Part shown: positions 1 through 64,000 of the stretch, piece by piece
Layout: every line of letters begins with the position of its first letter
Numbering within the stretch: position 1 is the stretch's first letter
Source of the DNA: Gammaproteobacteria bacterium
GTDB lineage: Bacteria; Pseudomonadota; Gammaproteobacteria; Xanthomonadales; Wenzhouxiangellaceae
Length of the DNA stretch: 64,000 nt
NCBI GenBank assembly: GCA_021772975.1
Contig: JAJFKY010000008.1
Location: forward strand, 1-64,000
Reading direction: 5' to 3'
Position numbers and translations under genes: made by a program
Notes under the pieces: generated by a model
What the model saw: only the letters and a program-made list of their open reading frames with translations
Database searches by the model: none
What the model was told of the DNA's origin: nothing

Positions 1-80
1 CTGATTACTGAAAACAGACCCTGGCAGCCTGAATGCCCAAAGACGTCGTAACACTCACGACCAAAAGAATCTGAAACGCA

Positions 81-119
81 ATCTGTGTTTTTTCATTTTT
101 AACTTGAAAAAACACAGAT
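81..119. repeat. Perfect 15-bp inverted repeat (hairpin)
   Basis: The arms 81-95 and 105-119 are exact reverse complements around a 9-nt AT-rich loop. Each arm carries a run of six T or six A, so the structure lacks the GC-rich stem of a normal terminator. A second inverted pair with 10-bp arms (128-137 and 204-213, core cgacgttata) follows. No gene is visible in 1-269. The hairpin could be an operator, a decayed insertion-sequence end, or a weak bidirectional terminator; nothing here decides. Confidence 0.6.
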
Positions 120-269
120 GCTTGCATCGACGTTATACCGCATTTTTGTGGTAGTACCGCCTCATTGCTGCGCCCGGTGCCTGCCGCTGATTGATGCCAA
201 GTCTATAACGTCGTTGTCCGGTGCTGTGAGCTGCCTCTTGCTCTGGCTATGGTTCTTATGATCTCAAGT

Positions 270-632
270 CTAGCTACCTGTCTCTTGCCCGTGATCTGTG
301 GGGGCCATTAAACGTTCCAGCAGGATTTGTATCAACCGCACTTTGCGGGCCATGGCCCAAAGGTAATCGTTTTGCAGATCACCCGGCAAGGTGCCGAGCG
401 GCACCCCGTTTTCTCCGTAGGTGATGGCGATCATGGCTTAGAGCTGTTTGAGGTGTTCGGTGATGGCATCGTGCAGGCCGATATTCGAGGCTTGGGCGTT
501 GATCAGGATAACGCTGTGTTCGTCCAGTGCCACAAAACCAGCAGGCAAGCCGGTTTGTTGCGGCCCGCAGTAAGGGCAGTTTTTTGGTAGTACCAGCCGT
601 TGTTCGGAGTATCGCTGTATTACATTTTCATG
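270..632 (-). pseudogene. Broken paralogue of the 5176-5478 gene
   Basis: On the minus strand the frame between an upstream TGA (633-635) and the TAG at 270-272 encodes a protein clearly related to the intact gene at 5176-5478. Shared stretches include ALDEHxVILINAQAS and the later DYLWAM segment. An in-frame TAA (438-440) falls exactly where the intact copy has Arg (EHLSQL-R-AM versus EHLKQL-stop-AM). No ATG, GTG or TTG start is available upstream, and a CPYCG zinc-knuckle-like motif precedes the conserved part. It is therefore a decayed gene with both a lost start and a nonsense codon. The family appears specific to mobile elements; its function is unknown to me. Confidence 0.75.
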
Positions 633-669
633 TCACGGTCATAGCATGGAGCATGATCGGTTGAATACG

Positions 670-2355
670 CTAGGTATTCTCAAAACCATCAATAAAGATG
701 AAGTCTTCATTGAGTAGGACTTCAATGATCTCAGTTTCAATGTTATTACTGAGATCAGAATCTATTGCATCTGAACTCACCGTACCGATGGCGGTTTTGA
801 ATCCTGCCTCAAGGAAGCCAATCTGGGCGGTAACTTCATAGAAAGCAAAACCGCCCGGCGGGAGCTCGCCGATCAAGCATGTCTCAGGCGCAATAAACTC
901 AGCACAATTGCTAACAGTGACAACGCTTAGGCCATCGTCAAGTGCTAGTTCCGACCGGACGCCGGTCACCGGTGTGGTTCCGTCATTTTGGACAAGGACT
1001 GTGTAGATAACATTGTCACCGCCTGTGAACTGGATATCGTCTGCATCAACGATGATTTGTAAGTTAGACTCGAATCTGAATGAATAGGCCGTCCCCGAGT
1101 CAGCCCCGTTGTTATCGTCAAGAGTAGCGCCGATAACCAGTGTACCCTGATCAACCCCAAAACCCCCTCCGAATGTATCAGAGCTGGCTGTGTCGGAACC
1201 TATGAACTCGTTTGTTTCAACCCAGAGACCAGCAGTTTCATCGAATATGAATTCAAGCACCATGCCTGTTGGGCCTGTCTCTGTACCCCTCGCGCCAATA
1301 TAGAGGCGATTGTTGTTGAATTGAATGGGATTGCCAAAAAGCCCAGAAGTTATGGGCGGGTTTTGATTCAAGTTTTGCAATCGGCCCCAGTTATTGGGGC
1401 CACCAAGGTTTCGGTGAAAAACGTCGGCAGAACCAGATTGGTTCGCCACGCCAATATCATCAATTCCTGAGCCGACAACAATCCAGTCACCATCAATTGC
1501 GACAGTGATGCCGTACTCGTCGCCAATTGATACGTTTGCGCCAACCAAGTTTTGGGAAAACGTCCAGTCTTGTGAATTTGGTGAACTCCGCGCGTACAGT
1601 TGAGCATTACCCGCGCTATTGTTAAATCGCCTTTGCCCTATGATCATGTCATTGTTGTGAACGGCCACAGCAACCCCAAACTCCGTCTGACCAGAAGGGC
1701 CTATGACCTTAAACACTTGTCCCCAGCTATCGGGACCGCCTTCATTGCGCTGGAAAACGTAAACGCCACCTGAGAAGGCGCTGGCACCCGGCGCAAATCG
1801 TGACCCGACATAAAGTGTGTCGTGGATCAGTTGGAGGTCTGAACCAAACTCGTCGCAGTTTTGAGAGTCGTCGGGCGTGATGGTCAAAAACTCATTCCAC
1901 AAGCCCGTCATGGAATCTTGTTGATAGACAAAGACACGCCCTGGACCATCGCTAACGCCAGTGTTGCAACTCCCAGGCCCATCAGCACGAAAATGGGGCG
2001 CAGAGATAAACAAGAAGTCGTCCGAAATTTCAATCGCCAATCCGAGACGTGGCCCTTGCCCCAGGTCTGTTCGGGTGATTTTTTGGAGAAAGCTCCACTG
2101 ATCATCATTTGCAGATTGGCGGTTAAAAAGATAGACGGCTCCTTCTTCAAAGTTGCCATTTGGCTGTGCAGAACTTGCGCCGATAGCCAGCAAGTTGTTG
2201 TGAATCTCGATATCAAAACCAAAAAAATCACCAGCCATCCCGTCATCAGCAAGCAGGGTCTGAACTTCTTGCCATTCAATTACCGAATATGGTGGTTGAG
2301 CGAGTGCTTGAAACTGAGAAAAGGCGAACAGCAAAAACGCGAACATCCGTATCAT
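670..2355 (-). CDS. Secreted FG-GAP-like propeller protein with DUF11 domain and GFE tail
   Basis: A 561-aa protein starting with a signal peptide (MIRMFAFLLF..., cleavage near ALAQ). Residues about 30-430 hold repeats of the type 'F...I...D..L.IGA', typical of FG-GAP/integrin-alpha beta-propellers. About 435-545 resembles a DUF11-type Ig-like domain (VIYTVLVQNDG, GELPPGG). It ends in EDFIFIDGFENT, a short tail shared by other secreted proteins in this window. The start is chosen because GGGAAG lies 5-10 bases upstream of the ATG. It is divergent from the 2609 gene. Likely exported or surface-attached; ligand unknown. The GFE tail could be a sorting signal (inference). Confidence 0.8.
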   Translation of the reverse strand: MIRMFAFLLFAFSQFQALAQPPYSVIEWQEVQTLLADDGMAGDFFGFDIEIHNNLLAIGASSAQPNGNFEEGAVYLFNRQSANDDQWSFLQKITRTDLGQGPRLGLAIEISDDFLFISAPHFRADGPGSCNTGVSDGPGRVFVYQQDSMTGLWNEFLTITPDDSQNCDEFGSDLQLIHDTLYVGSRFAPGASAFSGGVYVFQRNEGGPDSWGQVFKVIGPSGQTEFGVAVAVHNNDMIIGQRRFNNSAGNAQLYARSSPNSQDWTFSQNLVGANVSIGDEYGITVAIDGDWIVVGSGIDDIGVANQSGSADVFHRNLGGPNNWGRLQNLNQNPPITSGLFGNPIQFNNNRLYIGARGTETGPTGMVLEFIFDETAGLWVETNEFIGSDTASSDTFGGGFGVDQGTLVIGATLDDNNGADSGTAYSFRFESNLQIIVDADDIQFTGGDNVIYTVLVQNDGTTPVTGVRSELALDDGLSVVTVSNCAEFIAPETCLIGELPPGGFAFYEVTAQIGFLEAGFKTAIGTVSSDAIDSDLSNNIETEIIEVLLNEDFIFIDGFENT

Positions 2356-2534
2356 TGAGACTTCCCTTTGACCAATACCCTAAGTGGTCCAATTGTATCC
2401 TGAAACAATGCAAAATGCAGACTGTCTTCTATAGTTAATTTAAATCAAAGAATACTTATCAATAGGGTTTGATAATCAGCATTAAGCCCCGAAAGGAGGG
2501 AATGTGTTGGCTGAGAGATTTCTAGGGCGGAGGC

Positions 2535-2591
2535 GTCATCAAAAGAGTAACGGAGGCCTGCCATTAACTTGCAGGTATTGTTTTTGATGAC
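2535..2591 (+). other. Leader hairpin upstream of the 2609 gene
   Basis: Arms gtcatcaaaa (2535-2544) and ttttgatgac (2582-2591) are perfect complements. A second nested pair, cctgc and gcagg, lies inside. The structure ends 17 bases before the start codon of the downstream secreted protein, so in the mRNA it would sit next to the ribosome binding site (aagggg). It may control translation or stability; I recognise no riboswitch family. Confidence 0.45.
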
Positions 2592-2608
2592 TGCTAAGGG
2601 GATTGGGG

Positions 2609-4498
2609 ATGCGCCTAAATCTATCTGTTTGTTTCATTTTCCTTTTCTTTGCAAGTGCTGCATTAGCTGCTCCTTTGGGCACAGCAATCACCTACCAAGG
2701 CCAGTTGCGGTTCAACGATGATCTGGCGAGCGGTCTTTTCGATATCCAAATCTGTCTCTTTGATGATCTATCAGAACCTATACCGCTGGACTGTGTGATG
2801 TCGGATATGGTGCCAGTCGAAGAAGGTGTCTTCACGGTTGAGCTGGATTTTGGCGACATGGCATTTGTAGGCGATGAGCGCTACATCGAGTTGCGAGTTA
2901 GGCCCGGCGGTGATCCAGGCGGGTTTATAGCGTTGTCGCCAAGACAGTTGGTCACACCCAGTCCAGAAGCTTTAAATGCCAGCTTTTCAGCAAGTGCGCC
3001 TTGGGGTGGCTTGACCAATGTGCCTGCCGGGTTTGCTGATAACTTAGATAATGAGGGTGTGACAGACATCACGGCAGGGGCCGGGCTGGCTGGCGGCATG
3101 ATCACGAGCTCTGGCACGATTTCAGTGGCTCCGCAAGGTATTGAGCAAAGCATGCTTGCCCTTAATGCGGTCGGCTCAGATCAGATCGAGGATAACGCCG
3201 TAACCGCAGCGGAACTGGCCGATAACGCGGTAGATACGGATGCCATCATTGATGCCAATGTTACGCGTGAGAAAATCGCGCCAGGTGCGATCGGCATTGA
3301 CGAGATTGACCCGACCATCATACAGGTCAGAGTTGAGGGTATGTGTGGTGAAGGTGAATTTTTACGTGGTATCACCGCTGATGGTGATGTGGTTTGCGAA
3401 CTGTTACCGGTAGCGTTTGACCGTGTGATAGCGTTGGCAACCCCCGGACTAGGGACTGGCATTACTGGTGACAATACAGACGTAAAAGTCCGCTCCGACG
3501 ACCGCCCGATAGTCGCTTTCTATGATAACTCAACTTTGGAGTTAAGGCTGTTTAGTTGTGCAGATCAAAGTTGCAGCAATGGGGTGTTGCGAACACTCGA
3601 TAGTGCGGGTGATGTTGGGCAATATGTCACTATGGCATTGAGATAAGATGATCGGCCCGTGATTACGTATCTGGATGTGACCGATGGCGATCTCAAGCTT
3701 TATGATTGCTTCGATGCTGAATGCGCTAGCGGCGCAGCAAGAGCACTCGATACTGCAAATTCAGTCGGTTTTTATAACTCAGTCATTATTAGAGATGATG
3801 GTAGACCATACATCAGCTATTACGATGCGACGACTGTTGATCTAAAAGTTTACAACTGTGCAAATACAGCTTGTGATAGTGGTCAGGCTATATTCGCTGC
3901 CACCAGTTCTGGTGCTATCGGTTTATTCACATCTGTTGAAATTGGCCCATCCGGGAATGCAAACATCGCTTTTTATAATGAGTCAAACGATGATCTTGCA
4001 ATTCTGAATTGCGGAAATGAAAATTGTGACAGTGGTAACACAGGGCGTGTGCTTGATTTTCAAGGCTCAACCGGTTTTTATGCTTCAATGGGGCTCCGAT
4101 CTAACAATAATCCACTGATAGCATATCAACAGGTTGGTAATAATATTTTAAGATTGTACGATTGTGATGATTCTCAGTGTACGACTGGGACTCCAAAATC
4201 ACTCGATGATCTAGCTGATTTGCCATTTGTCTCGCACTTTTATTTATCTTTGGTCGTTCGCAACGATGATCGGGCAGTCATAAGTTACTGGGATCAGGAT
4301 CAGGGAGCGCTCAAATTCTACCTATGTGCGGATACTAATTGCGACACTGGGGTCTCCAGAACACTCATTAGCGATGGAAATACAGGATTATTTACCTCTC
4401 TTGATCTGAGGTCAGATCAACGACCTGTAATTAGTTATTGGGATGCAACGCAAGGGCAAGTAAAGCTGTATATCTGTGCAAACCCAGAATGTTCGTAA
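2609..4498 (+). pseudogene. Secreted repeat protein interrupted by one in-frame TAA
   Basis: One continuous frame of about 630 codons is split by TAA at 3644-3646. The N-terminal part (2609-3646) has a signal peptide (cleavage near ALAAP) and a 'TYQGQL..FDIQICLFD' domain seen in tail-fibre-like and secreted proteins. Ala/Asp-rich 'DNAVTAAELADNAV' repeats follow, and then units of about 45 residues with the pattern 'DDRPVISYYD...LKLYxCxxxxCxxG'. The second part (3647-4498) continues the same units in the same frame. The stop replaces the Ser expected in 'LRSDDRP', so a single substitution explains it. The gene is either a recent pseudogene or is expressed by readthrough; the start at 3659 would give an unexported fragment. 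A second gene follows after 9 bases. Confidence 0.8.
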
Positions 4499-4507
4499 GG
4501 GGGCAGC

Positions 4508-4873
4508 ATGATAGCGTTGTTTAGAATTTTAGCCCTCGTGGTGGTATTACAACTGGCATCAGTTGCCGCAGCACAAGATGAGTCAGATTCAGGCGACATC
4601 TTATCACGCGGCTTTTTGCCGCGATGTTTCTCATCGTCACAAGCCGGTTTTATCAGCACCATCGACTCCGGCGGTGGTTTTTCAGCAGGTGGTCAATTCA
4701 GTGTCCAAGGCACAATCGGACAATTTGATGCGGACCCATTCCAACCGGCCACAGGCGGCCCCTATTCAGTGGTGAGCGGGTTTTGGGTGCAGATGCCGGG
4801 TCGGATCGACGGAGAAGATATATTCTTCGATGGATTTGAGAATTGCTTTACGCGTGCTGACGATCAGAGTTAA
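4508..4873 (+). CDS. Small secreted protein with GFE tail
   Basis: A 121-aa protein with a strong ribosome binding site (aaggggg) before the ATG and a signal peptide ending near VAAAQ. The mature part contains 'GGGFSAGGQFSVQGTIGQ' and 'YSVVSGFW', a pattern found near the C-terminal ends of secreted proteins in which a short all-beta unit precedes a tail. It ends in EDIFFDGFENCFTRADDQS, again the GFE tail, with a Cys close behind. It lies 9 bases after the repeat protein and is probably cotranscribed. Function unknown; possibly a partner or the separate C-terminal anchor part of the repeat protein (inference). Confidence 0.7.
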   Translation: MIALFRILALVVVLQLASVAAAQDESDSGDILSRGFLPRCFSSSQAGFISTIDSGGGFSAGGQFSVQGTIGQFDADPFQPATGGPYSVVSGFWVQMPGRIDGEDIFFDGFENCFTRADDQS

Positions 4874-5026
4874 CGATCAAGTGAACAGGTAAAGAGTCGG
4901 GGCTTGGTGCGGCGGCCCGGCTGGGCTTTCGTTGGGGTGCTAGTTGGTGCTGATCAAGCACGAGTAGTCACATAGGCTGACTAAAATTCACTTCTCAGAT
5001 TTTGTTAAACGGGTACGCTCGCCCTG

Positions 5027-5067
5027 AAAAAAGCAAAACCGCTTGGACGATAGTGCGACTAAGCGGT
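5027..5067 (-). terminator. Intrinsic terminator for the 5478-5176 gene
   Basis: On the minus strand, stem accgctt/aagcggt (5038-5044 with 5061-5067) is followed by TTTTGCTTTTTT. It lies downstream of the 5176-5478 gene and of the coding remnant at 5080-5172. Confidence 0.55.
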
Positions 5068-5079
5068 GAAGATCGCGGG

Positions 5080-5172
5080 TTAATACTCCTCGGCCAGCAT
5101 GATGGTGAGGACGCGGTCGGGTCGAGCTAGGTCAGCCGGTAGATGTAGATATCCCCTTGACGACCTGTTTGC
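5080..5172 (-). pseudogene. Possible frameshifted small-gene remnant
   Basis: Directly behind the 5176-5478 gene, two overlapping minus-strand frames each look coding over part of their length: 'RQGDIYIYRLT' and then 'DLARPDRVLTIMLAEEY' ending in TAA at 5080-5082. A one-base shift would join them. The first part resembles the GGDIYLYPI end of the 6647-6889 protein. I read it as a decayed small mobile-element gene; the evidence is only protein-like texture. Confidence 0.3.
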
Positions 5173-5175
5173 CCG

Positions 5176-5478
5176 TTACGGCTTGGTTTTTTCGCTTTTG
5201 GCGACGGTTAGCAACCCCACCAAGTGTTGAATGATTTGGACGTGGCGGTGCATGGCCCAGAGATAGCTGTCTTGCAGCGGTTCGGCCAGGGCTGAGAAGT
5301 GCGACGGGGTTTCGCCGTGAATCAGAGCCAGCATTGCCCTGAGTTGACTTAAGTGTTCGTCCAGCACATCGGTAAGGCTCAGCGCCGAGGCTTGGGCGTT
5401 GATCAGGATAACGCCGTGTTCGTCCAGCGCCATAGTGTTGGCCGGATATTCCACCGGCTTCCGGTTACTCTTGCTCAT
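5176..5478 (-). CDS. Small mobile-element protein of unknown function
   Basis: A 100-aa protein starting MSKSNRKPVEYP. The ATG at 5478 is preferred (ggaaaa upstream) over a TTG at 5556 that lies inside a recombination-site palindrome. The middle contains ALDEHGVILINAQAS, followed by helical segments with SYLWAMHRHVQIIQHLVGLL. No membrane segment, signal peptide or catalytic motif is visible. A broken paralogue lies at 270-632 in the same orientation. The gene is divergent from the DNA invertase, with two Hin-like sites in the intergenic region, so its expression may be switched by inversion (inference). I do not recognise the family. Confidence 0.65.
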   Translation of the reverse strand: MSKSNRKPVEYPANTMALDEHGVILINAQASALSLTDVLDEHLSQLRAMLALIHGETPSHFSALAEPLQDSYLWAMHRHVQIIQHLVGLLTVAKSEKTKP

Positions 5479-5552
5479 CGCTTTTCCATTCGTGTCAGGG
5501 GTACAAAAAACCTTGATGCGGGATTGCGAATCAGGCGAGATAAACACGCCGG

Positions 5553-5572
5553 GCAAAAACGAACGTTTTTGC
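5553..5572. repeat. Hin/gix-like crossover site, AA core
   Basis: Arms gcaaaaacg (5553-5561) and cgtttttgc (5564-5572) flank a 2-bp core AA. The half-site CAAAAAC matches the core of hix-type sites recognised by Pin/Hin-family serine invertases, which also cut at a central dinucleotide. It pairs with the site at 5699-5720. Confidence 0.55.
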
Positions 5573-5698
5573 TAGCCTGCAACCCTTCATACCTTGATGA
5601 ACGGAGTCTGTGACAGGACAAAGTGAGATAGAAGCTGGGATGGCAGGCCACGGGCGGGGGCAAAAGGGGGCTTTATTCCAAGGCCCAAAACCGGCCCA

Positions 5699-5720
5699 GA
5701 CAAAAACGTTCGTTTTTGTC
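5699..5720. repeat. Hin/gix-like crossover site, TT core
   Basis: Arms gacaaaaacg (5699-5708) and cgtttttgtc (5711-5720) flank core TT. The core reads AA on the other strand, so relative to 5553-5572 the site is inverted, the arrangement that gives inversion and not deletion. It lies 45 bp before the start of the invertase gene. Confidence 0.55.
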
Positions 5721-5765
5721 CAGGATACGGGGGCAAGAAGGTGAGAAAGGGCGGCAATCGAAGCA

Positions 5766-6323
5766 ATGCCAAAACGGCTGGGCTATATCCGAACATCAAC
5801 AGATGAGCAGTTGACCGACCGACAGGTCATCAAGCTGAAAAAAGTCTGTGATCAGATCTTCATCGAGGATGGGGTTTCGGCGGTGAGCAAGGCCCGGCCT
5901 GTTTATGGTGCTGTTATTCGCAAGCTCAAAAAGGGCGATACGCTGGTGGTGTCTTCGATAGACCGCGCTTTTCGCTCAGCCCTGGACGCGCTCACCGAAC
6001 TGGACAAACTGCACCGGCGCGGTGTTCAGTTTGAGTCTCTTGCTCAGACCCTTGACACCACCACGCCCGATGGTAAGTTTTTGTACACCCTAGCCGCCGC
6101 CCTGGCGGCCTGGGAGCGTGACATCTTGAGCCAGCGCACCAAGGAAGGCTTGGCCGCCGCCAAAAAGCGCGGCAAAACCCTGGGCCGCCCCCGAAAACTG
6201 ACGAGTGAGCAAATCGCCGAAGCTCGGCACCTACTGAAATCAGGCCATAGCAAGTCAGTTGGTGATCTTGCCAGTGCATGGAACGTTCATGTCCGTACGC
6301 TCATCAGAGCGCTTCAAGAATGA
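5766..6323 (+). CDS. Serine recombinase, Pin/Hin-type DNA invertase or resolvase
   Basis: A 185-aa protein of the length of Hin, Gin and Pin. The N-terminal catalytic domain begins GYIRTSTDEQ with the nucleophile Ser11. It continues with KGDTLVVSSIDRAFRS, corresponding to the conserved 'DTLVVWKLDRLGRS', and with LAALAAWERDILSQRTKEGLAAA, the E helix and activation region. A hinge GRPRKLT leads to a C-terminal helix-turn-helix (about 145-185). It would cut at a 2-bp core and rotate the strands. The two palindromes immediately upstream are plausible targets. No strong Shine-Dalgarno is visible. The alternative role is resolvase of a transposon, but no transposase is nearby. Confidence 0.85.
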   Translation: MPKRLGYIRTSTDEQLTDRQVIKLKKVCDQIFIEDGVSAVSKARPVYGAVIRKLKKGDTLVVSSIDRAFRSALDALTELDKLHRRGVQFESLAQTLDTTTPDGKFLYTLAAALAAWERDILSQRTKEGLAAAKKRGKTLGRPRKLTSEQIAEARHLLKSGHSKSVGDLASAWNVHVRTLIRALQE

Positions 6324-6334
6324 TCCAGAACGCA

Positions 6335-6484
6335 TTATAAAAGCAACACGATTGCAACCAGGGCTATCAGGAGGTAATCAAGCGATTGATCTGCTGCCCT
6401 TGATCGCTGGAGTTGATGAAGCTGGCGAATAAGTTTCCGAGAGTTCTTTTTTCGGTGATTTGATTGGTTATGGGTTTCGGGCAT
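6335..6484 (-). CDS. Small tail-anchored membrane protein
   Basis: A 49-aa frame, MPETHNQSNHRKK..., with a strongly basic N-terminal half and a C-terminal hydrophobic run SLDYLLIALVAIVLLL that reaches the stop codon. This would make a C-terminally anchored inner-membrane peptide. The start has only a weak ggaa upstream. It converges with the invertase, with 11 bases between the stops. It could also be spurious; the clean amphipathic-to-hydrophobic layout is the only support. Confidence 0.35.
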   Translation of the reverse strand: MPETHNQSNHRKKNSRKLIRQLHQLQRSRAADQSLDYLLIALVAIVLLL

Positions 6485-6600
6485 TTTGCTATTCCGGTGA
6501 TGTTGACTTTCCTTATTGGTTACAGGCAAAAAGCGACCGCTGTCAATGGAAAACCCCCAGACAATTTCAGAAGATACTTGGCACAGAGTCAATGAACAGT

Positions 6601-6633
6601 AAAAAAGCCAGCCCGGATGCAACCGGGCTGGCT
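6601..6633 (-). terminator. Intrinsic terminator after the 6889-6647 gene
   Basis: On the minus strand, an 11-bp perfect stem agccagcccgg/ccgggctggct with a 6-nt loop is followed by a run of T. It lies 14 bases beyond the stop of the 80-aa gene. Confidence 0.85.
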
Positions 6634-6646
6634 GTGATGGGGGACG

Positions 6647-6889
6647 TTAGCCCTCATCGGCATCGGTGATGGGATAGAGGTAGATATCGCCACCGATGAG
6701 TTGTGTGCCGGTGAGGCGGAGGCCGATGCCGCTATCTTTACGGTTCCAGGCGACCCCGATCTGTTCCAGACGACTTTGCTCACCGCGTTGAACGGGGCCT
6801 TTGACCACCCAGTCGGGTTTGTTGCTTTGGGCCGGAACATTGGTTTCAGGAACGGCCTGAGCGGTTTGGGTTGGGATTTGATTCGTCAT
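6647..6889 (-). CDS. Small conserved-type mobile-element protein
   Basis: An 80-aa protein with a strong Shine-Dalgarno (ggagaa, 5 bases before the ATG). The N-terminus is polar and disordered (TQTAQAVPETNVPAQS). From about residue 27 it reads KPDWVVKGPVQ...RLEQIGVAWNRKDSGIGLRLTG. The 'IGVAW..KDG.G..L.L...P..G....' layout is common in short proteins of conjugative and integrative elements, which carry no assigned function. It is monocistronic and ends in a strong terminator. Real gene very likely, role unknown. Confidence 0.75.
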   Translation of the reverse strand: MTNQIPTQTAQAVPETNVPAQSNKPDWVVKGPVQRGEQSRLEQIGVAWNRKDSGIGLRLTGTQLIGGDIYLYPITDADEG

Positions 6890-7503
6890 GGTTTTTCTCC
6901 TTTTTTAAACAGGCTCCCGCGTCATTGCGAGGCCATGCTTTTCGGTCAGCCAGCGATCACTCGGGCCGTCAACGGCGTTTTCTGGGGCGTCCGTATTAGT
7001 TCGCCCCTTGTCTGCCCTGCAGGGCAGGCTTAGGGGCGCTTATATGGGGAAAAACCGGTTGACGGGATGAGGGAAGGCTTTCGCCGGTCGTTGGCTAGAA
7101 AAATCGCATGGTGAGCCTTGCATTGACGCGAGAGCCTATATTGAAAGGCAAAGGAAAAAGCCTTGATGAAGCAACCCAATTCGAACAGGCTTGATCTGGC
7201 CAGCGATGAAGGCCTGATGCATAAGAAACCTGCCAAGTAGGTATTTGTGGCCCGCTTTCAGGCACGGTGGCAATCTGAACCGGGGTGAGTCACAATAGCC
7301 GGTGAGTGTCGGGGCGTAGAAACCCTGAAAGGCAAAATACTGGACGTGCGTTTTACACTTCACGTCTTCAAGCACGTCTGCCTCCATGTCGGGAGGCGGG
7401 CGGAATACCATAGCGCCTTGGCGTAAATACGTCCGGGCTCGGCCTTTCGAGCTTTCTACCCTCCTGACACCATTTTTTTTGAAAATGTGTGGAGGGTATT
7501 TCT
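6890..7503. other. Intergenic stretch with a strong hairpin (7002-7038)
   Basis: There is no convincing gene here. At 7002-7038 an outer stem cgcccct/aggggcg encloses ctgccctgcagggcag, a perfect 16-bp palindrome. No T-tract follows, so it is not a typical terminator. A 91-codon minus-strand frame (7136-7411) was considered but has no ribosome site and odd composition. The end (7491-7503) contains the ggaggg ribosome site of the next gene. Confidence 0.5.
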
Positions 7504-8322
7504 ATGATCTGTTTTTTCCTGAAAGCGATTGGGGGTTTTCTATTGATCGCCGGTTTGGCCGGCTGCGGGTCAGGCGGTGATCCGATGCCGTTTGATGCCG
7601 AAACCCGTGATCAGTTTGTGTATCACTTTGAAGAGGTGTTTGAGGCCAAGAAGGAGGATATCCGGGCGATAGATAACGACAGGATACAAAGCCGGGCCAT
7701 TGTCAGTGATGTTTACGTACCCGTTATCGAAGATGAATTGGGCTATGACTTTGACCTGACCATGCGTCATTACCGGTTTTACCGGCAGGAAACGAATTCT
7801 AGAGATACTTGGCGGCAGCAAATGGATGAGGCCTATCTGTACCTGCGTGATCACTACCAAGATGCTTATGAGAATAAACTGATTTCAAAGAAAACTTTTG
7901 ATTTGTTTGCATTCCAGAAAGAAGCCGGAGGAACAATCAATGACAATCAGGAAAAAATATTAGGCTATATCACCACATGCCAGGAGCAAAATAACGGTAT
8001 CTGCACGAAAGAAGCGTTGAATACGGTTTTGCCACAGGATATTGAAGAACTTCATGCCCTGGTGCCGTATGTCGATTTAAGAGACGACGGCTTTGGGCAT
8101 AATCAGGCAAATCAGCTTCGCACGATCAGACAAGCGATTTATTTATCGGCCTCCAATTGGGTTAAAACTGAATCAGGTGAAGGTGGTTATGGTGCTTTTG
8201 ACACAGCCGAATTGATGGGTGAAGGGGTCATCCTTGATCCACAGAAAGTAGAGTTGTCCCGGCAGTTCACTAAGAGGCTGGAGGAAGAAAAACAGGCCCT
8301 GGGGCTGGCGGTTGAGGGATGA
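7504..8322 (+). CDS. Lipoprotein of unknown function
   Basis: A 272-aa protein. The ATG at 7504 has ggaggg 6-11 bases upstream, better than the in-frame GTG at 7489. The N-terminus MICFFLKAIGGFLLIAGLAGC is a lipoprotein signal with lipobox LAGC, so the mature protein would be anchored through Cys21. The rest is acidic and helical with many Tyr and Asp (YHFEEVFEAKKEDIRAIDNDR; WRQQMDEAYLYLRDHYQDAYENK) and two Cys in the middle (TTCQEQNNGICT). No known domain is recognised. The secreted protein at 8327 starts 5 bases after its stop and is translationally close, so the two probably act together at the envelope. Confidence 0.75.
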   Translation: MICFFLKAIGGFLLIAGLAGCGSGGDPMPFDAETRDQFVYHFEEVFEAKKEDIRAIDNDRIQSRAIVSDVYVPVIEDELGYDFDLTMRHYRFYRQETNSRDTWRQQMDEAYLYLRDHYQDAYENKLISKKTFDLFAFQKEAGGTINDNQEKILGYITTCQEQNNGICTKEALNTVLPQDIEELHALVPYVDLRDDGFGHNQANQLRTIRQAIYLSASNWVKTESGEGGYGAFDTAELMGEGVILDPQKVELSRQFTKRLEEEKQALGLAVEG

Positions 8323-8326
8323 AGTG

Positions 8327-8839
8327 ATGATCCGTGTTTTTATTCTATTGCTTGGCATACCGTTGTATGGTCTGGCGCAAGCAGGCTGTAATGGTGAAAC
8401 GGACTTTCTTATTCTGGGTGGCGAAGTCGATATGAACCTCCGCGATGCAGTGGGGGGACCCGATTACCGAATTGGTGCGGACCTTAAGAACGATGGGCCG
8501 TGTACAGTTCCCTCTGTTACCATGATTGTTGAACGTCTTGATGAGGACGGCAATGTGATTGAGCAAACGATGAGCATCAATTTGACTTCGCCGTATTCTC
8601 CGGGACAGTCGAGAGGTGTGGGGGTTAATTTTAATGCCGATACATTCGGGATTATTTTTGGTGCGCCCTACAAAGTAAGCTGGATTCCCGATATTCTTGA
8701 CACCAACTTGGCAAACAATGAAGGGATCACGATTGCTTTGGATCAGATTTTGGTCGATAGCATGGAAGACCCATTTATACCTTGTCCGCTTCCACCACCC
8801 TTTTGCCCACCAACGGCAGAACTGATGGTGGCCATGTGA
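8327..8839 (+). CDS. Secreted CARDB-like protein of unknown function
   Basis: A 170-aa protein. ATG 8327 is preferred over TTG 8312, which lies in the previous gene. A signal peptide MIRVFILLLGIPLYGLAQA is followed by a beta-rich region (YRIGADLKNDGPCTVPSV, IVERLDEDGNVIEQT, DTNLANNEGITI). The 'LKNDG' and 'NLANN' landmarks are those of CARDB/DUF11-type Ig domains. It ends in a Pro/Cys-rich stretch (PFIPCPLPPPFCPP). 'LVDSMEDPF' near the end loosely recalls the GFE tails, but I do not count it. Coupled to the lipoprotein upstream and followed by a terminator. Confidence 0.65.
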   Translation: MIRVFILLLGIPLYGLAQAGCNGETDFLILGGEVDMNLRDAVGGPDYRIGADLKNDGPCTVPSVTMIVERLDEDGNVIEQTMSINLTSPYSPGQSRGVGVNFNADTFGIIFGAPYKVSWIPDILDTNLANNEGITIALDQILVDSMEDPFIPCPLPPPFCPPTAELMVAM

Positions 8840-8906
8840 GAGCAAATAGCGCCCCAATCAATTTGGGTTTCATATGTTTCAATGATTTTGTATTCGCATA
8901 ATGAAA

Positions 8907-8932
8907 AAGCCCGGCACCAGCAGGCCGGGCTT
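8907..8932 (+). terminator. Hairpin terminator after the 8327-8839 gene
   Basis: Stem aagcccgg/ccgggctt (8907-8914 with 8925-8932) has A-rich flank on the left and agtttt on the right, so it may work in both directions. It is 67 bases after the stop of the secreted protein. Confidence 0.7.
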
Positions 8933-9113
8933 AGTTTTGGGCTTTTGAAGCCTTCTTATGATCTGGTCTATCACCAGAAAGCAATCCAATCGGCCAGGGC
9001 TTATGCGCTTTGGTCGGTTCCCCTGACTCTAGCAATAAGGTGTGCCTGACAAGGTTGCTGAAAACTATGGTGCCAAACAGTGGAACGGGTGTCTGTAGGA
9101 AATTGCCGCTAAT

Positions 9114-9494
9114 TTATGTGCGAAGAATCGTTTGCCGAAGATCATCAAGAGATTTTTGGTGATTGTCCATAAAGTCTAAACACAGATTTAAGGCTTCACT
9201 GGCAAAGCCATAATGGCCTAGCTTGATTTGATCTTTGAGAATGGGTTCAAAGAAATAGTACATTGGCACATTGAGGGCCATCGCAAGAATAAACAATTGT
9301 GCCGCTGATACGCGGTTTGTCGCACTTTCAAATTTTTGTACTTGCTGGTATTTTACGTTGAGTTTTTCTGCCAGTTGCGTTTGAGTCAAGCCACGCGCTT
9401 TGCGGCGTTTCCTGATTTGATTTCCAATGACAATATCAAGTGAGTGTGCATAGTTGGGCAATGGGACCTCCATGGGCTCTTGATGGCCGGACAT
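9114..9494 (-). CDS. Xre-family transcriptional regulator
   Basis: A 126-aa cytoplasmic DNA-binding protein. An N-terminal helix-turn-helix, about residues 24-80, reads IGNQIRKRRKARGLTQTQLAEKLNVKYQQVQKFE, then ATNRVSAAQLFILAMALNVPMYYFF. The 'YQQVQKFE...NRVSAAQL' signature belongs to a common alphaproteobacterial and mobile-element Cro/CI subgroup with a C-terminal helical tail. The ATG at 9494 (ggggt upstream) is preferred over GTG 9506. It is not next to the recombinase, so its target is uncertain; it may repress element functions. Confidence 0.85.
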   Translation of the reverse strand: MSGHQEPMEVPLPNYAHSLDIVIGNQIRKRRKARGLTQTQLAEKLNVKYQQVQKFESATNRVSAAQLFILAMALNVPMYYFFEPILKDQIKLGHYGFASEALNLCLDFMDNHQKSLDDLRQTILRT

Positions 9495-9661
9495 GGTAAA
9501 CCCCACTACAGAGGAGTACAGTGCTTTTAGGCCGAAGCCCTGGACATGACACCGTTATCCGGCCGTCTAAGGCCGCTGTAGTGGCGGTTTACCAAACCGC
9601 ACGCATGGAATTGGCCATGCGCAGTTTGATCAAAGCAGAAATTCGCAAAAGAGGCAATGAA

Positions 9662-9687
9662 AAAAGGCGGCCAACTGGCCGCCTTTT
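9662..9687 (-). terminator. Terminator after the 10567-9716 gene
   Basis: Palindrome aaaaggcggcc...ggccgcctttt with a T-tract of six on the minus strand, 28 bases beyond the minus-strand gene's stop. It also has TTTT on the plus side. Confidence 0.8.
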
Positions 9688-9715
9688 GTTGTCTTGAATG
9701 ATGATTGATGCTGGG

Positions 9716-10567
9716 TTAGTTCACGTAGCAAATCAGTTCACAAACGCTACCCTCGCAGCTAAAGGTACAGTCACCGCCGCCCCCGCCGCCGGAACCGCCA
9801 CTGCTGCCGCCATAAATAACGATGATCGTTGGGTTGCCTGAACCGCCGCTGCCGCCACTGCCACCAGAACCGCCGTTACCATTACCGCCGTCGTCGCCAT
9901 CATCATCGCCGCCAATGTCGCAAGCACTGAGCAAGTTGGCAAATGCGGCGACTGCGGTTGATATCGCGGCTGTGCACGGTGGTGTGGGGCCGTTAACACA
10001 GATCACTTCTTCCGAAATCGCTGCGCTGACATAGGTCGCAATCGCCGCCGTACAGCCCAAAGCGTCTCTGGTGGTGGGGTGCTGGTCACAAGTGAAGAAT
10101 TGTTCGAGATTGACGATCAGCCCATAAGGATCAGTCGCATTTTGGACCTGTATCTGTGCCAAAGCTTCGCGGTACGCATCAACCAGTCCGCGCAGTGGGC
10201 CGTACTCAATGGTTTGGTTGCCTTGCCTGCCCGTGAAAGCAAAATCAGGGCTGGTGAACACACCACTGCCCGTTCCCTTGACCTCCATCGTGGCCTGGCC
10301 ATTGTTGAAACTATAGGTTTTGACGGGTTCATCCGGGTTGGATGTGTCCCTGATGACTTGCAGGGTTTCACCATATTGGCTGGTGAAATCAATGCGCATC
10401 AGCTCATTGTCTGGATCAAGACGCAGTTCAACACGCCAATCGCCGGTTTTCTCGTCTTGCGAAGAAGCCTCCACGGCGAAAACCGATTGGACCAGAACGG
10501 CCGCCAGCACAATCAGAACAAAATGAAAAACTTTCCGCGAACACGGAATTGAAGATATGAAAGTCAT
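9716..10567 (-). CDS. Secreted protein with Gly/Ser-rich linker and Cys-rich end
   Basis: A 283-aa protein with a very strong ribosome site (ggaggagt). The signal peptide is MTFISSIPCSRKVFHFVLIV... cleaved near VFA. Residues about 35-215 form a polar domain with several Cys (FFTCDQ, LGCTAA, EVICVNG, PPCTAA, SACDIGG). About 216-270 is low-complexity Asp/Gly/Ser (GGDDDGDDGGNGNGG, GGSGGSGGSGG). The protein ends with CTFSCEGSVCELICYVN, four Cys in 17 residues. The layout suggests an exported protein with a flexible linker and a disulfide-bonded C-terminal knot. Monocistronic. I recognise no family. Confidence 0.7.
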   Translation of the reverse strand: MTFISSIPCSRKVFHFVLIVLAAVLVQSVFAVEASSQDEKTGDWRVELRLDPDNELMRIDFTSQYGETLQVIRDTSNPDEPVKTYSFNNGQATMEVKGTGSGVFTSPDFAFTGRQGNQTIEYGPLRGLVDAYREALAQIQVQNATDPYGLIVNLEQFFTCDQHPTTRDALGCTAAIATYVSAAISEEVICVNGPTPPCTAAISTAVAAFANLLSACDIGGDDDGDDGGNGNGGSGGSGGSGGSGNPTIIVIYGGSSGGSGGGGGGDCTFSCEGSVCELICYVN

Positions 10568-10757
10568 GTGACTCCTCCTTTGCCACCTTTCTGGGTAGCC
10601 TCCTGCTAAAACTGGGTCAATGTCCTTGACGCAAACCCGCCTTCCTGCGCGATACCTTCACGCATGCACCGCATTATAGCAATAGAAACAGGGTTTATGT
10701 TGTAATACAATGGTTTACAAAAATTGTGAAAGTTCCTACACGGATGAGGAATATAAA

Positions 10758-10985
10758 ATGAAAAAACCAAGTGCCTTGCAGGCATGGTGTGCATCCATCA
10801 CAGCCATTTTAAGCCTTTGTGCTTTTGTCTTTATCGTCAATGCCACCACACAAGAATTCAGGCTCGCCATTGCCGGCATCACTGTCATCATCGCCAGCCT
10901 CTTAGCGATTAGCTGCTGGAAACGCTACTTCCAAAACACTCTTGATCACAGAGTAAGATCACTGGATCAAAATAAGGCGGGATAG
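10758..10985 (+). CDS. Small two-helix membrane protein
   Basis: A 75-aa protein. ATG 10758 has gagg 8 bases upstream; the upstream ATG at 10710 has no ribosome site. Two hydrophobic segments (about residues 8-30 and 36-57) are followed by a basic tail (RVRSLDQNKAG). Possibly an inner-membrane accessory protein of the element; function unknown. Confidence 0.5.
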   Translation: MKKPSALQAWCASITAILSLCAFVFIVNATTQEFRLAIAGITVIIASLLAISCWKRYFQNTLDHRVRSLDQNKAG

Positions 10986-11139
10986 TGCTTAAACGCAATG
11001 GGCTGTGATGAGGCGGGTCATTAGATATGACCTGAATTCACAGCGTAAAAGCTTAGACAACTAGGGCAAAAAATCAAGAAAGGGTGAGAGATATTGTGCG
11101 GGATAACAACAATATTGGGAGATAGGGAGAAAATAACTT

Positions 11140-12480
11140 ATGAAAAAAGTAACGAGCTTGTTTTTGGGTGTCTTTTTTTTAACTGGCTGTGGACCAATCT
11201 TGGAATCGGTTCATATTAAGGGCAAGGAAACGGTCCAGTGTCCTCAAGAAAATAAATGTGATCATTTGCTTACCTACTCGCTGCCGCAGACGTATCTGGA
11301 ATTTACAGGAAACGTAAAAAAAAGCCCTACTCCCAAGCCTGGTGGGGGTGATAAACCTAAAAATAATGACTTAGAGTCCAGCGCAACTGCAACTGTTGGC
11401 AACATCACAATCAATACAGGTGCACAGGCAAATCCTTCTAAAAGCGGTGCTATCTCTCCAGCCATTAAATATTACGACAACGATGGAAAAGTAATTTATG
11501 AAATAACAGTTAAGGAGCATGTTTTTCCTGATCCGAATGCATCATTCATGCTGAAAAGACAGGGTGGTGGATTTTCAAAAGATACGATTAATATTTCAGT
11601 CAATAACAGCGGCCTAATTCAAAGCGCAGCGGTTACCTCAGATGGCCGCGTGGATGAAATATTAGCAGCATTGGCTAGGAGTGCCGGTTCAATTATCGGA
11701 GCATTTTCGGGATTACCGATTCCCAGTGGAAATGTGCCGAAAGCATTTATTAGTGAGGTGTCTGAGCCGGAGCCATTAAAGCCATTTAAGATAATCTGTA
11801 AGATTAAGAATAGAAAACTAGGGCATGCATTCAATGAAAGTGGGGACTGCACTACTAATGATTGGGCAATAGAACTCAAAGGGTATGAAAGCATTACATC
11901 TGCTAATCCATGGACGCAAAAAGAAGAGAAAAATTCTCTCAAGTTTGATTACAGAGACGGTATTTATTATCGAGCAAGGAAATTAGGGTTTCTAGAAATT
12001 ACCAGCCAAAAAACATGGTTGCTCAATAAGCAAGTCAACACTGATGGTTCTTCCGAGCCGGGTAATGCTGATAGTTCCTCCGGGCAAGAGTTAACTAAAA
12101 ATACCATCGAATTTGACGTAGCGTACTCTCCAATTGCATTTATAGATGACGTGCATACATTTTCTGTACAGCCTAAGAGAAATGGCTTTTCAGAAACAAG
12201 TCAAACGATGACCTTTGAAAATGGCATTTTGCTCAGGAATAATGCAGAGTTTGAGAGTCCTGTTGAGCAAATAGTTTCACTGCCTGCAGATATTATCGGT
12301 GGCCTTTTGAGCGCTGTAAGCAATATCTTCACTTTGCGTGTTAGCTCAACAAAAGCGGAAAAAGATCTTATTGATGCGCGAAAAAATCTTGAGGCTGCCA
12401 TATTGCAACTACAGTCTCAACAGAATGGAACTCCACCCCCGCCTGACCCAGTGCCACCAGATGACCAAAGCCAGCCATGA
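11140..12480 (+). CDS. Large lipoprotein of unknown function
   Basis: A 446-aa protein starting MKKVTSLFLGVFFLTGCG, with lipobox LTGC (Cys17). The mature N-terminus holds paired Cys (VQCPQENKC) and a Pro/Lys linker (SPTPKPGGGDKPKNN). The centre is beta-rich (SATATVGNITINTGAQ; FSKDTINISVNNSG). About 325-375 contains another beta segment. A helical, possibly coiled-coil stretch (about 405-430) precedes a Pro-rich end (GTPPPPDPVPPDDQSQP). A gggag site lies upstream. The Pro-rich tail suggests peptidoglycan or surface spanning. Base composition is more AT-rich than the chromosome to the right. No family recognised. Confidence 0.75.
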   Translation: MKKVTSLFLGVFFLTGCGPILESVHIKGKETVQCPQENKCDHLLTYSLPQTYLEFTGNVKKSPTPKPGGGDKPKNNDLESSATATVGNITINTGAQANPSKSGAISPAIKYYDNDGKVIYEITVKEHVFPDPNASFMLKRQGGGFSKDTINISVNNSGLIQSAAVTSDGRVDEILAALARSAGSIIGAFSGLPIPSGNVPKAFISEVSEPEPLKPFKIICKIKNRKLGHAFNESGDCTTNDWAIELKGYESITSANPWTQKEEKNSLKFDYRDGIYYRARKLGFLEITSQKTWLLNKQVNTDGSSEPGNADSSSGQELTKNTIEFDVAYSPIAFIDDVHTFSVQPKRNGFSETSQTMTFENGILLRNNAEFESPVEQIVSLPADIIGGLLSAVSNIFTLRVSSTKAEKDLIDARKNLEAAILQLQSQQNGTPPPPDPVPPDDQSQP

Positions 12481-12513
12481 TATCACTGCTCTCATAAGCT
12501 ATCGGCGATGATC

Positions 12514-12538
12514 AAAACGGGATGGTTAAACCATCCCG
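12514..12538 (-). terminator. Terminator overlapping the radC-like stop codon
   Basis: On the minus strand, stem cgggatgg/ccatcccg (12518-12525 with 12531-12538) is followed by TTTT. The loop contains the TAA stop of the radC-like gene, so the last codons form the 5' arm. Confidence 0.75.
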
Positions 12539-13029
12539 AGTTCGGCCATAGAGGTGATATCCTCGCCAGCGATCAGGTGATCGAGAACCCGGATATCGAC
12601 AAGTGTCAGGGTTTCTTTCAGCTTGCGTGTGATAGCGATATCAGCATGGGAAGGCTCGGTGATACCACTGGGATGGTTGTGGGCAAAGATGACAGCAGCG
12701 GCATTGCAGGCCAAGGCGGCCTTAACGACTTCGCGGGGATAGACGGCGGCGGCGTCGATGGTGCCACGAAACATGATTTCATGGTGGATGATGCGGTGCC
12801 GGTTGTCCAGCCAAAGGGCCATGAAGACCTCATGCTCAAATGGAGCCAGTAACACCTGGATTTGATCCTTGGCAGCGTCAGCGCAATCCAGGCTGGTCTG
12901 GTGAGAGTTGAAACGCTCGCGGATGCAGCTTTGAGCGGCCTGAATGAGCTGGTCATGCTCAATTTGGTACTGATGGCCTTGAATATCCTGTACGGGATAG
13001 GTTTTGGCTTTGTTGATGGAATGGGTCAT
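12526..13029 (-). CDS. radC: RadC-family JAB-domain protein
   Basis: A 167-aa protein. ATG 13029 is chosen because ggag lies 8 bases upstream; the longer frame is not supported. The C-terminal JAB/MPN-like domain contains the metal signature [14 protein letters not shown], preceded by [13 protein letters not shown], and followed by [13 protein letters not shown]. This is the standard RadC pattern. Chromosomal RadC proteins have an additional N-terminal HhH region that is missing here, and such short forms are typical of plasmids and integrative elements. The role in the element is unproven; a proposed repair function is not well supported for the family. Confidence 0.9.
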
Positions 13030-13273
13030 GTTGTGTCTCCGAGTCACCTGGTTGATGGGTGTCTCGAAAAGCCGGTCTGATGCAGGAAGGCTGTCCAGTC
13101 TGATGCTTGCATCACCCGCCAGGCCTGACTTGACGGCAATCCGCAGAGCGGCACGATACCACCCCGTAATCAATCCATGTGACCGCGACAACCCCCTATG
13201 GCCCCTTCCCACCGGTTTAGCCAAACCACAAGATCAGGTATCCTAGTACCATTCTTTAAAGCAGGACGCTCTA

Positions 13274-13582
13274 ATGGATAAACCACCTAAAATTTACAAA
13301 GACCTTGAAAAGGCTAGTTATAAAAAACTGGAGGCACGGCGAGAGCATGATGAAAAGAAGCTGGCAGAACTCAATCGTGAAAGCATCGAGTTGACATCAG
13401 AGATGTCTGATGCTGACTTTATCAAGCAAAACGTCCAAGCGGAAAAAGAATTTAGGCTTAAGCAAGGTATCAATGAGCTTGACTTCGAAATGTGCAAACC
13501 GCACCGGCAATTAGAAAAGAAAATCGAAGATCGCATTAAAAAAATGCAGGAAAAGGGTCATGACCAGGATCGGGATAGATAA
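13274..13582 (+). CDS. Charged coiled-coil protein
   Basis: A 102-aa protein with agga before the ATG. It is rich in Lys and Glu, with heptad-like helices (KKLEARREHDEKKLAEL; QLEKKIEDRIKKMQEK) and no hydrophobic core or signal peptide. It precedes the 13620 gene by 37 bases and is probably cotranscribed. It may be a structural or antitoxin-like small protein, but no family is recognised. Confidence 0.55.
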   Translation: MDKPPKIYKDLEKASYKKLEARREHDEKKLAELNRESIELTSEMSDADFIKQNVQAEKEFRLKQGINELDFEMCKPHRQLEKKIEDRIKKMQEKGHDQDRDR

Positions 13583-13619
13583 TTAAAGATTTATTAAGGT
13601 TTGTTTGTTACAAAAGGGG

Positions 13620-14084
13620 ATGTTTGATGACTTTTTTAATATTCCCGAGAAACCATTTTTCACAGATGCTGAGATTAGTGAGCAACAAAAGCCATATACG
13701 GTACGTTTAAAAAGCAGTGATGGCCAAGCCCATGACATCACCATGCCACTATGTATGTGGGATTGGTTATTGGTGCTTTCGCAATTAGGCCGTTCCCCAG
13801 GAGTTTTTTTGAATAGCGCTCTTGAATGGAAAAAGCAATCTAATCTACAAGATGAGATCGGTTCGATCTTTTCCCTTTATCTGGCTGAACTGGTAAGGCT
13901 GGGCAATAAAACCGCTGACTATTATGGAACACCGCTTGGTTACAGCCATGACATTATCATGAAATATATCAATGCAGAATCTCACAAATATTACGATGAG
14001 TTGAGAGGTCTACAGTGGCGAATTCAGAATAAGATTTACCCTATCATGCCGCCACCGTTTCCGAGTAACCCTGACATGGTGTGA
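13620..14084 (+). CDS. Mobile-element protein of unknown function
   Basis: A 154-aa protein beginning MFDDFFNIPEKPFFTD. An upstream TTG (13605) has an aagg at better spacing, so the true start is uncertain by five codons. It has an acidic N-terminus, then a beta segment with 'SDGQAHDITMPLCMWDWL', and then helices. No transmembrane segment or catalytic motif. It converges with the coupling-protein gene and ends 40 bases from it. Confidence 0.55.
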   Translation: MFDDFFNIPEKPFFTDAEISEQQKPYTVRLKSSDGQAHDITMPLCMWDWLLVLSQLGRSPGVFLNSALEWKKQSNLQDEIGSIFSLYLAELVRLGNKTADYYGTPLGYSHDIIMKYINAESHKYYDELRGLQWRIQNKIYPIMPPPFPSNPDMV

Positions 14085-14124
14085 GTAAAATTATAGAGAC
14101 TCCTTTGCAAAAATAGCTTCATTT

Positions 14125-16467
14125 TCAATAAACTCCCTTGGTTGAAAGTTCAGTTTCTTCGGCTGGTTTATCTTGGCCATCGAGGCTGGGCGGGTCTTGA
14201 TTCATCCATTTGGCCAAACGATCATCCTGGTAGGCAAAGGCTTTGTTGGCCTTGATGGGTTTGGCACCGGAACTTAGGATCAATACTTTATCTTTGAATT
14301 CAGGGCCGGTGAGATCACTGATCTCAACCAACTGGCGGCGTGAACCATCCACGATGCTTTCAATCTGCCCCAGGATTTTGGTTAGATGCTCGGCTGTGCC
14401 ATCATTGCTGGCGGGGTTCATATAAGCTTGAACAGCACAAGACCCCATCAGGCCGTCAGCATTTTTATAATGCTTTTTAAGCTGGCCAATGGACTGGATG
14501 ACCATAAACAGTTTCAGACCGTACTGCCGTCCTAACTCCAGCGCTTCCTCAATTGGTGACATGTATTTAAGGCGCGGCAACTCATCCAGCATGAACAAAA
14601 TATCGGGTGAACCTTGCTGGGGCAAATCCTGGATAAGGCTGCGGATTTGAGTACCAATAAAAACCCGCAACAAACTGGCATAGGCATCAATTTCTCCGGC
14701 CTTAAGAGAGATATACAAGGTGACGGGCTTGTCACCCCTCCGTAAATCCAATGGATGCCAATCCGATTGACGGGTGGCCCTTTCGACGCGTGAGCCTTCC
14801 CAGGCGCTCATGAAAGTTTGGGCTTGTTGCCGGATGCCATCGAGTGTTTTCTCTGAACTCCCAGTGGCATTAATCCAGCCTTCGGCAGCATTCTTCATGG
14901 CATTAACGGGAGATTCACATAAAGTCGCCAGCATCTTTGTCCAGTCCCGGCCATAGCAGTAGCCCACCACATTGGCCATGTCACGGTCTACGGGATCATT
15001 CTTCAGGCATTCAACAGCAATGGCAGCGGTGATGAGGTCGCGGGCGCGGTTTTCCCAAAACGGGTCTTTGGTTTCTGAGGCAACGACCATCAGATCAGCC
15101 AAGTATTTGCAATCTTCCCAGATATAGTCTGGGTGATTACGGATCAGCGTTAAGGGGTTAAAGCTATGAGAGTTACCCGGATCAAGCGGCGAAAATTTAT
15201 AGACTGGCCCTAATTCAGCACGGCGGCCAGCGGTTTTGTCCCATAACTCGCCTTTGACATCCAAAATGACAGCCGGGCCGTTCCAGTTCAAAAGATTGGG
15301 AATGACATGGGTCTGGGTTTTGCCTGACCCTGGTGGGGCAACGGTAATCACCGAGCCTTCACCCGTAAACCAGCATGGCCTATTATCCGGCATTTTACCC
15401 AGGAACAAACCACTGGTTTGGGGGTTTTGATTGCTAAAACCTGTCCCATCAAATTGCCCACTGTCCAGCCAGGCATTGCCTGCCTCTAACCGGCGGTTGA
15501 TTTCATCAAGAACTATCTTTTCCGGGCCAGTTACTTGGGCGAAGGTGATAATTTTGAGCAGCGCGCTAAGAGCAGAATCAAAATTTTGGTAGTCACAGAC
15601 ATTTTTTGCAAACCATTCAAATGCACCTGTGCCACTATCCACCATGGTATCGTTTAGATACCTATCGCCTTTAAACTCCCGTTTATAGAGAGTGTAATTA
15701 TAAGCATCAAGATTACCCTTTCCATCTGCCCAGATTAGAGCAGAATTGAGGTTATAACTTTGTTCTTGGTTCATGAGGCAGATTTCAGCGAGACGCAAAA
15801 TACGGCAAGCTTCAAGCTCCCTGTAACTCATTGATGATAATGATCGAGAGATTGTGAAATGCAATTTGGCACAAATTTTTTCTGGCACTGAACGCCATAT
15901 TGAATCGTTATAGTCTCCTTTCTTAATCTCCTGTCGTTTTAGCCCGTTAAACTTGACACCATTTATGTAATAAATGCATAAGCGAATACTGCCATTTTTA
16001 CTATCAAAAACCCGGTTGGTTTCGTCAATGCGTTTAAGATAGTTTTGCTTTCTTTGTGCTTCTGGTATCACCGGAACTTCTGGAATGGGTTGTTCTTTGA
16101 AGTGCCGTTCAATGAACTCAGAAGAAAACAAGGTTATCAGGCCAATAATTAAGCCCGCTGTAATGACGATGTATAAATTCGGTATGTTGATTAGTCCACT
16201 GTCAGCGATCAGATAACTGATCAGTGATAATGCGACAAGGACAAGTAATCGGATCAAAAACTCTGCCCTAGGGCTTTCAGTTTTTTTATCAATCAGAGCC
16301 ATTTGGGCAATGAGCAAAACAGTCAACCCAATCAAAATGTAGTACCAGGTTAATTCACCCCAATGGTTGAAATACTCTTCATGCTCAAAAACGAACCTGA
16401 GCGCAATAATGCCCACTGCTGCTAATGCCCAGATGAAATACCTGATTACTTGTAAGACGATTTTCAT
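14125..16467 (-). CDS. Type IV coupling protein, VirD4/TraG-like ATPase
   Basis: A 780-aa protein with gggag before the ATG. Four hydrophobic segments occupy about residues 5-25, 40-58, 70-88 and 97-115. A cytoplasmic domain follows, with Walker A APPGSGKT (377-384) and Walker B LFMLDE (624-629). The T4CP/TraG signatures AVILDVKGELWDKTAG (399-413) and FMVIQSIGQLKKHY are clear. Such proteins pump relaxase-bound DNA to a type IV secretion channel. No relaxase or Vir/Tra channel gene is seen within the window, so the element may be mobilisable, may have the rest to the left of base 1, or may have lost it. Confidence 0.92.
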   Translation of the reverse strand: MKIVLQVIRYFIWALAAVGIIALRFVFEHEEYFNHWGELTWYYILIGLTVLLIAQMALIDKKTESPRAEFLIRLLVLVALSLISYLIADSGLINIPNLYIVITAGLIIGLITLFSSEFIERHFKEQPIPEVPVIPEAQRKQNYLKRIDETNRVFDSKNGSIRLCIYYINGVKFNGLKRQEIKKGDYNDSIWRSVPEKICAKLHFTISRSLSSMSYRELEACRILRLAEICLMNQEQSYNLNSALIWADGKGNLDAYNYTLYKREFKGDRYLNDTMVDSGTGAFEWFAKNVCDYQNFDSALSALLKIITFAQVTGPEKIVLDEINRRLEAGNAWLDSGQFDGTGFSNQNPQTSGLFLGKMPDNRPCWFTGEGSVITVAPPGSGKTQTHVIPNLLNWNGPAVILDVKGELWDKTAGRRAELGPVYKFSPLDPGNSHSFNPLTLIRNHPDYIWEDCKYLADLMVVASETKDPFWENRARDLITAAIAVECLKNDPVDRDMANVVGYCYGRDWTKMLATLCESPVNAMKNAAEGWINATGSSEKTLDGIRQQAQTFMSAWEGSRVERATRQSDWHPLDLRRGDKPVTLYISLKAGEIDAYASLLRVFIGTQIRSLIQDLPQQGSPDILFMLDELPRLKYMSPIEEALELGRQYGLKLFMVIQSIGQLKKHYKNADGLMGSCAVQAYMNPASNDGTAEHLTKILGQIESIVDGSRRQLVEISDLTGPEFKDKVLILSSGAKPIKANKAFAYQDDRLAKWMNQDPPSLDGQDKPAEETELSTKGVY

Positions 16468-17102
16468 TGGCGCTCCCTATTGTGCAAGTGCAAGGAGTCC
16501 TGAAAAACAAAAGCCGCCCTTATATGAGGCCCCTATCATCTGCTCCCTGCTGTGTTTAGAAATTCCCTATGGTCAATGACCGATTGCTGAACCCAAAGTG
16601 TACCGGAACCTCTCCTTGGAATGCCAGTGCCACCGCTTCAGGCCTTGAGGTCTGCGAAGGCTTTCGTTTTTGAATGTGTTAGAGTTTCCCGATTTTAAAC
16701 CCAGCAAAATAATGAGCTGGACTTAGTTTTTCCAAGGTTCTATATAGAATGATATGTAGCGATGAGCTGTGATTTTAGCGACTACATCTATCGATTCTCA
16801 CGAGACTGGTAGAGATTCACTCGACCCAAAAGTGAGAGAATTCTGCTAGTTGTCGCATATTGTATATAACAGGGAAGTAATTTGAGATGGAAGTCCTTGG
16901 TAATATTAGGGTTGGTAGCATAAGTATGATCAATAAAGCGTATTAACGCTTAGATGCGCGAAGACTTGATCTTAAATAGTTTACTGAATTTGGATAGGCT
17001 TACCTGCAGGATGCAGCTTTGCTAACTTAGCTTGAATCAGACCGGCCGCCTCAGCTTGTCTAGACACTAAGAACGGTTGCCGCGCAGCGAGATTATTACA
17101 TG
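16468..17102. other. AT-rich stretch without a recognised gene
   Basis: Apart from the ribosome site of the coupling-protein gene, I find no ORF of useful length or strong hairpin. A 19-codon frame at about 16886 has no support. The stretch reads like decayed accessory DNA and leads into the coding remnant at 17106. Confidence 0.4.
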
Positions 17103-17105
17103 TAG

Positions 17106-17261
17106 CCTATTGTTGTCAGTGTGAAACCGGATGATCGTGGTTATTTGGTTATGGTAGTGCCTGCCAACCACCTGGAAGCAGGCGATTACCAGATTTTTAT
17201 TTCAGCAACAGATAATGATGAGGTACCTAAGCAAGAATTTTCCTTGCGTGTCAATCCATAG
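17106..17261 (+). pseudogene. C-terminal remnant of an extracellular beta-domain protein
   Basis: The frame from an upstream TAG (17103-17105) to TAG 17259-17261 reads PIVVSVKPDDRGYLVMVVP, ANHLEAGDYQIFISA and KQEFSLRVNP. It is typical of the last strands of an Ig-like or anti-sigma-associated beta domain ('L..GDY.I.I'). No start codon with a ribosome site precedes it, so the front of the gene is missing. The following small membrane gene starts 32 bases later and may have belonged to the same operon. Confidence 0.5.
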
Positions 17262-17293
17262 TCCTGAATTTAACGTGCCTAAAAGGATTGATA

Positions 17294-17518
17294 ATGAACC
17301 TATTTACGTTTGTTAAAAAGCATAGTAAACCATTGCTGCTTTCAGTAGCTCTATTAGTTCTGAAGATGCTGTCCAGCATCATCATAGCTGTTAATATAGT
17401 TGAATCAACTAACAATTATATTATTCTTGAGGACAGTAGTTTACACATCAAGATTTTGAGCTGTTCAACTGATGAAGAAACTGTTGAACTAGATAAGTGT
17501 GTTATTTTTATGGAATAA
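17294..17518 (+). CDS. Small membrane-anchored protein
   Basis: A 74-aa protein with aagga 7 bases before ATG 17294. A basic N-terminus (KKHSKP) and one hydrophobic segment (about 15-38) are followed by a polar part with two Cys (ILSCSTDEE; LDKCVIF). Likely an inner-membrane or exported protein with the C-terminus in the periplasm. Followed by a terminator; function unknown. Confidence 0.5.
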   Translation: MNLFTFVKKHSKPLLLSVALLVLKMLSSIIIAVNIVESTNNYIILEDSSLHIKILSCSTDEETVELDKCVIFME

Positions 17519-17565
17519 ATCTTTGATGAAAGTTAGCCTCATGTTTTAGGGCTAAACTTAAGATG

Positions 17566-17592
17566 AACCCGGCCTTTAAGGCCGGGTTTTTC
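17566..17592 (+). terminator. Intrinsic terminator
   Basis: aacccggcc...ggccgggtt stem followed by TTTTTC, 47 bases after the 17294-17518 stop. Confidence 0.8.
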
Positions 17593-17672
17593 AATGTCTT
17601 TTAACCACTTTGCTACGCACAATCCATATCTATTTAGATGCCCAACGTGCGTCAGCACTCCTTTCGAAAATG

Positions 17673-18239
17673 TCACCGCTCGCGATCTTGATGCTTATGT
17701 TGGTGACGAATTAATTGCCCCTTAATCGCCTGAATGCTTAGATCAAGGGTCAGGTCGGGCAGTGCTGTGCTGGGCTGACCGAATGCGTGACTGTGGCTAG
17801 CATAAGCTTGAATAAGCTCATGCGACAATGTGGTTTCAGGTTGATCCCGGAACAGTTCCGGGTAGGTGATTTCCTGTAATACGTTACCGAGTTCATCATG
17901 TCCGGCTTCGCGAGCCACATCCAGCGGCAGGCGGTCAAAGGCATCGCGCATCCACGGTGCGGCGCTGACTTCGCGCATGACAACAGCCGCGATAAGCTGT
18001 GTGTCATGGGCCGCCGCGCGGTGCAACAGGGTCATCTTGTTTTTATCGGTCAGATCAGGACGAATATTGTTGTCCTGCATGGCAATGGCGACCCCGACGG
18101 TATCGCCAAGTTGAATCAGGTCAAAGACCTTTTGCGGATCGGTTTCGGTTTTGACTTTTTGCCGGGTCCTCTCAGCGTCGTCTAAAGAGGCAAGATAAGC
18201 ATCCAGTTCAGCCAACCTTTCTTGTAATGACTGAGTCAT
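17673..18239 (-). CDS. Ankyrin-repeat-like protein
   Basis: A 188-aa protein starting MTQSLQERLAELDAYL. The start is set by an ATGA overlap with the upstream gene, indicating translational coupling. Residues about 45-120 contain ankyrin-like features: DLIQLGDTVGVAIAMQ, DKNKMTLLHRAAAHD and RLPLDVAREAGHDELGNVL. The rest is helical and charged. It probably works by binding the partner encoded just upstream. No enzymatic motif. Confidence 0.7.
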   Translation of the reverse strand: MTQSLQERLAELDAYLASLDDAERTRQKVKTETDPQKVFDLIQLGDTVGVAIAMQDNNIRPDLTDKNKMTLLHRAAAHDTQLIAAVVMREVSAAPWMRDAFDRLPLDVAREAGHDELGNVLQEITYPELFRDQPETTLSHELIQAYASHSHAFGQPSTALPDLTLDLSIQAIKGQLIRHQHKHQDRER

Positions 18240-18907
18240 ATAGCACTCATGAGACGGTGAAGGCGCTTGTGCCAATGCACATCATCCAACGGCTGGAAGT
18301 CAGCACAATTGATTTGTAATGGCGTGAGGTGCTTATCAATCTGTTTGCGGATCAAGCCGACCAATTCATTGGATTGATTGATCGCGGCCCCTTCATGAAT
18401 GATGGTGGCGGTTTCTGAAAACGGCTCATCACAGCATGATTGCTCAATCATAGCCAAACGGATAAACCCAGATGAATGATCCAATGCCATAACCGTGTGA
18501 TCGTTGAGCCGGTATGCACCGGCTTTGAGGGTTGGATTTTGGTTTTTTCCGAAACGAGCAACCGCCTGACCCAATAAGGCTATGTCAGATGATGATCGTG
18601 TGCTCAAACCAATATCACCATATTTTTTCATCAGATACAGATGCAGACAGGCCCAGAATGCATACCGGGGTGTGCTTTGACCGGTTAACATCTTGCTCAT
18701 GGTTTGATGAATGAGTTTTTTCAGCCAGTCATCGGGTACACCAAGCGGAATGATATAGCGAGCAACCAGCTTCATATAGGTGGGTAGCTTCACATCTGAA
18801 GTCTTCCAATCTTCCAGTATCAATCGCCGGATAATTTCTTGTTGTTCGCGGGTATAGTGGGATTCCAGCCCATGGTGGGCCGGGTCAAATGCGCTCATAA
18901 GTCCCAT
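18236..18907 (-). CDS. Unknown protein coupled to the ankyrin-like gene
   Basis: About 223 aa from ATG 18907; ATG 18898 is an alternative, with ggga only 3 bases away. The N-terminal half is helical (TREQQEIIRRLILEDWKTSD; MKLVARYIIPLGVPDDWL). The second half reads like an alpha/beta fold with 'HTVMALDHSSGFIRLAMIEQSCCDEPF'. The last codon overlaps the next start by ATGA. No known family recognised. The fixed pairing with an ankyrin-like protein suggests a two-component module, possibly defence or host interaction (inference). Confidence 0.55.
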   Translation of the reverse strand: MGLMSAFDPAHHGLESHYTREQQEIIRRLILEDWKTSDVKLPTYMKLVARYIIPLGVPDDWLKKLIHQTMSKMLTGQSTPRYAFWACLHLYLMKKYGDIGLSTRSSSDIALLGQAVARFGKNQNPTLKAGAYRLNDHTVMALDHSSGFIRLAMIEQSCCDEPFSETATIIHEGAAINQSNELVGLIRKQIDKHLTPLQINCADFQPLDDVHWHKRLHRLMSAI

Positions 18908-19115
18908 GGGCTGTAATTTTCTGGAATATTCTTTGGCATTGTTGGGCCTCCTTGCTCCCTGACAGGCAATCTTACCGCAAGCAATGAATGCGGCGCAAAG
19001 CAACGCCCCAAATCATTTTCAGGTTTTACTAAGAATATTTGCCTAACTGATGTAAGTATTAATTAGGAATATATTCGTAGAAGTAGGCGCGATCAAGGAA
19101 AGGAACCAAACGAAT

Positions 19116-19343
19116 ATGCCAGACCTCGACCAATATTTGCCATATCTTGAAAGCCTGGATTTATCCAAGGCTGAAAAATATGCCTTGATTGAGGTCGTTT
19201 GTTCCATAACGGATCGTTTCGTCGATATGGCTTTTCGCTGTGATCCAACACAGCAAGCCCTGGCCAGCCGAGAAGCCACTCATAAAAATGCTTTTCAGGA
19301 TTCGGTAAAAAGTCTAGGATTCAAAAATAGCTCCGAAACCTGA
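19116..19343 (+). CDS. Small acidic protein preceding the recombinase
   Basis: A 75-aa helical protein, MPDLDQYLPYLESLDLS, ending FKNSSET. An aaggaa lies 13-18 bases upstream. Its gene ends 34 bases before the large serine recombinase start, in the same direction, so the two are probably cotranscribed. Small proteins in this position are frequent partners of element recombinases; a role as directionality or accessory factor is possible but not shown by sequence. Confidence 0.65.
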   Translation: MPDLDQYLPYLESLDLSKAEKYALIEVVCSITDRFVDMAFRCDPTQQALASREATHKNAFQDSVKSLGFKNSSET

Positions 19344-19377
19344 CCAACCCATAGTTCATCAAGAAAGGATGGATGTC

Positions 19378-21009
19378 ATGATGCAATCAACCGAAACCCT
19401 TCATGCTCAAAACGATGAGAGCAGCCACACCAGTTCCTCAAAACCTGTACAAAAAGCCCTTCTGTATTGCCGTGTGTCAGACCCGAAGCAAAGAATTCAT
19501 GGCAGTGGCTTGGAAAGCCAAGAACATCTTTGCCGTGAGTATGCCGCCAGGAAAGGCTATGAAGTCGAAGCGGTATTCCCTGATGATGTAACGGGCGGAG
19601 GGGATTTTATTGATCGCCCCGGTATGGTGGCTTTGTTGCAATATCTTGAGGACAATGCCCACACAGACTATGTGGTGATCTTTGACGATCTGAAACGGTT
19701 TGCCCGCGCGACGCTGTTTCACTGGAAATTGCGCCATGAACTATCACTGCGCCGGGCCACGCCGGAATGCCTGAACTTTAATTTTGAGGACACACCCGAA
19801 GGCGAGTTCATGGAAACGATTTTTGCAGCCCAAGGTCAACTTGAGCGGCAACAAAACCGCCGTCAGACCATACAAAAAATGAGGGCGCGCATGGAAGGAG
19901 GCTATTATGTGTTTTTCCCGTCCGTGGGGTATCGCTATGAACGGGTCCAGGGCCACAGTGGCAAACTTTTGGTCAGAAATGAACCGGTTGCCTCCATCCT
20001 GCAGGAAGCCTTAGAGGGTTTCGCCTCCGGCCGCTTTGAAACCCAAACCGAATTTAAACGGTTTCTGGAAAGCCAACCCGCCTATCCGAAAGACTTCCCG
20101 AATGGTCAAATCCGCATGCAACGGATTAAACAATTACTGACACGCCCCATCTATGCTGGGTATATCGATAAGCCTGACTGGCAAGTCTTTATGGTCAAAG
20201 GTCAACACGAACCGCTGATCAGCTTGCAGTGCTATGAGCGCATCCAGCAACGCTTGAAAACACAAGCCAAAGCCCCGGCCAGAAAAGATATCAATCAAGA
20301 TTTTCCCCTGCGCGGCTTCGTGCTTTGCGGGGATTGCAACAAACCTCTGCGGGCGGGCTGGACCAAAGGCAACACCAAACGCTATCCCTACTATCTGTGT
20401 CAAACCAAAACCTGCAACAGCTACGGCAAATCCATCAAACGCGCCGATATTGAAGGCGAATTTGAAACCCTTCTGAAGAAACTCAAGCCTTCAAAAGAGC
20501 TTTTCCAACTGACTTGTGCCACCTTTAAGAATAGCTGGGATAAAAAGGCAGCCTCGCTGAAAGATCAGGTCAAAGTCGTGAAAGGCCAGATCAAAATGCT
20601 GGAAAAGCATATTGAAGGCGTTGTTGACCGCCTCGTTAAAACGGAAAATCAGACAGCGATTACAGCGTATGAAACGCGGTTGTCCAAACTGGAAAGGGAG
20701 AAGATTATGTTGATTGAAAAAGCCCAAGTTGCGCCCAAACCGTTACGCCCCTTCCACGAAATGCTAGAACTCGCGCTCTCATTCCTCGCAAACCCATATA
20801 AACTCTGGGCTTCCGAGCAATTGGAGGACAAAAGAACAGTCTTGAAACTGGCGTTTTCAACCCGGATTTCATATGACCGGGAAACGGGGTATAGAACCCC
20901 CAAAATCGCCTTGCCTTTCAAGCTGTTACACGACTTGACAGCCCCTCAATGTCAAATGGTGCCGGGGAGAGGACTTGAACCTCCACAGGGATTACCTACT
21001 GGTACCTAA
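19378..21009 (+). CDS. Large serine recombinase (integrase) of the element
   Basis: A 543-aa protein from ATG 19378 (aagga 8 bases upstream); ATG 19369 is possible. The resolvase-type catalytic domain begins ALLYCRVSDPKQ, with nucleophile Ser34. It is followed by a recombinase domain (about 180-300), a zinc ribbon with Cys317, Cys320, Cys341 and Cys346 (CGDCNKP and YLCQTKTC), and a coiled coil (about 395-455). This is the layout of phage and element serine integrases. The last 17 codons and stop are antisense tRNA-Leu sequence, so the reported C-terminus exists only in the integrated state. It would catalyse integration into, and with a partner excision from, the tRNA gene. Confidence 0.93.
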   Translation: MMQSTETLHAQNDESSHTSSSKPVQKALLYCRVSDPKQRIHGSGLESQEHLCREYAARKGYEVEAVFPDDVTGGGDFIDRPGMVALLQYLEDNAHTDYVVIFDDLKRFARATLFHWKLRHELSLRRATPECLNFNFEDTPEGEFMETIFAAQGQLERQQNRRQTIQKMRARMEGGYYVFFPSVGYRYERVQGHSGKLLVRNEPVASILQEALEGFASGRFETQTEFKRFLESQPAYPKDFPNGQIRMQRIKQLLTRPIYAGYIDKPDWQVFMVKGQHEPLISLQCYERIQQRLKTQAKAPARKDINQDFPLRGFVLCGDCNKPLRAGWTKGNTKRYPYYLCQTKTCNSYGKSIKRADIEGEFETLLKKLKPSKELFQLTCATFKNSWDKKAASLKDQVKVVKGQIKMLEKHIEGVVDRLVKTENQTAITAYETRLSKLEREKIMLIEKAQVAPKPLRPFHEMLELALSFLANPYKLWASEQLEDKRTVLKLAFSTRISYDRETGYRTPKIALPFKLLHDLTAPQCQMVPGRGLEPPQGLPTGT

Positions 21010-21042
21010 AACCAGCGCGTCTACCAATTCCGCCACCCCGGC
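20957..21042 (-). tRNA. tRNA-Leu(UAG)
   Basis: 86 nt including CCA. Acceptor arm GCCGGGG/CCCCGGC, discriminator A, anticodon stem CTGGT/ACCAG with loop TTTAGGT, anticodon TAG. A long variable arm and the TTCAAGT T-loop are present, as expected for a class II tRNA. The 3' end abuts and overlaps the recombinase reading frame, which identifies it as the element's attachment site. Confidence 0.97.
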
Positions 21043-21140
21043 CCAGGAGGCTTTGCCTGACCTTGCGGCCCGGCAGGGTGCGTATTCTAGCACCAAGCCA
21101 GGGCTCTGTTAGATATTTTTAATGGTTTGCACCGGATAAA

Positions 21141-21227
21141 TGGTGCCGAGGAGAGGACTTGAACCTCCACGACCTTACGGCCACTAGCACCTGAAGCTAG
21201 CGCGTCTACCAATTCCGCCACCTCGGC
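21141..21227 (-). tRNA. tRNA-Leu(CAG)
   Basis: 87 nt including CCA. Acceptor GCCGAGG/CCTCGGC, anticodon stem CTAGC/GCTAG with loop TTCAGGT, anticodon CAG. It lies upstream of tRNA-Leu(UAG) on the same strand, 98 bases apart, and is probably cotranscribed with it. Confidence 0.97.
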
Positions 21228-21243
21228 GTGGGGAGAAAAGAGT

Positions 21244-21303
21244 GTGGCTGGGGCAAGGGGGAAACCCCAGCCACGGTAGAAGCGGGCAAGGGGGCAACCC
21301 GCT
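21244..21303 (-). repeat. Two tandem hairpins in the tRNA leader
   Basis: gtggctgggg/ccccagccac (21244-21253 with 21265-21274) and agcggg/cccgct (21281-21286 with 21298-21303). Both loops contain caaggggg. They lie between the candidate promoter and the first tRNA. They may be processing or stability elements. Confidence 0.5.
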
Positions 21304-21313
21304 CCATTCGCAA

Positions 21314-21342
21314 ATGATGAGGATTTATGTCCTGGATGTCAA
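21314..21342 (-). promoter_or_regulatory. Candidate promoter of the tRNA-Leu genes
   Basis: On the minus strand TTGACA (complement of 21337-21342), a 17-base spacer, and CATCAT (complement of 21314-21319), which matches the -10 consensus at four of six positions. It lies about 87 bases upstream of tRNA-Leu(CAG). Confidence 0.45.
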
Positions 21343-21587
21343 CTCTTGTTTCGAAAAAAAACGCCCGGCAGTCGGCGAGAAATCTGTAATGCATTGATAT
21401 TATTAGAATAACTGGCTGTTCCATATTGGCAAAAAGTGATCAGCTACGCTCATCCAGACAAGTTGCATGACGACTCGTTACTGACTTGGATACAACTGTT
21501 AAACTATGCGCATGAAAGATCATTTAACAGGCAGACTAAAACAGGTTTGCAGGGCTCAGGGACGATCCGGCAGCCAGACGGTTACGG

Positions 21588-23816
21588 ATGACCGATAAGC
21601 ACCAGCGGCGGCGCAAAAACAAGGCGCGCAACTCATCCATCCCCGGCAACAACGGCAAAGCGGCTTCCCAGGCAAAACCCAAAAGCACTTTCCCTGATTT
21701 GAACGACGCGCAGGTGCGTCTGCTGGCCTGGCTGGTTGAGCATCCGGGCGCGGATCAGCAGACCGCCGGAATCGATCTGGCTATGTCTGATGTGGCTGCT
21801 GTCGCGGCTGCACTGCAGGATATAGGACTGCTGGTCATTGACCAGCAGCAACACTGGAGTCTGGCTGATCAGGTGGAATTGCTGACCGGCCGGGTCAGCC
21901 TGCATCCCGATGGTTTCGGTTTTGTTGCGACCGCTCAGCAGGATGAAGACGTATACCTGTCAGGGCGGGAAATGCGCGGATTGATGCCGGGTGACAGCGT
22001 GCTGGTCCGGCAGCATATGGACAACCGTAAGCAACGCCAGTACGGAGAGTTGCTGGGTATTGTGGAGCGCGCCAAGCAAAGTGTGGTGGGGCGGATCGTG
22101 CAAAGCGGCAAGCGGCTGGAGCTGATGCCGGATGATCCTACCCTGAGCGAGGCGTTCCGGATTGCCAGTGACCAGCAACAGGCATTTGCGCCAGGCAGTA
22201 TGGTGATCGGGCGTATTACCCGCTATCCCCAGGGTGGCCGGGCTGGCCGGGTTGTGATTGAACGTGAACTGGATGATCAGCACCTGGCGGGTATGGCCAC
22301 GGAAATCGCCATCCTGGAACATGATTTACCGACCGAGTTTGCTCCCGAAACGCTGGCCGAAGCAGAGCGTTTTGGTGATCGGATTCCCACTGCCAGCAGT
22401 GAGGGCCGGGAGGATCTGCGTGATTATCCGCTGGTTACCATTGATGGTGCGGATGCACGCGATTTCGACGACGCCGTATTGGGTGAGAAAACCACCAATG
22501 GCTGGCGTCTGGTGGTGGCGATTGCCGATGTGGCCAGTTATGTGACGCCCGGTTCATCCCTGGATAGTGATGCCATCGAGCGCGGGACGTCGGTTTATTT
22601 CCCAACCCGGGTGGCACCGATGCTGCCAGAGGCGCTGAGTAATGGGTTGTGTTCGTTGAAACCGGATGAAGACCGCCTGGCGCTGGTGTGTGACATGCAG
22701 TTATCCAATGCCGGGCAAATCCATCAAAGCCGCTTTTACCCTGCGGTGATCCGCTCACATGCCCGACTGACCTATTCGCAGGCCAATACAGTTCTGGAGC
22801 AGCGGCAGGCGATCGATGGCATGTCGGCGGCAGTGCTGGACAGCTTGCTGGCGCTGGAGAAAATCTGGCAATTGCGTGATCAGGTCAAGGCACAGCGAGG
22901 TGCGCTGGCGTTTGACCGTGAAGAAGCCCAGTTCATATGGAACGAAGACGGCACCGTCAAAGATATTCAGACACGGCCACGTTTGGTCACCCATCGCCTG
23001 ATTGAGGAGGCCATGATCGCGGCCAATGTGGAAGCCGCCAGGTTGTTGCTGAAGCAGAACTTCCGCAGCATTTTGCGGGTGCATCCGCCCCCCGGTGGCG
23101 ACAAGCTGGCGGAACTGGAACGTATGCTGCTGGTGCACAACATCAAACCTGCCTGGCATGAATCGCCTACGCCGGCCGATTTTGCCCGGATTCTGGAGCA
23201 GGCCAAGGACCGCCCGGATAGCGGCATCATCTCAGAAATGCTGTTGCGGGCGCAGAGCCTGGCAGTTTATGCCGCGACCGAGGATGGCGAAACCGGTGGG
23301 CATTTTGGTCTGGCGCTGGAGGCCTACAGTCACTTTACTTCACCAATCCGGCGCTATCCGGATTTGATGGTGCATCGGGCGCTCTATCGGGCGATGGGCA
23401 AAGTACCCGGGCAGACTGCCAACAGGAGCAGTAAAAAATCGGCTTACGACCAGGCCGGCAAGCTGACCGAACTGGCGCAGCATTGTTCGTTTACCGAACG
23501 CCGGGCTGAACGTGCCAGCCGCGACGTAGAGTTTCGCTTGAAATGCCATTATCTGCAGGCTTTTGAAGGCCAGGTATTCCATGGCTGGGTCACCGGTATT
23601 AAAAATTTCGGCTTATTTGTGGAACTGGAAAAACTGCAGATCAGTGGTTTGTTGCATGTCAGCAATCTGGGCAAGGATTACTATGTATTTGATGAACGCA
23701 ATCAGTGCCTGTATAACCGCCGCACCGGTCAACGCTTCAATCTCGGTGATGAGTTGAATGTGAAACTGCTGCGGGTTGATCTGGAAACCCGTAAAATCGA
23801 TTTTGCGCTGGAATAA
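21588..23816 (+). CDS. rnr: Ribonuclease R
   Basis: A 742-aa cytoplasmic 3'-5' exoribonuclease of the RNB/RNase II family. A basic N-terminus (about 1-35) and winged-helix region (about 36-95) precede cold-shock-type domains. The catalytic RNB core has DGADARDFDDAV (Asp286, Asp292, Asp294, Asp295). 'FTSPIRRYPDLMVHRAL' is a hallmark of the RNase R/II active channel, and a C-terminal S1 domain (about 660-735) starts near FHGWVTGIKNFGLFVELE. It degrades structured RNA. The lysine-rich C-terminal tail of the E. coli enzyme is absent; the protein stops at the end of S1. rlmB starts 4 bases later, the usual rnr-rlmB pairing. Confidence 0.97.
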   Translation: MTDKHQRRRKNKARNSSIPGNNGKAASQAKPKSTFPDLNDAQVRLLAWLVEHPGADQQTAGIDLAMSDVAAVAAALQDIGLLVIDQQQHWSLADQVELLTGRVSLHPDGFGFVATAQQDEDVYLSGREMRGLMPGDSVLVRQHMDNRKQRQYGELLGIVERAKQSVVGRIVQSGKRLELMPDDPTLSEAFRIASDQQQAFAPGSMVIGRITRYPQGGRAGRVVIERELDDQHLAGMATEIAILEHDLPTEFAPETLAEAERFGDRIPTASSEGREDLRDYPLVTIDGADARDFDDAVLGEKTTNGWRLVVAIADVASYVTPGSSLDSDAIERGTSVYFPTRVAPMLPEALSNGLCSLKPDEDRLALVCDMQLSNAGQIHQSRFYPAVIRSHARLTYSQANTVLEQRQAIDGMSAAVLDSLLALEKIWQLRDQVKAQRGALAFDREEAQFIWNEDGTVKDIQTRPRLVTHRLIEEAMIAANVEAARLLLKQNFRSILRVHPPPGGDKLAELERMLLVHNIKPAWHESPTPADFARILEQAKDRPDSGIISEMLLRAQSLAVYAATEDGETGGHFGLALEAYSHFTSPIRRYPDLMVHRALYRAMGKVPGQTANRSSKKSAYDQAGKLTELAQHCSFTERRAERASRDVEFRLKCHYLQAFEGQVFHGWVTGIKNFGLFVELEKLQISGLLHVSNLGKDYYVFDERNQCLYNRRTGQRFNLGDELNVKLLRVDLETRKIDFALE

Positions 23817-23820
23817 AGCC

Positions 23821-24576
23821 GTGTCACAGAGCACAGTTCAAAGAGTCTTCGGGATCCAGGTGCTGGCTAATCTGCTACAGCACAAAGCGCATACCATTCG
23901 TGCCATGTGGCTGGATAGCGAAGCTGACAATCCACGTCTGCGGGAATTGGCCGGGTTGGCTGAAAAGACCGGTATCCGGGTGCAATCAGCCCACGCGGCA
24001 GCGCTGACAAAGCTCACCAGGGGCGGTTTTCACCAGGGCGTGGCCGCTGATATTCAACCTGACAATGTGTTTGATCAGCAGCAATTGGATAGTTTGCTGG
24101 CGGAGTTGCCGGAGCAGGCCACCATCCTGCTGCTGGATGGCGTGCAGGACCCGCATAATCTGGGTGCCTGTTTGCGTTCCGCCGAAGCGGCGGGTGTCAG
24201 ACTGGTGATGATTCCTAAAGACCGTGCCGCCGATCTGACTCCGGTGGCCCGGCGCGCGGCCAGTGGTGCAGCCGAATTACTGCCGGTCTGCCGGGTCACC
24301 AATGTGGCGCGCGCCATCCGCAGCTGTCAGCAGCACGGCTTTTGGACCGTGGGCACCAGTGATACCGCTGCTCAGATGTTTTACAATGCCAGCTTTAAGG
24401 ATAAAATTCTGCTGGTCGTGGGTAGCGAAGGCGAGGGTATGCGGCGCTTGACCATGGATAGTTGCGACCAGCTGCTGGCTTTGCCCATGGCGGGCAGGCT
24501 GGCGAGTCTGAATGTATCGGTGGCTACCGGTATATGTTTGTTTGAAATTCAGCGTCAACGTTTACTAACAGAATAA
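23821..24576 (+). CDS. rlmB: 23S rRNA (guanosine-2'-O-)-methyltransferase RlmB
   Basis: A 251-aa SpoU/TrmH-family (SPOUT) methyltransferase using SAM. GTG 23821 is chosen because it follows the rnr stop and places the conserved N-terminal substrate-binding domain at VFGIQVLANLL. All three SpoU motifs are visible: LLLDGVQDPHNLGACLRSAE, VVGSEGEGMRR and LPMAGRLASLNVSVATGICLFE. It methylates a guanosine in domain V of 23S rRNA. Operon with rnr; length matches E. coli RlmB. Confidence 0.95.
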   Translation: MSQSTVQRVFGIQVLANLLQHKAHTIRAMWLDSEADNPRLRELAGLAEKTGIRVQSAHAAALTKLTRGGFHQGVAADIQPDNVFDQQQLDSLLAELPEQATILLLDGVQDPHNLGACLRSAEAAGVRLVMIPKDRAADLTPVARRAASGAAELLPVCRVTNVARAIRSCQQHGFWTVGTSDTAAQMFYNASFKDKILLVVGSEGEGMRRLTMDSCDQLLALPMAGRLASLNVSVATGICLFEIQRQRLLTE

Positions 24577-24580
24577 AGTC

Positions 24581-26509
24581 ATGATCAATATAAGCCGTAT
24601 AAGTAACCTGAGCGTACTGATGGTGCTGGCATTCAGCAACCTATTGCCCTGTGCCTGGGCCCAACCATTCACTCAAGCAACGCTTCAGTCAGGGCTGATT
24701 CACACCCACTCCAATGCTGCCCAGCAGGCCCGCGAGGCTATTCTCATCGCTGCCGGCGGTACTGTCGGTGACTATGATCTGGATGGTGATCCGGATGTGT
24801 ATTTAATCGGCGGCGGTGAAAACACCAACAGTCTGTTCCGCAATAATGGCGATGGCACCTTCAGCAACGTCACCACCGGTTCGGGCGCCGGGCTGACGGA
24901 CGTACTGGGCTCGGGACCGCTGTTCAGCGATGTGGACGGCGATGGAGACCTGGACATTCTGACTTTCTCGGTACATCAGTTTGACCAGCCGATCGGCGCT
25001 GATCCTGATCTGCTGGAAAACCGTCCACGCCTGTTGATCAATGACGGCAGCGGACAGTTCAGCGAAAATCCTGCTACTTCGGGTTTCACCTCGGGCATGC
25101 CCAGTTATGGCGCTGCCATGGGTGACCTGGATCTGGATGGTGATCTGGATATATTCATGGCGCACTGGACTTCAGACGATGATGGTTTTCAGTTTTTCTG
25201 GGAAAATGATGGCACCGGCCAGTTCACCGATGTCACCAATGACTATCTCGGCAGCCAGGTTCCCAGCATGAATCGTTTCAGTTTCACCCCCAACATTACC
25301 GATATCAACAATGATGGCTGGCCGGATGTGCTGCTGGCTTCGGATTTCGGGACCAGCAGGCTGTTTATATCCGATGGCGTTAATGCCGGTCAGTTAACCT
25401 TTACGATTTCAACACCAGCGGTGATCAGCGACGAAAATGGCATGGGCGCGGCGGTCGCGGATTATGACAATGACGGTGATATGGACTGGTTTGTGTCCAG
25501 TATCTGGGACCCGGATTTTGAACCTGAAGGCAATTGGGGCATCACCGGTAATCGCTTGTACCGTAACAGTGGCAACGGTGTGTTCGAAGACGTTACTGAT
25601 GAGGCCGGGGTACGTTTCGGTTATTGGGGCTGGGGCAGTTGTTTCGCCGATTTCAACAATGATGGTCATCTGGATTTGTATCATGAAAATGGTTTCTCCA
25701 TTCCCCAGGCAAAAGAATTTCTTAAAGATCCGGCGCGTTTATACATGTCCAACGGAGACGGGACATTCACCGAGTCCGCGCAGAGCAACGGTCTGGATCA
25801 TGCCGGTCAGGGCCGGGGTGTCAGTTGTTTTGATTATGATCTGGATGGTGATCTGGATATCATGGTGATGCCCAATGGCAGTGATATCCGGCTGTACCGC
25901 AATGACTTGCCCAGCGGGAGCTTGTATTTGCAGGTGCTGCTCAATGACAGCGGGCCAAACCCAGGTGCTGTCGGGGCCAGAATTGAGTTATTCCATGGCA
26001 GCAGTCAGCAAACCCGGGAAGTCACCGCAGGCAGTAATTTTGTATCCAATAATGGCTTACAGCAGCATTTTGGTTTGACCGGGCAAGGTGCGCCATCGCA
26101 TCTGCATATCACCTGGCCGGATGGCGCCAGCCAGGTGCTGCCTGGGCCTGTAGCCGTCAATCAGACCCTCAGCGTCAGCCGTTATTGCCATACCCGATAT
26201 ATCAGTCGCAGTATCGATGGTGAGCCGGTCACTCTGACCCTGCAGGCCAACCTGTTGGACGGCGCGCCGCTGGCGGCCAGCAATGTCACACTGGAGATTC
26301 TGGCGGGCCCGCACAGCGGGCAGCAGCAAAGCGTAATGACCGATGCCGGGGGGCGGGCCTCGTTCAGCTTGAACAGTGCCGGCCCCGGACAGGATCAGCT
26401 GCGCTACGAATTTGAGGCTGACGGTGAAACCCGTCAATGTGCGGCATTGCTGAACTGGGACCCCGAGCAGACGGTTTACCGCAACGGTTTTGAACTGATT
26501 GATCAATAG
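24581..26509 (+). CDS. Secreted CRTAC1-like FG-GAP/ASPIC-UnbV protein with GFE tail
   Basis: A 642-aa exported protein. The signal peptide is cleaved near AWAQP. Seven calcium-binding DxDxDG-type repeats (DYDLDGDPD, DVDGDGDLD, DLDLDGDLD, DINNDGWPD, DYDNDGDMD, DFNNDGHLD, DYDLDGDLD) form a VCBS/FG-GAP propeller. An ASPIC/UnbV module follows at about 445-525 (GAVGARIELFHG, HLHITWPDGA). A further beta region (about 535-625) precedes the end, EQTVYRNGFELIDQ. It starts 4 bases after rlmB, so it may be cotranscribed, though the functions are unrelated. Probably a surface adhesin or carbohydrate-binding protein. Confidence 0.85.
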   Translation: MINISRISNLSVLMVLAFSNLLPCAWAQPFTQATLQSGLIHTHSNAAQQAREAILIAAGGTVGDYDLDGDPDVYLIGGGENTNSLFRNNGDGTFSNVTTGSGAGLTDVLGSGPLFSDVDGDGDLDILTFSVHQFDQPIGADPDLLENRPRLLINDGSGQFSENPATSGFTSGMPSYGAAMGDLDLDGDLDIFMAHWTSDDDGFQFFWENDGTGQFTDVTNDYLGSQVPSMNRFSFTPNITDINNDGWPDVLLASDFGTSRLFISDGVNAGQLTFTISTPAVISDENGMGAAVADYDNDGDMDWFVSSIWDPDFEPEGNWGITGNRLYRNSGNGVFEDVTDEAGVRFGYWGWGSCFADFNNDGHLDLYHENGFSIPQAKEFLKDPARLYMSNGDGTFTESAQSNGLDHAGQGRGVSCFDYDLDGDLDIMVMPNGSDIRLYRNDLPSGSLYLQVLLNDSGPNPGAVGARIELFHGSSQQTREVTAGSNFVSNNGLQQHFGLTGQGAPSHLHITWPDGASQVLPGPVAVNQTLSVSRYCHTRYISRSIDGEPVTLTLQANLLDGAPLAASNVTLEILAGPHSGQQQSVMTDAGGRASFSLNSAGPGQDQLRYEFEADGETRQCAALLNWDPEQTVYRNGFELIDQ

Positions 26510-26522
26510 TTGCTTGCGCGCT

Positions 26523-26555
26523 GACGGGCAGGCCATCCAGATTGGCCTGCCGGTC
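26523..26555. other. Stable hairpin after the CRTAC1-like gene
   Basis: ggcaggcca (26527-26535) pairs with tggcctgcc (26543-26551), extended with one mismatch. There is no T-tract on either side. It may be an mRNA 3' stabiliser or a weak terminator. Confidence 0.4.
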
Positions 26556-26618
26556 GAATCCGAGCACAGGGCAATGTTAAAATGCTCCATTAACTTAATC
26601 TGACCAAAAGGTTTCAGC

Positions 26619-27782
26619 ATGGACTTCAAACTGACTGATGAGCAGCGAATGATTCAGGACGCTGCGCGTGATTTTGCCGAGCAGGGCATTAAACCCATTG
26701 CGGCTGAATTTGATGTCTCCGGTCAATTTCCGGTGGACACTATCAAGGCCATGGGAGAACTGGGCCTGATGGGCATAGAAGTCCCTGAAGAGTACGGTGG
26801 TGCGGGTCTGGATGCGATTGCCTACGCCCTGGCAATGATCGAGATCGCCCGTGCTGACGCCGCCCATTCAACCATCATGTCAGTTAATAACACCCTGTAT
26901 TGCAACGGTATTATGCAATACGGCACGGAGCAGCAGAAGCAACAGTTCGTGCGCCCGATCGCTGAAGGTAAGCAAATAGGCGCCTATGCTCTGACTGAGC
27001 CGCAATCGGGCTCTGACGCCAGTAATATGCGTTCCCGCGCGGTATTGTCGGCAGACGGCAGCCACTACGTCATCAACGCTAAAAAATCCTGGATTACCTC
27101 AGGCCCGGTGGCCAAATACGTGGTGCTGTTCGCGATGACTGATCCCGCAGCCGGCGCCAAAGGCGTGACTGCATTTATGGTCGATGCCGATCAGCAGGGT
27201 TTCATGCGTGGCAAAATGGAGCCCAAACTGGGTATCCGTGCTTCGGCCACCTGTGAAATCGAACTGACGGATTATCATTGCCCGGTGGAGAACCGTCTGG
27301 GTGGGGAAGGCGAGGGTTTTAAAATTGCCATGAGCGTGTTGGATGCCGGCCGGATCGGGATCGCTTCGCAGGCCGTAGGCATTGCCCAGGCAGCCTACGA
27401 AGCCAGTCTGGAATACGTCAGGGAACGTAAGGCATTTGGGCAGGAAATCGGTACCTTCCAGATGATTCAGGCCAAGATCGCGGATATGAAGACCCGTCTG
27501 GAAGCTGCCCGGTTGCTGACTTTCAGTGCAGCCTGTAAAAAAATGGCGGCCAAGCAAACCGGCGAGCGTTTCACGGTTGACGGCAGTATGGCCAAGCTGT
27601 ACGCCTCGGAAGCGGCGATGTGGATTACTCATCAGGCCGTGCAGATTCATGGCGGTATGGGCTATAGCAAGGAGATGCCGGTCGAGCGCTATTTCCGCGA
27701 TGCCAAGATTACTGAAATCTATGAAGGCACCAGTGAAATCCAGCGCATGGTGATCGCCCGGATGGAAACCGGCTTGCGATAA
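26619..27782 (+). CDS. Acyl-CoA dehydrogenase
   Basis: A 387-aa FAD enzyme of the short-chain/butyryl type. The N-terminal helical domain starts MDFKLTDEQRMIQDAARDFA. The middle domain has the signatures AYALTEPQSGSDA and KSWITSG. The C-terminal domain carries the catalytic base Glu369 in IYEGTSEIQR and 'QIHGGMGYSKE'. It oxidises acyl-CoA to trans-2-enoyl-CoA and passes electrons to ETF. There are no beta-oxidation partners next door; it appears monocistronic, with the terminator at 28048 possibly ending its message. Exact chain-length preference cannot be read from sequence. Confidence 0.93.
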   Translation: MDFKLTDEQRMIQDAARDFAEQGIKPIAAEFDVSGQFPVDTIKAMGELGLMGIEVPEEYGGAGLDAIAYALAMIEIARADAAHSTIMSVNNTLYCNGIMQYGTEQQKQQFVRPIAEGKQIGAYALTEPQSGSDASNMRSRAVLSADGSHYVINAKKSWITSGPVAKYVVLFAMTDPAAGAKGVTAFMVDADQQGFMRGKMEPKLGIRASATCEIELTDYHCPVENRLGGEGEGFKIAMSVLDAGRIGIASQAVGIAQAAYEASLEYVRERKAFGQEIGTFQMIQAKIADMKTRLEAARLLTFSAACKKMAAKQTGERFTVDGSMAKLYASEAAMWITHQAVQIHGGMGYSKEMPVERYFRDAKITEIYEGTSEIQRMVIARMETGLR

Positions 27783-28047
27783 TTTTCCGGCGCAGTTCAT
27801 TTAACCGCTCGTCATGTTGGTATTGCCCGCTCTATCAATTAAGTTCTGCTCAGCGGACAAGCTATCTGGGGTTGTTGCAGGGCAGTATGTTCGGTGGACA
27901 ATGCACTGGCGCGGTACTGATTTACACTGCCGGCCGGTTAGCTCAGCGTTGCATTGATTAACATAAGATTTGCGTATTTAATCGGGGACTGCTGCACAAT
28001 GCGCGGTTACTATAAAGATCAAATCACTAGGTTTACTTTGACTAATG

Positions 28048-28079
28048 CCGTACTGTTATAGCAACAGTACGGTTTTTTT
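28048..28079 (+). terminator. Intrinsic terminator upstream of gdhB
   Basis: ccgtactgtt/aacagtacgg with a 5-nt loop followed by seven T. It is 266 bases after the acyl-CoA dehydrogenase stop and 27 bases before the NAD-GDH start, so it may terminate the former or attenuate the latter. Confidence 0.85.
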
Positions 28080-28105
28080 ATAGACCTGCCCCTGGGAACA
28101 GCACC

Positions 28106-31100
28106 ATGAGCGTAATGATGTCTGATATCAACAGCGAAAACGATAAGCAGCAATTGCTGCAGGCGATTGCGGCAGAATGCAATGCTCCGCTTGAATACCG
28201 GTCGGAAAATAATGCTGATCAGCAGGGTCTGGTGGCACAGTTTTTCCGGCGTGCCTCGGTAGCGGAACTGCAGAAGTACTCCGTCACGCAGCTGGCCGGC
28301 CTGGTGGCTGGCATGGCTGAGCTGACGCAGCAGCGGGCACGTGGAGAACTGGCGATCAGGGTGTACAACCCGAACCTGTCTGAGCACGGCTGGGATAATC
28401 CCAACACCGTGATCGAAATGGTCAATGATGACATGCCATTTCTGGTTGATACGGTCAGCATGATTCTGGCTGAGATGGGGCATCAGATTCAGATTATTCT
28501 TCATCCGGTGGTATGGCTGGCCCGGGATAAGCAGGGCAAGGTAACGCAGCTGTTGCCGCGCGGATCAGATCAGGGTCAGCCCGATTCACTGATGCATATG
28601 CAGATTCTGCGCCAGCCACAGGGCAAGCGGCTCGCTAAAATCGAGGAAAACATCCGCAAGGCGCTGGAAGAGGTCAGGCTGGCGGTAAGAGACTGGCAGG
28701 CAATGCGCCAGAGAGTACTGGACATCGCGGAACGATTTGTCAGGGACCAGCCCAGAGATGGTGCCCAGAACGTAGATGAAGCCGAACTTTTTCTGCGCTG
28801 GCTGGCTGATGATAATTTCACTTTGCTGGGATTGCGGGAATACGACATTCATCAGCACGGCGATGAGCGTGAGTTACGGATCGTACCGGATTCCGGTCTG
28901 GGCATTCTCAGCCGGGAACCCAGCAAGGGGCGCGCGCGCAAACTCAAATCCTTATCTTCGGCCGCACGCGGCACTGAACAGCGGCCCGAACCGGTCATTC
29001 TCACCAAAACCAACGCCCGCTCGCGAGTGCATCGCAGCGGCTACATGGACTACATCGGTGTACTGCGTTACAACGCGGATGGCAAAGTAATCGGCGAATA
29101 CCGGATTCTGGGCCTGTTTACTTCCGGTGCTTATAACCTGCGTTGTGTTGATACACCGCTGATCCGGCGTAAAGCCGAACGGGTCATGGAAATATCAGGC
29201 TTGCGCCAGGTCAGTCACGAAGGCAAGGCCTTGATGCATATCCTGGAAACCCTGCCACGCGATGAATTGATGCAAAGCACGGTTGAGGATCTGCATCAAT
29301 TGGCAATGGGCGTGCTGGATTTGCAGGAGCGCCCGCAGACCCGCTTATTTATCCGGCGGGAGCGTTATGGCCGATTTTTCTCCTGCATGGTGTTTATCCC
29401 TCGCGACCGCTTCAATACCGAAAATCGTGAGAAAATCCAGAGGATTCTGCAACGCGGACTGAAAGGCGAGCATTTCGATTTTTCGGTTCAGGTTTCTGAA
29501 TCAACCCTGGCACGTCTGCATGTGGTGGTGCGCCCGCAGGCGGGCGCTGAGCCGGAGGTGGATACTGAACAGCTGCAAAAACGCATTATTGAAGCAGTGC
29601 GTTCCTGGCACGATGAGTTGCGCAATGCGCTGATCAAACGTCACGGTGAGCACGCCGGGTTGGAACTGGCGGATAAGTACGGAAAAAGTTTTCCCATCTC
29701 CTACACCGAAGAAGTGTCTCCATGGGTGGCTTCATTTGATGTTGACAGTGTGAATGCGCTGGAGAATGAGAATGATATGCGTACCAGTCTGTACGTGCCA
29801 CGTACCAAACGGCTGGAAGACCTGTTGCGCTTTAAATTGTTCCGATTCGGTGCCCCGCTGGAATTGAGCCAGGTTTTGCCGATGCTGGAAAACCTCGGCG
29901 TGCAGGTCATCAATGAACGGCCCTACCGGTTGGAGCGTAAGCCGGAGCTGTGGATTCAGGATTTTGATCTGCTGCCCGCACCGGGTATCAATATTGATGT
30001 CCATACCATCCAGGCCAGCTTCCAGGATACCTTTGAACGGGTGCTGACCGGGATGGCCGAGAATGACGGCTTCAATCGACTGGTGGTAGCCGCCAACCTG
30101 GATTGGCGGCAAATTGTGGTGCTGCGTGCCTATTGCCGTTATCTGCTGCAGACGGGTATGCCATTTTCGCAGGCTTATGTAGAAAGTACTCTGGTCCGGC
30201 ACCCCTTGCTCAGCTGTCTGCTGGTCGGATTGTTCGAGTCACAGTTTGCGCTGGAAAGTATGTTGCCCGGCCGTTATCGTGCGCTGGGGCGTGCGCTGCT
30301 CAAGCTGCGTAGCAATCGCGAAGAAAAAATTGAAAACGCCCTGGATGCCGCGGTCTGCGATATCATCGAAACCCGGCTGACAGCCGACGCTGAAGGCCGC
30401 CAGCAAGCCGCAGGCATGGTCAAGGCCGCATTGGATGCCGGCCTGCAGACCGTCTCGATTCTGGATGAAGACCGGATTATCCGCGATTATTATGAAACGA
30501 TCGACGCGACCCTGCGGACCAGTTTTTACCAGCAGACCGAGGCTCGGGATTATCCTGAATACATCAGTTTCAAATTGGAATCCAAGCGCGTGCCTGAATT
30601 GCCCAAGCCCAGGCCATACCGGGAAATCTGGGTGCACTCACCGCGAGTGGAAGGTATTCATCTGCGCATGGGACCGGTGGCGCGCGGCGGCCTGCGCTGG
30701 TCGGACCGCAAAGAGGATTTCCGCACCGAGGTGCTGGGCCTGATGAAGGCACAGAATGTTAAAAACACCATGATTGTGCCAGTCGGCGCCAAAGGCGGTT
30801 TCGTGGTCAAAAAGCAGCCTGATGGTGACCGCGAAACGGTGATGCGGGAAGTGGTGCATTGCTATAAAAGCTTTATCAACGGCTTACTGGATATCACCGA
30901 TAACATCATCGATGGCGAACTGGTCAAACCGGACAATGTGGTTTGCCATGATCAGGATGACACCTATCTGGTGGTAGCCGCCGACAAGGGCACCGCAACC
31001 TTTTCGGATACCGCCAATGCGATTGCCGAGGCGCATAATTTCTGGTTGGGCGATGCATTTGCTTCGGGTGGTTCCAACGGCTATGACCACAAAGGCATGG

Positions 31101-33100
31101 GCATCACCGCCAAAGGTGCCTGGGAATCAGTTAAACGTCATTTCCGGGAGCTGGGGGTTGATACCCAGAGCGAACCGTTCACCGTGGTTGGTATCGGCGA
31201 TATGGCCGGCGATGTGTTTGGGAACGGAATGCTCTTGTCAGAGCATATTCGCCTGCAGGCAGCTTTTAATCATCTACATATTTTCCTGGACCCGGACCCC
31301 GACGCGGCCGCCAGTTTCAAAGAGCGGCAGCGTTTATTTGAACTGCCGCGCTCCAGCTGGGAGGATTACAATACCAAACTGATCTCTACCGGCGGCGGAA
31401 TATTTCTGCGCACCGCCAAATCCATCGAGCTCAGTCCGCAGGTGCGTGAGTGGCTGGGTATCGAAGCCGATCAACTAACCCCCCAGCAATTAATTAATGA
31501 ATTGCTTAAAGCACCCTGTGATCTGCTCTGGAACGGCGGTATCGGCACCTATGTCAAAGCCAGCAGCGAAAGCCACGGCGATGTCGGCGACCGGGTCAAC
31601 AACGCGGTGCGGGTGGATGCTGACGAGTTGCGCTGCAAAGTGATCGGTGAGGGCGGCAATCTGGGTCTGACCCAGCTGGGCAGGGTCGAATATGCCATGC
31701 TGGGTGGCCGGATCAATACCGACTTTATTGATAACTCAGCGGGCGTGGATTGTTCCGACCATGAAGTGAATATTAAAATTCTGCTTGATATCGCCTGCGA
31801 CGAGCAGGGCCTGGATATGGCGGAGCGCAATCAGCTGTTGCGGGATATGACCGGTGAAGTCGAGCAACTGGTGTTGCGCAGCAATTATCTGCAAACCCAG
31901 GCGCTGAGTATGATGGAATCGTTTGCGGTGGAGCGGCTGGGGGCCAAGGCACATCTGATCAGCAGCCTGGAAAATCGTGGAGTACTGGACCGGCAACTGG
32001 AGTTTCTGCCGGATAACGACACCCAGCGCGAGCGTGCCTCCAAAGGCCAGGGCCTGACCCGTCCGGAACTGGCGGTATTGTTGTCGTACAGCAAAATCTC
32101 ACTGTATCGCCAGTTGCTGGAAAGCGATGTCCCGCAGGATCCATTCCTGGCCCGCGAGCTGATTCAGTATTTTCCACAGCCATTACAGCAGCGCTATGCG
32201 GGTTTGATGCAGCGGCATCCGTTGAAAAGCGAAATCATCGCCACCCGGGTGACCAACAGCATGGTCAACCGGATGGGAGCATCTTTTGTTACCCGTGTGC
32301 GGGAGGATACCGGCGCGGATGCTGATGCGATCGCTAAAGCCTATGCAGTCGCGCGGGAAGTGTTTAAATCGCAGGACTACTGGGCTGAGCTGGAAGCGCT
32401 TGATGCCGAGGTCAACGCCATTGAACAGATTAAAGCGATCAAGGAAATGTGGAACGTGGTGCGCCAGGCGACCCGCTGGCTGCTCAACCGGCCCGGCGCT
32501 GACCATATCAATATTCAGCAACAGGTCAAACGTTTTGGCCCTGGTGTGGGTGAGCTCTATGACAACCTGCTGGAAGCCTTGCCGCAGGATTCACGGCTGG
32601 CTTATGAACAACAGAAAAAAACCTACCTGGAAGCTGGTTTTAATGAACTGATGGCGCGCCGGATCGCGCTGTTGCAGTTCATGACAGTTGCGCTGGACAT
32701 TGTTGATGAAGCTTCCCAGCAGCAATTGCCGGTTCAGGATGTGCTGGATACCCACTTCGCGGTTGCGGATATTCTGAATATCGACTGGTTGCGCCGGCAG
32801 GTCGAAACGCTGCCGACCAGCGGGAACTGGGAGGCGCATGCCCGGGGGCATCTGCGCAATGATCTGATCACCCAGCACCGCAAGTTAACCAGCCAGTTTC
32901 TGATTTACCGCAAAGGTAACTCCGAAGCCACCGTGGCCAGCTGGCAGGCGGTGTATCAGGATCGCATCCAGCGGACCTTAAGCATTCTGGAAGACATGCG
33001 ACGCCTGTCCGGTATGGATATCGCCGCCATGACCGTGGCGGTGCGCAGTCTGGAGCAGTTGGTAACCGCCGGGGTCAGCGCAGAGGTCAGCGAGAACTAG
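28106..33100 (+). CDS. gdhB: NAD-specific glutamate dehydrogenase (large, 180-kDa type)
   Basis: A 1664-aa cytoplasmic enzyme converting L-glutamate to 2-oxoglutarate and ammonia with NAD. The length and sequence fit the bacterial L-GDH180 class. A long N-terminal regulatory region with ACT-like segments (about 30-480) is followed by a central helical region. The catalytic core has GLRWSDRKEDFRTEVLGL, VGAKGGFVVKK and the nucleotide-binding part TVVGIGDMAGDVFGNGML. A helical C-terminal domain includes GLTRPELAVLLSY. ggga precedes the ATG. nadK begins 1 base after its stop, linking it to NAD(P) metabolism. Confidence 0.96.
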   Translation: MSVMMSDINSENDKQQLLQAIAAECNAPLEYRSENNADQQGLVAQFFRRASVAELQKYSVTQLAGLVAGMAELTQQRARGELAIRVYNPNLSEHGWDNPNTVIEMVNDDMPFLVDTVSMILAEMGHQIQIILHPVVWLARDKQGKVTQLLPRGSDQGQPDSLMHMQILRQPQGKRLAKIEENIRKALEEVRLAVRDWQAMRQRVLDIAERFVRDQPRDGAQNVDEAELFLRWLADDNFTLLGLREYDIHQHGDERELRIVPDSGLGILSREPSKGRARKLKSLSSAARGTEQRPEPVILTKTNARSRVHRSGYMDYIGVLRYNADGKVIGEYRILGLFTSGAYNLRCVDTPLIRRKAERVMEISGLRQVSHEGKALMHILETLPRDELMQSTVEDLHQLAMGVLDLQERPQTRLFIRRERYGRFFSCMVFIPRDRFNTENREKIQRILQRGLKGEHFDFSVQVSESTLARLHVVVRPQAGAEPEVDTEQLQKRIIEAVRSWHDELRNALIKRHGEHAGLELADKYGKSFPISYTEEVSPWVASFDVDSVNALENENDMRTSLYVPRTKRLEDLLRFKLFRFGAPLELSQVLPMLENLGVQVINERPYRLERKPELWIQDFDLLPAPGINIDVHTIQASFQDTFERVLTGMAENDGFNRLVVAANLDWRQIVVLRAYCRYLLQTGMPFSQAYVESTLVRHPLLSCLLVGLFESQFALESMLPGRYRALGRALLKLRSNREEKIENALDAAVCDIIETRLTADAEGRQQAAGMVKAALDAGLQTVSILDEDRIIRDYYETIDATLRTSFYQQTEARDYPEYISFKLESKRVPELPKPRPYREIWVHSPRVEGIHLRMGPVARGGLRWSDRKEDFRTEVLGLMKAQNVKNTMIVPVGAKGGFVVKKQPDGDRETVMREVVHCYKSFINGLLDITDNIIDGELVKPDNVVCHDQDDTYLVVAADKGTATFSDTANAIAEAHNFWLGDAFASGGSNGYDHKGMGITAKGAWESVKRHFRELGVDTQSEPFTVVGIGDMAGDVFGNGMLLSEHIRLQAAFNHLHIFLDPDPDAAASFKERQRLFELPRSSWEDYNTKLISTGGGIFLRTAKSIELSPQVREWLGIEADQLTPQQLINELLKAPCDLLWNGGIGTYVKASSESHGDVGDRVNNAVRVDADELRCKVIGEGGNLGLTQLGRVEYAMLGGRINTDFIDNSAGVDCSDHEVNIKILLDIACDEQGLDMAERNQLLRDMTGEVEQLVLRSNYLQTQALSMMESFAVERLGAKAHLISSLENRGVLDRQLEFLPDNDTQRERASKGQGLTRPELAVLLSYSKISLYRQLLESDVPQDPFLARELIQYFPQPLQQRYAGLMQRHPLKSEIIATRVTNSMVNRMGASFVTRVREDTGADADAIAKAYAVAREVFKSQDYWAELEALDAEVNAIEQIKAIKEMWNVVRQATRWLLNRPGADHINIQQQVKRFGPGVGELYDNLLEALPQDSRLAYEQQKKTYLEAGFNELMARRIALLQFMTVALDIVDEASQQQLPVQDVLDTHFAVADILNIDWLRRQVETLPTSGNWEAHARGHLRNDLITQHRKLTSQFLIYRKGNSEATVASWQAVYQDRIQRTLSILEDMRRLSGMDIAAMTVAVRSLEQLVTAGVSAEVSEN

Positions 33101-33101
33101 T

Positions 33102-33857
33102 ATGCGTCTGGCATTTCTGGCAAGCCGGGTTCAGGAGGCACAAAGCGCCAGGAAAAAGCTGCAGGCTGTGTATGGCAGAATCACGCCCGCCAAAGCCGAT
33201 GTACTGGTAGTGCTGGGTGGTGACGGTTTTATGCTCAGCTCACTGCATCGCTACGGCCATCTGAAAATACCCCTGTTCGGAATGAAGCTGGGGCGGGTTG
33301 GTTTCCTGATGAACCGCTTTGAAGAGCAGGACCTGGAGCGGCGTATTGAAGATGCTCAGCAGGTTGACCTGAAACCTTTGCAGATGACGGCGCTGGATAT
33401 TAACCGTAAAAAAACCGAAGCGCTGGCCATCAATGAGATCGCTATCTGGCGGCAGACCAACCAGGCCGCGCATCTGCGTATCTCGATCAATGACATCGTC
33501 CGGATACCGGAGCTGGTGGCCGATGGTGTGCTGTTATCCACCGCGGCCGGTAGCACAGCCTATAACTTATCCGCGCACGGTCCCATCCTGCCACTGGGTA
33601 CCGAAGCGCTGGCGCTGACGCCTATCAGTCCATTCCGGCCGCGCCGCTGGCGGGGCGCGGTATTGCCCAACAATACCCGGGTCACGGTGGAAGTGCTTAA
33701 TCACAAAAAGCGCCCGGTTAACGCCACCGCTGATTCTGATGAGGTGGCCCACGTGCTAAGGGTGGATATGCACCTGCAGCATGATATCCAGTATCAGCTG
33801 TTGTTTGATTCGGATCATTCCCTGGAAGAGCGGGTCCTGCATGAGCAGTTTTTATGA
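33102..33857 (+). CDS. nadK: NAD kinase
   Basis: A 251-aa ATP-dependent NAD kinase making NADP. It has the GGDG motif (residues 39-42, VVLGGDGFML), the NE/D motif NEIAIWR, and the Gly-rich GSTAYNLSAHGPI. The last part (VNATADSDEV) resembles the alphaproteobacterial-type short NadK. At 251 aa it is shorter than E. coli NadK (292 aa) because the N-terminus begins close to the first strand. Sits between gdhB and a 5'-nucleotidase, overlapping the latter by 4 bases (ATGA). Confidence 0.93.
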   Translation: MRLAFLASRVQEAQSARKKLQAVYGRITPAKADVLVVLGGDGFMLSSLHRYGHLKIPLFGMKLGRVGFLMNRFEEQDLERRIEDAQQVDLKPLQMTALDINRKKTEALAINEIAIWRQTNQAAHLRISINDIVRIPELVADGVLLSTAAGSTAYNLSAHGPILPLGTEALALTPISPFRPRRWRGAVLPNNTRVTVEVLNHKKRPVNATADSDEVAHVLRVDMHLQHDIQYQLLFDSDHSLEERVLHEQFL

Positions 33858-34807
33858 GCGAGGCAGCTATGGGTGAGCACGAAACTCGGACGCAGCCACA
33901 GAAAACCCCACAGGGCCAGGCACTGGTGGTAGCGATTTCCTCACGGGCACTGTTTGATCTGGATGAAAGCCATCGGATATTTGAGAGCGAAGGCGTGGAA
34001 AGATACGCTGACTATCAGATTCAGCACGAAGACGATTTGCTCAAACCGGGCATTGCCTTTCCGTTGGTCAAAAAACTGCTGGCACTTAATGATGGCAATA
34101 CTGGCCATGCCGGGGTGGAAGTGGTGCTGTTGTCACGCAACAGTGCCGATACCGGTCTGCGGATTTTCAATACCATTGAGCACTACGATCTGAATATTGT
34201 GCGGGCCGCCTTTACCAATGGCGTCAGTCCGCATCTTTACATGCAGCCATTTGGCGTGCATCTGTTTTTATCCGCGCATGGTGATGACGTACGTGCTGCC
34301 CTGGAAGCTGGCCACGCCGCCGCCACGCTGATGCCATCGGCCATCCGCCAGGATACCACCACACAATTGCGCATTGCCTTTGATGGCGATGCGGTACTGT
34401 TCAGCGACGAAGCCGAGCAGGTCTATCAACGTGATGGTCTGGATGCGTTTACCAGTTCAGAAAAAAATGCCGCCGCTCACCCGCTGACCGCCGGCCCGTT
34501 CAAACCGGTACTGCAGGCCATCCACGAAATCCAGTCAGCCTATCCAATAGCCGACAACCCGATCCGCACCGCCCTGGTGACCGCGCGCTCAGCGCCGGCC
34601 CACAAGCGGGTAATTCTGACCTTAAGAGAGTGGGGCATCCGGATTGATGAATCATTGTTTCTGGGCGGGCGCAGCAAGGGTGAGTTTTTAAAGGCGTTCG
34701 GCGCGGATATATTCTTTGATGACCAGCAGGTGCATGTGGAATCCAGCCGCGAGCATGTAGCGACCGGACATGTGCCGCATGGAGTGACGAATAGAAACGA
34801 GAACTGA
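33854..34807 (+). CDS. Cytosolic 5'-nucleotidase (NT5C1-like family)
   Basis: A 317-aa protein of the 5'-nucleotidase family typified by animal NT5C1 and bacterial homologues. Visible signatures are ALVVAISSRALFDLDESH near the start, VEVVLLSRNSADTGLRIFN, AFTNGVSPHLYM, LRIAFDGDAVLFSDEAE and SLFLGGRSKGEFLKAF. The pattern is of a HAD-like phosphatase cleaving AMP or IMP. It overlaps nadK by ATGA, so translation is coupled. With NAD kinase it may balance NAD(P) and nucleotide pools (inference). Confidence 0.9.
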   Translation: MSEAAMGEHETRTQPQKTPQGQALVVAISSRALFDLDESHRIFESEGVERYADYQIQHEDDLLKPGIAFPLVKKLLALNDGNTGHAGVEVVLLSRNSADTGLRIFNTIEHYDLNIVRAAFTNGVSPHLYMQPFGVHLFLSAHGDDVRAALEAGHAAATLMPSAIRQDTTTQLRIAFDGDAVLFSDEAEQVYQRDGLDAFTSSEKNAAAHPLTAGPFKPVLQAIHEIQSAYPIADNPIRTALVTARSAPAHKRVILTLREWGIRIDESLFLGGRSKGEFLKAFGADIFFDDQQVHVESSREHVATGHVPHGVTNRNEN

Positions 34808-34950
34808 GACGTTTAACCCGTAGCGCATTAGTGTTTTATTTCAGCGCAGGTTTTTATCCGGTTGGTCGCCCGCAAGCGGGCTCTTACAGTAAACACAGAA
34901 TGCAGCAGCCTCGCTATCAATCAAATGTAGTAAACCGTAGTAAAGCTCGA

Positions 34951-35031
34951 ATGCAGGAGCGAATCTGGCCGCGGCCGGTGGTGGAGAATACCTGTGACAC
35001 CTGCTGGTGTAATGCACCTCGTTTATTACAC
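34951..35031. repeat. Dispersed repeat, copy 1 (about 80 bp)
   Basis: It begins atgcaggagcgaatctggcc and contains gacacctgctggtgtaatgc. It aligns over its length with 35231-35306, diverged but clearly related. The gap 34808-35682 has no gene; it consists of these copies, a palindrome and a tandem repeat, with plain sequence between. Confidence 0.6.
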
Positions 35032-35230
35032 CCTATGTTAGTGTCATCGGTTTATTGTTATCCGAAGCTGGCTTGTTAATTTGAACCGGAGAAAGATTTC
35101 TCCCTTTGGTGGTAATGGCAGGTTTTATTGGTATAGCTCAGCAGTGCCCAACAAAGTGTCATCTCGAACGTAGAGATATCTTTTCCGGATAGTTGAATCT
35201 ACTGTTCTAAATCTCACATTAATTCCGAAA

Positions 35231-35306
35231 CTGTAGGAGCGGACCTGGCCGCGATCGACGATGGGCAATATTTACGACACCTGCCGATGCAATGCACTTA
35301 ACACCC
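35231..35306. repeat. Dispersed repeat, copy 2 (about 76 bp)
   Basis: It begins tgtaggagcggacctggccg and contains gacacctgccgatgcaatgc, matching copy 1. The 'aggagcg..ctggccgcg' head resembles REP-type elements of gammaproteobacteria. Confidence 0.6.
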
Positions 35307-35484
35307 CGCGTTCATTTGGTCACCCCCTGAAAACCTCGCAAGCTGTTGATAAAATTTAATTAAAAGGTTATCCAGGTTGATTTTCCGATCAGGTTGGGTA
35401 AAGCATCGACTGCTTTTCGAATCGAAGGTGGTTGATGTTGCCTGATAGCCCCAGTTGCTCCCCAATCAGATATTACCGCACCGC

Positions 35485-35512
35485 CGTCATTCCCGTCTGC
35501 GCGGGAATGACG
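35485..35512. repeat. REP-like palindrome
   Basis: cgtcattcccg/cgggaatgacg with a 6-nt loop: the widespread 'GTCATTCCCGC' extragenic palindrome type found in many Proteobacteria. Confidence 0.75.
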
Positions 35513-35522
35513 GGTAATTTGT

Positions 35523-35610
35523 GGGCCGTTTGTGGGTAATCCTTGGGCGGTTTGTAGGTGTTGTGTAGACGGTTTGTGAGTGGTCTGTGGCGATTCGTGG
35601 AATCTGTGGA
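35523..35610. repeat. Four degenerate 22-bp tandem repeats
   Basis: Units start at 35523, 35545, 35567 and 35589, built around 'GGCGGTTTGTGGGT'. Unit four is the most diverged. They lie in the gap before the phnA-like gene's 3' end. Confidence 0.6.
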
Positions 35611-35682
35611 TGTATTAAATAACGGATGGCCTGCTGTTTTGAAAGGTGCTATATCTGAAACAGATTTTTCAGGGCCGATTAT

Positions 35683-36018
35683 CTAGCTAACCTGCTTCAC
35701 AAACTCTGACTTCAACTGCATTGCGCCGATGCCATCGACTTTACAATCAATATCGTGATCGCCTTCCACCAGACGAATATTTTTCACCTTGGTGCCTACC
35801 TTAATCACCAAGGATGAGCCTTTAATTTTCAGGTCCTTAATGACGGAAACGCTATCACCGTTTTGCAATGGGTTGCCGTTGGCATCTTTGATGACCAGCT
35901 CCTTGCTGTCGACTTCGTCTTTTCCCCACTCGTGCGCGCACTCCGGGCAGATGTACAGGCTGCCATCCTGGTAGGTATATTCCGAGCTGCATTCCGGGCA
36001 GACGGGTAGGTTGTTCAT
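35683..36018 (-). CDS. PhnA/YjdM-type zinc-ribbon protein
   Basis: A 111-aa protein of the family called alkylphosphonate utilisation protein PhnA. An N-terminal zinc ribbon with Cys7, Cys10, Cys24 and Cys27 (CPEC and CPECAHEW) is followed by an SH3-like beta domain ([26 protein letters not shown]). The family's real function is unknown; it is not required for phosphonate lyase and no phn genes are near. Divergent from the D-threonine-aldolase-like gene with 83 bases between starts. Confidence 0.92.
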
Positions 36019-36101
36019 GGTTGTTGGCCTGATTGGATTTGGGAGAGGTTTTGAAGTCGCGCATTGTAACAGTTGGCCTGCGGCCGGGTTATTATAGTGG
36101 T

Positions 36102-37235
36102 ATGAAACTCAGTGATCTTGACACCCCATGCCTGGTGCTTGACCGAACCAGACTCAGGCGCAATATCGAGGCGATGAATGACCGCATGGAGGTTCACGGT
36201 GTAGCGTTCCGGCCGCATGTCAAAACCGCTAAATGCCTTGAGGTTGTGCGTATGATCAGGGCTGGTAAAACCGGGCCGATAACGGTGTCGACTTTGCTGG
36301 AAGCGGAATATTTCTGTGCCGATGGGTTTGACGACATTCTGTATGCGGTGAGTATCGTCCCGGCCAAACTGCCACGGGTCAAAAAGCTGCTCGACAGTGG
36401 CTGCGATCTGAAACTGATTCTGGACAATGCCGACATCGCCCTGCAGGTCGCGGCGGCCGGTGTCGAGTTGGGTGTCACGTTCCGGGTCCTGATTGAGATT
36501 GATTGTGACGGACATCGCGCCGGATTGGCACCGGATGACCCTGCGACAGCCGGGCTGGCTAAGTTATTACAGGCTCAGGCTGGCGTTGAGTTCATGGGCT
36601 TTATGACCCACGCCGGTGAATCCTACAGCTGCACCAGCATAGATCAGATCAGGCAATATGCCGCGCTAGAAGTCAAAGCCATTATCGAGTCGGTAGGTGT
36701 GGTCAGCGCAGCAGCCATCGATATACCCATCCGCAGCGTTGGCTCAACGCCGACCGCCACTTTTGCCGAAGATTTGCAGGGCATCAGCGAAGTACGCGCC
36801 GGAGTGTATGTGTTTCAGGATTTATATCAGGTGGGGCTGGGCGTTTGTAAGCGGGAGGATATTGCCTTATCGGTACTGACCACGGTGATCAGCCACAAGC
36901 CGGGTCAAAATCGTCTGTTGGTGGATGCCGGCGGTCTGGCACTGTCAAAAGATCACAGCACGGCGGCTCAGACAATGGACTGTGGATATGGATTGGTCTG
37001 TGAAGCGCAGTCCGGTGAAGTGATCAGCGGGCTGGTGGTCGATAGCGCCAATCAGGAGCACGGCATGATTACGGCGCTGGACAGACAGATTGACTTTGCC
37101 CGTTTCCCCATTGGCAGCCAGTTAAGAATACTGCCCAATCATGCCTGTATGACCGCCGCCGCGCATGATCGATATCATGTGATAGCAGGTGATGACACGA
37201 TCCGGGACCGCTGGTTCCGGTGCAATGGCTGGTGA
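36102..37235 (+). CDS. D-threonine aldolase / D-serine dehydratase-like PLP enzyme
   Basis: A 377-aa alanine-racemase-fold protein. ATG 36102 ([14 protein letters not shown]) is chosen because the 'DTPCLVLD' start is conserved in the family. The predicted PLP lysine is Lys41 in FRPHVKTAK. Near the end [16 protein letters not shown] supplies the metal ligands His347 and Cys349. It would cleave D-threonine (or other beta-hydroxy-D-amino acids) or dehydrate D-serine; the two activities cannot be told apart here. The usual His after HVKT is Ala in this protein. Monocistronic; the next gene starts 55 bases later. Confidence 0.88.
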
Positions 37236-37290
37236 ACTGGTTCAGTTATACCGGTTATCATGTCATATGTGACAATTCTGGAAGCCAGCC

Positions 37291-38829
37291 ATGCAGACCA
37301 TCCACGTTGAACGAGAACTGGCTGCCTCGGCTGCTTTTGTATTTGCTCAGATTACCGACCACGCCGGGTATGACAGATTTCCGGGGGTGACGGCATCGGA
37401 GCTGATCAGGCCTGGCACGGATCATCCCAATGGCGTGGGAGCGGTTCGCCGGATCGTGATCGGTCCGTTTGTGTTGCAAGAGGTAATCGAGCGCTACCAG
37501 GCGCCTGCCGCCATGGCTTACCGTATTACCCGTTGCAAACCCTTGCCGATCAACCATAAAGTCGGACTGATTAATATTGAATCGTGCGGGAAACATCAAT
37601 GCCGGGTAAGCTGGCATTCGGAGTTTGCCGTTGCGGTGCCGGTACTGGGCCGGTTGCTGGGGCCAATACTGCGTCAACGCATGGCGCGAGGATTTGCAGT
37701 GATACTTAAAACGATCGAAAAACGTTATCAATCCGGTGCGGAGTTCAAGCTGCTGATCAACCGCAAAGATCTGCACCAGCACAAGCTGGCGGAACAAACA
37801 CCCGAGCCCTTGCCGCCCGGTGGCGTGCGTCTGAAAGTTGACCGTTTTGCACTGACTGCCAACAACATCACCTACGCGGTGCTGGGTGATAGCCTGTCAT
37901 ATTGGAAGTTTTTTCCTGCGGAAGAAGGCTGGGGTAAATTGCCGGTGTGGGGTTTTGCTGATGTGGTGGAGTCAGCTTGCCAAGGCATTGCCATCGGTGA
38001 ACGCATCTACGGCTATTTTCCGTTTGCCTCGGAGTTGATGGTAAGCCCCGCCAAAGTCAACGAGTATGGCTTTATGGATGCGGCCGCGCATCGTCGCGAA
38101 TTGCCCACGGTTTACAATCATTATGTGCGGGTAGCCAATGACCCGATGTATTCGGCTCAGAGAGAAAATCTGCAGGCAATTTTCCGACCGTTGTTCACCA
38201 CTTCATTTTTGCTCGATGATTTTTTGGCCGAGCATGATATGTTTGGCGCGAAAACGCTGATCTTGTCCAGCGCATCCAGCAAAACCGCCATCAGCTGCGC
38301 TTTTCTGATGGAAAAATTCCGCCGGGATCGTTCTGCTTATGAGCTCGTCGGGTTGACCTCAGAGGGGAATGCCGATTACGTCAAAAATCTTGGCTGCTAT
38401 GACCGGGTGCTGGATTACTCAGCCATTGAGCAACTGGATAACAGCAAACAAGCCTTATTTATCGATTTTGCCGGCAATGCCGATCTGACCCGGGAAATTC
38501 ATACTCACTATGCGGATCAACTGACCCATAGCTGTGTTGCCGGGGTGTCACATTGGCAAGAGCGTGCCCAACACAGTAATCTGCCCGGCCCCCGGCCGGT
38601 GATGTTTTTTGCACCCGATCAAGTAACCAGACGGGTAGCGGAATGGGGACAGGCTGGTTTTGCGGAACGTCTGGCGATAGCCACGCGGGCATTCTTCGCC
38701 TTCGTTGAAGACCAGATTGACATCCAGGAGTTTAAGGGTCCGGATGCCGCGCTGAAGGTGTTTACGGACTTGCTGAATGGCCGCATGAATCCGAAAGTCG
38801 GCTATATCGTTAAGTTCGGCACGGACTGA
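37291..38829 (+). CDS. SRPBCC-DUF2855 fusion protein
   Basis: A 512-aa protein, with ggaagcc before the ATG. Residues 1 to about 147 form a polyketide-cyclase/START-like SRPBCC domain (IHVERELAASAAFVFAQITD, FPGV, GVGAVRRI). From about 152 the protein is a DUF2855 member (ANNITYAVLGDSLSYWKFFPA, GWGKLPVWGFADVVES, LILSSASSKTAISCAFL), a family related to medium-chain dehydrogenases/reductases. DUF2855 proteins normally stand alone at about 360 aa. The frame is continuous with no internal start that would separate them. Likely acts on a hydrophobic or polyketide-like substrate (inference). Confidence 0.85.
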   Translation: MQTIHVERELAASAAFVFAQITDHAGYDRFPGVTASELIRPGTDHPNGVGAVRRIVIGPFVLQEVIERYQAPAAMAYRITRCKPLPINHKVGLINIESCGKHQCRVSWHSEFAVAVPVLGRLLGPILRQRMARGFAVILKTIEKRYQSGAEFKLLINRKDLHQHKLAEQTPEPLPPGGVRLKVDRFALTANNITYAVLGDSLSYWKFFPAEEGWGKLPVWGFADVVESACQGIAIGERIYGYFPFASELMVSPAKVNEYGFMDAAAHRRELPTVYNHYVRVANDPMYSAQRENLQAIFRPLFTTSFLLDDFLAEHDMFGAKTLILSSASSKTAISCAFLMEKFRRDRSAYELVGLTSEGNADYVKNLGCYDRVLDYSAIEQLDNSKQALFIDFAGNADLTREIHTHYADQLTHSCVAGVSHWQERAQHSNLPGPRPVMFFAPDQVTRRVAEWGQAGFAERLAIATRAFFAFVEDQIDIQEFKGPDAALKVFTDLLNGRMNPKVGYIVKFGTD

Positions 38830-38934
38830 GATCAATCAGATCGATCAGTATCAGTATGAGCGTGCTCCGCCCGTCGGGTTGACGCGAACCACGGGCAAAT
38901 TCAAAATGGCACACCGCCTCCGCCGGATAACCCT

Positions 38935-40737
38935 ATGAGCACCAGCCCCCTGATGGATTTGCGTCACCTGGATTTTTTGTTATATGAATTGCTCCAGATC
39001 GAACAACTGACCCAATACCCACGGTTCAACGAACACAGCCGCGAGACCTTCGAAGCGGTGATCGATCTGGCGCATCAGCTGGCCGAAACTCAGTTCCTGC
39101 CACATAACCGCAAGTCCGATCTGAATGAGCCCCGGATGGTCGATGGCAAGGTGGTGTTGATAGCGGAAATCGGTGCGGCATTGGATGCCTTTAATCAGGC
39201 TGGATTTATGGCCGTGCTGGCTGATTATGATGACGGCGGCATGCAGTTGCCGTTTGTTATTTCATCGGTGTGTGATGCGTTGTTCTCAGCGGCCAATCCC
39301 AGTACGGTGGCTTATCCGGCGCTGGCGCGGGCAGCAGCCAATCTGTTGCATGTCTATGGCACCGAGGAACAAAAACGGCTGTATATGCTGCCCATTATCG
39401 AGGGGCGTTATTACGGCACCATGTGCCTCTCGGAACCGCAGGCGGGTTCTTCGCTGGCGGACATTAAATGTCAGGCGCAACCGCAAGCGGATGGCAGCTA
39501 TCGTTTAACTGGCGCCAAAATGTGGATTTCCGCCGGTGATCACGAACTGGGTGAAAATATTGTGCATCTGGTGCTGGCTAGAATAAGCGGCGCTCCGGAG
39601 GGTGTGCGCGGCATCAGTTTGTTCATTGTGCCACGCTGGCGGGTCAATGCGGATGGTTCACGTACTGAGCGCAATGATGTCACTCTGGCGGGTTTAAATC
39701 ATAAAATGGGCCAACGCGGGAGCGTCAACACTTTCCTTAAATTCGGTGAGCAGGGTGACTGTCACGCTTATCTGGTCGGTGAGCCACACCAGGGCCTGGC
39801 GCATATGTTCCATATGATGAATGAGGAACGCATCGGCGTGGGTATGGGTGCGGTGCAGCAGGGCAGTGCGGGTTATCTGTACTCGCTGCAATATGCCCGG
39901 GAACGCCGTCAGGGCCGGCATCCGGATCAAAAAGACCCTGCTACGCCGCCGGTATTATTGATCGAGCATGCCGATGTCAGACGCATGCTGCTGCAGCAAA
40001 AATGTTATGTGGAAGGTGCGCAGGCATTGGGCTTTTATGCCGCCATGCTGGTCGATCAGGCACTCGACCCGGATAAAAACGTGCGCCGGGAAAGCCATTT
40101 GCTGTTGGAACTGCTGACCCCGATCATCAAGGCCTGGGGTTCTGATTATGCCCTGCGTGCCAATGATCTGGCGATTCAGATTCTGGGTGGTTACGGTTAC
40201 ACCCGGGAATATCCGGTGGAGCAATATTATCGCGACAACCGCATTAACCCGATCCACGAGGGCACCAACGGCATTCAGGCACTGGATCTGCTGGGGCGCA
40301 AAGCGATGATGCAGGATGGCGCAGCGCTGCAGGCGTTGTTTAAACGTATGGCCGCCAGTGCCCAACAGGCAGCACAGCTGGAAGGGTTGGACGGGTTTGC
40401 CGCGCAGTTGCTGTCCGGGATCAAACTGGCAGGGGAGGTCACTGCTGCTACCGGTCAAAGAATGTTAGCGGGCGAAGCGCGCCTGGCGCTGGCCAATGCC
40501 ACGCACTATATGACCATGCTTGGGCATCTCACGATAGCATGGTTCTGGCTGCAACAGGCGATGATCGCCCAGCGTGCGTTGCCGGACGCCAATGCCGCTG
40601 ATGTGGATTTTTATCAGGGTAAACTGCAGGCGTGCCGGTTCTTTTTCGCCACCGAGTTACCGCAGATCAAGCATCTGGCCGAACTGGTTGGTGATGCTGA
40701 TCAGAGTGCATTGGCAATGCGGGCTGAGTGGTTTTAG
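38935..40737 (+). CDS. Acyl-CoA dehydrogenase, 600-aa DmdC/FadE5-like type
   Basis: A 600-aa flavoenzyme with an N-terminal extension and C-terminal domain beyond the 380-aa core. The core motifs are MCLSEPQAGSSLADI (163-177), KMWISAGDHEL, and the catalytic Glu442 in PIHEGTNGIQALDL, with GGYGYTREYP before it. The C-terminal about 120 residues match the helical extension typical of 3-methylmercaptopropionyl-CoA dehydrogenase-like enzymes. It probably acts on medium or long acyl-CoA. Starts 105 bases after the fusion gene; no clear ribosome site. Confidence 0.92.
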   Translation: MSTSPLMDLRHLDFLLYELLQIEQLTQYPRFNEHSRETFEAVIDLAHQLAETQFLPHNRKSDLNEPRMVDGKVVLIAEIGAALDAFNQAGFMAVLADYDDGGMQLPFVISSVCDALFSAANPSTVAYPALARAAANLLHVYGTEEQKRLYMLPIIEGRYYGTMCLSEPQAGSSLADIKCQAQPQADGSYRLTGAKMWISAGDHELGENIVHLVLARISGAPEGVRGISLFIVPRWRVNADGSRTERNDVTLAGLNHKMGQRGSVNTFLKFGEQGDCHAYLVGEPHQGLAHMFHMMNEERIGVGMGAVQQGSAGYLYSLQYARERRQGRHPDQKDPATPPVLLIEHADVRRMLLQQKCYVEGAQALGFYAAMLVDQALDPDKNVRRESHLLLELLTPIIKAWGSDYALRANDLAIQILGGYGYTREYPVEQYYRDNRINPIHEGTNGIQALDLLGRKAMMQDGAALQALFKRMAASAQQAAQLEGLDGFAAQLLSGIKLAGEVTAATGQRMLAGEARLALANATHYMTMLGHLTIAWFWLQQAMIAQRALPDANAADVDFYQGKLQACRFFFATELPQIKHLAELVGDADQSALAMRAEWF

Positions 40738-40886
40738 GCTTATTCAGCCCGCTTGTTGCGGCGTGCCTGAAAACCTGAATTAGACACAAGATACTGGAGT
40801 TTTAGCGGGCATGCTGCGCTGAATTGCTGTGCTGGCTTAGCATCGAGCTGCTGAGCAGCTCGAATCGGTTTTGATATAGCCAGTGA

Positions 40887-43184
40887 TCAAAGCGTTGCTT
40901 CAAAACCGCCGGCAAAGAAAATATCGATAATGGGACTGGCCGGGGTTAAGGTCCAGGCGCCACGGCCCAATAAGCCGGCCAGCAAGACACCGGTATCGGC
41001 ATCGTATTCCAGGTCGTAAACGGGCGCATTAGGCAAACCGTCAATCACTCGAATCCAGTTGCTGAAGCCTTCGGCCGCAAACGCGGCATAAACACCGCGG
41101 TCACTGCCCACTACCAGGATGTTCTCCAGCGGGCTGGTCACAAACACCATCGCGCGCAGGTTGATGAAATCAAAATCACCCAGGTTATTGGTCAACTCTG
41201 ACCAAGTAGTACCGTTATCCGTGGTCTGGTAAACCCGCTGGCTATCGATAACAAATGCACTGTTCGGCTGGTCAGGCGGGATGACGATATCAGCCACCTG
41301 CCGGCCACTGCCACTACCTGGATAGGTGGCCGACATCAGCAGTGGCGCTGGATCGGCGGTCAGGCGGGTAAACACATTATCGCCGCTGCCGACATACAGT
41401 AATTCTTCGTTACCTGCTGCGCCGTAAGCGATTGGTTGGCGGCCCACCTGATTGACGGCAATACCCGGGCCAATCTGACTGACGGTATCACCCTGGTCGA
41501 GCGATTCATAAACACCATTGGCGCCGCCGAAAATAATCCGTACTGGATTAATGCTGTTCAGTTTCAATGGGGTATAGAACTGCGCGCTAATCGGCGGGTC
41601 ATCATTTAACGGCGTGCGGGCCGGAAATGCCTGGCTTACCAGCGCATTGTTATTGTCAAAAGTGCGTCTGCGGAAACTGCCCAGAAACTGATTGCTGGAA
41701 TATCGAATCGCATTGCCCGGGGTTGAGCTGTCATCCGCCAGGGTCACGCCGCCATCTGCGGTGGCAACGCTGTCCCACACGGGGTCGAAGGGGATCTGCT
41801 GTTCCGGCGTACCGGTATCCTGCGTGCCGCCAATAATGATGCCATTCAAGCCATCAAATGAAACCGCGTGAAATTCGGTGGTCATGATGTTGCCGTTCAT
41901 CGAAAACCAGTCGCCGCTGTCATTCAGCGGACTGCTGCGGCGATATACTCCGCCATCATCGACTTCGATCAGGACATTATCAACGGTCAGAGCCATGTCG
42001 CGTGAATCGGCGTGCGGGGCGCTGTCATTGGCGGTGCCGCCACCGGCCGGCCCCAGTGTGCTGTCATGGGTTAAATGCACCCATTGTGAACCTGCCGGCT
42101 GGGACAAATCACCGCGGAATAACCGGCCGGAAAAGTCATTAGCGCCAATGATGTTGGGGAAGTCCTGACGGTCGCCACCGAGATACACGATATTGGCATC
42201 GGTGCGGTCCACGGCAATCGATAAATGGATACTGCCCTGTCCGCCGGGATTGGAACCCAGCCCGTTGATGGCCGGGGTATCCATGCGGGTCCAGCTGGCG
42301 CCCCCATCCTGAGAGGCAAAGACGTCCGTGGCCACGCCGGAATTGGTAATCACCGCAAATATATTGTTATTAAGCCCCATGGCCATCTCGAGGTTATTGG
42401 TATCATCGGTGATCGCCGTCTCGACGGCGGCATCGCTGACTCGTGTCCAACTGGCGCCCTGGTCATCGCTGCGGAAAATGCCGCTGCCGGCTCCGGCAAC
42501 AATATTGGTGAATAGCCGGTCGTTATCCAGCGGATCGCCGACCAGATCAAAAGCGGTTCCGGCCGGAATACCATTGGTAATCAACGCCCAGCTGGCGCCG
42601 CCATCACTGCTGCGGAATATGCCCCGGCCACATAACGCACTGCCGGCATCAGAGTTATCCACCGCCACTACCAATACCTCGCCACGCGCGGCGATGCCTT
42701 TGATATTACAACCAAGCAATTGCCCGTTGCCGTTAATCAGGCTCCAGGTCAGGCCCTGGTCGATAGTGCGCAGAATACCCACCCGCTCACCACCGCGGCG
42801 GCCGATGCTGCTGAACCTGCCAATGCCCGCGACCAGCGTGCTGTGAGTTGCATCGAGCGGGTCAAATTCCAGGCTGCCTATCGAGTTGCCTGCCTGTGTG
42901 TCGGTCAGGCGGGTCCAGTCGGGCATGGCATCCAGCGCATTTTCAGTCCGCCAGACACCGCCGTTGGTAGCGCCGATATAAACCGTATCCGGATCGGTGG
43001 GATGGGTGGCGACTGAGTTGATCGAGCCAATCACCTCGCCATCCTGAATGCCTTCCACCTGGCCGTCGGTATTGGGGCCGGGGCCTTCGGCCACCCAGGT
43101 GCCGGTTGATTGGGCATTAAGCCCGAAACTGATGATCAGAGTGAGCGCTGCGCCACTTACTGCAAGCAGATGGTTTTTTATCAT
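40887..43184 (-). CDS. Secreted BNR-repeat propeller protein with GFE-like tail
   Basis: A 765-aa exported protein. ATG 43184 (MIKNHLLAVSG) is chosen over a TTG two codons upstream. The signal peptide is cleaved near LNAQS. Many BNR/Asp-box units are present (FRSSDGGASWALI, FRSDDQGASWTRV, FASQDGGASWTRM, YQTTDNGTTWSEL), as in sialidase-like and photosystem-assembly-like propellers, but there are no catalytic sialidase residues that I can place. It ends IIDIFFAGGFEATL, a variant of the GFE tail with one extra residue. Divergent from the 43487 gene. Confidence 0.85.
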   Translation of the reverse strand: MIKNHLLAVSGAALTLIISFGLNAQSTGTWVAEGPGPNTDGQVEGIQDGEVIGSINSVATHPTDPDTVYIGATNGGVWRTENALDAMPDWTRLTDTQAGNSIGSLEFDPLDATHSTLVAGIGRFSSIGRRGGERVGILRTIDQGLTWSLINGNGQLLGCNIKGIAARGEVLVVAVDNSDAGSALCGRGIFRSSDGGASWALITNGIPAGTAFDLVGDPLDNDRLFTNIVAGAGSGIFRSDDQGASWTRVSDAAVETAITDDTNNLEMAMGLNNNIFAVITNSGVATDVFASQDGGASWTRMDTPAINGLGSNPGGQGSIHLSIAVDRTDANIVYLGGDRQDFPNIIGANDFSGRLFRGDLSQPAGSQWVHLTHDSTLGPAGGGTANDSAPHADSRDMALTVDNVLIEVDDGGVYRRSSPLNDSGDWFSMNGNIMTTEFHAVSFDGLNGIIIGGTQDTGTPEQQIPFDPVWDSVATADGGVTLADDSSTPGNAIRYSSNQFLGSFRRRTFDNNNALVSQAFPARTPLNDDPPISAQFYTPLKLNSINPVRIIFGGANGVYESLDQGDTVSQIGPGIAVNQVGRQPIAYGAAGNEELLYVGSGDNVFTRLTADPAPLLMSATYPGSGSGRQVADIVIPPDQPNSAFVIDSQRVYQTTDNGTTWSELTNNLGDFDFINLRAMVFVTSPLENILVVGSDRGVYAAFAAEGFSNWIRVIDGLPNAPVYDLEYDADTGVLLAGLLGRGAWTLTPASPIIDIFFAGGFEATL

Positions 43185-43416
43185 CGACAAGTACCGTTGA
43201 TTGATTGCTGGTTATTGGTATGCCGGCCGGTGATCAAGCTATCCTGCTGCTTGCGGCAAGCTTTTGTACGCCCGCAATCTTACAATAATCTCCGGCATTA
43301 TCCTATTGGGCTCGGTCAGGCAGCAGACTGGAGGGGACCAGGGGTGTTTGCATCCGCTTATCGGCTCAACCATAATTGCGCACGTCTAAAGTTTTATCCA
43401 TGCAGCAACCAGCCGT

Positions 43417-43445
43417 ATCCGCTGTGGATGGAACAGCGGATTTTT
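43417..43445 (+). terminator. Terminator-like hairpin in the leader of the 43487 gene
   Basis: atccgctg/cagcggat with a 9-nt loop followed by TTTTT. It is on the plus strand between two divergent genes, so a transcript reaching it has no upstream gene: either attenuation of the 43487 gene or the end of a short RNA. The rest of 43185-43486 shows nothing further. Confidence 0.5.
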
Positions 43446-43486
43446 GTATTGATCATGACAATAACTTATTCCCGGGAAATTGATTG

Positions 43487-44434
43487 ATGTATCTGATAAA
43501 CAAGTTGGCCGGTGGCCGCGGAGTGATTTTAAGCAGTTGTCTGCTGGCCATTATCGGCACGGGTGTTGCCCAGGCGCAGTCCACCCAGATGCGGGATGGG
43601 TTACTGGCGGACCCTGCCGGGTTGAGCCTGTTTAGCATGAATCCAGCCGGTGGCGTCGATGCGATTAACGCCATCGATGGCAGTATCCGCTGGCACAGCA
43701 ACAGCGCCCAGCGTCCGGTCCTGCTGCAACAGGCCAGGCTGGTTGCGCAGGGCAGTCCGGCTGCGCGCTCCAACGAGTTGAATCTGGTGTTGCTGGATGC
43801 CGACAATGGTCAGGCACTGGCGGCACGTATAGTGGCACTGCCTGAAGCCGTTCAGGTCAGTATCAATGACAGCCTGCAGAGTCGCTTTTCGGTAGCTCCG
43901 GTGACTGGTCAATTCCTTGCCTGGCAAAACGAGCGACGTCTGGTGCAGGGCATGTTTACGGAACACCAGCCATCTCAGACACAGCAGACCGGCGCGCTCA
44001 GCGTTGATCTGAACAGCGGTGATGTAGCAACAGTGCCGGTGGCGAGATTACCCGCCCGTCCGGCCAACCCGATCAATGCTCAACCTCAGGAGCAGTTACA
44101 GGCCGTCACCGGCCGGCAGTTTGTATCAGCAGACCGAGCCCATATTCTGGTCAGCCAGCGGCGCAGCGGTGATTCACTGCAACCTTATCAGTGGGATATT
44201 TATAACGCTTCGGGAACCTTGCTGGGAAGTATTTCAGAACAGTTTTCGCGTAGCGATTTTATGGTTTTTAATGAAGCCGTACTGGTCTACGTGGCGGAAC
44301 CGGTGCAAATACGCGCAGACAATGAAATGGTTGCCTATCCTTTGCGGCTTGTGGCGGTTGAGCTGGCTACAGGTCATTCGTTATGGAGCCAGCCGATTCG
44401 CGATACCCGCTATCAGGGGCCTTACCCACCTTAA
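43487..44434 (+). CDS. Exported PQQ/WD-like propeller protein
   Basis: A 315-aa protein with ggga before ATG 43487 and a signal peptide cleaved near AQAQS. Beta-rich units resemble outer-membrane-assembly or PQQ-type propellers (GGVDAINAIDGSIRWHS; VAVELATGHSLWSQPI). The 'A.D..TG...W' pattern recurs only at the two ends, so the family assignment is loose. No GFE tail. Followed by a sugar dehydrogenase in the same direction after 168 bases. Confidence 0.65.
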   Translation: MYLINKLAGGRGVILSSCLLAIIGTGVAQAQSTQMRDGLLADPAGLSLFSMNPAGGVDAINAIDGSIRWHSNSAQRPVLLQQARLVAQGSPAARSNELNLVLLDADNGQALAARIVALPEAVQVSINDSLQSRFSVAPVTGQFLAWQNERRLVQGMFTEHQPSQTQQTGALSVDLNSGDVATVPVARLPARPANPINAQPQEQLQAVTGRQFVSADRAHILVSQRRSGDSLQPYQWDIYNASGTLLGSISEQFSRSDFMVFNEAVLVYVAEPVQIRADNEMVAYPLRLVAVELATGHSLWSQPIRDTRYQGPYPP

Positions 44435-44602
44435 CCAGCCCCGCGTTATGGATAGGTGTGCTGTCAAACTTGCCATTGCGGGTGATAATTTTAGGATATA
44501 ACCGGCGCCTGTTGTTGCCGGTTTAGCAGTCAGGTTTGCATAACTACACTAGATTTCGTAGCATCTGAATTGATTGCTTAGTCTGATTCTCAGGTGACCG
44601 TT

Positions 44603-46120
44603 ATGCTTGGTATTTGCGTTGTCCGCAACATCGTTCTGCTGATTTTTTGTCTGGGCTTGACGGCTGTCTCACAGGCACAATTAACGTTAACCCCGATTAC
44701 CAGCATGGTTGGTGTTGATCTGGTCAATGCCCGGGATGGCTCCAATCGGCTGTTCTTTGTATCCCAGTCCGGAACGATCCGTATTTTGAAAAACGGCGAG
44801 GTTCTGGAAGAGCCATTTCTGGATATTCGCAACCGGGTAGGCAGTGCTTTTGCTGAGCAGGGTTTGCTGAGCATGGCATTTCCGCCGGGTTTCGGTAACA
44901 AAACGCACTTTTATGTTTACTACACTGATCTCAATGGCCGGTCAGTGATCTCCAGATTTTTAATATCCGCTGATCCAGACTTGGCGCTGCCGGATAGCGA
45001 AGAAACGGTATTGATCGAACTCCAGCCGTTTGCCAATCACAATGGTGGCCGTCTGCAGTTTGGCCCGGACGGCCTGCTGTATTTTGGTTTTGGCGATGGT
45101 GGCGGTGGCAATGACCCGGAAGACAACGCACAGGACTTGAACACTTTATTGGGGAAAGTGATTCGCATTGATGTGGAATCAAATGTAAGGCCGTATGGCA
45201 TTCCTGAGGATAATCCATTCGTTGGCGTCAGCGATGCGCGTGATGAGATCTGGGCACTGGGGTTGCGTAACCCATTCCGCATGGCTTTTGATCAGCAGAC
45301 CGGTGATCTGTATATCGCCGATGTCGGGCAGGAAAGCCGAGAAGAAGTGAACTTTCAGGCAGCCAGTTCCACCGGTGGTGAAAATTATGGCTGGGACCTT
45401 GCCGAAGGAAATATTTGCCGGGTAGGCAGTTGCGCAGACTTTGCGGCGCCAGTTTTCGAGTATACCCATAGTGTTGGTTGTTCAGTGACCGGTGGTGAGG
45501 TCTATCGCGGTCCGGACTATCCTGATTTTCAAGGCGTGTATTTCTTCGGTGATTTTTGTACCGGTATTATCTGGGGGATCCGGCAGCAGGGTGGGCAGTT
45601 CCAGCAGGTGGAAATGCTTGATTCCGCATTGCAGATCATCACTTTCGGGCAGGATGAAACAGGTAATGTTTACGTATCATCACTCAACGGTACATTTTTG
45701 CTCAGCGATGGTGCACCGGCGGAATCTACATTCCCGCTGTCCGGACGCATGAGTGGTTCCTGGATCGGCGCGGGGCTGAATAACCAGGGCTTATTAGTGA
45801 ATGTTGGCGAGCAGGCCAACGGGCAACCCTTTCTGGGTGCAGCCTGGTTTCTGTTCCTCAACGGGCAGCCATTCTGGATAACCGGCAATGATACTTTTGA
45901 GTACGGCGCGACCAGCATCACATTCCCTATGCGACGGGCCGAAGGTCTGGAGTTTCTTAACCCTAACGGCGCCAGTGCCACGCGCATCCAGATTGGCATG
46001 TTGACTTTGCAGGCACGCGCATGCAATCACATTGAAATCACTTATGATTTTCCAGAATTTGGTTCCGGAGTGCTGGACATGAACCGCCTGGTGGCCATTC
46101 AGGGCGCGGATTGTGATTAG
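44603..46120 (+). CDS. Secreted PQQ-dependent sugar dehydrogenase
   Basis: A 505-aa periplasmic or extracellular protein. ATG 44603 with aggtg upstream is preferred over GTG 44594. The signal peptide is cleaved near SQAQL. The GSDH six-bladed propeller covers about 30-375 with hallmark HNGGRLQFGPDGLLYFGFGD (catalytic His146), EIWALGLRNPFRMAF and GQESREEVNF, and the Cys pair ICRVGSC. An extra 130-residue beta domain at the C-terminus is not part of soluble aldose dehydrogenase. It oxidises sugars using PQQ and calcium. Confidence 0.9.
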   Translation: MLGICVVRNIVLLIFCLGLTAVSQAQLTLTPITSMVGVDLVNARDGSNRLFFVSQSGTIRILKNGEVLEEPFLDIRNRVGSAFAEQGLLSMAFPPGFGNKTHFYVYYTDLNGRSVISRFLISADPDLALPDSEETVLIELQPFANHNGGRLQFGPDGLLYFGFGDGGGGNDPEDNAQDLNTLLGKVIRIDVESNVRPYGIPEDNPFVGVSDARDEIWALGLRNPFRMAFDQQTGDLYIADVGQESREEVNFQAASSTGGENYGWDLAEGNICRVGSCADFAAPVFEYTHSVGCSVTGGEVYRGPDYPDFQGVYFFGDFCTGIIWGIRQQGGQFQQVEMLDSALQIITFGQDETGNVYVSSLNGTFLLSDGAPAESTFPLSGRMSGSWIGAGLNNQGLLVNVGEQANGQPFLGAAWFLFLNGQPFWITGNDTFEYGATSITFPMRRAEGLEFLNPNGASATRIQIGMLTLQARACNHIEITYDFPEFGSGVLDMNRLVAIQGADCD

Positions 46121-46249
46121 CTGCAGGCTATGACAGACCAGGCAATCTGACGGGTAACCTGGTCAGCATTAAGCCGGCAAGCGGGATAAAGCAGGCAAGC
46201 GGGCGGCAAAACACCTAAACTGGCATTTGCTGTCCAGTTTATTACCATC

Positions 46250-47770
46250 ATGCCCGCGATCAGCCAAGCTTGCCCCGATTACGACCTGCTGATTATCGGC
46301 GGCGGGGTCAATGGTTGCGGTATTGCCCGGGATGCCGCGGGACGAGGTTTGTCAGTGTGTGTCTGTGAGCAGGGTGATCTGGCGCAGGCGACTTCCTCGG
46401 CATCCACCAAGCTGTTTCATGGTGGCCTGCGTTATCTGGAGTACTACGAGTTCGGACTGGTGCGCAAAGCGCTAAAGGAGCGCGAAACCCTGTTGCGCAA
46501 TATGCCGCATATTGCCCGCCCGATGCGATTCGTATTGCCGCACCATGCCGCCCAGCGGCCAGCCTGGATGCTGCGTATCGGTTTGCTGATTTACGACTAT
46601 CTGGGCGGGCATTCCGGTTTGCCGAAAACCCGGCGGCTTAAATTGTTTGATGATCCGGCCGGCAAGCCGTTACAGGATAAATTCCGGGTGGCTTTTGAAT
46701 ACTCGGATGGCTGGGTCGATGATGCCCGCCTGGTGGCGTTAAACGCAGTGGATGCGGCTCAGCGGGGCGCGGATATCCGGGTGCGCAGCCGGGTGTTGTC
46801 CGCGCAGCGTGACGGTGATCATTGGCGGGTTGAGGTACAAAACACGCAAACCACTCAGATTACCCGGCTGACCGCCCGCGCGATAGTGAATGCGGGTGGT
46901 CCCTGGGTAGAAAATATCATTCACGATGTCACCCATACGCAAACCAGTAACCGCATTCGGCTGGTGCGCGGCAGTCATATTGTGGTGCCCCGGCTGTATC
47001 CGCATAACCGGGCGTATTTTCTGCAGCATGTTGACAACCGGGTGATATTCACCATTCCCTACGAGACCGATTACACTTTGATCGGCACCACCGAAAGTGA
47101 GCATCACGGCTCGCTGGATCAGGTGCATTGCACCCCCGAGGAAGCGCAGTATCTGTGTGAAATTGTGTCAGGATATTTCCGGCAGCCGCTGAACAGCGCA
47201 GCAATTGTCTGGAGTTACGCAGGTGTTCGACCGCTGTATAACGATGGCGCCAAGTCAGCCACGGCCGCTACCCGTGGTTATGTGCTGCAATTGGATCATG
47301 CCGCGGATAAACCGGCCCTGGTCAATATATTCGGCGGTAAAATCACCACCTATCGGCGGCTGGCCGAAGATGTGTTGAACCAATTGCAGGTGGTTTTTCC
47401 ACGCATGGGTAAAACCTGGACCGCGCATGCTGCGTTACCGGGCGGGGATTTCCCGGCCGGGCAGGTTGATGGGCTGGCGAAGGCTTTGCAGCAGCAATAC
47501 CCCTTTATTGATGCGGCCTGGGCGCTGCGCCTGACCCGCGCCTATGGCACCGATGCGCTGGAGCTTTTGCAGGGCGCTAAAGATATCACCGGGCTTGGTC
47601 AGGCATTCGGACATTCGCTGACCGAGCGCGAAGTACGCTGGCTGATGCAACGCGAATGGGCGCGTAATGCCGATGATGTGCTATGGCGGCGCAGCAAGCT
47701 CGGTTTGCGCTTCAGTCCCGAACAAAGTCTCAGGTTAAATGTTTGGATGCAGGCGCAAACCATACAATGA
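46250..47770 (+). CDS. glpD: Glycerol-3-phosphate dehydrogenase (aerobic)
   Basis: A 506-aa FAD enzyme oxidising glycerol-3-phosphate to dihydroxyacetone phosphate and feeding electrons to the quinone pool at the inner membrane. FAD-binding DLLIIGGGVNGCGIARDAAGRG (about 12-33) and the GlpD signature TKLFHGGLRYLEYYEFGLVRKA (about 53-74) are clear. FGGKITTYRRLAEDVL follows in the C-terminal half. Length equals E. coli GlpD. It is alone, with no glpK or glpF next to it. Confidence 0.96.
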   Translation: MPAISQACPDYDLLIIGGGVNGCGIARDAAGRGLSVCVCEQGDLAQATSSASTKLFHGGLRYLEYYEFGLVRKALKERETLLRNMPHIARPMRFVLPHHAAQRPAWMLRIGLLIYDYLGGHSGLPKTRRLKLFDDPAGKPLQDKFRVAFEYSDGWVDDARLVALNAVDAAQRGADIRVRSRVLSAQRDGDHWRVEVQNTQTTQITRLTARAIVNAGGPWVENIIHDVTHTQTSNRIRLVRGSHIVVPRLYPHNRAYFLQHVDNRVIFTIPYETDYTLIGTTESEHHGSLDQVHCTPEEAQYLCEIVSGYFRQPLNSAAIVWSYAGVRPLYNDGAKSATAATRGYVLQLDHAADKPALVNIFGGKITTYRRLAEDVLNQLQVVFPRMGKTWTAHAALPGGDFPAGQVDGLAKALQQQYPFIDAAWALRLTRAYGTDALELLQGAKDITGLGQAFGHSLTEREVRWLMQREWARNADDVLWRRSKLGLRFSPEQSLRLNVWMQAQTIQ

Positions 47771-47830
47771 CGATGCAGAGATGCTTACATCTGAATGCAG
47801 TAAGAAAATGTTGCTGGGTCTGAATATCAG

Positions 47831-48173
47831 ATTGGTCGGTTTTGGCGCTGATACCTGGTGCTTAGCGCCGCTTGTGTATTTGCCGGTTATGTCTTTGGAT
47901 AGCGACTCTACATCTGGATTGTGATCGCTCAGAGCGCACAATAAGGAACCCATACAACTTTGTAATCGATCTGGTACTACCCGTTTCAACCACTCCGCCG
48001 TATGGGCTCCGCATGGGGATCACCGTGAATACAGTCCTTCTCACTTCCGGACCCTTTGACAGGTCCTTCGGTGGGAGCTTCAGTACCACTCCTCACCATG
48101 CAGGTTCACTATAGAACAAAGTCATCTTGCCGCAAATCAGGACATATACCTAACCTGGCTGGTGCTTGTACGT
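47831..48173. repeat. Tandem duplication, unit A (343 bp)
   Basis: Unit A starts attggtcgg and ends gcttgtacgt, directly joined to unit B at 48174. It has a short insertion relative to B near 47872. Minus-strand frames in each unit share 'RVVPDRLQSC.GSLLCALSDHNP', but have no ribosome site. Internal ggacc...ggtcc stems suggest structure. Confidence 0.85.
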
Positions 48174-48502
48174 ATTGGTCAGTCTTGGTGCCGGTATCTG
48201 GTGCTTAACGCCGGTTGTGTCTTTGGATAGCGAGTCTGCATCAGGATTGTGATCGCTCAGAGCGCACAATAAGGAACCCACACAACTTTGTAATCGATCT
48301 GGTACTACCCGTTTCAACCACTTCCGCCGTATGGGCTCCGCATGGGAATCACCGTGAATACAGTCCCTCTCACTTCCGGACCCTTTGACAGGTCCTTCGG
48401 TGGGAGCTTCAGTACCACTCCTCACCATGCAGGTTCACTATAGGACAAAGTCATCTTGCCGCAAATCAGGACATATACCTAACCTGGCTGTTGCTTGTAC
48501 GT
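48174..48502. repeat. Tandem duplication, unit B (329 bp)
   Basis: A nearly identical second copy, with only scattered substitutions over the central 250 bp. The spacing of gtgatcgctcagagcgcac (47921 and 48249) gives a 328-bp period. No gene recognised; could be a decayed repetitive element or structured RNA. Confidence 0.85.
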
Positions 48503-48559
48503 GAGCGTTGGCGGCAGACGGTTTACAGCGGACGGGTTCTGGCGGTAGGACTCTGGCGT

Positions 48560-49450
48560 TCATTCACAAAGCAGTTCCCGGATGCTGGCCGTGATGGATG
48601 CCGCTAGCCCTATGGCATTACTGTGGTGCGTTATGCTATCGGTGGTGACAATCCGCCCACCGCCAGCAGCGGCCAGCTGCTGATAAGCAGCTTCTGCGAA
48701 GATGGCATGCACGCCGATGCAATCGGGTGCTGCAAATCCAGCCTGGACCAGTTTTTTGATGGCCGCGATCATGGTCTGGCCGGTAGAAATAATGTCGTCA
48801 ACGATGACTGGCTGCCGATCTGGCCAAGCTCCGATGTCAGGCAAACTGACCGATACCTCACGGTCGCCTTGTCTGATTTTTTTGAGCACGACGTACGGTG
48901 CATTCAGTTGGTTTGCGATTTCGCGCACCCATTGTTTGCTTTCGCTATCAGGGCCGATCAACAGAGGGTTGCGAGTGTGCGCCTGAACCCATGCGGCTAA
49001 CTCCGGGGCAACTCTTATGGCGATGCTGGGTATTGCATATAACTCATTGAGATCAGCGTGGCGATGCAGATGAGGCTCTACGGTAATCAACGCGTCAAAC
49101 TGCTCGGATAGCAAATAGGCAAACGACAATGAAGTGATGGCTTCACCGGCCTCAAAGCGCTTGTCCTGGCGCATGTAGGCCAGATAGGGCGCGACCAGAA
49201 TGATGCGTTTGGCGCCGAACTCGCGTAACAGATCGGCGGCAAAGATTAACGGCAGGGCTTTTTCATCCGGATGCTCCAGGCTGGCCACCACGATCACGCA
49301 GTCGGATACCTGTTCCCGATCAATCCGCAAATACGTTTCTCCATCAGGAAAACGCCGCGAAGTCAGCCCGATAATATCTATCCCTAACTGGCCGGCAAGG
49401 TTCTCCGCCATCTGCTCATTACCTGGCAACGCCAATAACTGAGGCGTCAC
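48560..49450 (-). CDS. prs: Ribose-phosphate pyrophosphokinase
   Basis: A 296-aa PRPP synthetase from GTG 49450 (TPQLLALPGNEQM, the usual family start); a TTG at 49498 overlapping the previous gene by 17 bases is possible. The PRPP-binding loop VIVDDIISTGQTM, the flexible-loop region APYLAYMRQDKRF, and the catalytic DGETYLRI and VEPHLHRH segments are present. It makes PRPP from ribose-5-phosphate and ATP. This type, linked to an AMP-phosphorylase-like gene, is divergent from the housekeeping Prs and may act in salvage. Confidence 0.93.
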   Translation of the reverse strand: MTPQLLALPGNEQMAENLAGQLGIDIIGLTSRRFPDGETYLRIDREQVSDCVIVVASLEHPDEKALPLIFAADLLREFGAKRIILVAPYLAYMRQDKRFEAGEAITSLSFAYLLSEQFDALITVEPHLHRHADLNELYAIPSIAIRVAPELAAWVQAHTRNPLLIGPDSESKQWVREIANQLNAPYVVLKKIRQGDREVSVSLPDIGAWPDRQPVIVDDIISTGQTMIAAIKKLVQAGFAAPDCIGVHAIFAEAAYQQLAAAGGGRIVTTDSITHHSNAIGLAASITASIRELLCE

Positions 49451-49481
49451 AGGCTGTCCGTGTTGTCGCAGAAAACAGGGT

Positions 49482-51026
49482 TCAAGGGTTTTCTCCAATG
49501 CCGATAATGTCTGGTTGGTTTTTCAGAAAGTGCAGTGCGTAGGACAGCTCACCGGGCGTTTCTGCGTGAATGCTGAATAAAGGTTCGCCAAGCATCACCT
49601 GATTATGCAAGCGGGTGTGCAGCAATACCCCGGCCGCCGCCGCCGCCGGTGCGCCGGCCAGTTTGGCGACTTTGGCCAGACGACGATTATCAATGCTTAG
49701 CACCTGTCCGGCTCGGCTGGCGGTGACAGGTTGTGTATAACGGGCGGTGAGCGGCTCACGCAAACCGCCCTGGGCTTCGCAGATTGCCTGGAATTTTTTC
49801 CAGGCATGGCCTTCCTGCAAAATTTTCCGGGCGTGGATTTGCCCCAGGCCTGCCGGTGCGGTATTGGCTATTTCAAGAATCTCACCCGCCAGTCGACAGG
49901 CCCGGTCCAACAAGTCCTGTGGTGCCTTATCGCTGCCCTGCAGCACGCTGAGAATATCCCGGGCTTCCAGCGATGGGCCTATGCCACGGCCAACCGGTTG
50001 GTTACCATCGCTGAGCACCACCGCGACTTGAATGCCGAGCTGTTGGCCGACACTGACCATGCGATCAGATAAACGTCTGGCTTCAATATCACTGCGGACT
50101 TTGACGGTCGGTCCTACCGGTATATCAATCACCACATGGGTGGCGCCCGCGGCAATTTTCTTGGACAAAACCGAGGCTATCAGTTGCAGGTGGTTATCGA
50201 TTTGCAGTGCACGCTGGACTCGGATCAGAACATCGTCCGCTGGGCTCAAGGCGACCGAACCACCCCAGACAATACAGCCGAGCTCCTGTTCGACAACCTG
50301 GCGCATACGCTTCAGGCTCAGATTGACCGGAGCCAGTGTTTCCATGGTGTCCGCGGTGCCGGCCGGAGAGGTGATGGCGCGTGACGACGTTTTTGGAATC
50401 GGTATGCCGGCGGCCGCCACGATGGCAACCACGATCGGGGTGGTGCGGTTACCCGGCAGACCACCGACGCAATGCTTATCCATAATAACGGGGTAATCCC
50501 AATGCAGTTGCTCACCCGCCTTGACCATGGCGCGGGTTAGATTAATGGCATCATCCAGGGTAGTGTCATCACGGGTGCAGACGGTGACAAAAGAACTAAG
50601 CTGCAGGTCTGTGTAACGGTTGGCGGCAATATCACTTGCAATGCACTGGTATTGCTCAGCATCCAGACGGTGGCCATGCAGCATGGCCTTGACCAGGCGA
50701 AACGAACTGGCCGTATCGGCATGCGAAAGCGCCACCAAATCATCATGCCTGGCAGCCAATTGCTGCCAGGCAATTTCTGAAAGCCCTGCTTCACCGGGGG
50801 TCAGCAAATCGCTGTGCACCATATTCAGTGTGGCGACAATCTCATGTTGCCGAGTGGCTACCCTCAAACGGGATTGCGCGGCAAAACCTTCCGAACGGCA
50901 TACCGGAGAGTCCGCGCGCAGATAAATGACCGGTTCCTGATAGGTATCAATACCAATCCGCCGCAGCCGCAAAGACTGTGGCGCCGGTGAGATTGGCGTA
51001 ATAACGTCAGAAGTTTTTTGGATCAT
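49482..51026 (-). CDS. Thymidine/AMP phosphorylase family enzyme
   Basis: A 514-aa protein of the thymidine phosphorylase superfamily, long form with an N-terminal domain (about 1-85) typical of AMP phosphorylase. Core signatures are DKHCVGGLPGNRTTPIVVAIVAAAG and SSRAITSPAGTADTMETLAPV, followed by a C-terminal PYNP-like domain (TARYTQPVTASRAGQVLSID). In archaea this family turns AMP and phosphate into ribose-1,5-bisphosphate. Bacterial members are usually annotated putative thymidine phosphorylase. The overlap with the PRPP synthetase supports a role in ribose-phosphate salvage; no RuBisCO gene is present. Confidence 0.9.
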   Translation of the reverse strand: MIQKTSDVITPISPAPQSLRLRRIGIDTYQEPVIYLRADSPVCRSEGFAAQSRLRVATRQHEIVATLNMVHSDLLTPGEAGLSEIAWQQLAARHDDLVALSHADTASSFRLVKAMLHGHRLDAEQYQCIASDIAANRYTDLQLSSFVTVCTRDDTTLDDAINLTRAMVKAGEQLHWDYPVIMDKHCVGGLPGNRTTPIVVAIVAAAGIPIPKTSSRAITSPAGTADTMETLAPVNLSLKRMRQVVEQELGCIVWGGSVALSPADDVLIRVQRALQIDNHLQLIASVLSKKIAAGATHVVIDIPVGPTVKVRSDIEARRLSDRMVSVGQQLGIQVAVVLSDGNQPVGRGIGPSLEARDILSVLQGSDKAPQDLLDRACRLAGEILEIANTAPAGLGQIHARKILQEGHAWKKFQAICEAQGGLREPLTARYTQPVTASRAGQVLSIDNRRLAKVAKLAGAPAAAAAGVLLHTRLHNQVMLGEPLFSIHAETPGELSYALHFLKNQPDIIGIGENP

Positions 51027-51207
51027 GCCACACCATTAATGGGTAAATTAAATCATCGTGGCCAGTCTGACTACTGAGGTTTGTGCCTATAACTGCTGCG
51101 GACATTAGCTATTGCCAGAGCAATGCTCAGGTGTTTAAGTGCCGGTATGGGTTTTTCATGCCTGGCATGGAATGCAATTAAGCTAAACCGTGGCATGAGC
51201 ACAATCC

Positions 51208-52212
51208 GTGAAAGTCATCTTTTTTAATACCAAGAGCTATGACCGCGATTATTTTGCGCAAGCCAATCAGCAGTTTGACCATGAGTTGGTATTCTTAGAA
51301 CCCAGATTAAATCAAGACACCTGGAAGCTGGCTCGGGGTGCCGTATGCATCTGCGTGTTTGTCAATGATGGTTTGGACAGCGCGGTACTCACCGAACTTG
51401 CCAGTCATGGCTTAAAGTTGATTGCCTTGCGTTGCGCTGGTTACAACAATGTCGATCTGGCCGCAGCTCATCAGCTGGGCGTTAAAGTTGTTCGGGTGCC
51501 CAATTATTCACCCTCGGCAGTGGCTGAACATACCATTGGTTTAATGCTCTCGCTCAACCGGAAGATTCATCGCGCATATGATCGGGTCCGCGAAGGCAAC
51601 TTTTCTCTGGAGGGCCTGCTGGGTTATAACTTCAATGGCTTGACTGCAGGCATTGTCGGCACCGGCAGGATCGGCATTGTGGTAGCCCGGATATTAAATG
51701 CCATCGGCATGCGGGTACTCGGTTGTGATCCGGTCATACACCCAGAAGCCGCTGTCGCTGGCATTGAATATACTGATCTCAATGATTTGCTGACACGCGC
51801 TGATGTTATTTCTCTGCATTGCCCGTTGACCACTGAAACCCGGCATATTATTGATCAGGCCGCCATTGAGCGGCTGCGGGCCGGGGTCATGTTGATCAAT
51901 ACCGGCCGTGGCGCATTGATCGACACCAAGGCAGTGATTGCCGGATTGAAAGCAAAAAAGATCGGTTTACTGGGTCTGGATGTCTATGAGCAGGAAGATG
52001 ATCTGTTTTTTGAAGATCTATCCTCGGAGATTATCCAGGATGATGTGTTTCAACGATTGCTAACCTTCCCCAATGTGCTGGTCACTTCTCATCAGGGTTT
52101 TTTTACCGCCAATGCGCTCAAAAATATTGCCGATACCACCTTAAATAATATTAGGGAATACGAACAAGGCAAGCCGTTGTCCAACCAGATATTGCTGCAG
52201 GCATTGAGCTGA
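51208..52212 (+). CDS. ldhA: D-lactate dehydrogenase-like 2-hydroxyacid dehydrogenase
   Basis: A 334-aa NAD-dependent D-2-hydroxyacid dehydrogenase starting at GTG 51208. It has KVIFFNTKSYDRDYF at the start, the Rossmann motif GTGRIG (TAGIVGTGRIGIVVARIL), INTGRGALIDTKAVIAGL, and GLLGLDVYEQEDDLFFED with LVTSHQGFFTANAL carrying the catalytic His. This matches fermentative LdhA (pyruvate to D-lactate). No ribosome site; divergent from the phosphorylase gene. Fits low-oxygen metabolism. Confidence 0.92.
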   Translation: MKVIFFNTKSYDRDYFAQANQQFDHELVFLEPRLNQDTWKLARGAVCICVFVNDGLDSAVLTELASHGLKLIALRCAGYNNVDLAAAHQLGVKVVRVPNYSPSAVAEHTIGLMLSLNRKIHRAYDRVREGNFSLEGLLGYNFNGLTAGIVGTGRIGIVVARILNAIGMRVLGCDPVIHPEAAVAGIEYTDLNDLLTRADVISLHCPLTTETRHIIDQAAIERLRAGVMLINTGRGALIDTKAVIAGLKAKKIGLLGLDVYEQEDDLFFEDLSSEIIQDDVFQRLLTFPNVLVTSHQGFFTANALKNIADTTLNNIREYEQGKPLSNQILLQALS

Positions 52213-52264
52213 ATTGTTTTAACTCGGACCTGCCTGCTGAAAAACGTTGAGATTGGTTATTTAG

Positions 52265-52580
52265 GGAACCTCTGATTTAATCTGCCATGGCCGCGCCAGC
52301 AAATTTGCAATGGGTCTGAAATGAGTCAAGCCAAGGCGCCGTCGCGCAGTGCAATAGCCGGTCTATTGCCAAGCGGCGCAACGCAGGATTGGCGCATTTC
52401 AGGCGTAACCCCCTGTGGGAGCGGCCTTTTTTGGCGCATTGCAGCCCAAAGGAAATTGACCATTCAGCCACTCGACGTAGCCCGCTATGCCTTCGTTGAT
52501 AAAGGCACTGCACTGCCCAAAAAGAGTTCAACGTGGAAAAAGACTCGCTCGCGAGCGTGTCAGATTAAATCAGATGTTCC
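52265..52580. mobile_element. IS5-like MITE (316 bp)
   Basis: Terminal inverted repeats ggaacctctgatttaatctg (52265-52284) and its 19/20 complement (52561-52580) are flanked by TTAG on both sides (52261-52264 and 52581-52584). TTAG fits the YTAR target duplication of the IS5 group. The interior shows no plausible transposase, so it is non-autonomous. Insertion is immediately at the stop codon of the DUF302 gene. Confidence 0.85.
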
Positions 52581-52964
52581 TTAGATGTCAGCAATGACTT
52601 GTCTGAGCTCTTGTTGAACCTGTTGAGCGATATCCGCCAAATCCGCATTGTCTACCGCTTGCATCGAGGCCAAAGGGTCAACCGCAGCTACTTCAACGCC
52701 ATCGTCGGTCTGCTGAATAATCACATTGCAGGGCAGCATGGTGCCGACTTTGTCTTCAGCCTGCAGTGCCTGGTGTGCAAACCGCGGATTGCATGCGCCC
52801 AAAATGGTATAGGGTTGAAACTCAACCCCTAATTTTTGCTTAAGTGTGGCTTGAACATCAATTTGTGTGAGCACTCCGAAGCCGTGCTTACCCAGAATTT
52901 CAATGCTGCGTTCCATGGCGCTGTCAAATGGGATCGATAGTTTTTTTGCAAAATAATAAGACAC
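52581..52964 (-). CDS. DUF302 protein
   Basis: A 127-aa protein starting at GTG 52964 (ggag 9 bases upstream). The DUF302 hallmark is clear: LKQKLGVEFQPYTILGACNP, then A..AL.AED.VGTMLPCNVIIQQ. Family members bind small ligands or metals in ways not established. Its stop codon (52581-52583) is inside the target duplication of the MITE, so the native end may have differed. It is 18 bases from the ATPase and likely cotranscribed. Confidence 0.92.
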   Translation of the reverse strand: MSYYFAKKLSIPFDSAMERSIEILGKHGFGVLTQIDVQATLKQKLGVEFQPYTILGACNPRFAHQALQAEDKVGTMLPCNVIIQQTDDGVEVAAVDPLASMQAVDNADLADIAQQVQQELRQVIADI

Positions 52965-52982
52965 TCTATTGTACTCCTGTGG

Positions 52983-55781
52983 TTAACGTGTAAATGGTCT
53001 GGATGATTGAATATGTTTATGGGCTCGCGCAAAAGCATTGGCCAGGCGGCGTAAACCACGGCCCACGATCAAGGGCAGCAGACTCATCACCAAAATTAAT
53101 AACCAGCCCAGTCTACCGGGATGGTTGAGGGACAGGACGTCAGCAAGTGTGGGGATGAATAACGCAGCCAGAATCAAACCAATACACAGGCCGAGTGCGG
53201 ACCATATCCAGGGATTTTGCGTAATTTCATTACGCAGCGGACTGGCTTCGTCAAAGCGCATGTTAAACACATGCCATAGCTGTGCGAAAGCCAGCGTAAG
53301 GAAGGCGATGGTGACCGCATCTTTGGTCGCCAGTTTAAGGCCGTAAATGGCTATGCCCATCGCTGTCAGTACACAGCTTGAGATGGCCGCGCCATAGATC
53401 ATGATCAACAGCCAATGACGATTCGTCAGGATCGGTTCCTGTTGCGGCCGGGGATGGCGATGCATCAGAATGCGGCTGCCTTTGCCCACCCCCAGCGCCA
53501 ATGCGGGAAATACATCGGTGACAATATTAAGAAATAAAATTTGCAAGGGCAGCAGTGGCAGCGGAGCTCCCAGCAATGTTGCGATAGCCACTATCAGGAC
53601 TTCACTGATATTGCATGACAATAAATACACCACGAATTTTCGGATGTTGGCAAAAATGGCCCGACCATGAGCAATCGCGGCGCCAATGGTGGCAAACTCA
53701 TCATCCAGCAGTACCATATCCGCCGCTTCCTTGGCGACCTGGCTGCCGCGCTGACCCATGGCAATCCCGATATCCGCTTGTTTCAGCGCAGGTGCATCGT
53801 TGATGCCGTCACCGGTCATCGCGACCACTTTGCCGGCATTCTGAAACAGAATTAACAACCGCAATTTTTGTTCGGGTGTGGCGCGTGCGATTACCCGGGC
53901 ATTCAATAAGCGCTGTATGCTTGAGCTGTCGGTAAAGTGTTCGGGGTCTAATTGACGCCCGTCAATACAGCTGGCCGGATCAGCTCCGGCTTGTAATAAC
54001 CCCAGGTTGATAGCGATGGTGCGGGCAGTATCGATGTGATCACCGGTAACCATCACCACGCGGATTCCCGCTGCCTGATAGCTGGCGATGGCTTGTTTGA
54101 CACCAGCGCGGGCAGCATCCAGCATGCCAACGATACCCAACAGCATCAAATCTTCGAACGGTGGCTGCTCGATGCTGTCCGCGCGGCGGCTTGCCAGGGC
54201 AAGCGTCCTGAGTCCTTTGGCCGCAAAGGCATCTGCCTGACGGCACCAGCGCTGCTTGTCGGTTTGGCTGAGTTCATGCTCGCCCCCGGCGCCGTAAACC
54301 CGTGAACATTTTTCCAGCAAAACTTCGGGTGCGCCTTTGACAGCGATCAACACATCATCACCAGCCTGATGATAGGTAGCCATCATCTTCTGGGTGGCGT
54401 CGAACGGCTCTTCGTGCACTTCCGGCAGATCATGCAGCAGTTGCTCACGGAACAACTCACGCTTGGCGGCGACAATCAGCAGGGCCACTTCGGTCGGATC
54501 GCCGCTGGTTTCGATGGCTTCTGGTACACCATTCAGAACGATGGACGCGTTATTGCACAAGGCCGCTATCCTTAATAGCTCGTCTAAATGCTGCAGGCTG
54601 ATCGAATCCGGGTTTTGACCACCAGCGGTAAATCTGCCGAGTATCTGCAAACCTGAACCCGACACATCCAGCACCTGCGAATCGATAGCGATTTGACTGA
54701 CGGTCATTCGATTTTCCGTCAGCGTGCCGGTCTTGTCGGTCAGGATAATATTGGTAGCGCCCAGGGTTTCCACCGCGGATAATTTTTCAATCAAGGCATT
54801 GCGGCGCGCCATGCGCCACATACCATGCGCCAGTGCAATTGTGGCTACCACCGGCAGGCCCTCGGGTATGGCTGCCACCGCCAGGGCAATGGCAACCTGG
54901 ATAGAAAGTCCCACTTCACGCCCCGACCACAGACTGGCCAGCAGAATAAAGGCCGCGATCATCAACGTCAGCCAGACCAGACGCCGCGCTAATCCTGCCA
55001 GCCGGCGTTCCAAGGGTGTTGCGGATGGTTGTGCGGTCTCCACCAGACGGGCGATGCGGCCCAACTCAGTGGCTTGACCGGTACCCACCACCACACCTTC
55101 GCCGGCACCGCGAACCACCGCCGTGCCACTGAACAGCATATTGCTGCGTTCCACCAGAAACTGGTCTTTGGCCAAGCGTTCATGTTGCTTGCTGACCGGT
55201 ATTGATTCACCGGTTAGCGCGGATTCATCCAGCTGCAGTTTGGCGCCTGCGATCATGCGTAAATCCGCGGGCACGATATCGCCGCTTTCCAGCGCCACGA
55301 TGTCGCCGGGCACCAGCAAGTTAGCAGCCAGGTTTTGAATATAGCCATCGCGCCACACGCGGGTTTCAATTTGCGACAATGCCCGCAACGCAGCCATTGA
55401 GTGAAGCGCATGCCACTCGGTGCCAAACCCCAAAGCAACATTAATAACGATCACCACCAGAATGGCAATGGCTTCGGTCAGGTTACCGATAAAAAATGAA
55501 AAGACGGTGGCTGCCAGCAGCAGCAAAACCACCAGACTGCGGAACTGATACAGCAACAGGCCCAATACGCTGTGATGGATGACGGTAGTTAATAGATTGG
55601 GCCCATATTGAGCCAGGCGCTGCTGGGCCTCATGCGACGACAGGCCTTGCTCCGGAACAACGTGCAGACATTCCAATACATCCTGCCGGTGCCGTGCCCA
55701 GGGATGTGATAGCGGGTAAGCGTGAGCATCCGATGCTGGGGTCCGTCGCTGGCTGGGTCGTTCAGTATCGGTCTTGTTCAT
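52983..55781 (-). CDS. P2-type cation-transporting ATPase (Ca2+-like)
   Basis: A 932-aa inner-membrane pump with about ten membrane helices. It has actuator TGES (190-193), M4 AIPEGLP (304-310), the phosphorylation site DKTGTLT (Asp349) and the hinge TGDGINDAPALKQADIGIAMG. M6 contains NIVTDVFPALALG, close to the calcium-ligand Asn/Asp pair of SERCA-type pumps. The N-terminus has the cation-ATPase N-domain (AQQRLAQYGPN). Exports or exchanges Ca2+ or a related divalent cation. Confidence 0.93.
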   Translation of the reverse strand: MNKTDTERPSQRRTPASDAHAYPLSHPWARHRQDVLECLHVVPEQGLSSHEAQQRLAQYGPNLLTTVIHHSVLGLLLYQFRSLVVLLLLAATVFSFFIGNLTEAIAILVVIVINVALGFGTEWHALHSMAALRALSQIETRVWRDGYIQNLAANLLVPGDIVALESGDIVPADLRMIAGAKLQLDESALTGESIPVSKQHERLAKDQFLVERSNMLFSGTAVVRGAGEGVVVGTGQATELGRIARLVETAQPSATPLERRLAGLARRLVWLTLMIAAFILLASLWSGREVGLSIQVAIALAVAAIPEGLPVVATIALAHGMWRMARRNALIEKLSAVETLGATNIILTDKTGTLTENRMTVSQIAIDSQVLDVSGSGLQILGRFTAGGQNPDSISLQHLDELLRIAALCNNASIVLNGVPEAIETSGDPTEVALLIVAAKRELFREQLLHDLPEVHEEPFDATQKMMATYHQAGDDVLIAVKGAPEVLLEKCSRVYGAGGEHELSQTDKQRWCRQADAFAAKGLRTLALASRRADSIEQPPFEDLMLLGIVGMLDAARAGVKQAIASYQAAGIRVVMVTGDHIDTARTIAINLGLLQAGADPASCIDGRQLDPEHFTDSSSIQRLLNARVIARATPEQKLRLLILFQNAGKVVAMTGDGINDAPALKQADIGIAMGQRGSQVAKEAADMVLLDDEFATIGAAIAHGRAIFANIRKFVVYLLSCNISEVLIVAIATLLGAPLPLLPLQILFLNIVTDVFPALALGVGKGSRILMHRHPRPQQEPILTNRHWLLIMIYGAAISSCVLTAMGIAIYGLKLATKDAVTIAFLTLAFAQLWHVFNMRFDEASPLRNEITQNPWIWSALGLCIGLILAALFIPTLADVLSLNHPGRLGWLLILVMSLLPLIVGRGLRRLANAFARAHKHIQSSRPFTR

Positions 55782-55826
55782 AGTGGGAAGAACAAACTTC
55801 GCTGACAGTCCCGCAACGGGCTGCGC

Positions 55827-57035
55827 TTACCGGGAGACAACTCGGGTTCCATCCATGATCCGGTCACTTGGGTGAACAATCACCTGATCGCCAGTCTGCA
55901 GACCGTTAACCAGCTCTGCATGCAGAGCATTGCGAGCACCTAATTCAATGGGCCGCTGGCGCGCCTGGCCATTGCTGACCACAAACACGGACCATTGTCC
56001 TTGTTCGCGAAACAGAGCAGTCAGGGGAATCCGCAAAACCTGTTCCAACTGTTGCAACAGGATGTGTGCCTCTATCTGATAGCCGTGCCCCAGGGTCCGC
56101 CAGTGTTCTGCTGGACTGAGGATATCCACGATAACGTTGACGCGCTGTTCTTCGATGCCCAGGGCAGAGATCTTGGTATATGCAAACGGCTCCACCTGCC
56201 GAACCACGCCCTGCAATGACTGCTTGCCGCCCCAGTTCTTCAACAATACGGTTTGCCCGGGTGCTGCCTGCACCGCATCAACTGACAGCAGATCTACCAC
56301 CACTTCCAGTTTGCCAGGATCACCAATCTCCAACAGCCGTTCGCCTGGGCTGACGACCCGCTCGCTGGCGTCAAATATTCTTAATATCCGTCCATCCACG
56401 GGCGCGCTGAGCCGTAAGCACTCACAGTCTATTCTGAATGCTTCACTGTGTGCCGGTGAAAGCAATTGTGCCTTGGCTTGCTGCAGCTCATAAGTGCGCA
56501 TATCCAGAGATGCCAGAGCCGATGCATAGGCCGCCTTAGCGGTTTTGTAGCGACGTTCTATGGCATCCATATCCTGCCGGGAGATGATGCCATCCTCAAC
56601 CAGCTGGTGTGCCCGTTGATGCTCGCTCTGAGCGTATTCAAACTCTGCCAGGGCCTGGTCGATGTTGGATCTGGCAAGCGACTCGGCCGCTTCCGCGGTG
56701 CGGATATTGGCCCTGGCCTGGGTTTCGCTGCGGGGATCTAAAAAAGCCGAGTCCAGCGGCTCGAGTTCTGCGATGATCGTTTCCCCGGCCACCACCCGAT
56801 CGCCCACTTCAGGCTGGATACGTTTCAAACGGCCTGCTACCGGGGCCGATAGCGCGAACACGTCATGAATCCGGGTTTTGCCTTCTTCGACGATGCTGAT
56901 GGTTAATGGCCCATGCTCGATAATGGCCATATCGACCGGCACCGGTGGCGGACGTAAAGCCATCATCAGCAGCACTACAACAGCGATACCCAGGAGGCTC
57001 CATATCAGAATCCGTTTATGCTTTGCCTGCATCAT
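55827..57035 (-). CDS. HlyD/MacA-like periplasmic adaptor
   Basis: A 402-aa membrane-fusion protein. N-terminal anchor ILIWSLLGIAVVVLLMMAL, a lipoyl-type half (VFALSAPVAGRLKRIQPEVGDRVVAGE), a long coiled-coil hairpin (about 105-200), the second lipoyl half (LRLSAPVDGRILRIFDASERVVSPGE) and a beta-barrel domain. Its start immediately follows the permease stop (TAG-ATG), so they are cotranscribed. It links the ABC transporter to the outer envelope. Confidence 0.93.
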   Translation of the reverse strand: MMQAKHKRILIWSLLGIAVVVLLMMALRPPPVPVDMAIIEHGPLTISIVEEGKTRIHDVFALSAPVAGRLKRIQPEVGDRVVAGETIIAELEPLDSAFLDPRSETQARANIRTAEAAESLARSNIDQALAEFEYAQSEHQRAHQLVEDGIISRQDMDAIERRYKTAKAAYASALASLDMRTYELQQAKAQLLSPAHSEAFRIDCECLRLSAPVDGRILRIFDASERVVSPGERLLEIGDPGKLEVVVDLLSVDAVQAAPGQTVLLKNWGGKQSLQGVVRQVEPFAYTKISALGIEEQRVNVIVDILSPAEHWRTLGHGYQIEAHILLQQLEQVLRIPLTALFREQGQWSVFVVSNGQARQRPIELGARNALHAELVNGLQTGDQVIVHPSDRIMDGTRVVSR

Positions 57036-59399
57036 CTATGCTCTGGTTTTTAACACTTTAATCAAATCCAGACGGTTCAATCGCCAGCGGATAATCATTG
57101 CAGAGCAAACGCCGGCCGCCAGGGCGATCAAGCCGGCATAAGCATAACTTGAGTTCTCAATGAATACCGGCACGCGAAACAGCTCGGTCTCAAAAGCAGC
57201 GGCGATCAGAACAACCAGTGCATAACCCAGCACCAGCCCCAGTGGTAGTGCGGCCAACAATAACAGTCCGGCTTCACCCAACAGCACATAAGCGATTTCC
57301 GCGCGACGAAAGCCCATCACCCTTAGAGTGGATAACTCCCGGCCACGCTCCATCAATGTTATTCGCATACTGGTATAAATCACGCCAAAGGCCAGCGCGC
57401 CCGCGAACATTGAAAAAATAAACATGTAAATCAGCATGCTTTCGTTGATCGTTGCATGGAACGAATCAACAGCTGCCTGCTTGAGCGTTACTGAAGCCAG
57501 CGTTGGCACGGCTTTAAGTTTGCCAAGCAGCGGTTCGGTGGCTGCCGGGTCCAGCAGAATATTGATATATTCAGTCACCGGTCGTTGTTGCATCCTTCGG
57601 TTGAACGCCGTCAGGTTCATATAGGCAGGCATCCCGACATAAGTGTCCACTACCGCCACCACCGGAATATCGAATACCGGCCGGCGACCGCTCAATATTT
57701 CGACATGTACCGTTCCGCCAATGCGTACCCCCAGTTTTTCTGCCAGCAGGGAGCCCAGCACCAGACCATCAGCGGGCACGCGCAATGGACCCAGATTGAT
57801 ATCATAGACAGGTTGCAGGCTGGCGTCAGACGGCAGTGCCTGAATACCGCCCCGATGGCGCCGGTTACCAGCGGAAAGGTCGGCGCTGACGATGCGCATG
57901 GGTTCGCTTGCCAACACACCAGGTAAACGGGACACTTCAGCCAATACCCGTGTCGATCGGGGTTCATTCAAACCCAGCACCGCGTGCTGGCGTTGGGCTT
58001 GATAAAAAGAGACCTCCGCTAAATGCATCAGGGCATCATTCCACTGCAGCGACATGACCGCCAATGCCACTGACAAAGCGATCCCCAAGGTGGTCAAACC
58101 AGTGCGCGCCGGCCACCGCATCAGGTGCCTGATGATCAGGCGACTGGGTTGGTCCAGCCACTGGCCCATGCGGCTATCAGCCAAACGGCCACGCCGGTAA
58201 ACAGGGGGTGATGGTGGTCGCATGGCCTCCGCCGGCGGTAATAGGGCAGCTTGCCGAACAGCGCCCCAGGCCCCGCCCAGGGCCGCGCTTACACTGATGC
58301 CGGCGCCGATTGCGAAAGCGGCGGTGTTGGGGCGGTATAGCAAAACCGGAAAGCGAAAAAATTCACTGTACATTTGGGTGCTGAAACGGCCCAGCCAGAT
58401 ACCCGTCAGACTGCCCAGGACAATCCCTGCCAGGCTGATCAGCAGCACCAGTTTGAGATAATGCCAGGCTACCTGCCAATCGCTGTAGCCGAAGGCTTTT
58501 AAGAGTCCGATCTCGCTGCGTTCGGTGGCAATCATCCGCCGCATCACCATTTGGATCAGAAAGGCCGCGACCAGCAGGAATATCGCGGGCAGAATGGTCG
58601 ACATGGATTCAAGCTGTTCAATTTCATTCATCAAAAACCAGTTGGATAATTGATCTTTGCGAGCCACCGCGCCGATAGCGCCATAAGGCGCCAGAATGCT
58701 ATCCAGCGCTGTTATCACGTTATCCGCCGAAGCATTACGCATCAGGGATAGACTCAGATCATTGAATGCGCCTTGCTGATCGTAGGCGGCGGACAGCGCA
58801 CTGCGTCCCATCCAGATGATGCCAAAGCGCTGGTCATCAGGCACTAAGGCCCCGGGACCCAATACATAAACAAACTCGGGCGACAGTGCCAGACCGACAA
58901 TATCCAGCTGTTTGCGGGTCCCGTTGATGATCGCAGAAAAGTGATCGCCAGGCACGAGCCCATGTGCTTTCGCAAAAGCCTGGCTGACTATTACCTCAGA
59001 ATCATGCCCGGAGGATATCCACCGGCCGGAAAGCAATGCCAGGCGATTTAAGACTGGCTGGCCGTGTTCGGGCACCGAGACCAGACGGGCCATAACGGGT
59101 TCGGGGAAGTCGGGCACATCCAGTAGTGCCACTTTTGCGATTCGGTCACTAACCGATTGCACTCCAGGCAGTTCGGCCACGCGCTGTAAAACATACAGCG
59201 GGGCGCGTGTTACCTGGGCAAAAACATCAGCAAAACGGTATCGCTCATAGTAGGCCTGCGAAGATTCCTGCAGGGAAGTAATGGTAGATAACGAGTTGAT
59301 CAACACGGCCAGTCCGGAAGCCATTACGATGGCGGTAGCCAATATCTGGCCGCGTAACCGCCAAAGGTCGCGCCACAACTTCCGGTTCAGTGCCTGCAT
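57036..59399 (-). CDS. ABC transporter permease (two FtsX domains)
   Basis: About 787 aa. ATG 59399 is used; GTG 59405 and GTG 59408 overlap the ATPase stop. Helix near residues 17-40, a periplasmic MacB-like domain, three helices around 265-385 with FtsX (ERSEIGLLKAFGYSDWQ), a second periplasmic domain, and a second FtsX set near the end (LMERGRELSTLRVMGFRRAEIA). A two-FtsX fusion, instead of two half permeases, is typical of this YbbP/DevC-like class. Confidence 0.93.
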   Translation of the reverse strand: MQALNRKLWRDLWRLRGQILATAIVMASGLAVLINSLSTITSLQESSQAYYERYRFADVFAQVTRAPLYVLQRVAELPGVQSVSDRIAKVALLDVPDFPEPVMARLVSVPEHGQPVLNRLALLSGRWISSGHDSEVIVSQAFAKAHGLVPGDHFSAIINGTRKQLDIVGLALSPEFVYVLGPGALVPDDQRFGIIWMGRSALSAAYDQQGAFNDLSLSLMRNASADNVITALDSILAPYGAIGAVARKDQLSNWFLMNEIEQLESMSTILPAIFLLVAAFLIQMVMRRMIATERSEIGLLKAFGYSDWQVAWHYLKLVLLISLAGIVLGSLTGIWLGRFSTQMYSEFFRFPVLLYRPNTAAFAIGAGISVSAALGGAWGAVRQAALLPPAEAMRPPSPPVYRRGRLADSRMGQWLDQPSRLIIRHLMRWPARTGLTTLGIALSVALAVMSLQWNDALMHLAEVSFYQAQRQHAVLGLNEPRSTRVLAEVSRLPGVLASEPMRIVSADLSAGNRRHRGGIQALPSDASLQPVYDINLGPLRVPADGLVLGSLLAEKLGVRIGGTVHVEILSGRRPVFDIPVVAVVDTYVGMPAYMNLTAFNRRMQQRPVTEYINILLDPAATEPLLGKLKAVPTLASVTLKQAAVDSFHATINESMLIYMFIFSMFAGALAFGVIYTSMRITLMERGRELSTLRVMGFRRAEIAYVLLGEAGLLLLAALPLGLVLGYALVVLIAAAFETELFRVPVFIENSSYAYAGLIALAAGVCSAMIIRWRLNRLDLIKVLKTRA

Positions 59400-59401
59400 G
59401 G

Positions 59402-60118
59402 TCACCACTGCATCTGGCTGGGTTCCAGACGCTGAGTATTGCGTGCTTCATCGGCTATGCGGCCGTCGGTCATTTGTAAGACCCGGTCCGCCATTTGACC
59501 AATGATGGTATTGTGAGTGATCACCGCGGTGGTGGTGCCCAGTTCGCGGTTGACCCTGTCGATGGCTTCCAAAACCAATATTCCAGTGACACTGTCCAGC
59601 GCCCCAGTGGGTTCATCGCACAGCAAAATAGCGGGCTTTTTGGCGATCGCCCGGGCGATCGCCACCCGCTGCTGTTCCCCGCCTGACAATTGCGCTGGAA
59701 AATGGTCCACGCGGTTGCCGAGTCCCACCAGTTCCAGCGCAGCGGCGGAATTCATGGGGTCTTTGACTATCTCCGTGACCAGATCCACGTTTTCACGTGC
59801 GGTCAAGCTGGGAATCAGGTTATAGAATTGAAACACGAAGCCGACATGGTCACGGCGAAACCGGGTCAGTTGGCGCTGATTGGCGGTGGTCAAATTTTGT
59901 TCATAAAACCAGACTTCACCACTGCTGGGTTGGTCCAGCCCGCCCAGAATATTCAACAAAGTGGATTTGCCGGAACCCGAGGGGCCCAGTAACACCACCA
60001 ATTCACCCGCATACAGGTCCAAATCAACCTGCCGCAATGCATGCACCGCCACCTCGCCGGTTTGATAGACCTTGGTCAGTTGGCTGGCATGCAATGGTAT
60101 ATCCGAGCGTGGCGACAA
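59402..60118 (-). CDS. ABC transporter ATP-binding protein (LolD/MacB-type)
   Basis: A 238-aa ATPase starting at TTG 60118 with cagga upstream. Walker [14 protein letters not shown]-loop [16 protein letters not shown], signature [14 protein letters not shown], and Walker [13 protein letters not shown] are complete. First gene of a minus-strand set: ATPase, permease, adaptor, P-type ATPase, DUF302. Confidence 0.95.
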
Positions 60119-60360
60119 ATCGATTATCCTGGGGTTATCCTGGCAATAGTTATGCGCTTATTTGGCCACAACTGACACTCTTTTGGTATCAGGGTTTACC
60201 GCAGGCTGTGCGTGCGGGTTGACGGGTTTCGAACTTAATCGCTCAGCGGTTGTGCAGCTACTGTCTTGCCTGGCTTATGGGTTTTCGGCAATCACGTATG
60301 GTGGCGCTGGCTGCTTCGAGATAGGCTGGACATCAGCATGGATTCAAGGACCGTGAGCTT

Positions 60361-61380
60361 ATGTCAAACCCGTGGGAAATAGACCGGCAGTGTTTTCCAA
60401 CCACCGGTTCACCGGCGGAGCAACTAAAGTTCATCACGCGTTACGCGTTGTTGGCGCCTTCTACGCACAACACCCAACCGTGGAAATTCATCATCCAGCA
60501 TGATGAGCTGAAGTTATATGCTGATCGCAGCCGGCAATTAACCGAAGCTGATCCGAGTGGACGCGAACTGGTGATGTCCTGTGGTGCTGCCCTGGGGCAA
60601 TTGCGGGTGGCATTGCAGCATTTCGGGCTTGACCCCGAGGTTAGTCTGTTACCGGACAGTAACGAGCCTGACTGGCTGGCTCGGGTAAAAATCAGTCCGT
60701 CCAATGTTTATGATGATCAGTTGCTGCCATTGTTTGATGGAATCTTTAAGCGTCATACCAGCCGCACTGCGTTCGCATCGACAGCGGTACCACAACAGGT
60801 GATTGATAAAATTACTGACCTGGCTGGCCGCCTGGGCGTGGGTGTTGCCTTCATCAGTGACGCGGATCAACAGCAACAGCTAGCGCGTCTGGTGGCGGAA
60901 GGTGATCAGCTATTGTTTAAGAATAAGAATTTCCGGTTGGAACTGCGCCGCTGGCTGCGCGGTAAAGACAGTAACACCAAAGACGGGATTGCCAGCCGTT
61001 CACTGGGCCTGCCGGCCTGGTTAGCGCCACTGGCTGCGTATATTATTCAAAAGCTGGATGTGGGCGACATGGTAGCCCGAAATGACGCGCAACTGGTGCT
61101 GACAGCACCGTTACTGGTGATATTGCATACGCCAGAAAACCAGCCAATGGACTGGCTGCTGGCCGGCCAGGCTTTGGACTGGATGTTATTGTTCGCGGCG
61201 GCTAATCGTATCAATGCGTCGTTCTTTAGTCAGCCATTGGAAGCCCCTGGTTTGCTGTCACGGTTTAATGAAATTGTGCAGATATCAGGGCAGCCGCAGC
61301 TTTTTTTCCGACTGGGTTACGCGGTAGATGCCAAACCTTCAGCACGCCGGGATGTTGACACTGTGGTCAGCATGGAATAG
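60361..61380 (+). CDS. Acg-like nitroreductase-family protein
   Basis: A 339-aa FMN-binding-type protein. The N-terminal 'ALLAPSTHNTQPWKFIIQHDELKLYADRSRQL' is the Acg/nitroreductase hallmark, followed by RELVMSCGAALGQLRVAL. The C-terminal half contains LLAGQALDWMLLFAAANRI. Acg family members are often silent as enzymes and are linked to hypoxia or dormancy regulons. The adjacent FixLJ pair and cation pump fit such a setting (inference). Confidence 0.88.
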   Translation: MSNPWEIDRQCFPTTGSPAEQLKFITRYALLAPSTHNTQPWKFIIQHDELKLYADRSRQLTEADPSGRELVMSCGAALGQLRVALQHFGLDPEVSLLPDSNEPDWLARVKISPSNVYDDQLLPLFDGIFKRHTSRTAFASTAVPQQVIDKITDLAGRLGVGVAFISDADQQQQLARLVAEGDQLLFKNKNFRLELRRWLRGKDSNTKDGIASRSLGLPAWLAPLAAYIIQKLDVGDMVARNDAQLVLTAPLLVILHTPENQPMDWLLAGQALDWMLLFAAANRINASFFSQPLEAPGLLSRFNEIVQISGQPQLFFRLGYAVDAKPSARRDVDTVVSME

Positions 61381-61453
61381 TGACAGCGTGTATACACCCT
61401 CGCAAAACGCCTTTGGTCATGCTGGCCGCCTTATTGCAGCCTGGTCAGGTTAT

Positions 61454-62068
61454 TTAATCATCATCTAAATACCCTGCTGAATAGAGTGCCTTTACCAGTT
61501 CGGCGAGGGAGCGGACCTGCATTTTATGCATCACATTGGCGCGATGCAGTTCAACGGTGCGGGTGCTGATATTCAAGTCAATGGCAATGACTTTGTTGGC
61601 TTTGCCGGCTGCGACCATCGCCATGACCTGACGCTCACGATCGGTGAGCGACTCGATCTTTTTCAGCACGGCCTGCTGCTGCTCCTGCGACTGATGTTGC
61701 TGTTCATTGTGCTGCAGGGCGTGTTGAACTCTATCCAGCAGGTCCTGCTCACGGAACGGTTTGGTCAGAAAGTCGGTGGCGCCTGCTTTGAGTGCAGCCA
61801 CTGCCATGGGAATGTCGGCATGCCCGGAAATAAAAATAATCGACAACTCCGGACAGTGCCGTTGATTGATTTCCTGCTGCAATTCCAGCCCGCTCATGCC
61901 GGGCATTCTGACGTCCAGTATCAGGCAGCCCGGGTTGTCATCATAAGCATCCAGGAATTGCCTGGCATTGGTATAGCGCTGACTGTCAATTCCGACTGAA
62001 CTGAGCATAAAGCCAATCGAATCAAGCACTGCCTGATCATCATCGACAACATGCACAATCTGTTTCAT
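61454..62068 (-). CDS. fixJ: FixJ-family response regulator
   Basis: A 204-aa protein with receiver domain (phospho-acceptor Asp52 in LILDVRMPGMSG; Lys in DFLTKPFREQ) and LuxR/GerE-type helix-turn-helix (about 140-200, LTDRERQVMAMVAAGKANKVIAIDL). It is translated with the sensor: the kinase stop overlaps its ATG by 4 bases (62065-62068). DNA target not visible here. Confidence 0.95.
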   Translation of the reverse strand: MKQIVHVVDDDQAVLDSIGFMLSSVGIDSQRYTNARQFLDAYDDNPGCLILDVRMPGMSGLELQQEINQRHCPELSIIFISGHADIPMAVAALKAGATDFLTKPFREQDLLDRVQHALQHNEQQHQSQEQQQAVLKKIESLTDRERQVMAMVAAGKANKVIAIDLNISTRTVELHRANVMHKMQVRSLAELVKALYSAGYLDDD

Positions 62069-64000
62069 GGTTTGGCCTCGTCAGGTGTCGCGGCCGGCTC
62101 ATCGGAGTCGGCTGCATGGTCATAAACCGGTAGCGTAAACAGGAAGCGGCTGCCGCCGCCTGAGTTCGGTGCATACCAGATGTCTCCGGCGTGTCGGCGC
62201 AGGATGGTAGCGCATATCGCTAAACCCATACCCATACCATCCTGTTTGCTGGTGACAAAAGGATCAAAAATCGTTTTGGCCTGATCTGTAGGGATGCCAG
62301 TGCCATGATCCTGAACACACACTTCAATCTGCCCCGCGCTATTGAGCCGCGAGGAGATTTTCAGACCGGCCCGGACCTGGCTTATTTTAACCACCGCCTC
62401 CAGCGCATTGTGCACCAGATTTAAGATGACCTGTTGAATTTGTACCGCATCAACCCATGCCGCGGGCAGGCCCGGCTGCAAATCCAACCTGACCGGGATA
62501 TCCAGGGTGTCGGTTTCCAGTTTCAGCAACCTGAGGATGTCAACGATCAATTGATTGATATCATGTGGCATGCGCCGTTCAGGCTCGCGCTTGATCAAGC
62601 TGCGCAGCTTATCCAGCACCGCACCAGCGCGTGAAGTCTGCTGATGAATCTGATCGTAGGCAAACTGCAGTTTGTCGCGCTCCAGATGGCTCTGCTGCAA
62701 CAGATTGCGGCTGCCTGCTGCGTAGTTGGCAATCGCGGTTAAAGGCTGGTTCAATTCGTGCGCGATGGTGGCTGCCAACTCACCCATCAGCGAGACCCGG
62801 TTGACATGCGCCAGTTGATTCCGCAACTCACGTATCTCAGCTGCCGCGGCACGCTGCGCGGTGATATCCTGAACCTGCAGAAGAATGCCAACCGACACGC
62901 CGGCCTCGTCCCGAATATTGCCCATGGATACTTCACTATGGTAAATATTGTCCGGCGAGCGGAAGCTGAGCTCAAACCTGATCGGAATGCCATGATCAGC
63001 CAGCAGTGTCCGTTGTTCATCCAGGTACTTAATCTGATTGTTATCATCGAGCAGCTCAGCGATAGGCAAATGGTTGACCTGTTCCAGAGTAAGCTCCAGC
63101 ATCGCGCAGAAGGCCGGGTTGGCTTCCATGATTTTTCCATCCAGATCTAACAGGACTTTTCCAATCAGGCCCTGATTGAACATCAGCCGCAGGCGTTCGT
63201 CCCGGTCTCTGACCAGCCGCCGCAGACGCCGGTGGTCGGTAATATCCACCCCGGTGCTGATGATGAGTGCGGCGGGCTGTTGCTTGCCGGCTGGAATGAG
63301 CTGGTGCTGCCAGCTGAATAAACGCTGCTGCCCGCCGTTGAGGCTTAGTGAGTACTCGTTGTGACGAGCGTTGGTGCTGTTTTGAATAAACATGCCGGCA
63401 TAAGCAGCGCGCACCCGCTCGCGATCATCGGGATACACATAGCTGTCCAGCCAGGCTTCACCGATTGGTGGCGACTGTTGATTGTACGACTGACTCAGCA
63501 TCCGATTGGCAAACTGGATAATACCGTCTGCATCAATACCGACGATCACTTCATCGATAAGATCAAAAATTTTGCTGGCGAAGCGATGCTCGGCATTCAG
63601 CATCGACTCCAGATAAGCCCGTCTGCGCAGGTCCCGGACGATCCCCACGAACAGCGTGCCTGAAGCGAGTCTAGCTTCACCCACCGATAGATCAATATCA
63701 AATTCGCTGCCGTGCTTGGATCTGGCGGGTAGCTGCCGGCCAATACCGATGACTTTTTTCTGGCCGGTGCGCAGGTACTGTTGCAGATAGCCGTTATGTT
63801 CCGCCTGGTAAGGCGTGGGCATCAACAGTGAGACATTTTGGCCGATGATTTCTGCTTCCGAATAGCCGAAAATGGTCTCTGCGGCGGGATTGAAAAACAC
63901 CACCAGCCCCTGTTTATCAATCACAATCACGCCATCAGCAGCCGCTGCGGGTATACAGGCCAGCAGCGTCGATAAATCCTGATCAGTGGTTGGTCCCGAA
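62065..64000 (-). CDS. FixL-like multi-PAS sensor histidine kinase (partial)
   Basis: The frame stays open to the window end (64000), so the N-terminus is missing; the GTG at 63930 is probably internal because the first PAS helix begins upstream of it. Visible: PAS 1 (VFFNPAAETIFGYSEAEIIG), PAS 2, PAS 3, HisKA with phospho-His in ATIAHELNQPLTAI, and HATPase with NLVHNALEA and GMGMGLAICATILRRH. PAS 1 resembles the FixL heme-PAS core, but the heme His cannot be judged with certainty. Controls the FixJ partner, possibly by oxygen. Confidence 0.92.
   Translation of the reverse strand, partial: SGPTTDQDLSTLLACIPAAAADGVIVIDKQGLVVFFNPAAETIFGYSEAEIIGQNVSLLMPTPYQAEHNGYLQQYLRTGQKKVIGIGRQLPARSKHGSEFDIDLSVGEARLASGTLFVGIVRDLRRRAYLESMLNAEHRFASKIFDLIDEVIVGIDADGIIQFANRMLSQSYNQQSPPIGEAWLDSYVYPDDRERVRAAYAGMFIQNSTNARHNEYSLSLNGGQQRLFSWQHQLIPAGKQQPAALIISTGVDITDHRRLRRLVRDRDERLRLMFNQGLIGKVLLDLDGKIMEANPAFCAMLELTLEQVNHLPIAELLDDNNQIKYLDEQRTLLADHGIPIRFELSFRSPDNIYHSEVSMGNIRDEAGVSVGILLQVQDITAQRAAAAEIRELRNQLAHVNRVSLMGELAATIAHELNQPLTAIANYAAGSRNLLQQSHLERDKLQFAYDQIHQQTSRAGAVLDKLRSLIKREPERRMPHDINQLIVDILRLLKLETDTLDIPVRLDLQPGLPAAWVDAVQIQQVILNLVHNALEAVVKISQVRAGLKISSRLNSAGQIEVCVQDHGTGIPTDQAKTIFDPFVTSKQDGMGMGLAICATILRRHAGDIWYAPNSGGGSRFLFTLPVYDHAADSDEPAATPDEAKP

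Follow-up and report, generated by a model that had tools for sequence, protein, structure and literature searches.

The window, by which we mean the whole 64,000-nt stretch analysed (bases 1-64000 of contig C22), probably carries a self-contained DNA inversion switch on an integrative mobile element, with the recombinase gene itself as one of the clients of the switch. In the mechanism that we propose, the small serine recombinase encoded at 5766 would bind two palindromic sites and invert the 145 bp that separate the AA core of one from the TT core of the other. In relatives, this segment would act as one expression start, comprising a promoter where one is recognisable plus, in many loci, a ribosome-binding site or start codon. 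In orientation A, which is that of the window, the expression start would face the recombinase gene; in orientation B, it would face a divergent gene, usually one for an exported-looking protein. State A would make the recombinase, and state B the exported protein and little recombinase. We infer that the recombinase catalyses the flip, that its transcription would fall in orientation B, and that the window copy may still work on its present neighbour.

Paired palindromic sites in the window

The left site, CAAAAACG-AA-CGTTTTTG (5554..5571, plus strand, core at 5562-5563), and the right site, CAAAAACG-TT-CGTTTTTG (5701..5718, plus strand, core at 5709-5710), are perfect 18-bp palindromes whose sole difference is the 2-bp core, by which the right site is inverted relative to the left. 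An earlier reading of the sequence alone had described exactly such a pair, with inverted AA and TT cores, although the 126 bp that it gave between the arms is actually 129 bp between the palindromes (5572-5700). The sites are spaced 147 bp centre to centre and 145 bp core to core, the latter stretch (5564..5708, no strand assigned) being the segment predicted to invert, as the corresponding segment of a relative, locus L011, appears to have done naturally. From the end of the right palindrome to the recombinase start codon there are 47 bp.

Exact matches to CAAAAACGNNCGTTTTTG in the whole window are confined to these two sites. With up to 3 mismatches allowed, the window holds 3 matches against an expectation of 0.37, a count that no shuffle out of 100 attained. 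Likewise, the best inverted pair in the 330 bp 5' of the recombinase gene is this pair, at 19/20 positions, compared with 13 in each of three shuffles and at most 15 in a set of 20 shuffles. On such counts, in the window and in the upstream regions, chance palindromes were rejected as an explanation. A search of the whole genome (3.74 Mb in 24 contigs) at up to 2 mismatches found one further pair, on contig C6, and no sites elsewhere.

Centred on the cores, the window pair matches at 18/20 positions in inverted order and at 16/20 in direct order. It matches well in direct order also because each site is itself a palindrome, and the order is inverted because the AA and TT cores set it so. This near-equality, together with the AT cores without polarity in 10/37 relatives, would suit a resolvase with its res locus, or a dimer-resolution site of a mobile element, as would the location on a mobile element and the relatedness of the family to gamma-delta and Tn3 resolvases as well. 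We nevertheless judge that explanation very improbable, given the inverted AA/TT cores of the window and the apparent natural inversion in L011. A res locus of the Tn3 type, with direct sites and accessory subsites, was rejected as a candidate on the inverted cores and on the finding of no third site copy in the window at up to 2 mismatches.

Within the segment predicted to invert there begins a short reading frame (5640..5744, plus strand, anti-SD energy -4.9), a possible leader peptide, which crosses the right site and, by eye, is fused to neither gene. On visual inspection, the segment seemed likely enough to hold a conserved RNA hairpin; folding z-scores were mostly weak, hence it is not claimed.

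The recombinase

The recombinase gene (5766..6323, plus strand) is intact. Its 185-aa product consists of a resolvase catalytic domain (PF00239, 2e-36) and a C-terminal helix-turn-helix (HTH_7, PF02796, 7.6e-6), both above the curated cut-offs, and is by this architecture a small serine recombinase. When the family profile (A1) was compared with the PDB, the nearest solved structures were 4m6f and 3uj3, both named DNA-invertase; the match to 4m6f (2.5e-43), against that to the gamma-delta resolvase 2gm4 (1.6e-27), places the family closer to the invertases. The sites lie, as first read, between the 5176-5478 gene and an adjoining invertase-like gene. Ser11, the presumed catalytic serine, is invariant among the recombinases compared. 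The recombinase gene has its own ribosome-binding site either way round, with an anti-SD energy of -6.9 in both orientations.

A family of site pairs beside related recombinases

Relatives were drawn from one scan of genome contigs (25 loci), a plasmid search and whole-genome searches. The last were positive in 4/61 genomes closely related to that of the window (E 1e-25) and in 3/369 genomes of its class (E 1e-50). Groups centred on relatives, at E 1e-60, gave 6/295, 6/295, 4/120, 3/210 and 3/345 positive genomes, counts that include the centre genome, the second 6/295 sharing five positive genomes with the first. At least 5000 plasmid records contain a match; among the four examined, L036 has the site pair and L037-L039 are without it. 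Phage records with a match number 374, all under 60% identity, and viral contigs contributed one distant relative. The family is found mainly in records titled as environmental Pseudomonadota; L008, titled Acidobacteriota, and L017, titled Chloroflexota, are from metagenome-assembled genomes, where misbinning is possible.

In total, 40 loci including the window carry an inverted pair of near-palindromes, 115-147 bp apart (centres), upstream of the recombinase gene; 37 of these had a pair assigned, and L089, L090 and L091 were found by scan. The invertible unit of the window had been thought unusually short, but 115-147 bp is normal in this family, and at 147 bp the window has the longest segment, tied with L062. 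In 35/37, no other inverted pair spaced 100-160 bp apart within the 330 bp upstream outscores the assigned one; in L071 and L074, where another does, the pair was assigned by likeness to relatives. Cores are AA/TT, AT/AT, AC/GT, TT/AA or TC/GA and are complementary in 37/37, a count that is partly circular, the sites having been aligned to each other. Polar cores occur in 27/37, all 27 inverted, and the remaining ten are AT. In 32/37, the two sites match better inverted than direct when 20 positions are compared; in 2 the two orders score the same, and in 3 (L017, L071 and L074) the direct order scores higher. Because the sites are palindromes, their order rests mainly on the core.

A site pair was looked for upstream of the recombinase in a close relative, L076, and none was found there. 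Among seven more distant recombinases of the same genomes, 5 are without a pair, while L062 and L066 have one. Loci L022-L035, L037-L039, L063-L065, L068 and L069 were treated as distant relatives, and 19 of these served as controls. Their best inverted pairs score 13 to 15, like shuffles, except for L022, which reaches 18/20 from a non-palindromic repeat. Loci not recounted are L042, which is the same place as L009, and L043 and L045-L059, which repeat loci already in the set.

In a tree that left out L044, L076 and L091, 36 recombinases with the arrangement make up one side of a branch with support 100/100. The window recombinase is nearest to that of L007 (88/66, short of what the tool counts as a firm branch). 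The recombinases of L062 and L066, no less distant than some of the controls, group with the controls outside the switch clade, yet have an upstream site pair of the type AAAAGGG.

Natural inversion and orientation

The segments of L008, L009, L010 and L012 align directly to each other, with scores of 16 to 36.5. The L011 segment aligns to the same four when reversed, scoring 35 inverted against -13 direct with L009, 38.5 against -5.5 with L012, 26.5 against -7.5 with L008 and 18.5 against -15.5 with L010. Its outer half-sites are unmoved, and its inner half-sites have swapped sides. On sequence evidence, L011 is a natural inversion product, the pattern being that left by recombination between the cores; this one locus, from a metagenome-assembled genome, is the only one in the flipped state. 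All nine Nitrosomonadaceae copies share one orientation. The window segment aligns better, but weakly, in the common orientation. L007 against L013 scores 9.5 inverted and 3.5 direct though their end motifs agree, and we take this slight preference for noise at that distance. Both orientations in one species were sought in two Methylocystis parvus plasmid records (L087 and L088), which contain no recombinase in the 6.3 kb examined. In these plasmids, a relative of the alphaproteobacterial divergent gene adjoins an IS6 transposase.

The palindromes might instead be operators only, through which the recombinase represses its own transcription with no inversion. Autoregulation would suit palindromes placed close to where the gene of a DNA-binding protein begins, and most comparable loci are in one orientation. 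We hold this reading to be improbable. Operators have no need of complementary cores, L011 appears to be inverted between its cores, and flipping would deliver ribosome-binding sites in 10/11 loci, as set out below. With inversion as the preferred reading, the predominance of orientation A may have explanations such as repression by bound recombinase, a bias of the reaction or a cost of orientation B.

Translation signals and promoters within the segment

The start of the divergent gene was compared between the present state and the state with the segment inverted in silico. In 11 loci of the alphaproteobacterial group (including L017, titled Chloroflexota), the divergent ATG lies 5 nt beyond the core, so that the ribosome-binding site must come from the segment. 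On inversion, the anti-SD energy at the divergent gene becomes better in 10/11 and ties in one (L020), changing, for example, from 1.2 to -4.5 in L075 and from 0.1 to -6.5 in L072; the Wilcoxon p of 0.001 is generous because the 11 loci are related. Without L071 and L074, the gain is seen in 8/9, with one tie.

In other members, inversion would deliver the start codon as well. To illustrate, the only in-frame divergent start in the present state of L007 is a TTG inside the hydrophobic stretch. With the segment inverted, an ATG within it (energy -8.1) yields MARQKRSFLYGAGWTRIASAFVLLGLLVTPVWAEP, by eye a signal peptide. In the present state, the same ATG opens a frame that continues into the recombinase, for which there is a separate ATG as well (-5.9), and nine shared first codons (MARQKRSFL) would fuse in frame to either protein. 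As in L007, the only start ahead of the hydrophobic stretch comes with inversion in L044 (-5.6) and in the C6 switch (-3.3, weak). Most other loci, among them the window, have a start and a ribosome-binding site that belong to the divergent gene itself, and inversion there could therefore change transcription only. The recombinase start lies outside the segment with an energy of -3 or better in both states in 28/37 loci, the window among them, the exceptions being L015-L019, L061, L067, L071 and L075.

Promoters were scored with a hand-entered sigma-70 frequency matrix. In a 14-locus clade (the alphaproteobacterial group and C6), the best recombinase-ward sigma-70-like match places its -10 element 38-41 nt from the left core in 10/14, with L036, L071, L073 and L074 as exceptions. 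The recombinase-ward match exceeds that in the opposite direction in 28/37 loci; taken singly, it reaches p 0.05 or less in 3/37, L018 being among them in both directions. In the window segment, no sigma-70 promoter stands out with the matrix (p 0.69 recombinase-ward and 0.09 divergent-ward), and a consensus search likewise found none. The sequence-only reading had envisaged a switch between divergent genes that would flip any promoter inside the segment. Its first part survives in kind through the relatives (the recurrent pair, the L011 flip and the translation signals), with no promoter recognised in the window itself. Its second part holds insofar as a promoter is recognisable in the segment of one group of relatives, and falls short in that many relatives also have a ribosome-binding site or start codon there.

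We see about an even chance that the family is a portable, self-referential module, in which one flippable 5' leader is common to its recombinase and an exported protein. Such a leader would consist of a promoter, a ribosome-binding site and sometimes a start codon with the first codons. Transcription of the recombinase would take place mainly while the exported protein is off. Once on, the exported protein would therefore stay locked in that state until leftover recombinase turned the segment round again.

Divergent genes of relatives

A divergent gene was found by automatic frame choice in 33/37 loci. By the same procedure, L010, L015, L016 and L067 have the switch and recombinase with no divergent gene. 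A hydrophobic stretch near the N terminus (mean of at least 1.8 across 11 residues), which serves as a rough proxy for a signal peptide, is present in 28/33 divergent proteins, those without it being the proteins of the window, L018, L036, L079 and L081. The starts in L079 and L081 were probably picked too far upstream, and in L036 an alternative frame begins with a hydrophobic stretch. The divergent gene thus appears usually to encode an exported-looking protein.

These proteins form several groups unrelated to each other. Two of them, in L008 and L009, are PEP-CTERM proteins by Pfam, which returned nothing above cut-off for the other divergent proteins submitted to it. Two Nitrosomonas-family genomes (G820 and G831) have three switch copies each (L077, L078 and L080-L083), and 5/6 of these face proteins of the group that includes the L008 and L009 PEP-CTERM proteins, L077 facing an unrelated one. 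A model of the alphaproteobacterial divergent family shows a small helical fold (mean pLDDT 80, residues 1-32 below 50), for which Foldseek gave no match at E 0.001 or better. In a second structural comparison, the top matches were HdeA (Z 7.9), YmgD (6.2) and Rap1a (5.9), all under the tool's safe level.

The divergent gene of the window

The presumed second client in the window is a divergent gene of 100 aa (5176..5478, minus strand), an orphan without a signal peptide. Searches with its product, through 120 other genomes at E 0.001 and through the plasmid collection at 1e-5, found no match. Within its own genome, its only relatives are a fragment on contig C12 and a remnant at 309-548 of the same contig, about 5 kb away, which is a paralogue at 53% identity with one internal stop. 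On visual inspection, 5081-5160 (minus strand) looks similar to the final part of a small gene at 6647-6889 (GGDIYLYPIT), as if it were a decayed copy.

With no recognisable promoter, and with an orphan as divergent gene whose product lacks a signal peptide, the window switch may have had its target replaced. The same features, along with the paralogous remnant 5 kb away and a longish recombinase branch in the tree (0.54), speak for a working switch family of which the window copy is partly decayed or re-neighboured, flipping there controlling only the recombinase or nothing useful. We consider this rather unlikely, though a real possibility; the perfect sites and the intact recombinase frame with its anti-SD energy of -6.9 argue that recombination is maintained. 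Recombination is likely in the window copy, and control of 5176-5478 by flipping is less certain than recombination itself.

The mobile element and a second switch

To the right of the switch, the window encodes RadC, a type IV coupling protein (14125..16467, minus strand, PF02534, 1.5e-63) and a large serine recombinase (19369..21009, plus strand, PF00239, PF07508 and PF13408), a probable integrase. The gene for the latter directly precedes host genes of the RNase R (RNB) and SpoU methylase (SpoU_methylase) families. From these neighbours, we infer that an integrative element with its right end near 21 kb carries the switch. The sequence-only reading had the switch regulate an unknown gene of a mobile element; in the reading proposed here, the recombinase itself would be one of two clients.

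The second switch of the genome, on contig C6 (G000:C6:79816-80355; L006 and L040), has AT cores, sites 116 bp apart and a recombinase 44% identical to that of the window. Its neighbours are a relaxase, a protein that we name here MobC-like, and RadC. Neighbours were compared across 18 loci and the window, with flanks of differing length and with the rest of the window's own contig as one of the 18. A relaxase of the same family occurs near the switch in L008, L009, L011, L017 and C6. A gene that we take to be ArdA-like is near the switch in L007, L008, L009, L010, L011, L012, L014 and L016, the matches in L008 and L010 being short.

Comparison with known inversion systems

Invertible promoters are best known from bacteria of the gut and from pathogens. 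The present family would be a very small version of an invertible promoter, carried on mobile elements, with the enzyme under its own switch. If so, the module amounts to a naturally occurring circuit with two states and its own feedback, of less than 1 kb including the enzyme and small enough for the whole to be tested in E. coli. It would also mean that inversion can swap translation signals and the protein start, beyond transcription alone.

The family resembles the Hin/Gin-type invertases in having a small serine recombinase with a C-terminal helix-turn-helix and two inverted palindromic sites with a 2-bp core. The invertible segment of the Hin system, about 1 kb long, includes the gene for the invertase, and inversion requires an enhancer bound by Fis. 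In contrast to Hin and Gin, the family segment measures only 115-147 bp from centre to centre and does not include the recombinase gene, which would be one of its clients. Mpi of Bacteroides fragilis is a serine invertase that works on short promoter segments and acts on many distant promoters. It is alike in combining a serine invertase with short segments, and the window protein does score against the Mpi model NF009949, but at 66 bits, below the cut-off of 272, and so is not an Mpi member. Unlike the situation with Mpi, no further sites were found in the window genome (at up to 2 mismatches) beyond those of the second switch on C6.

Expression of fimE depends on the orientation of the fim switch. 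As described in the available part of one source, fimS of E. coli is a 314 bp invertible element in which a promoter serving fimA is flipped by the recombinases FimB and FimE at 9-bp repeats (PMC8777976). On that account, fimS and the window switch are alike in placing a promoter in a short flipped element and differ in enzymes, repeats and client (PMC8777976). For a switch in which the invertible leader serves two genes and the invertase gene is one of them, we found no description in the literature searched, which took in few subscription papers and included portions of PMC11892184, PMC11868660 and PMC5903667; such absence is weak evidence of novelty.

The IP-ARG classes of Bacteroidales integrative and conjugative elements, as far as the available portion of the source describes them, combine an invertase with an adjacent invertible promoter, both carried by a conjugative element (PMC8748976). 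There, the promoter regulates cargo, the invertase lies upstream of the promoter, and the invertase tree is rooted with tyrosine integrases (PMC8748976). Against that partial description, the system proposed here differs in having a serine recombinase, whose own gene would be the alternative client of the switch (PMC8748976).
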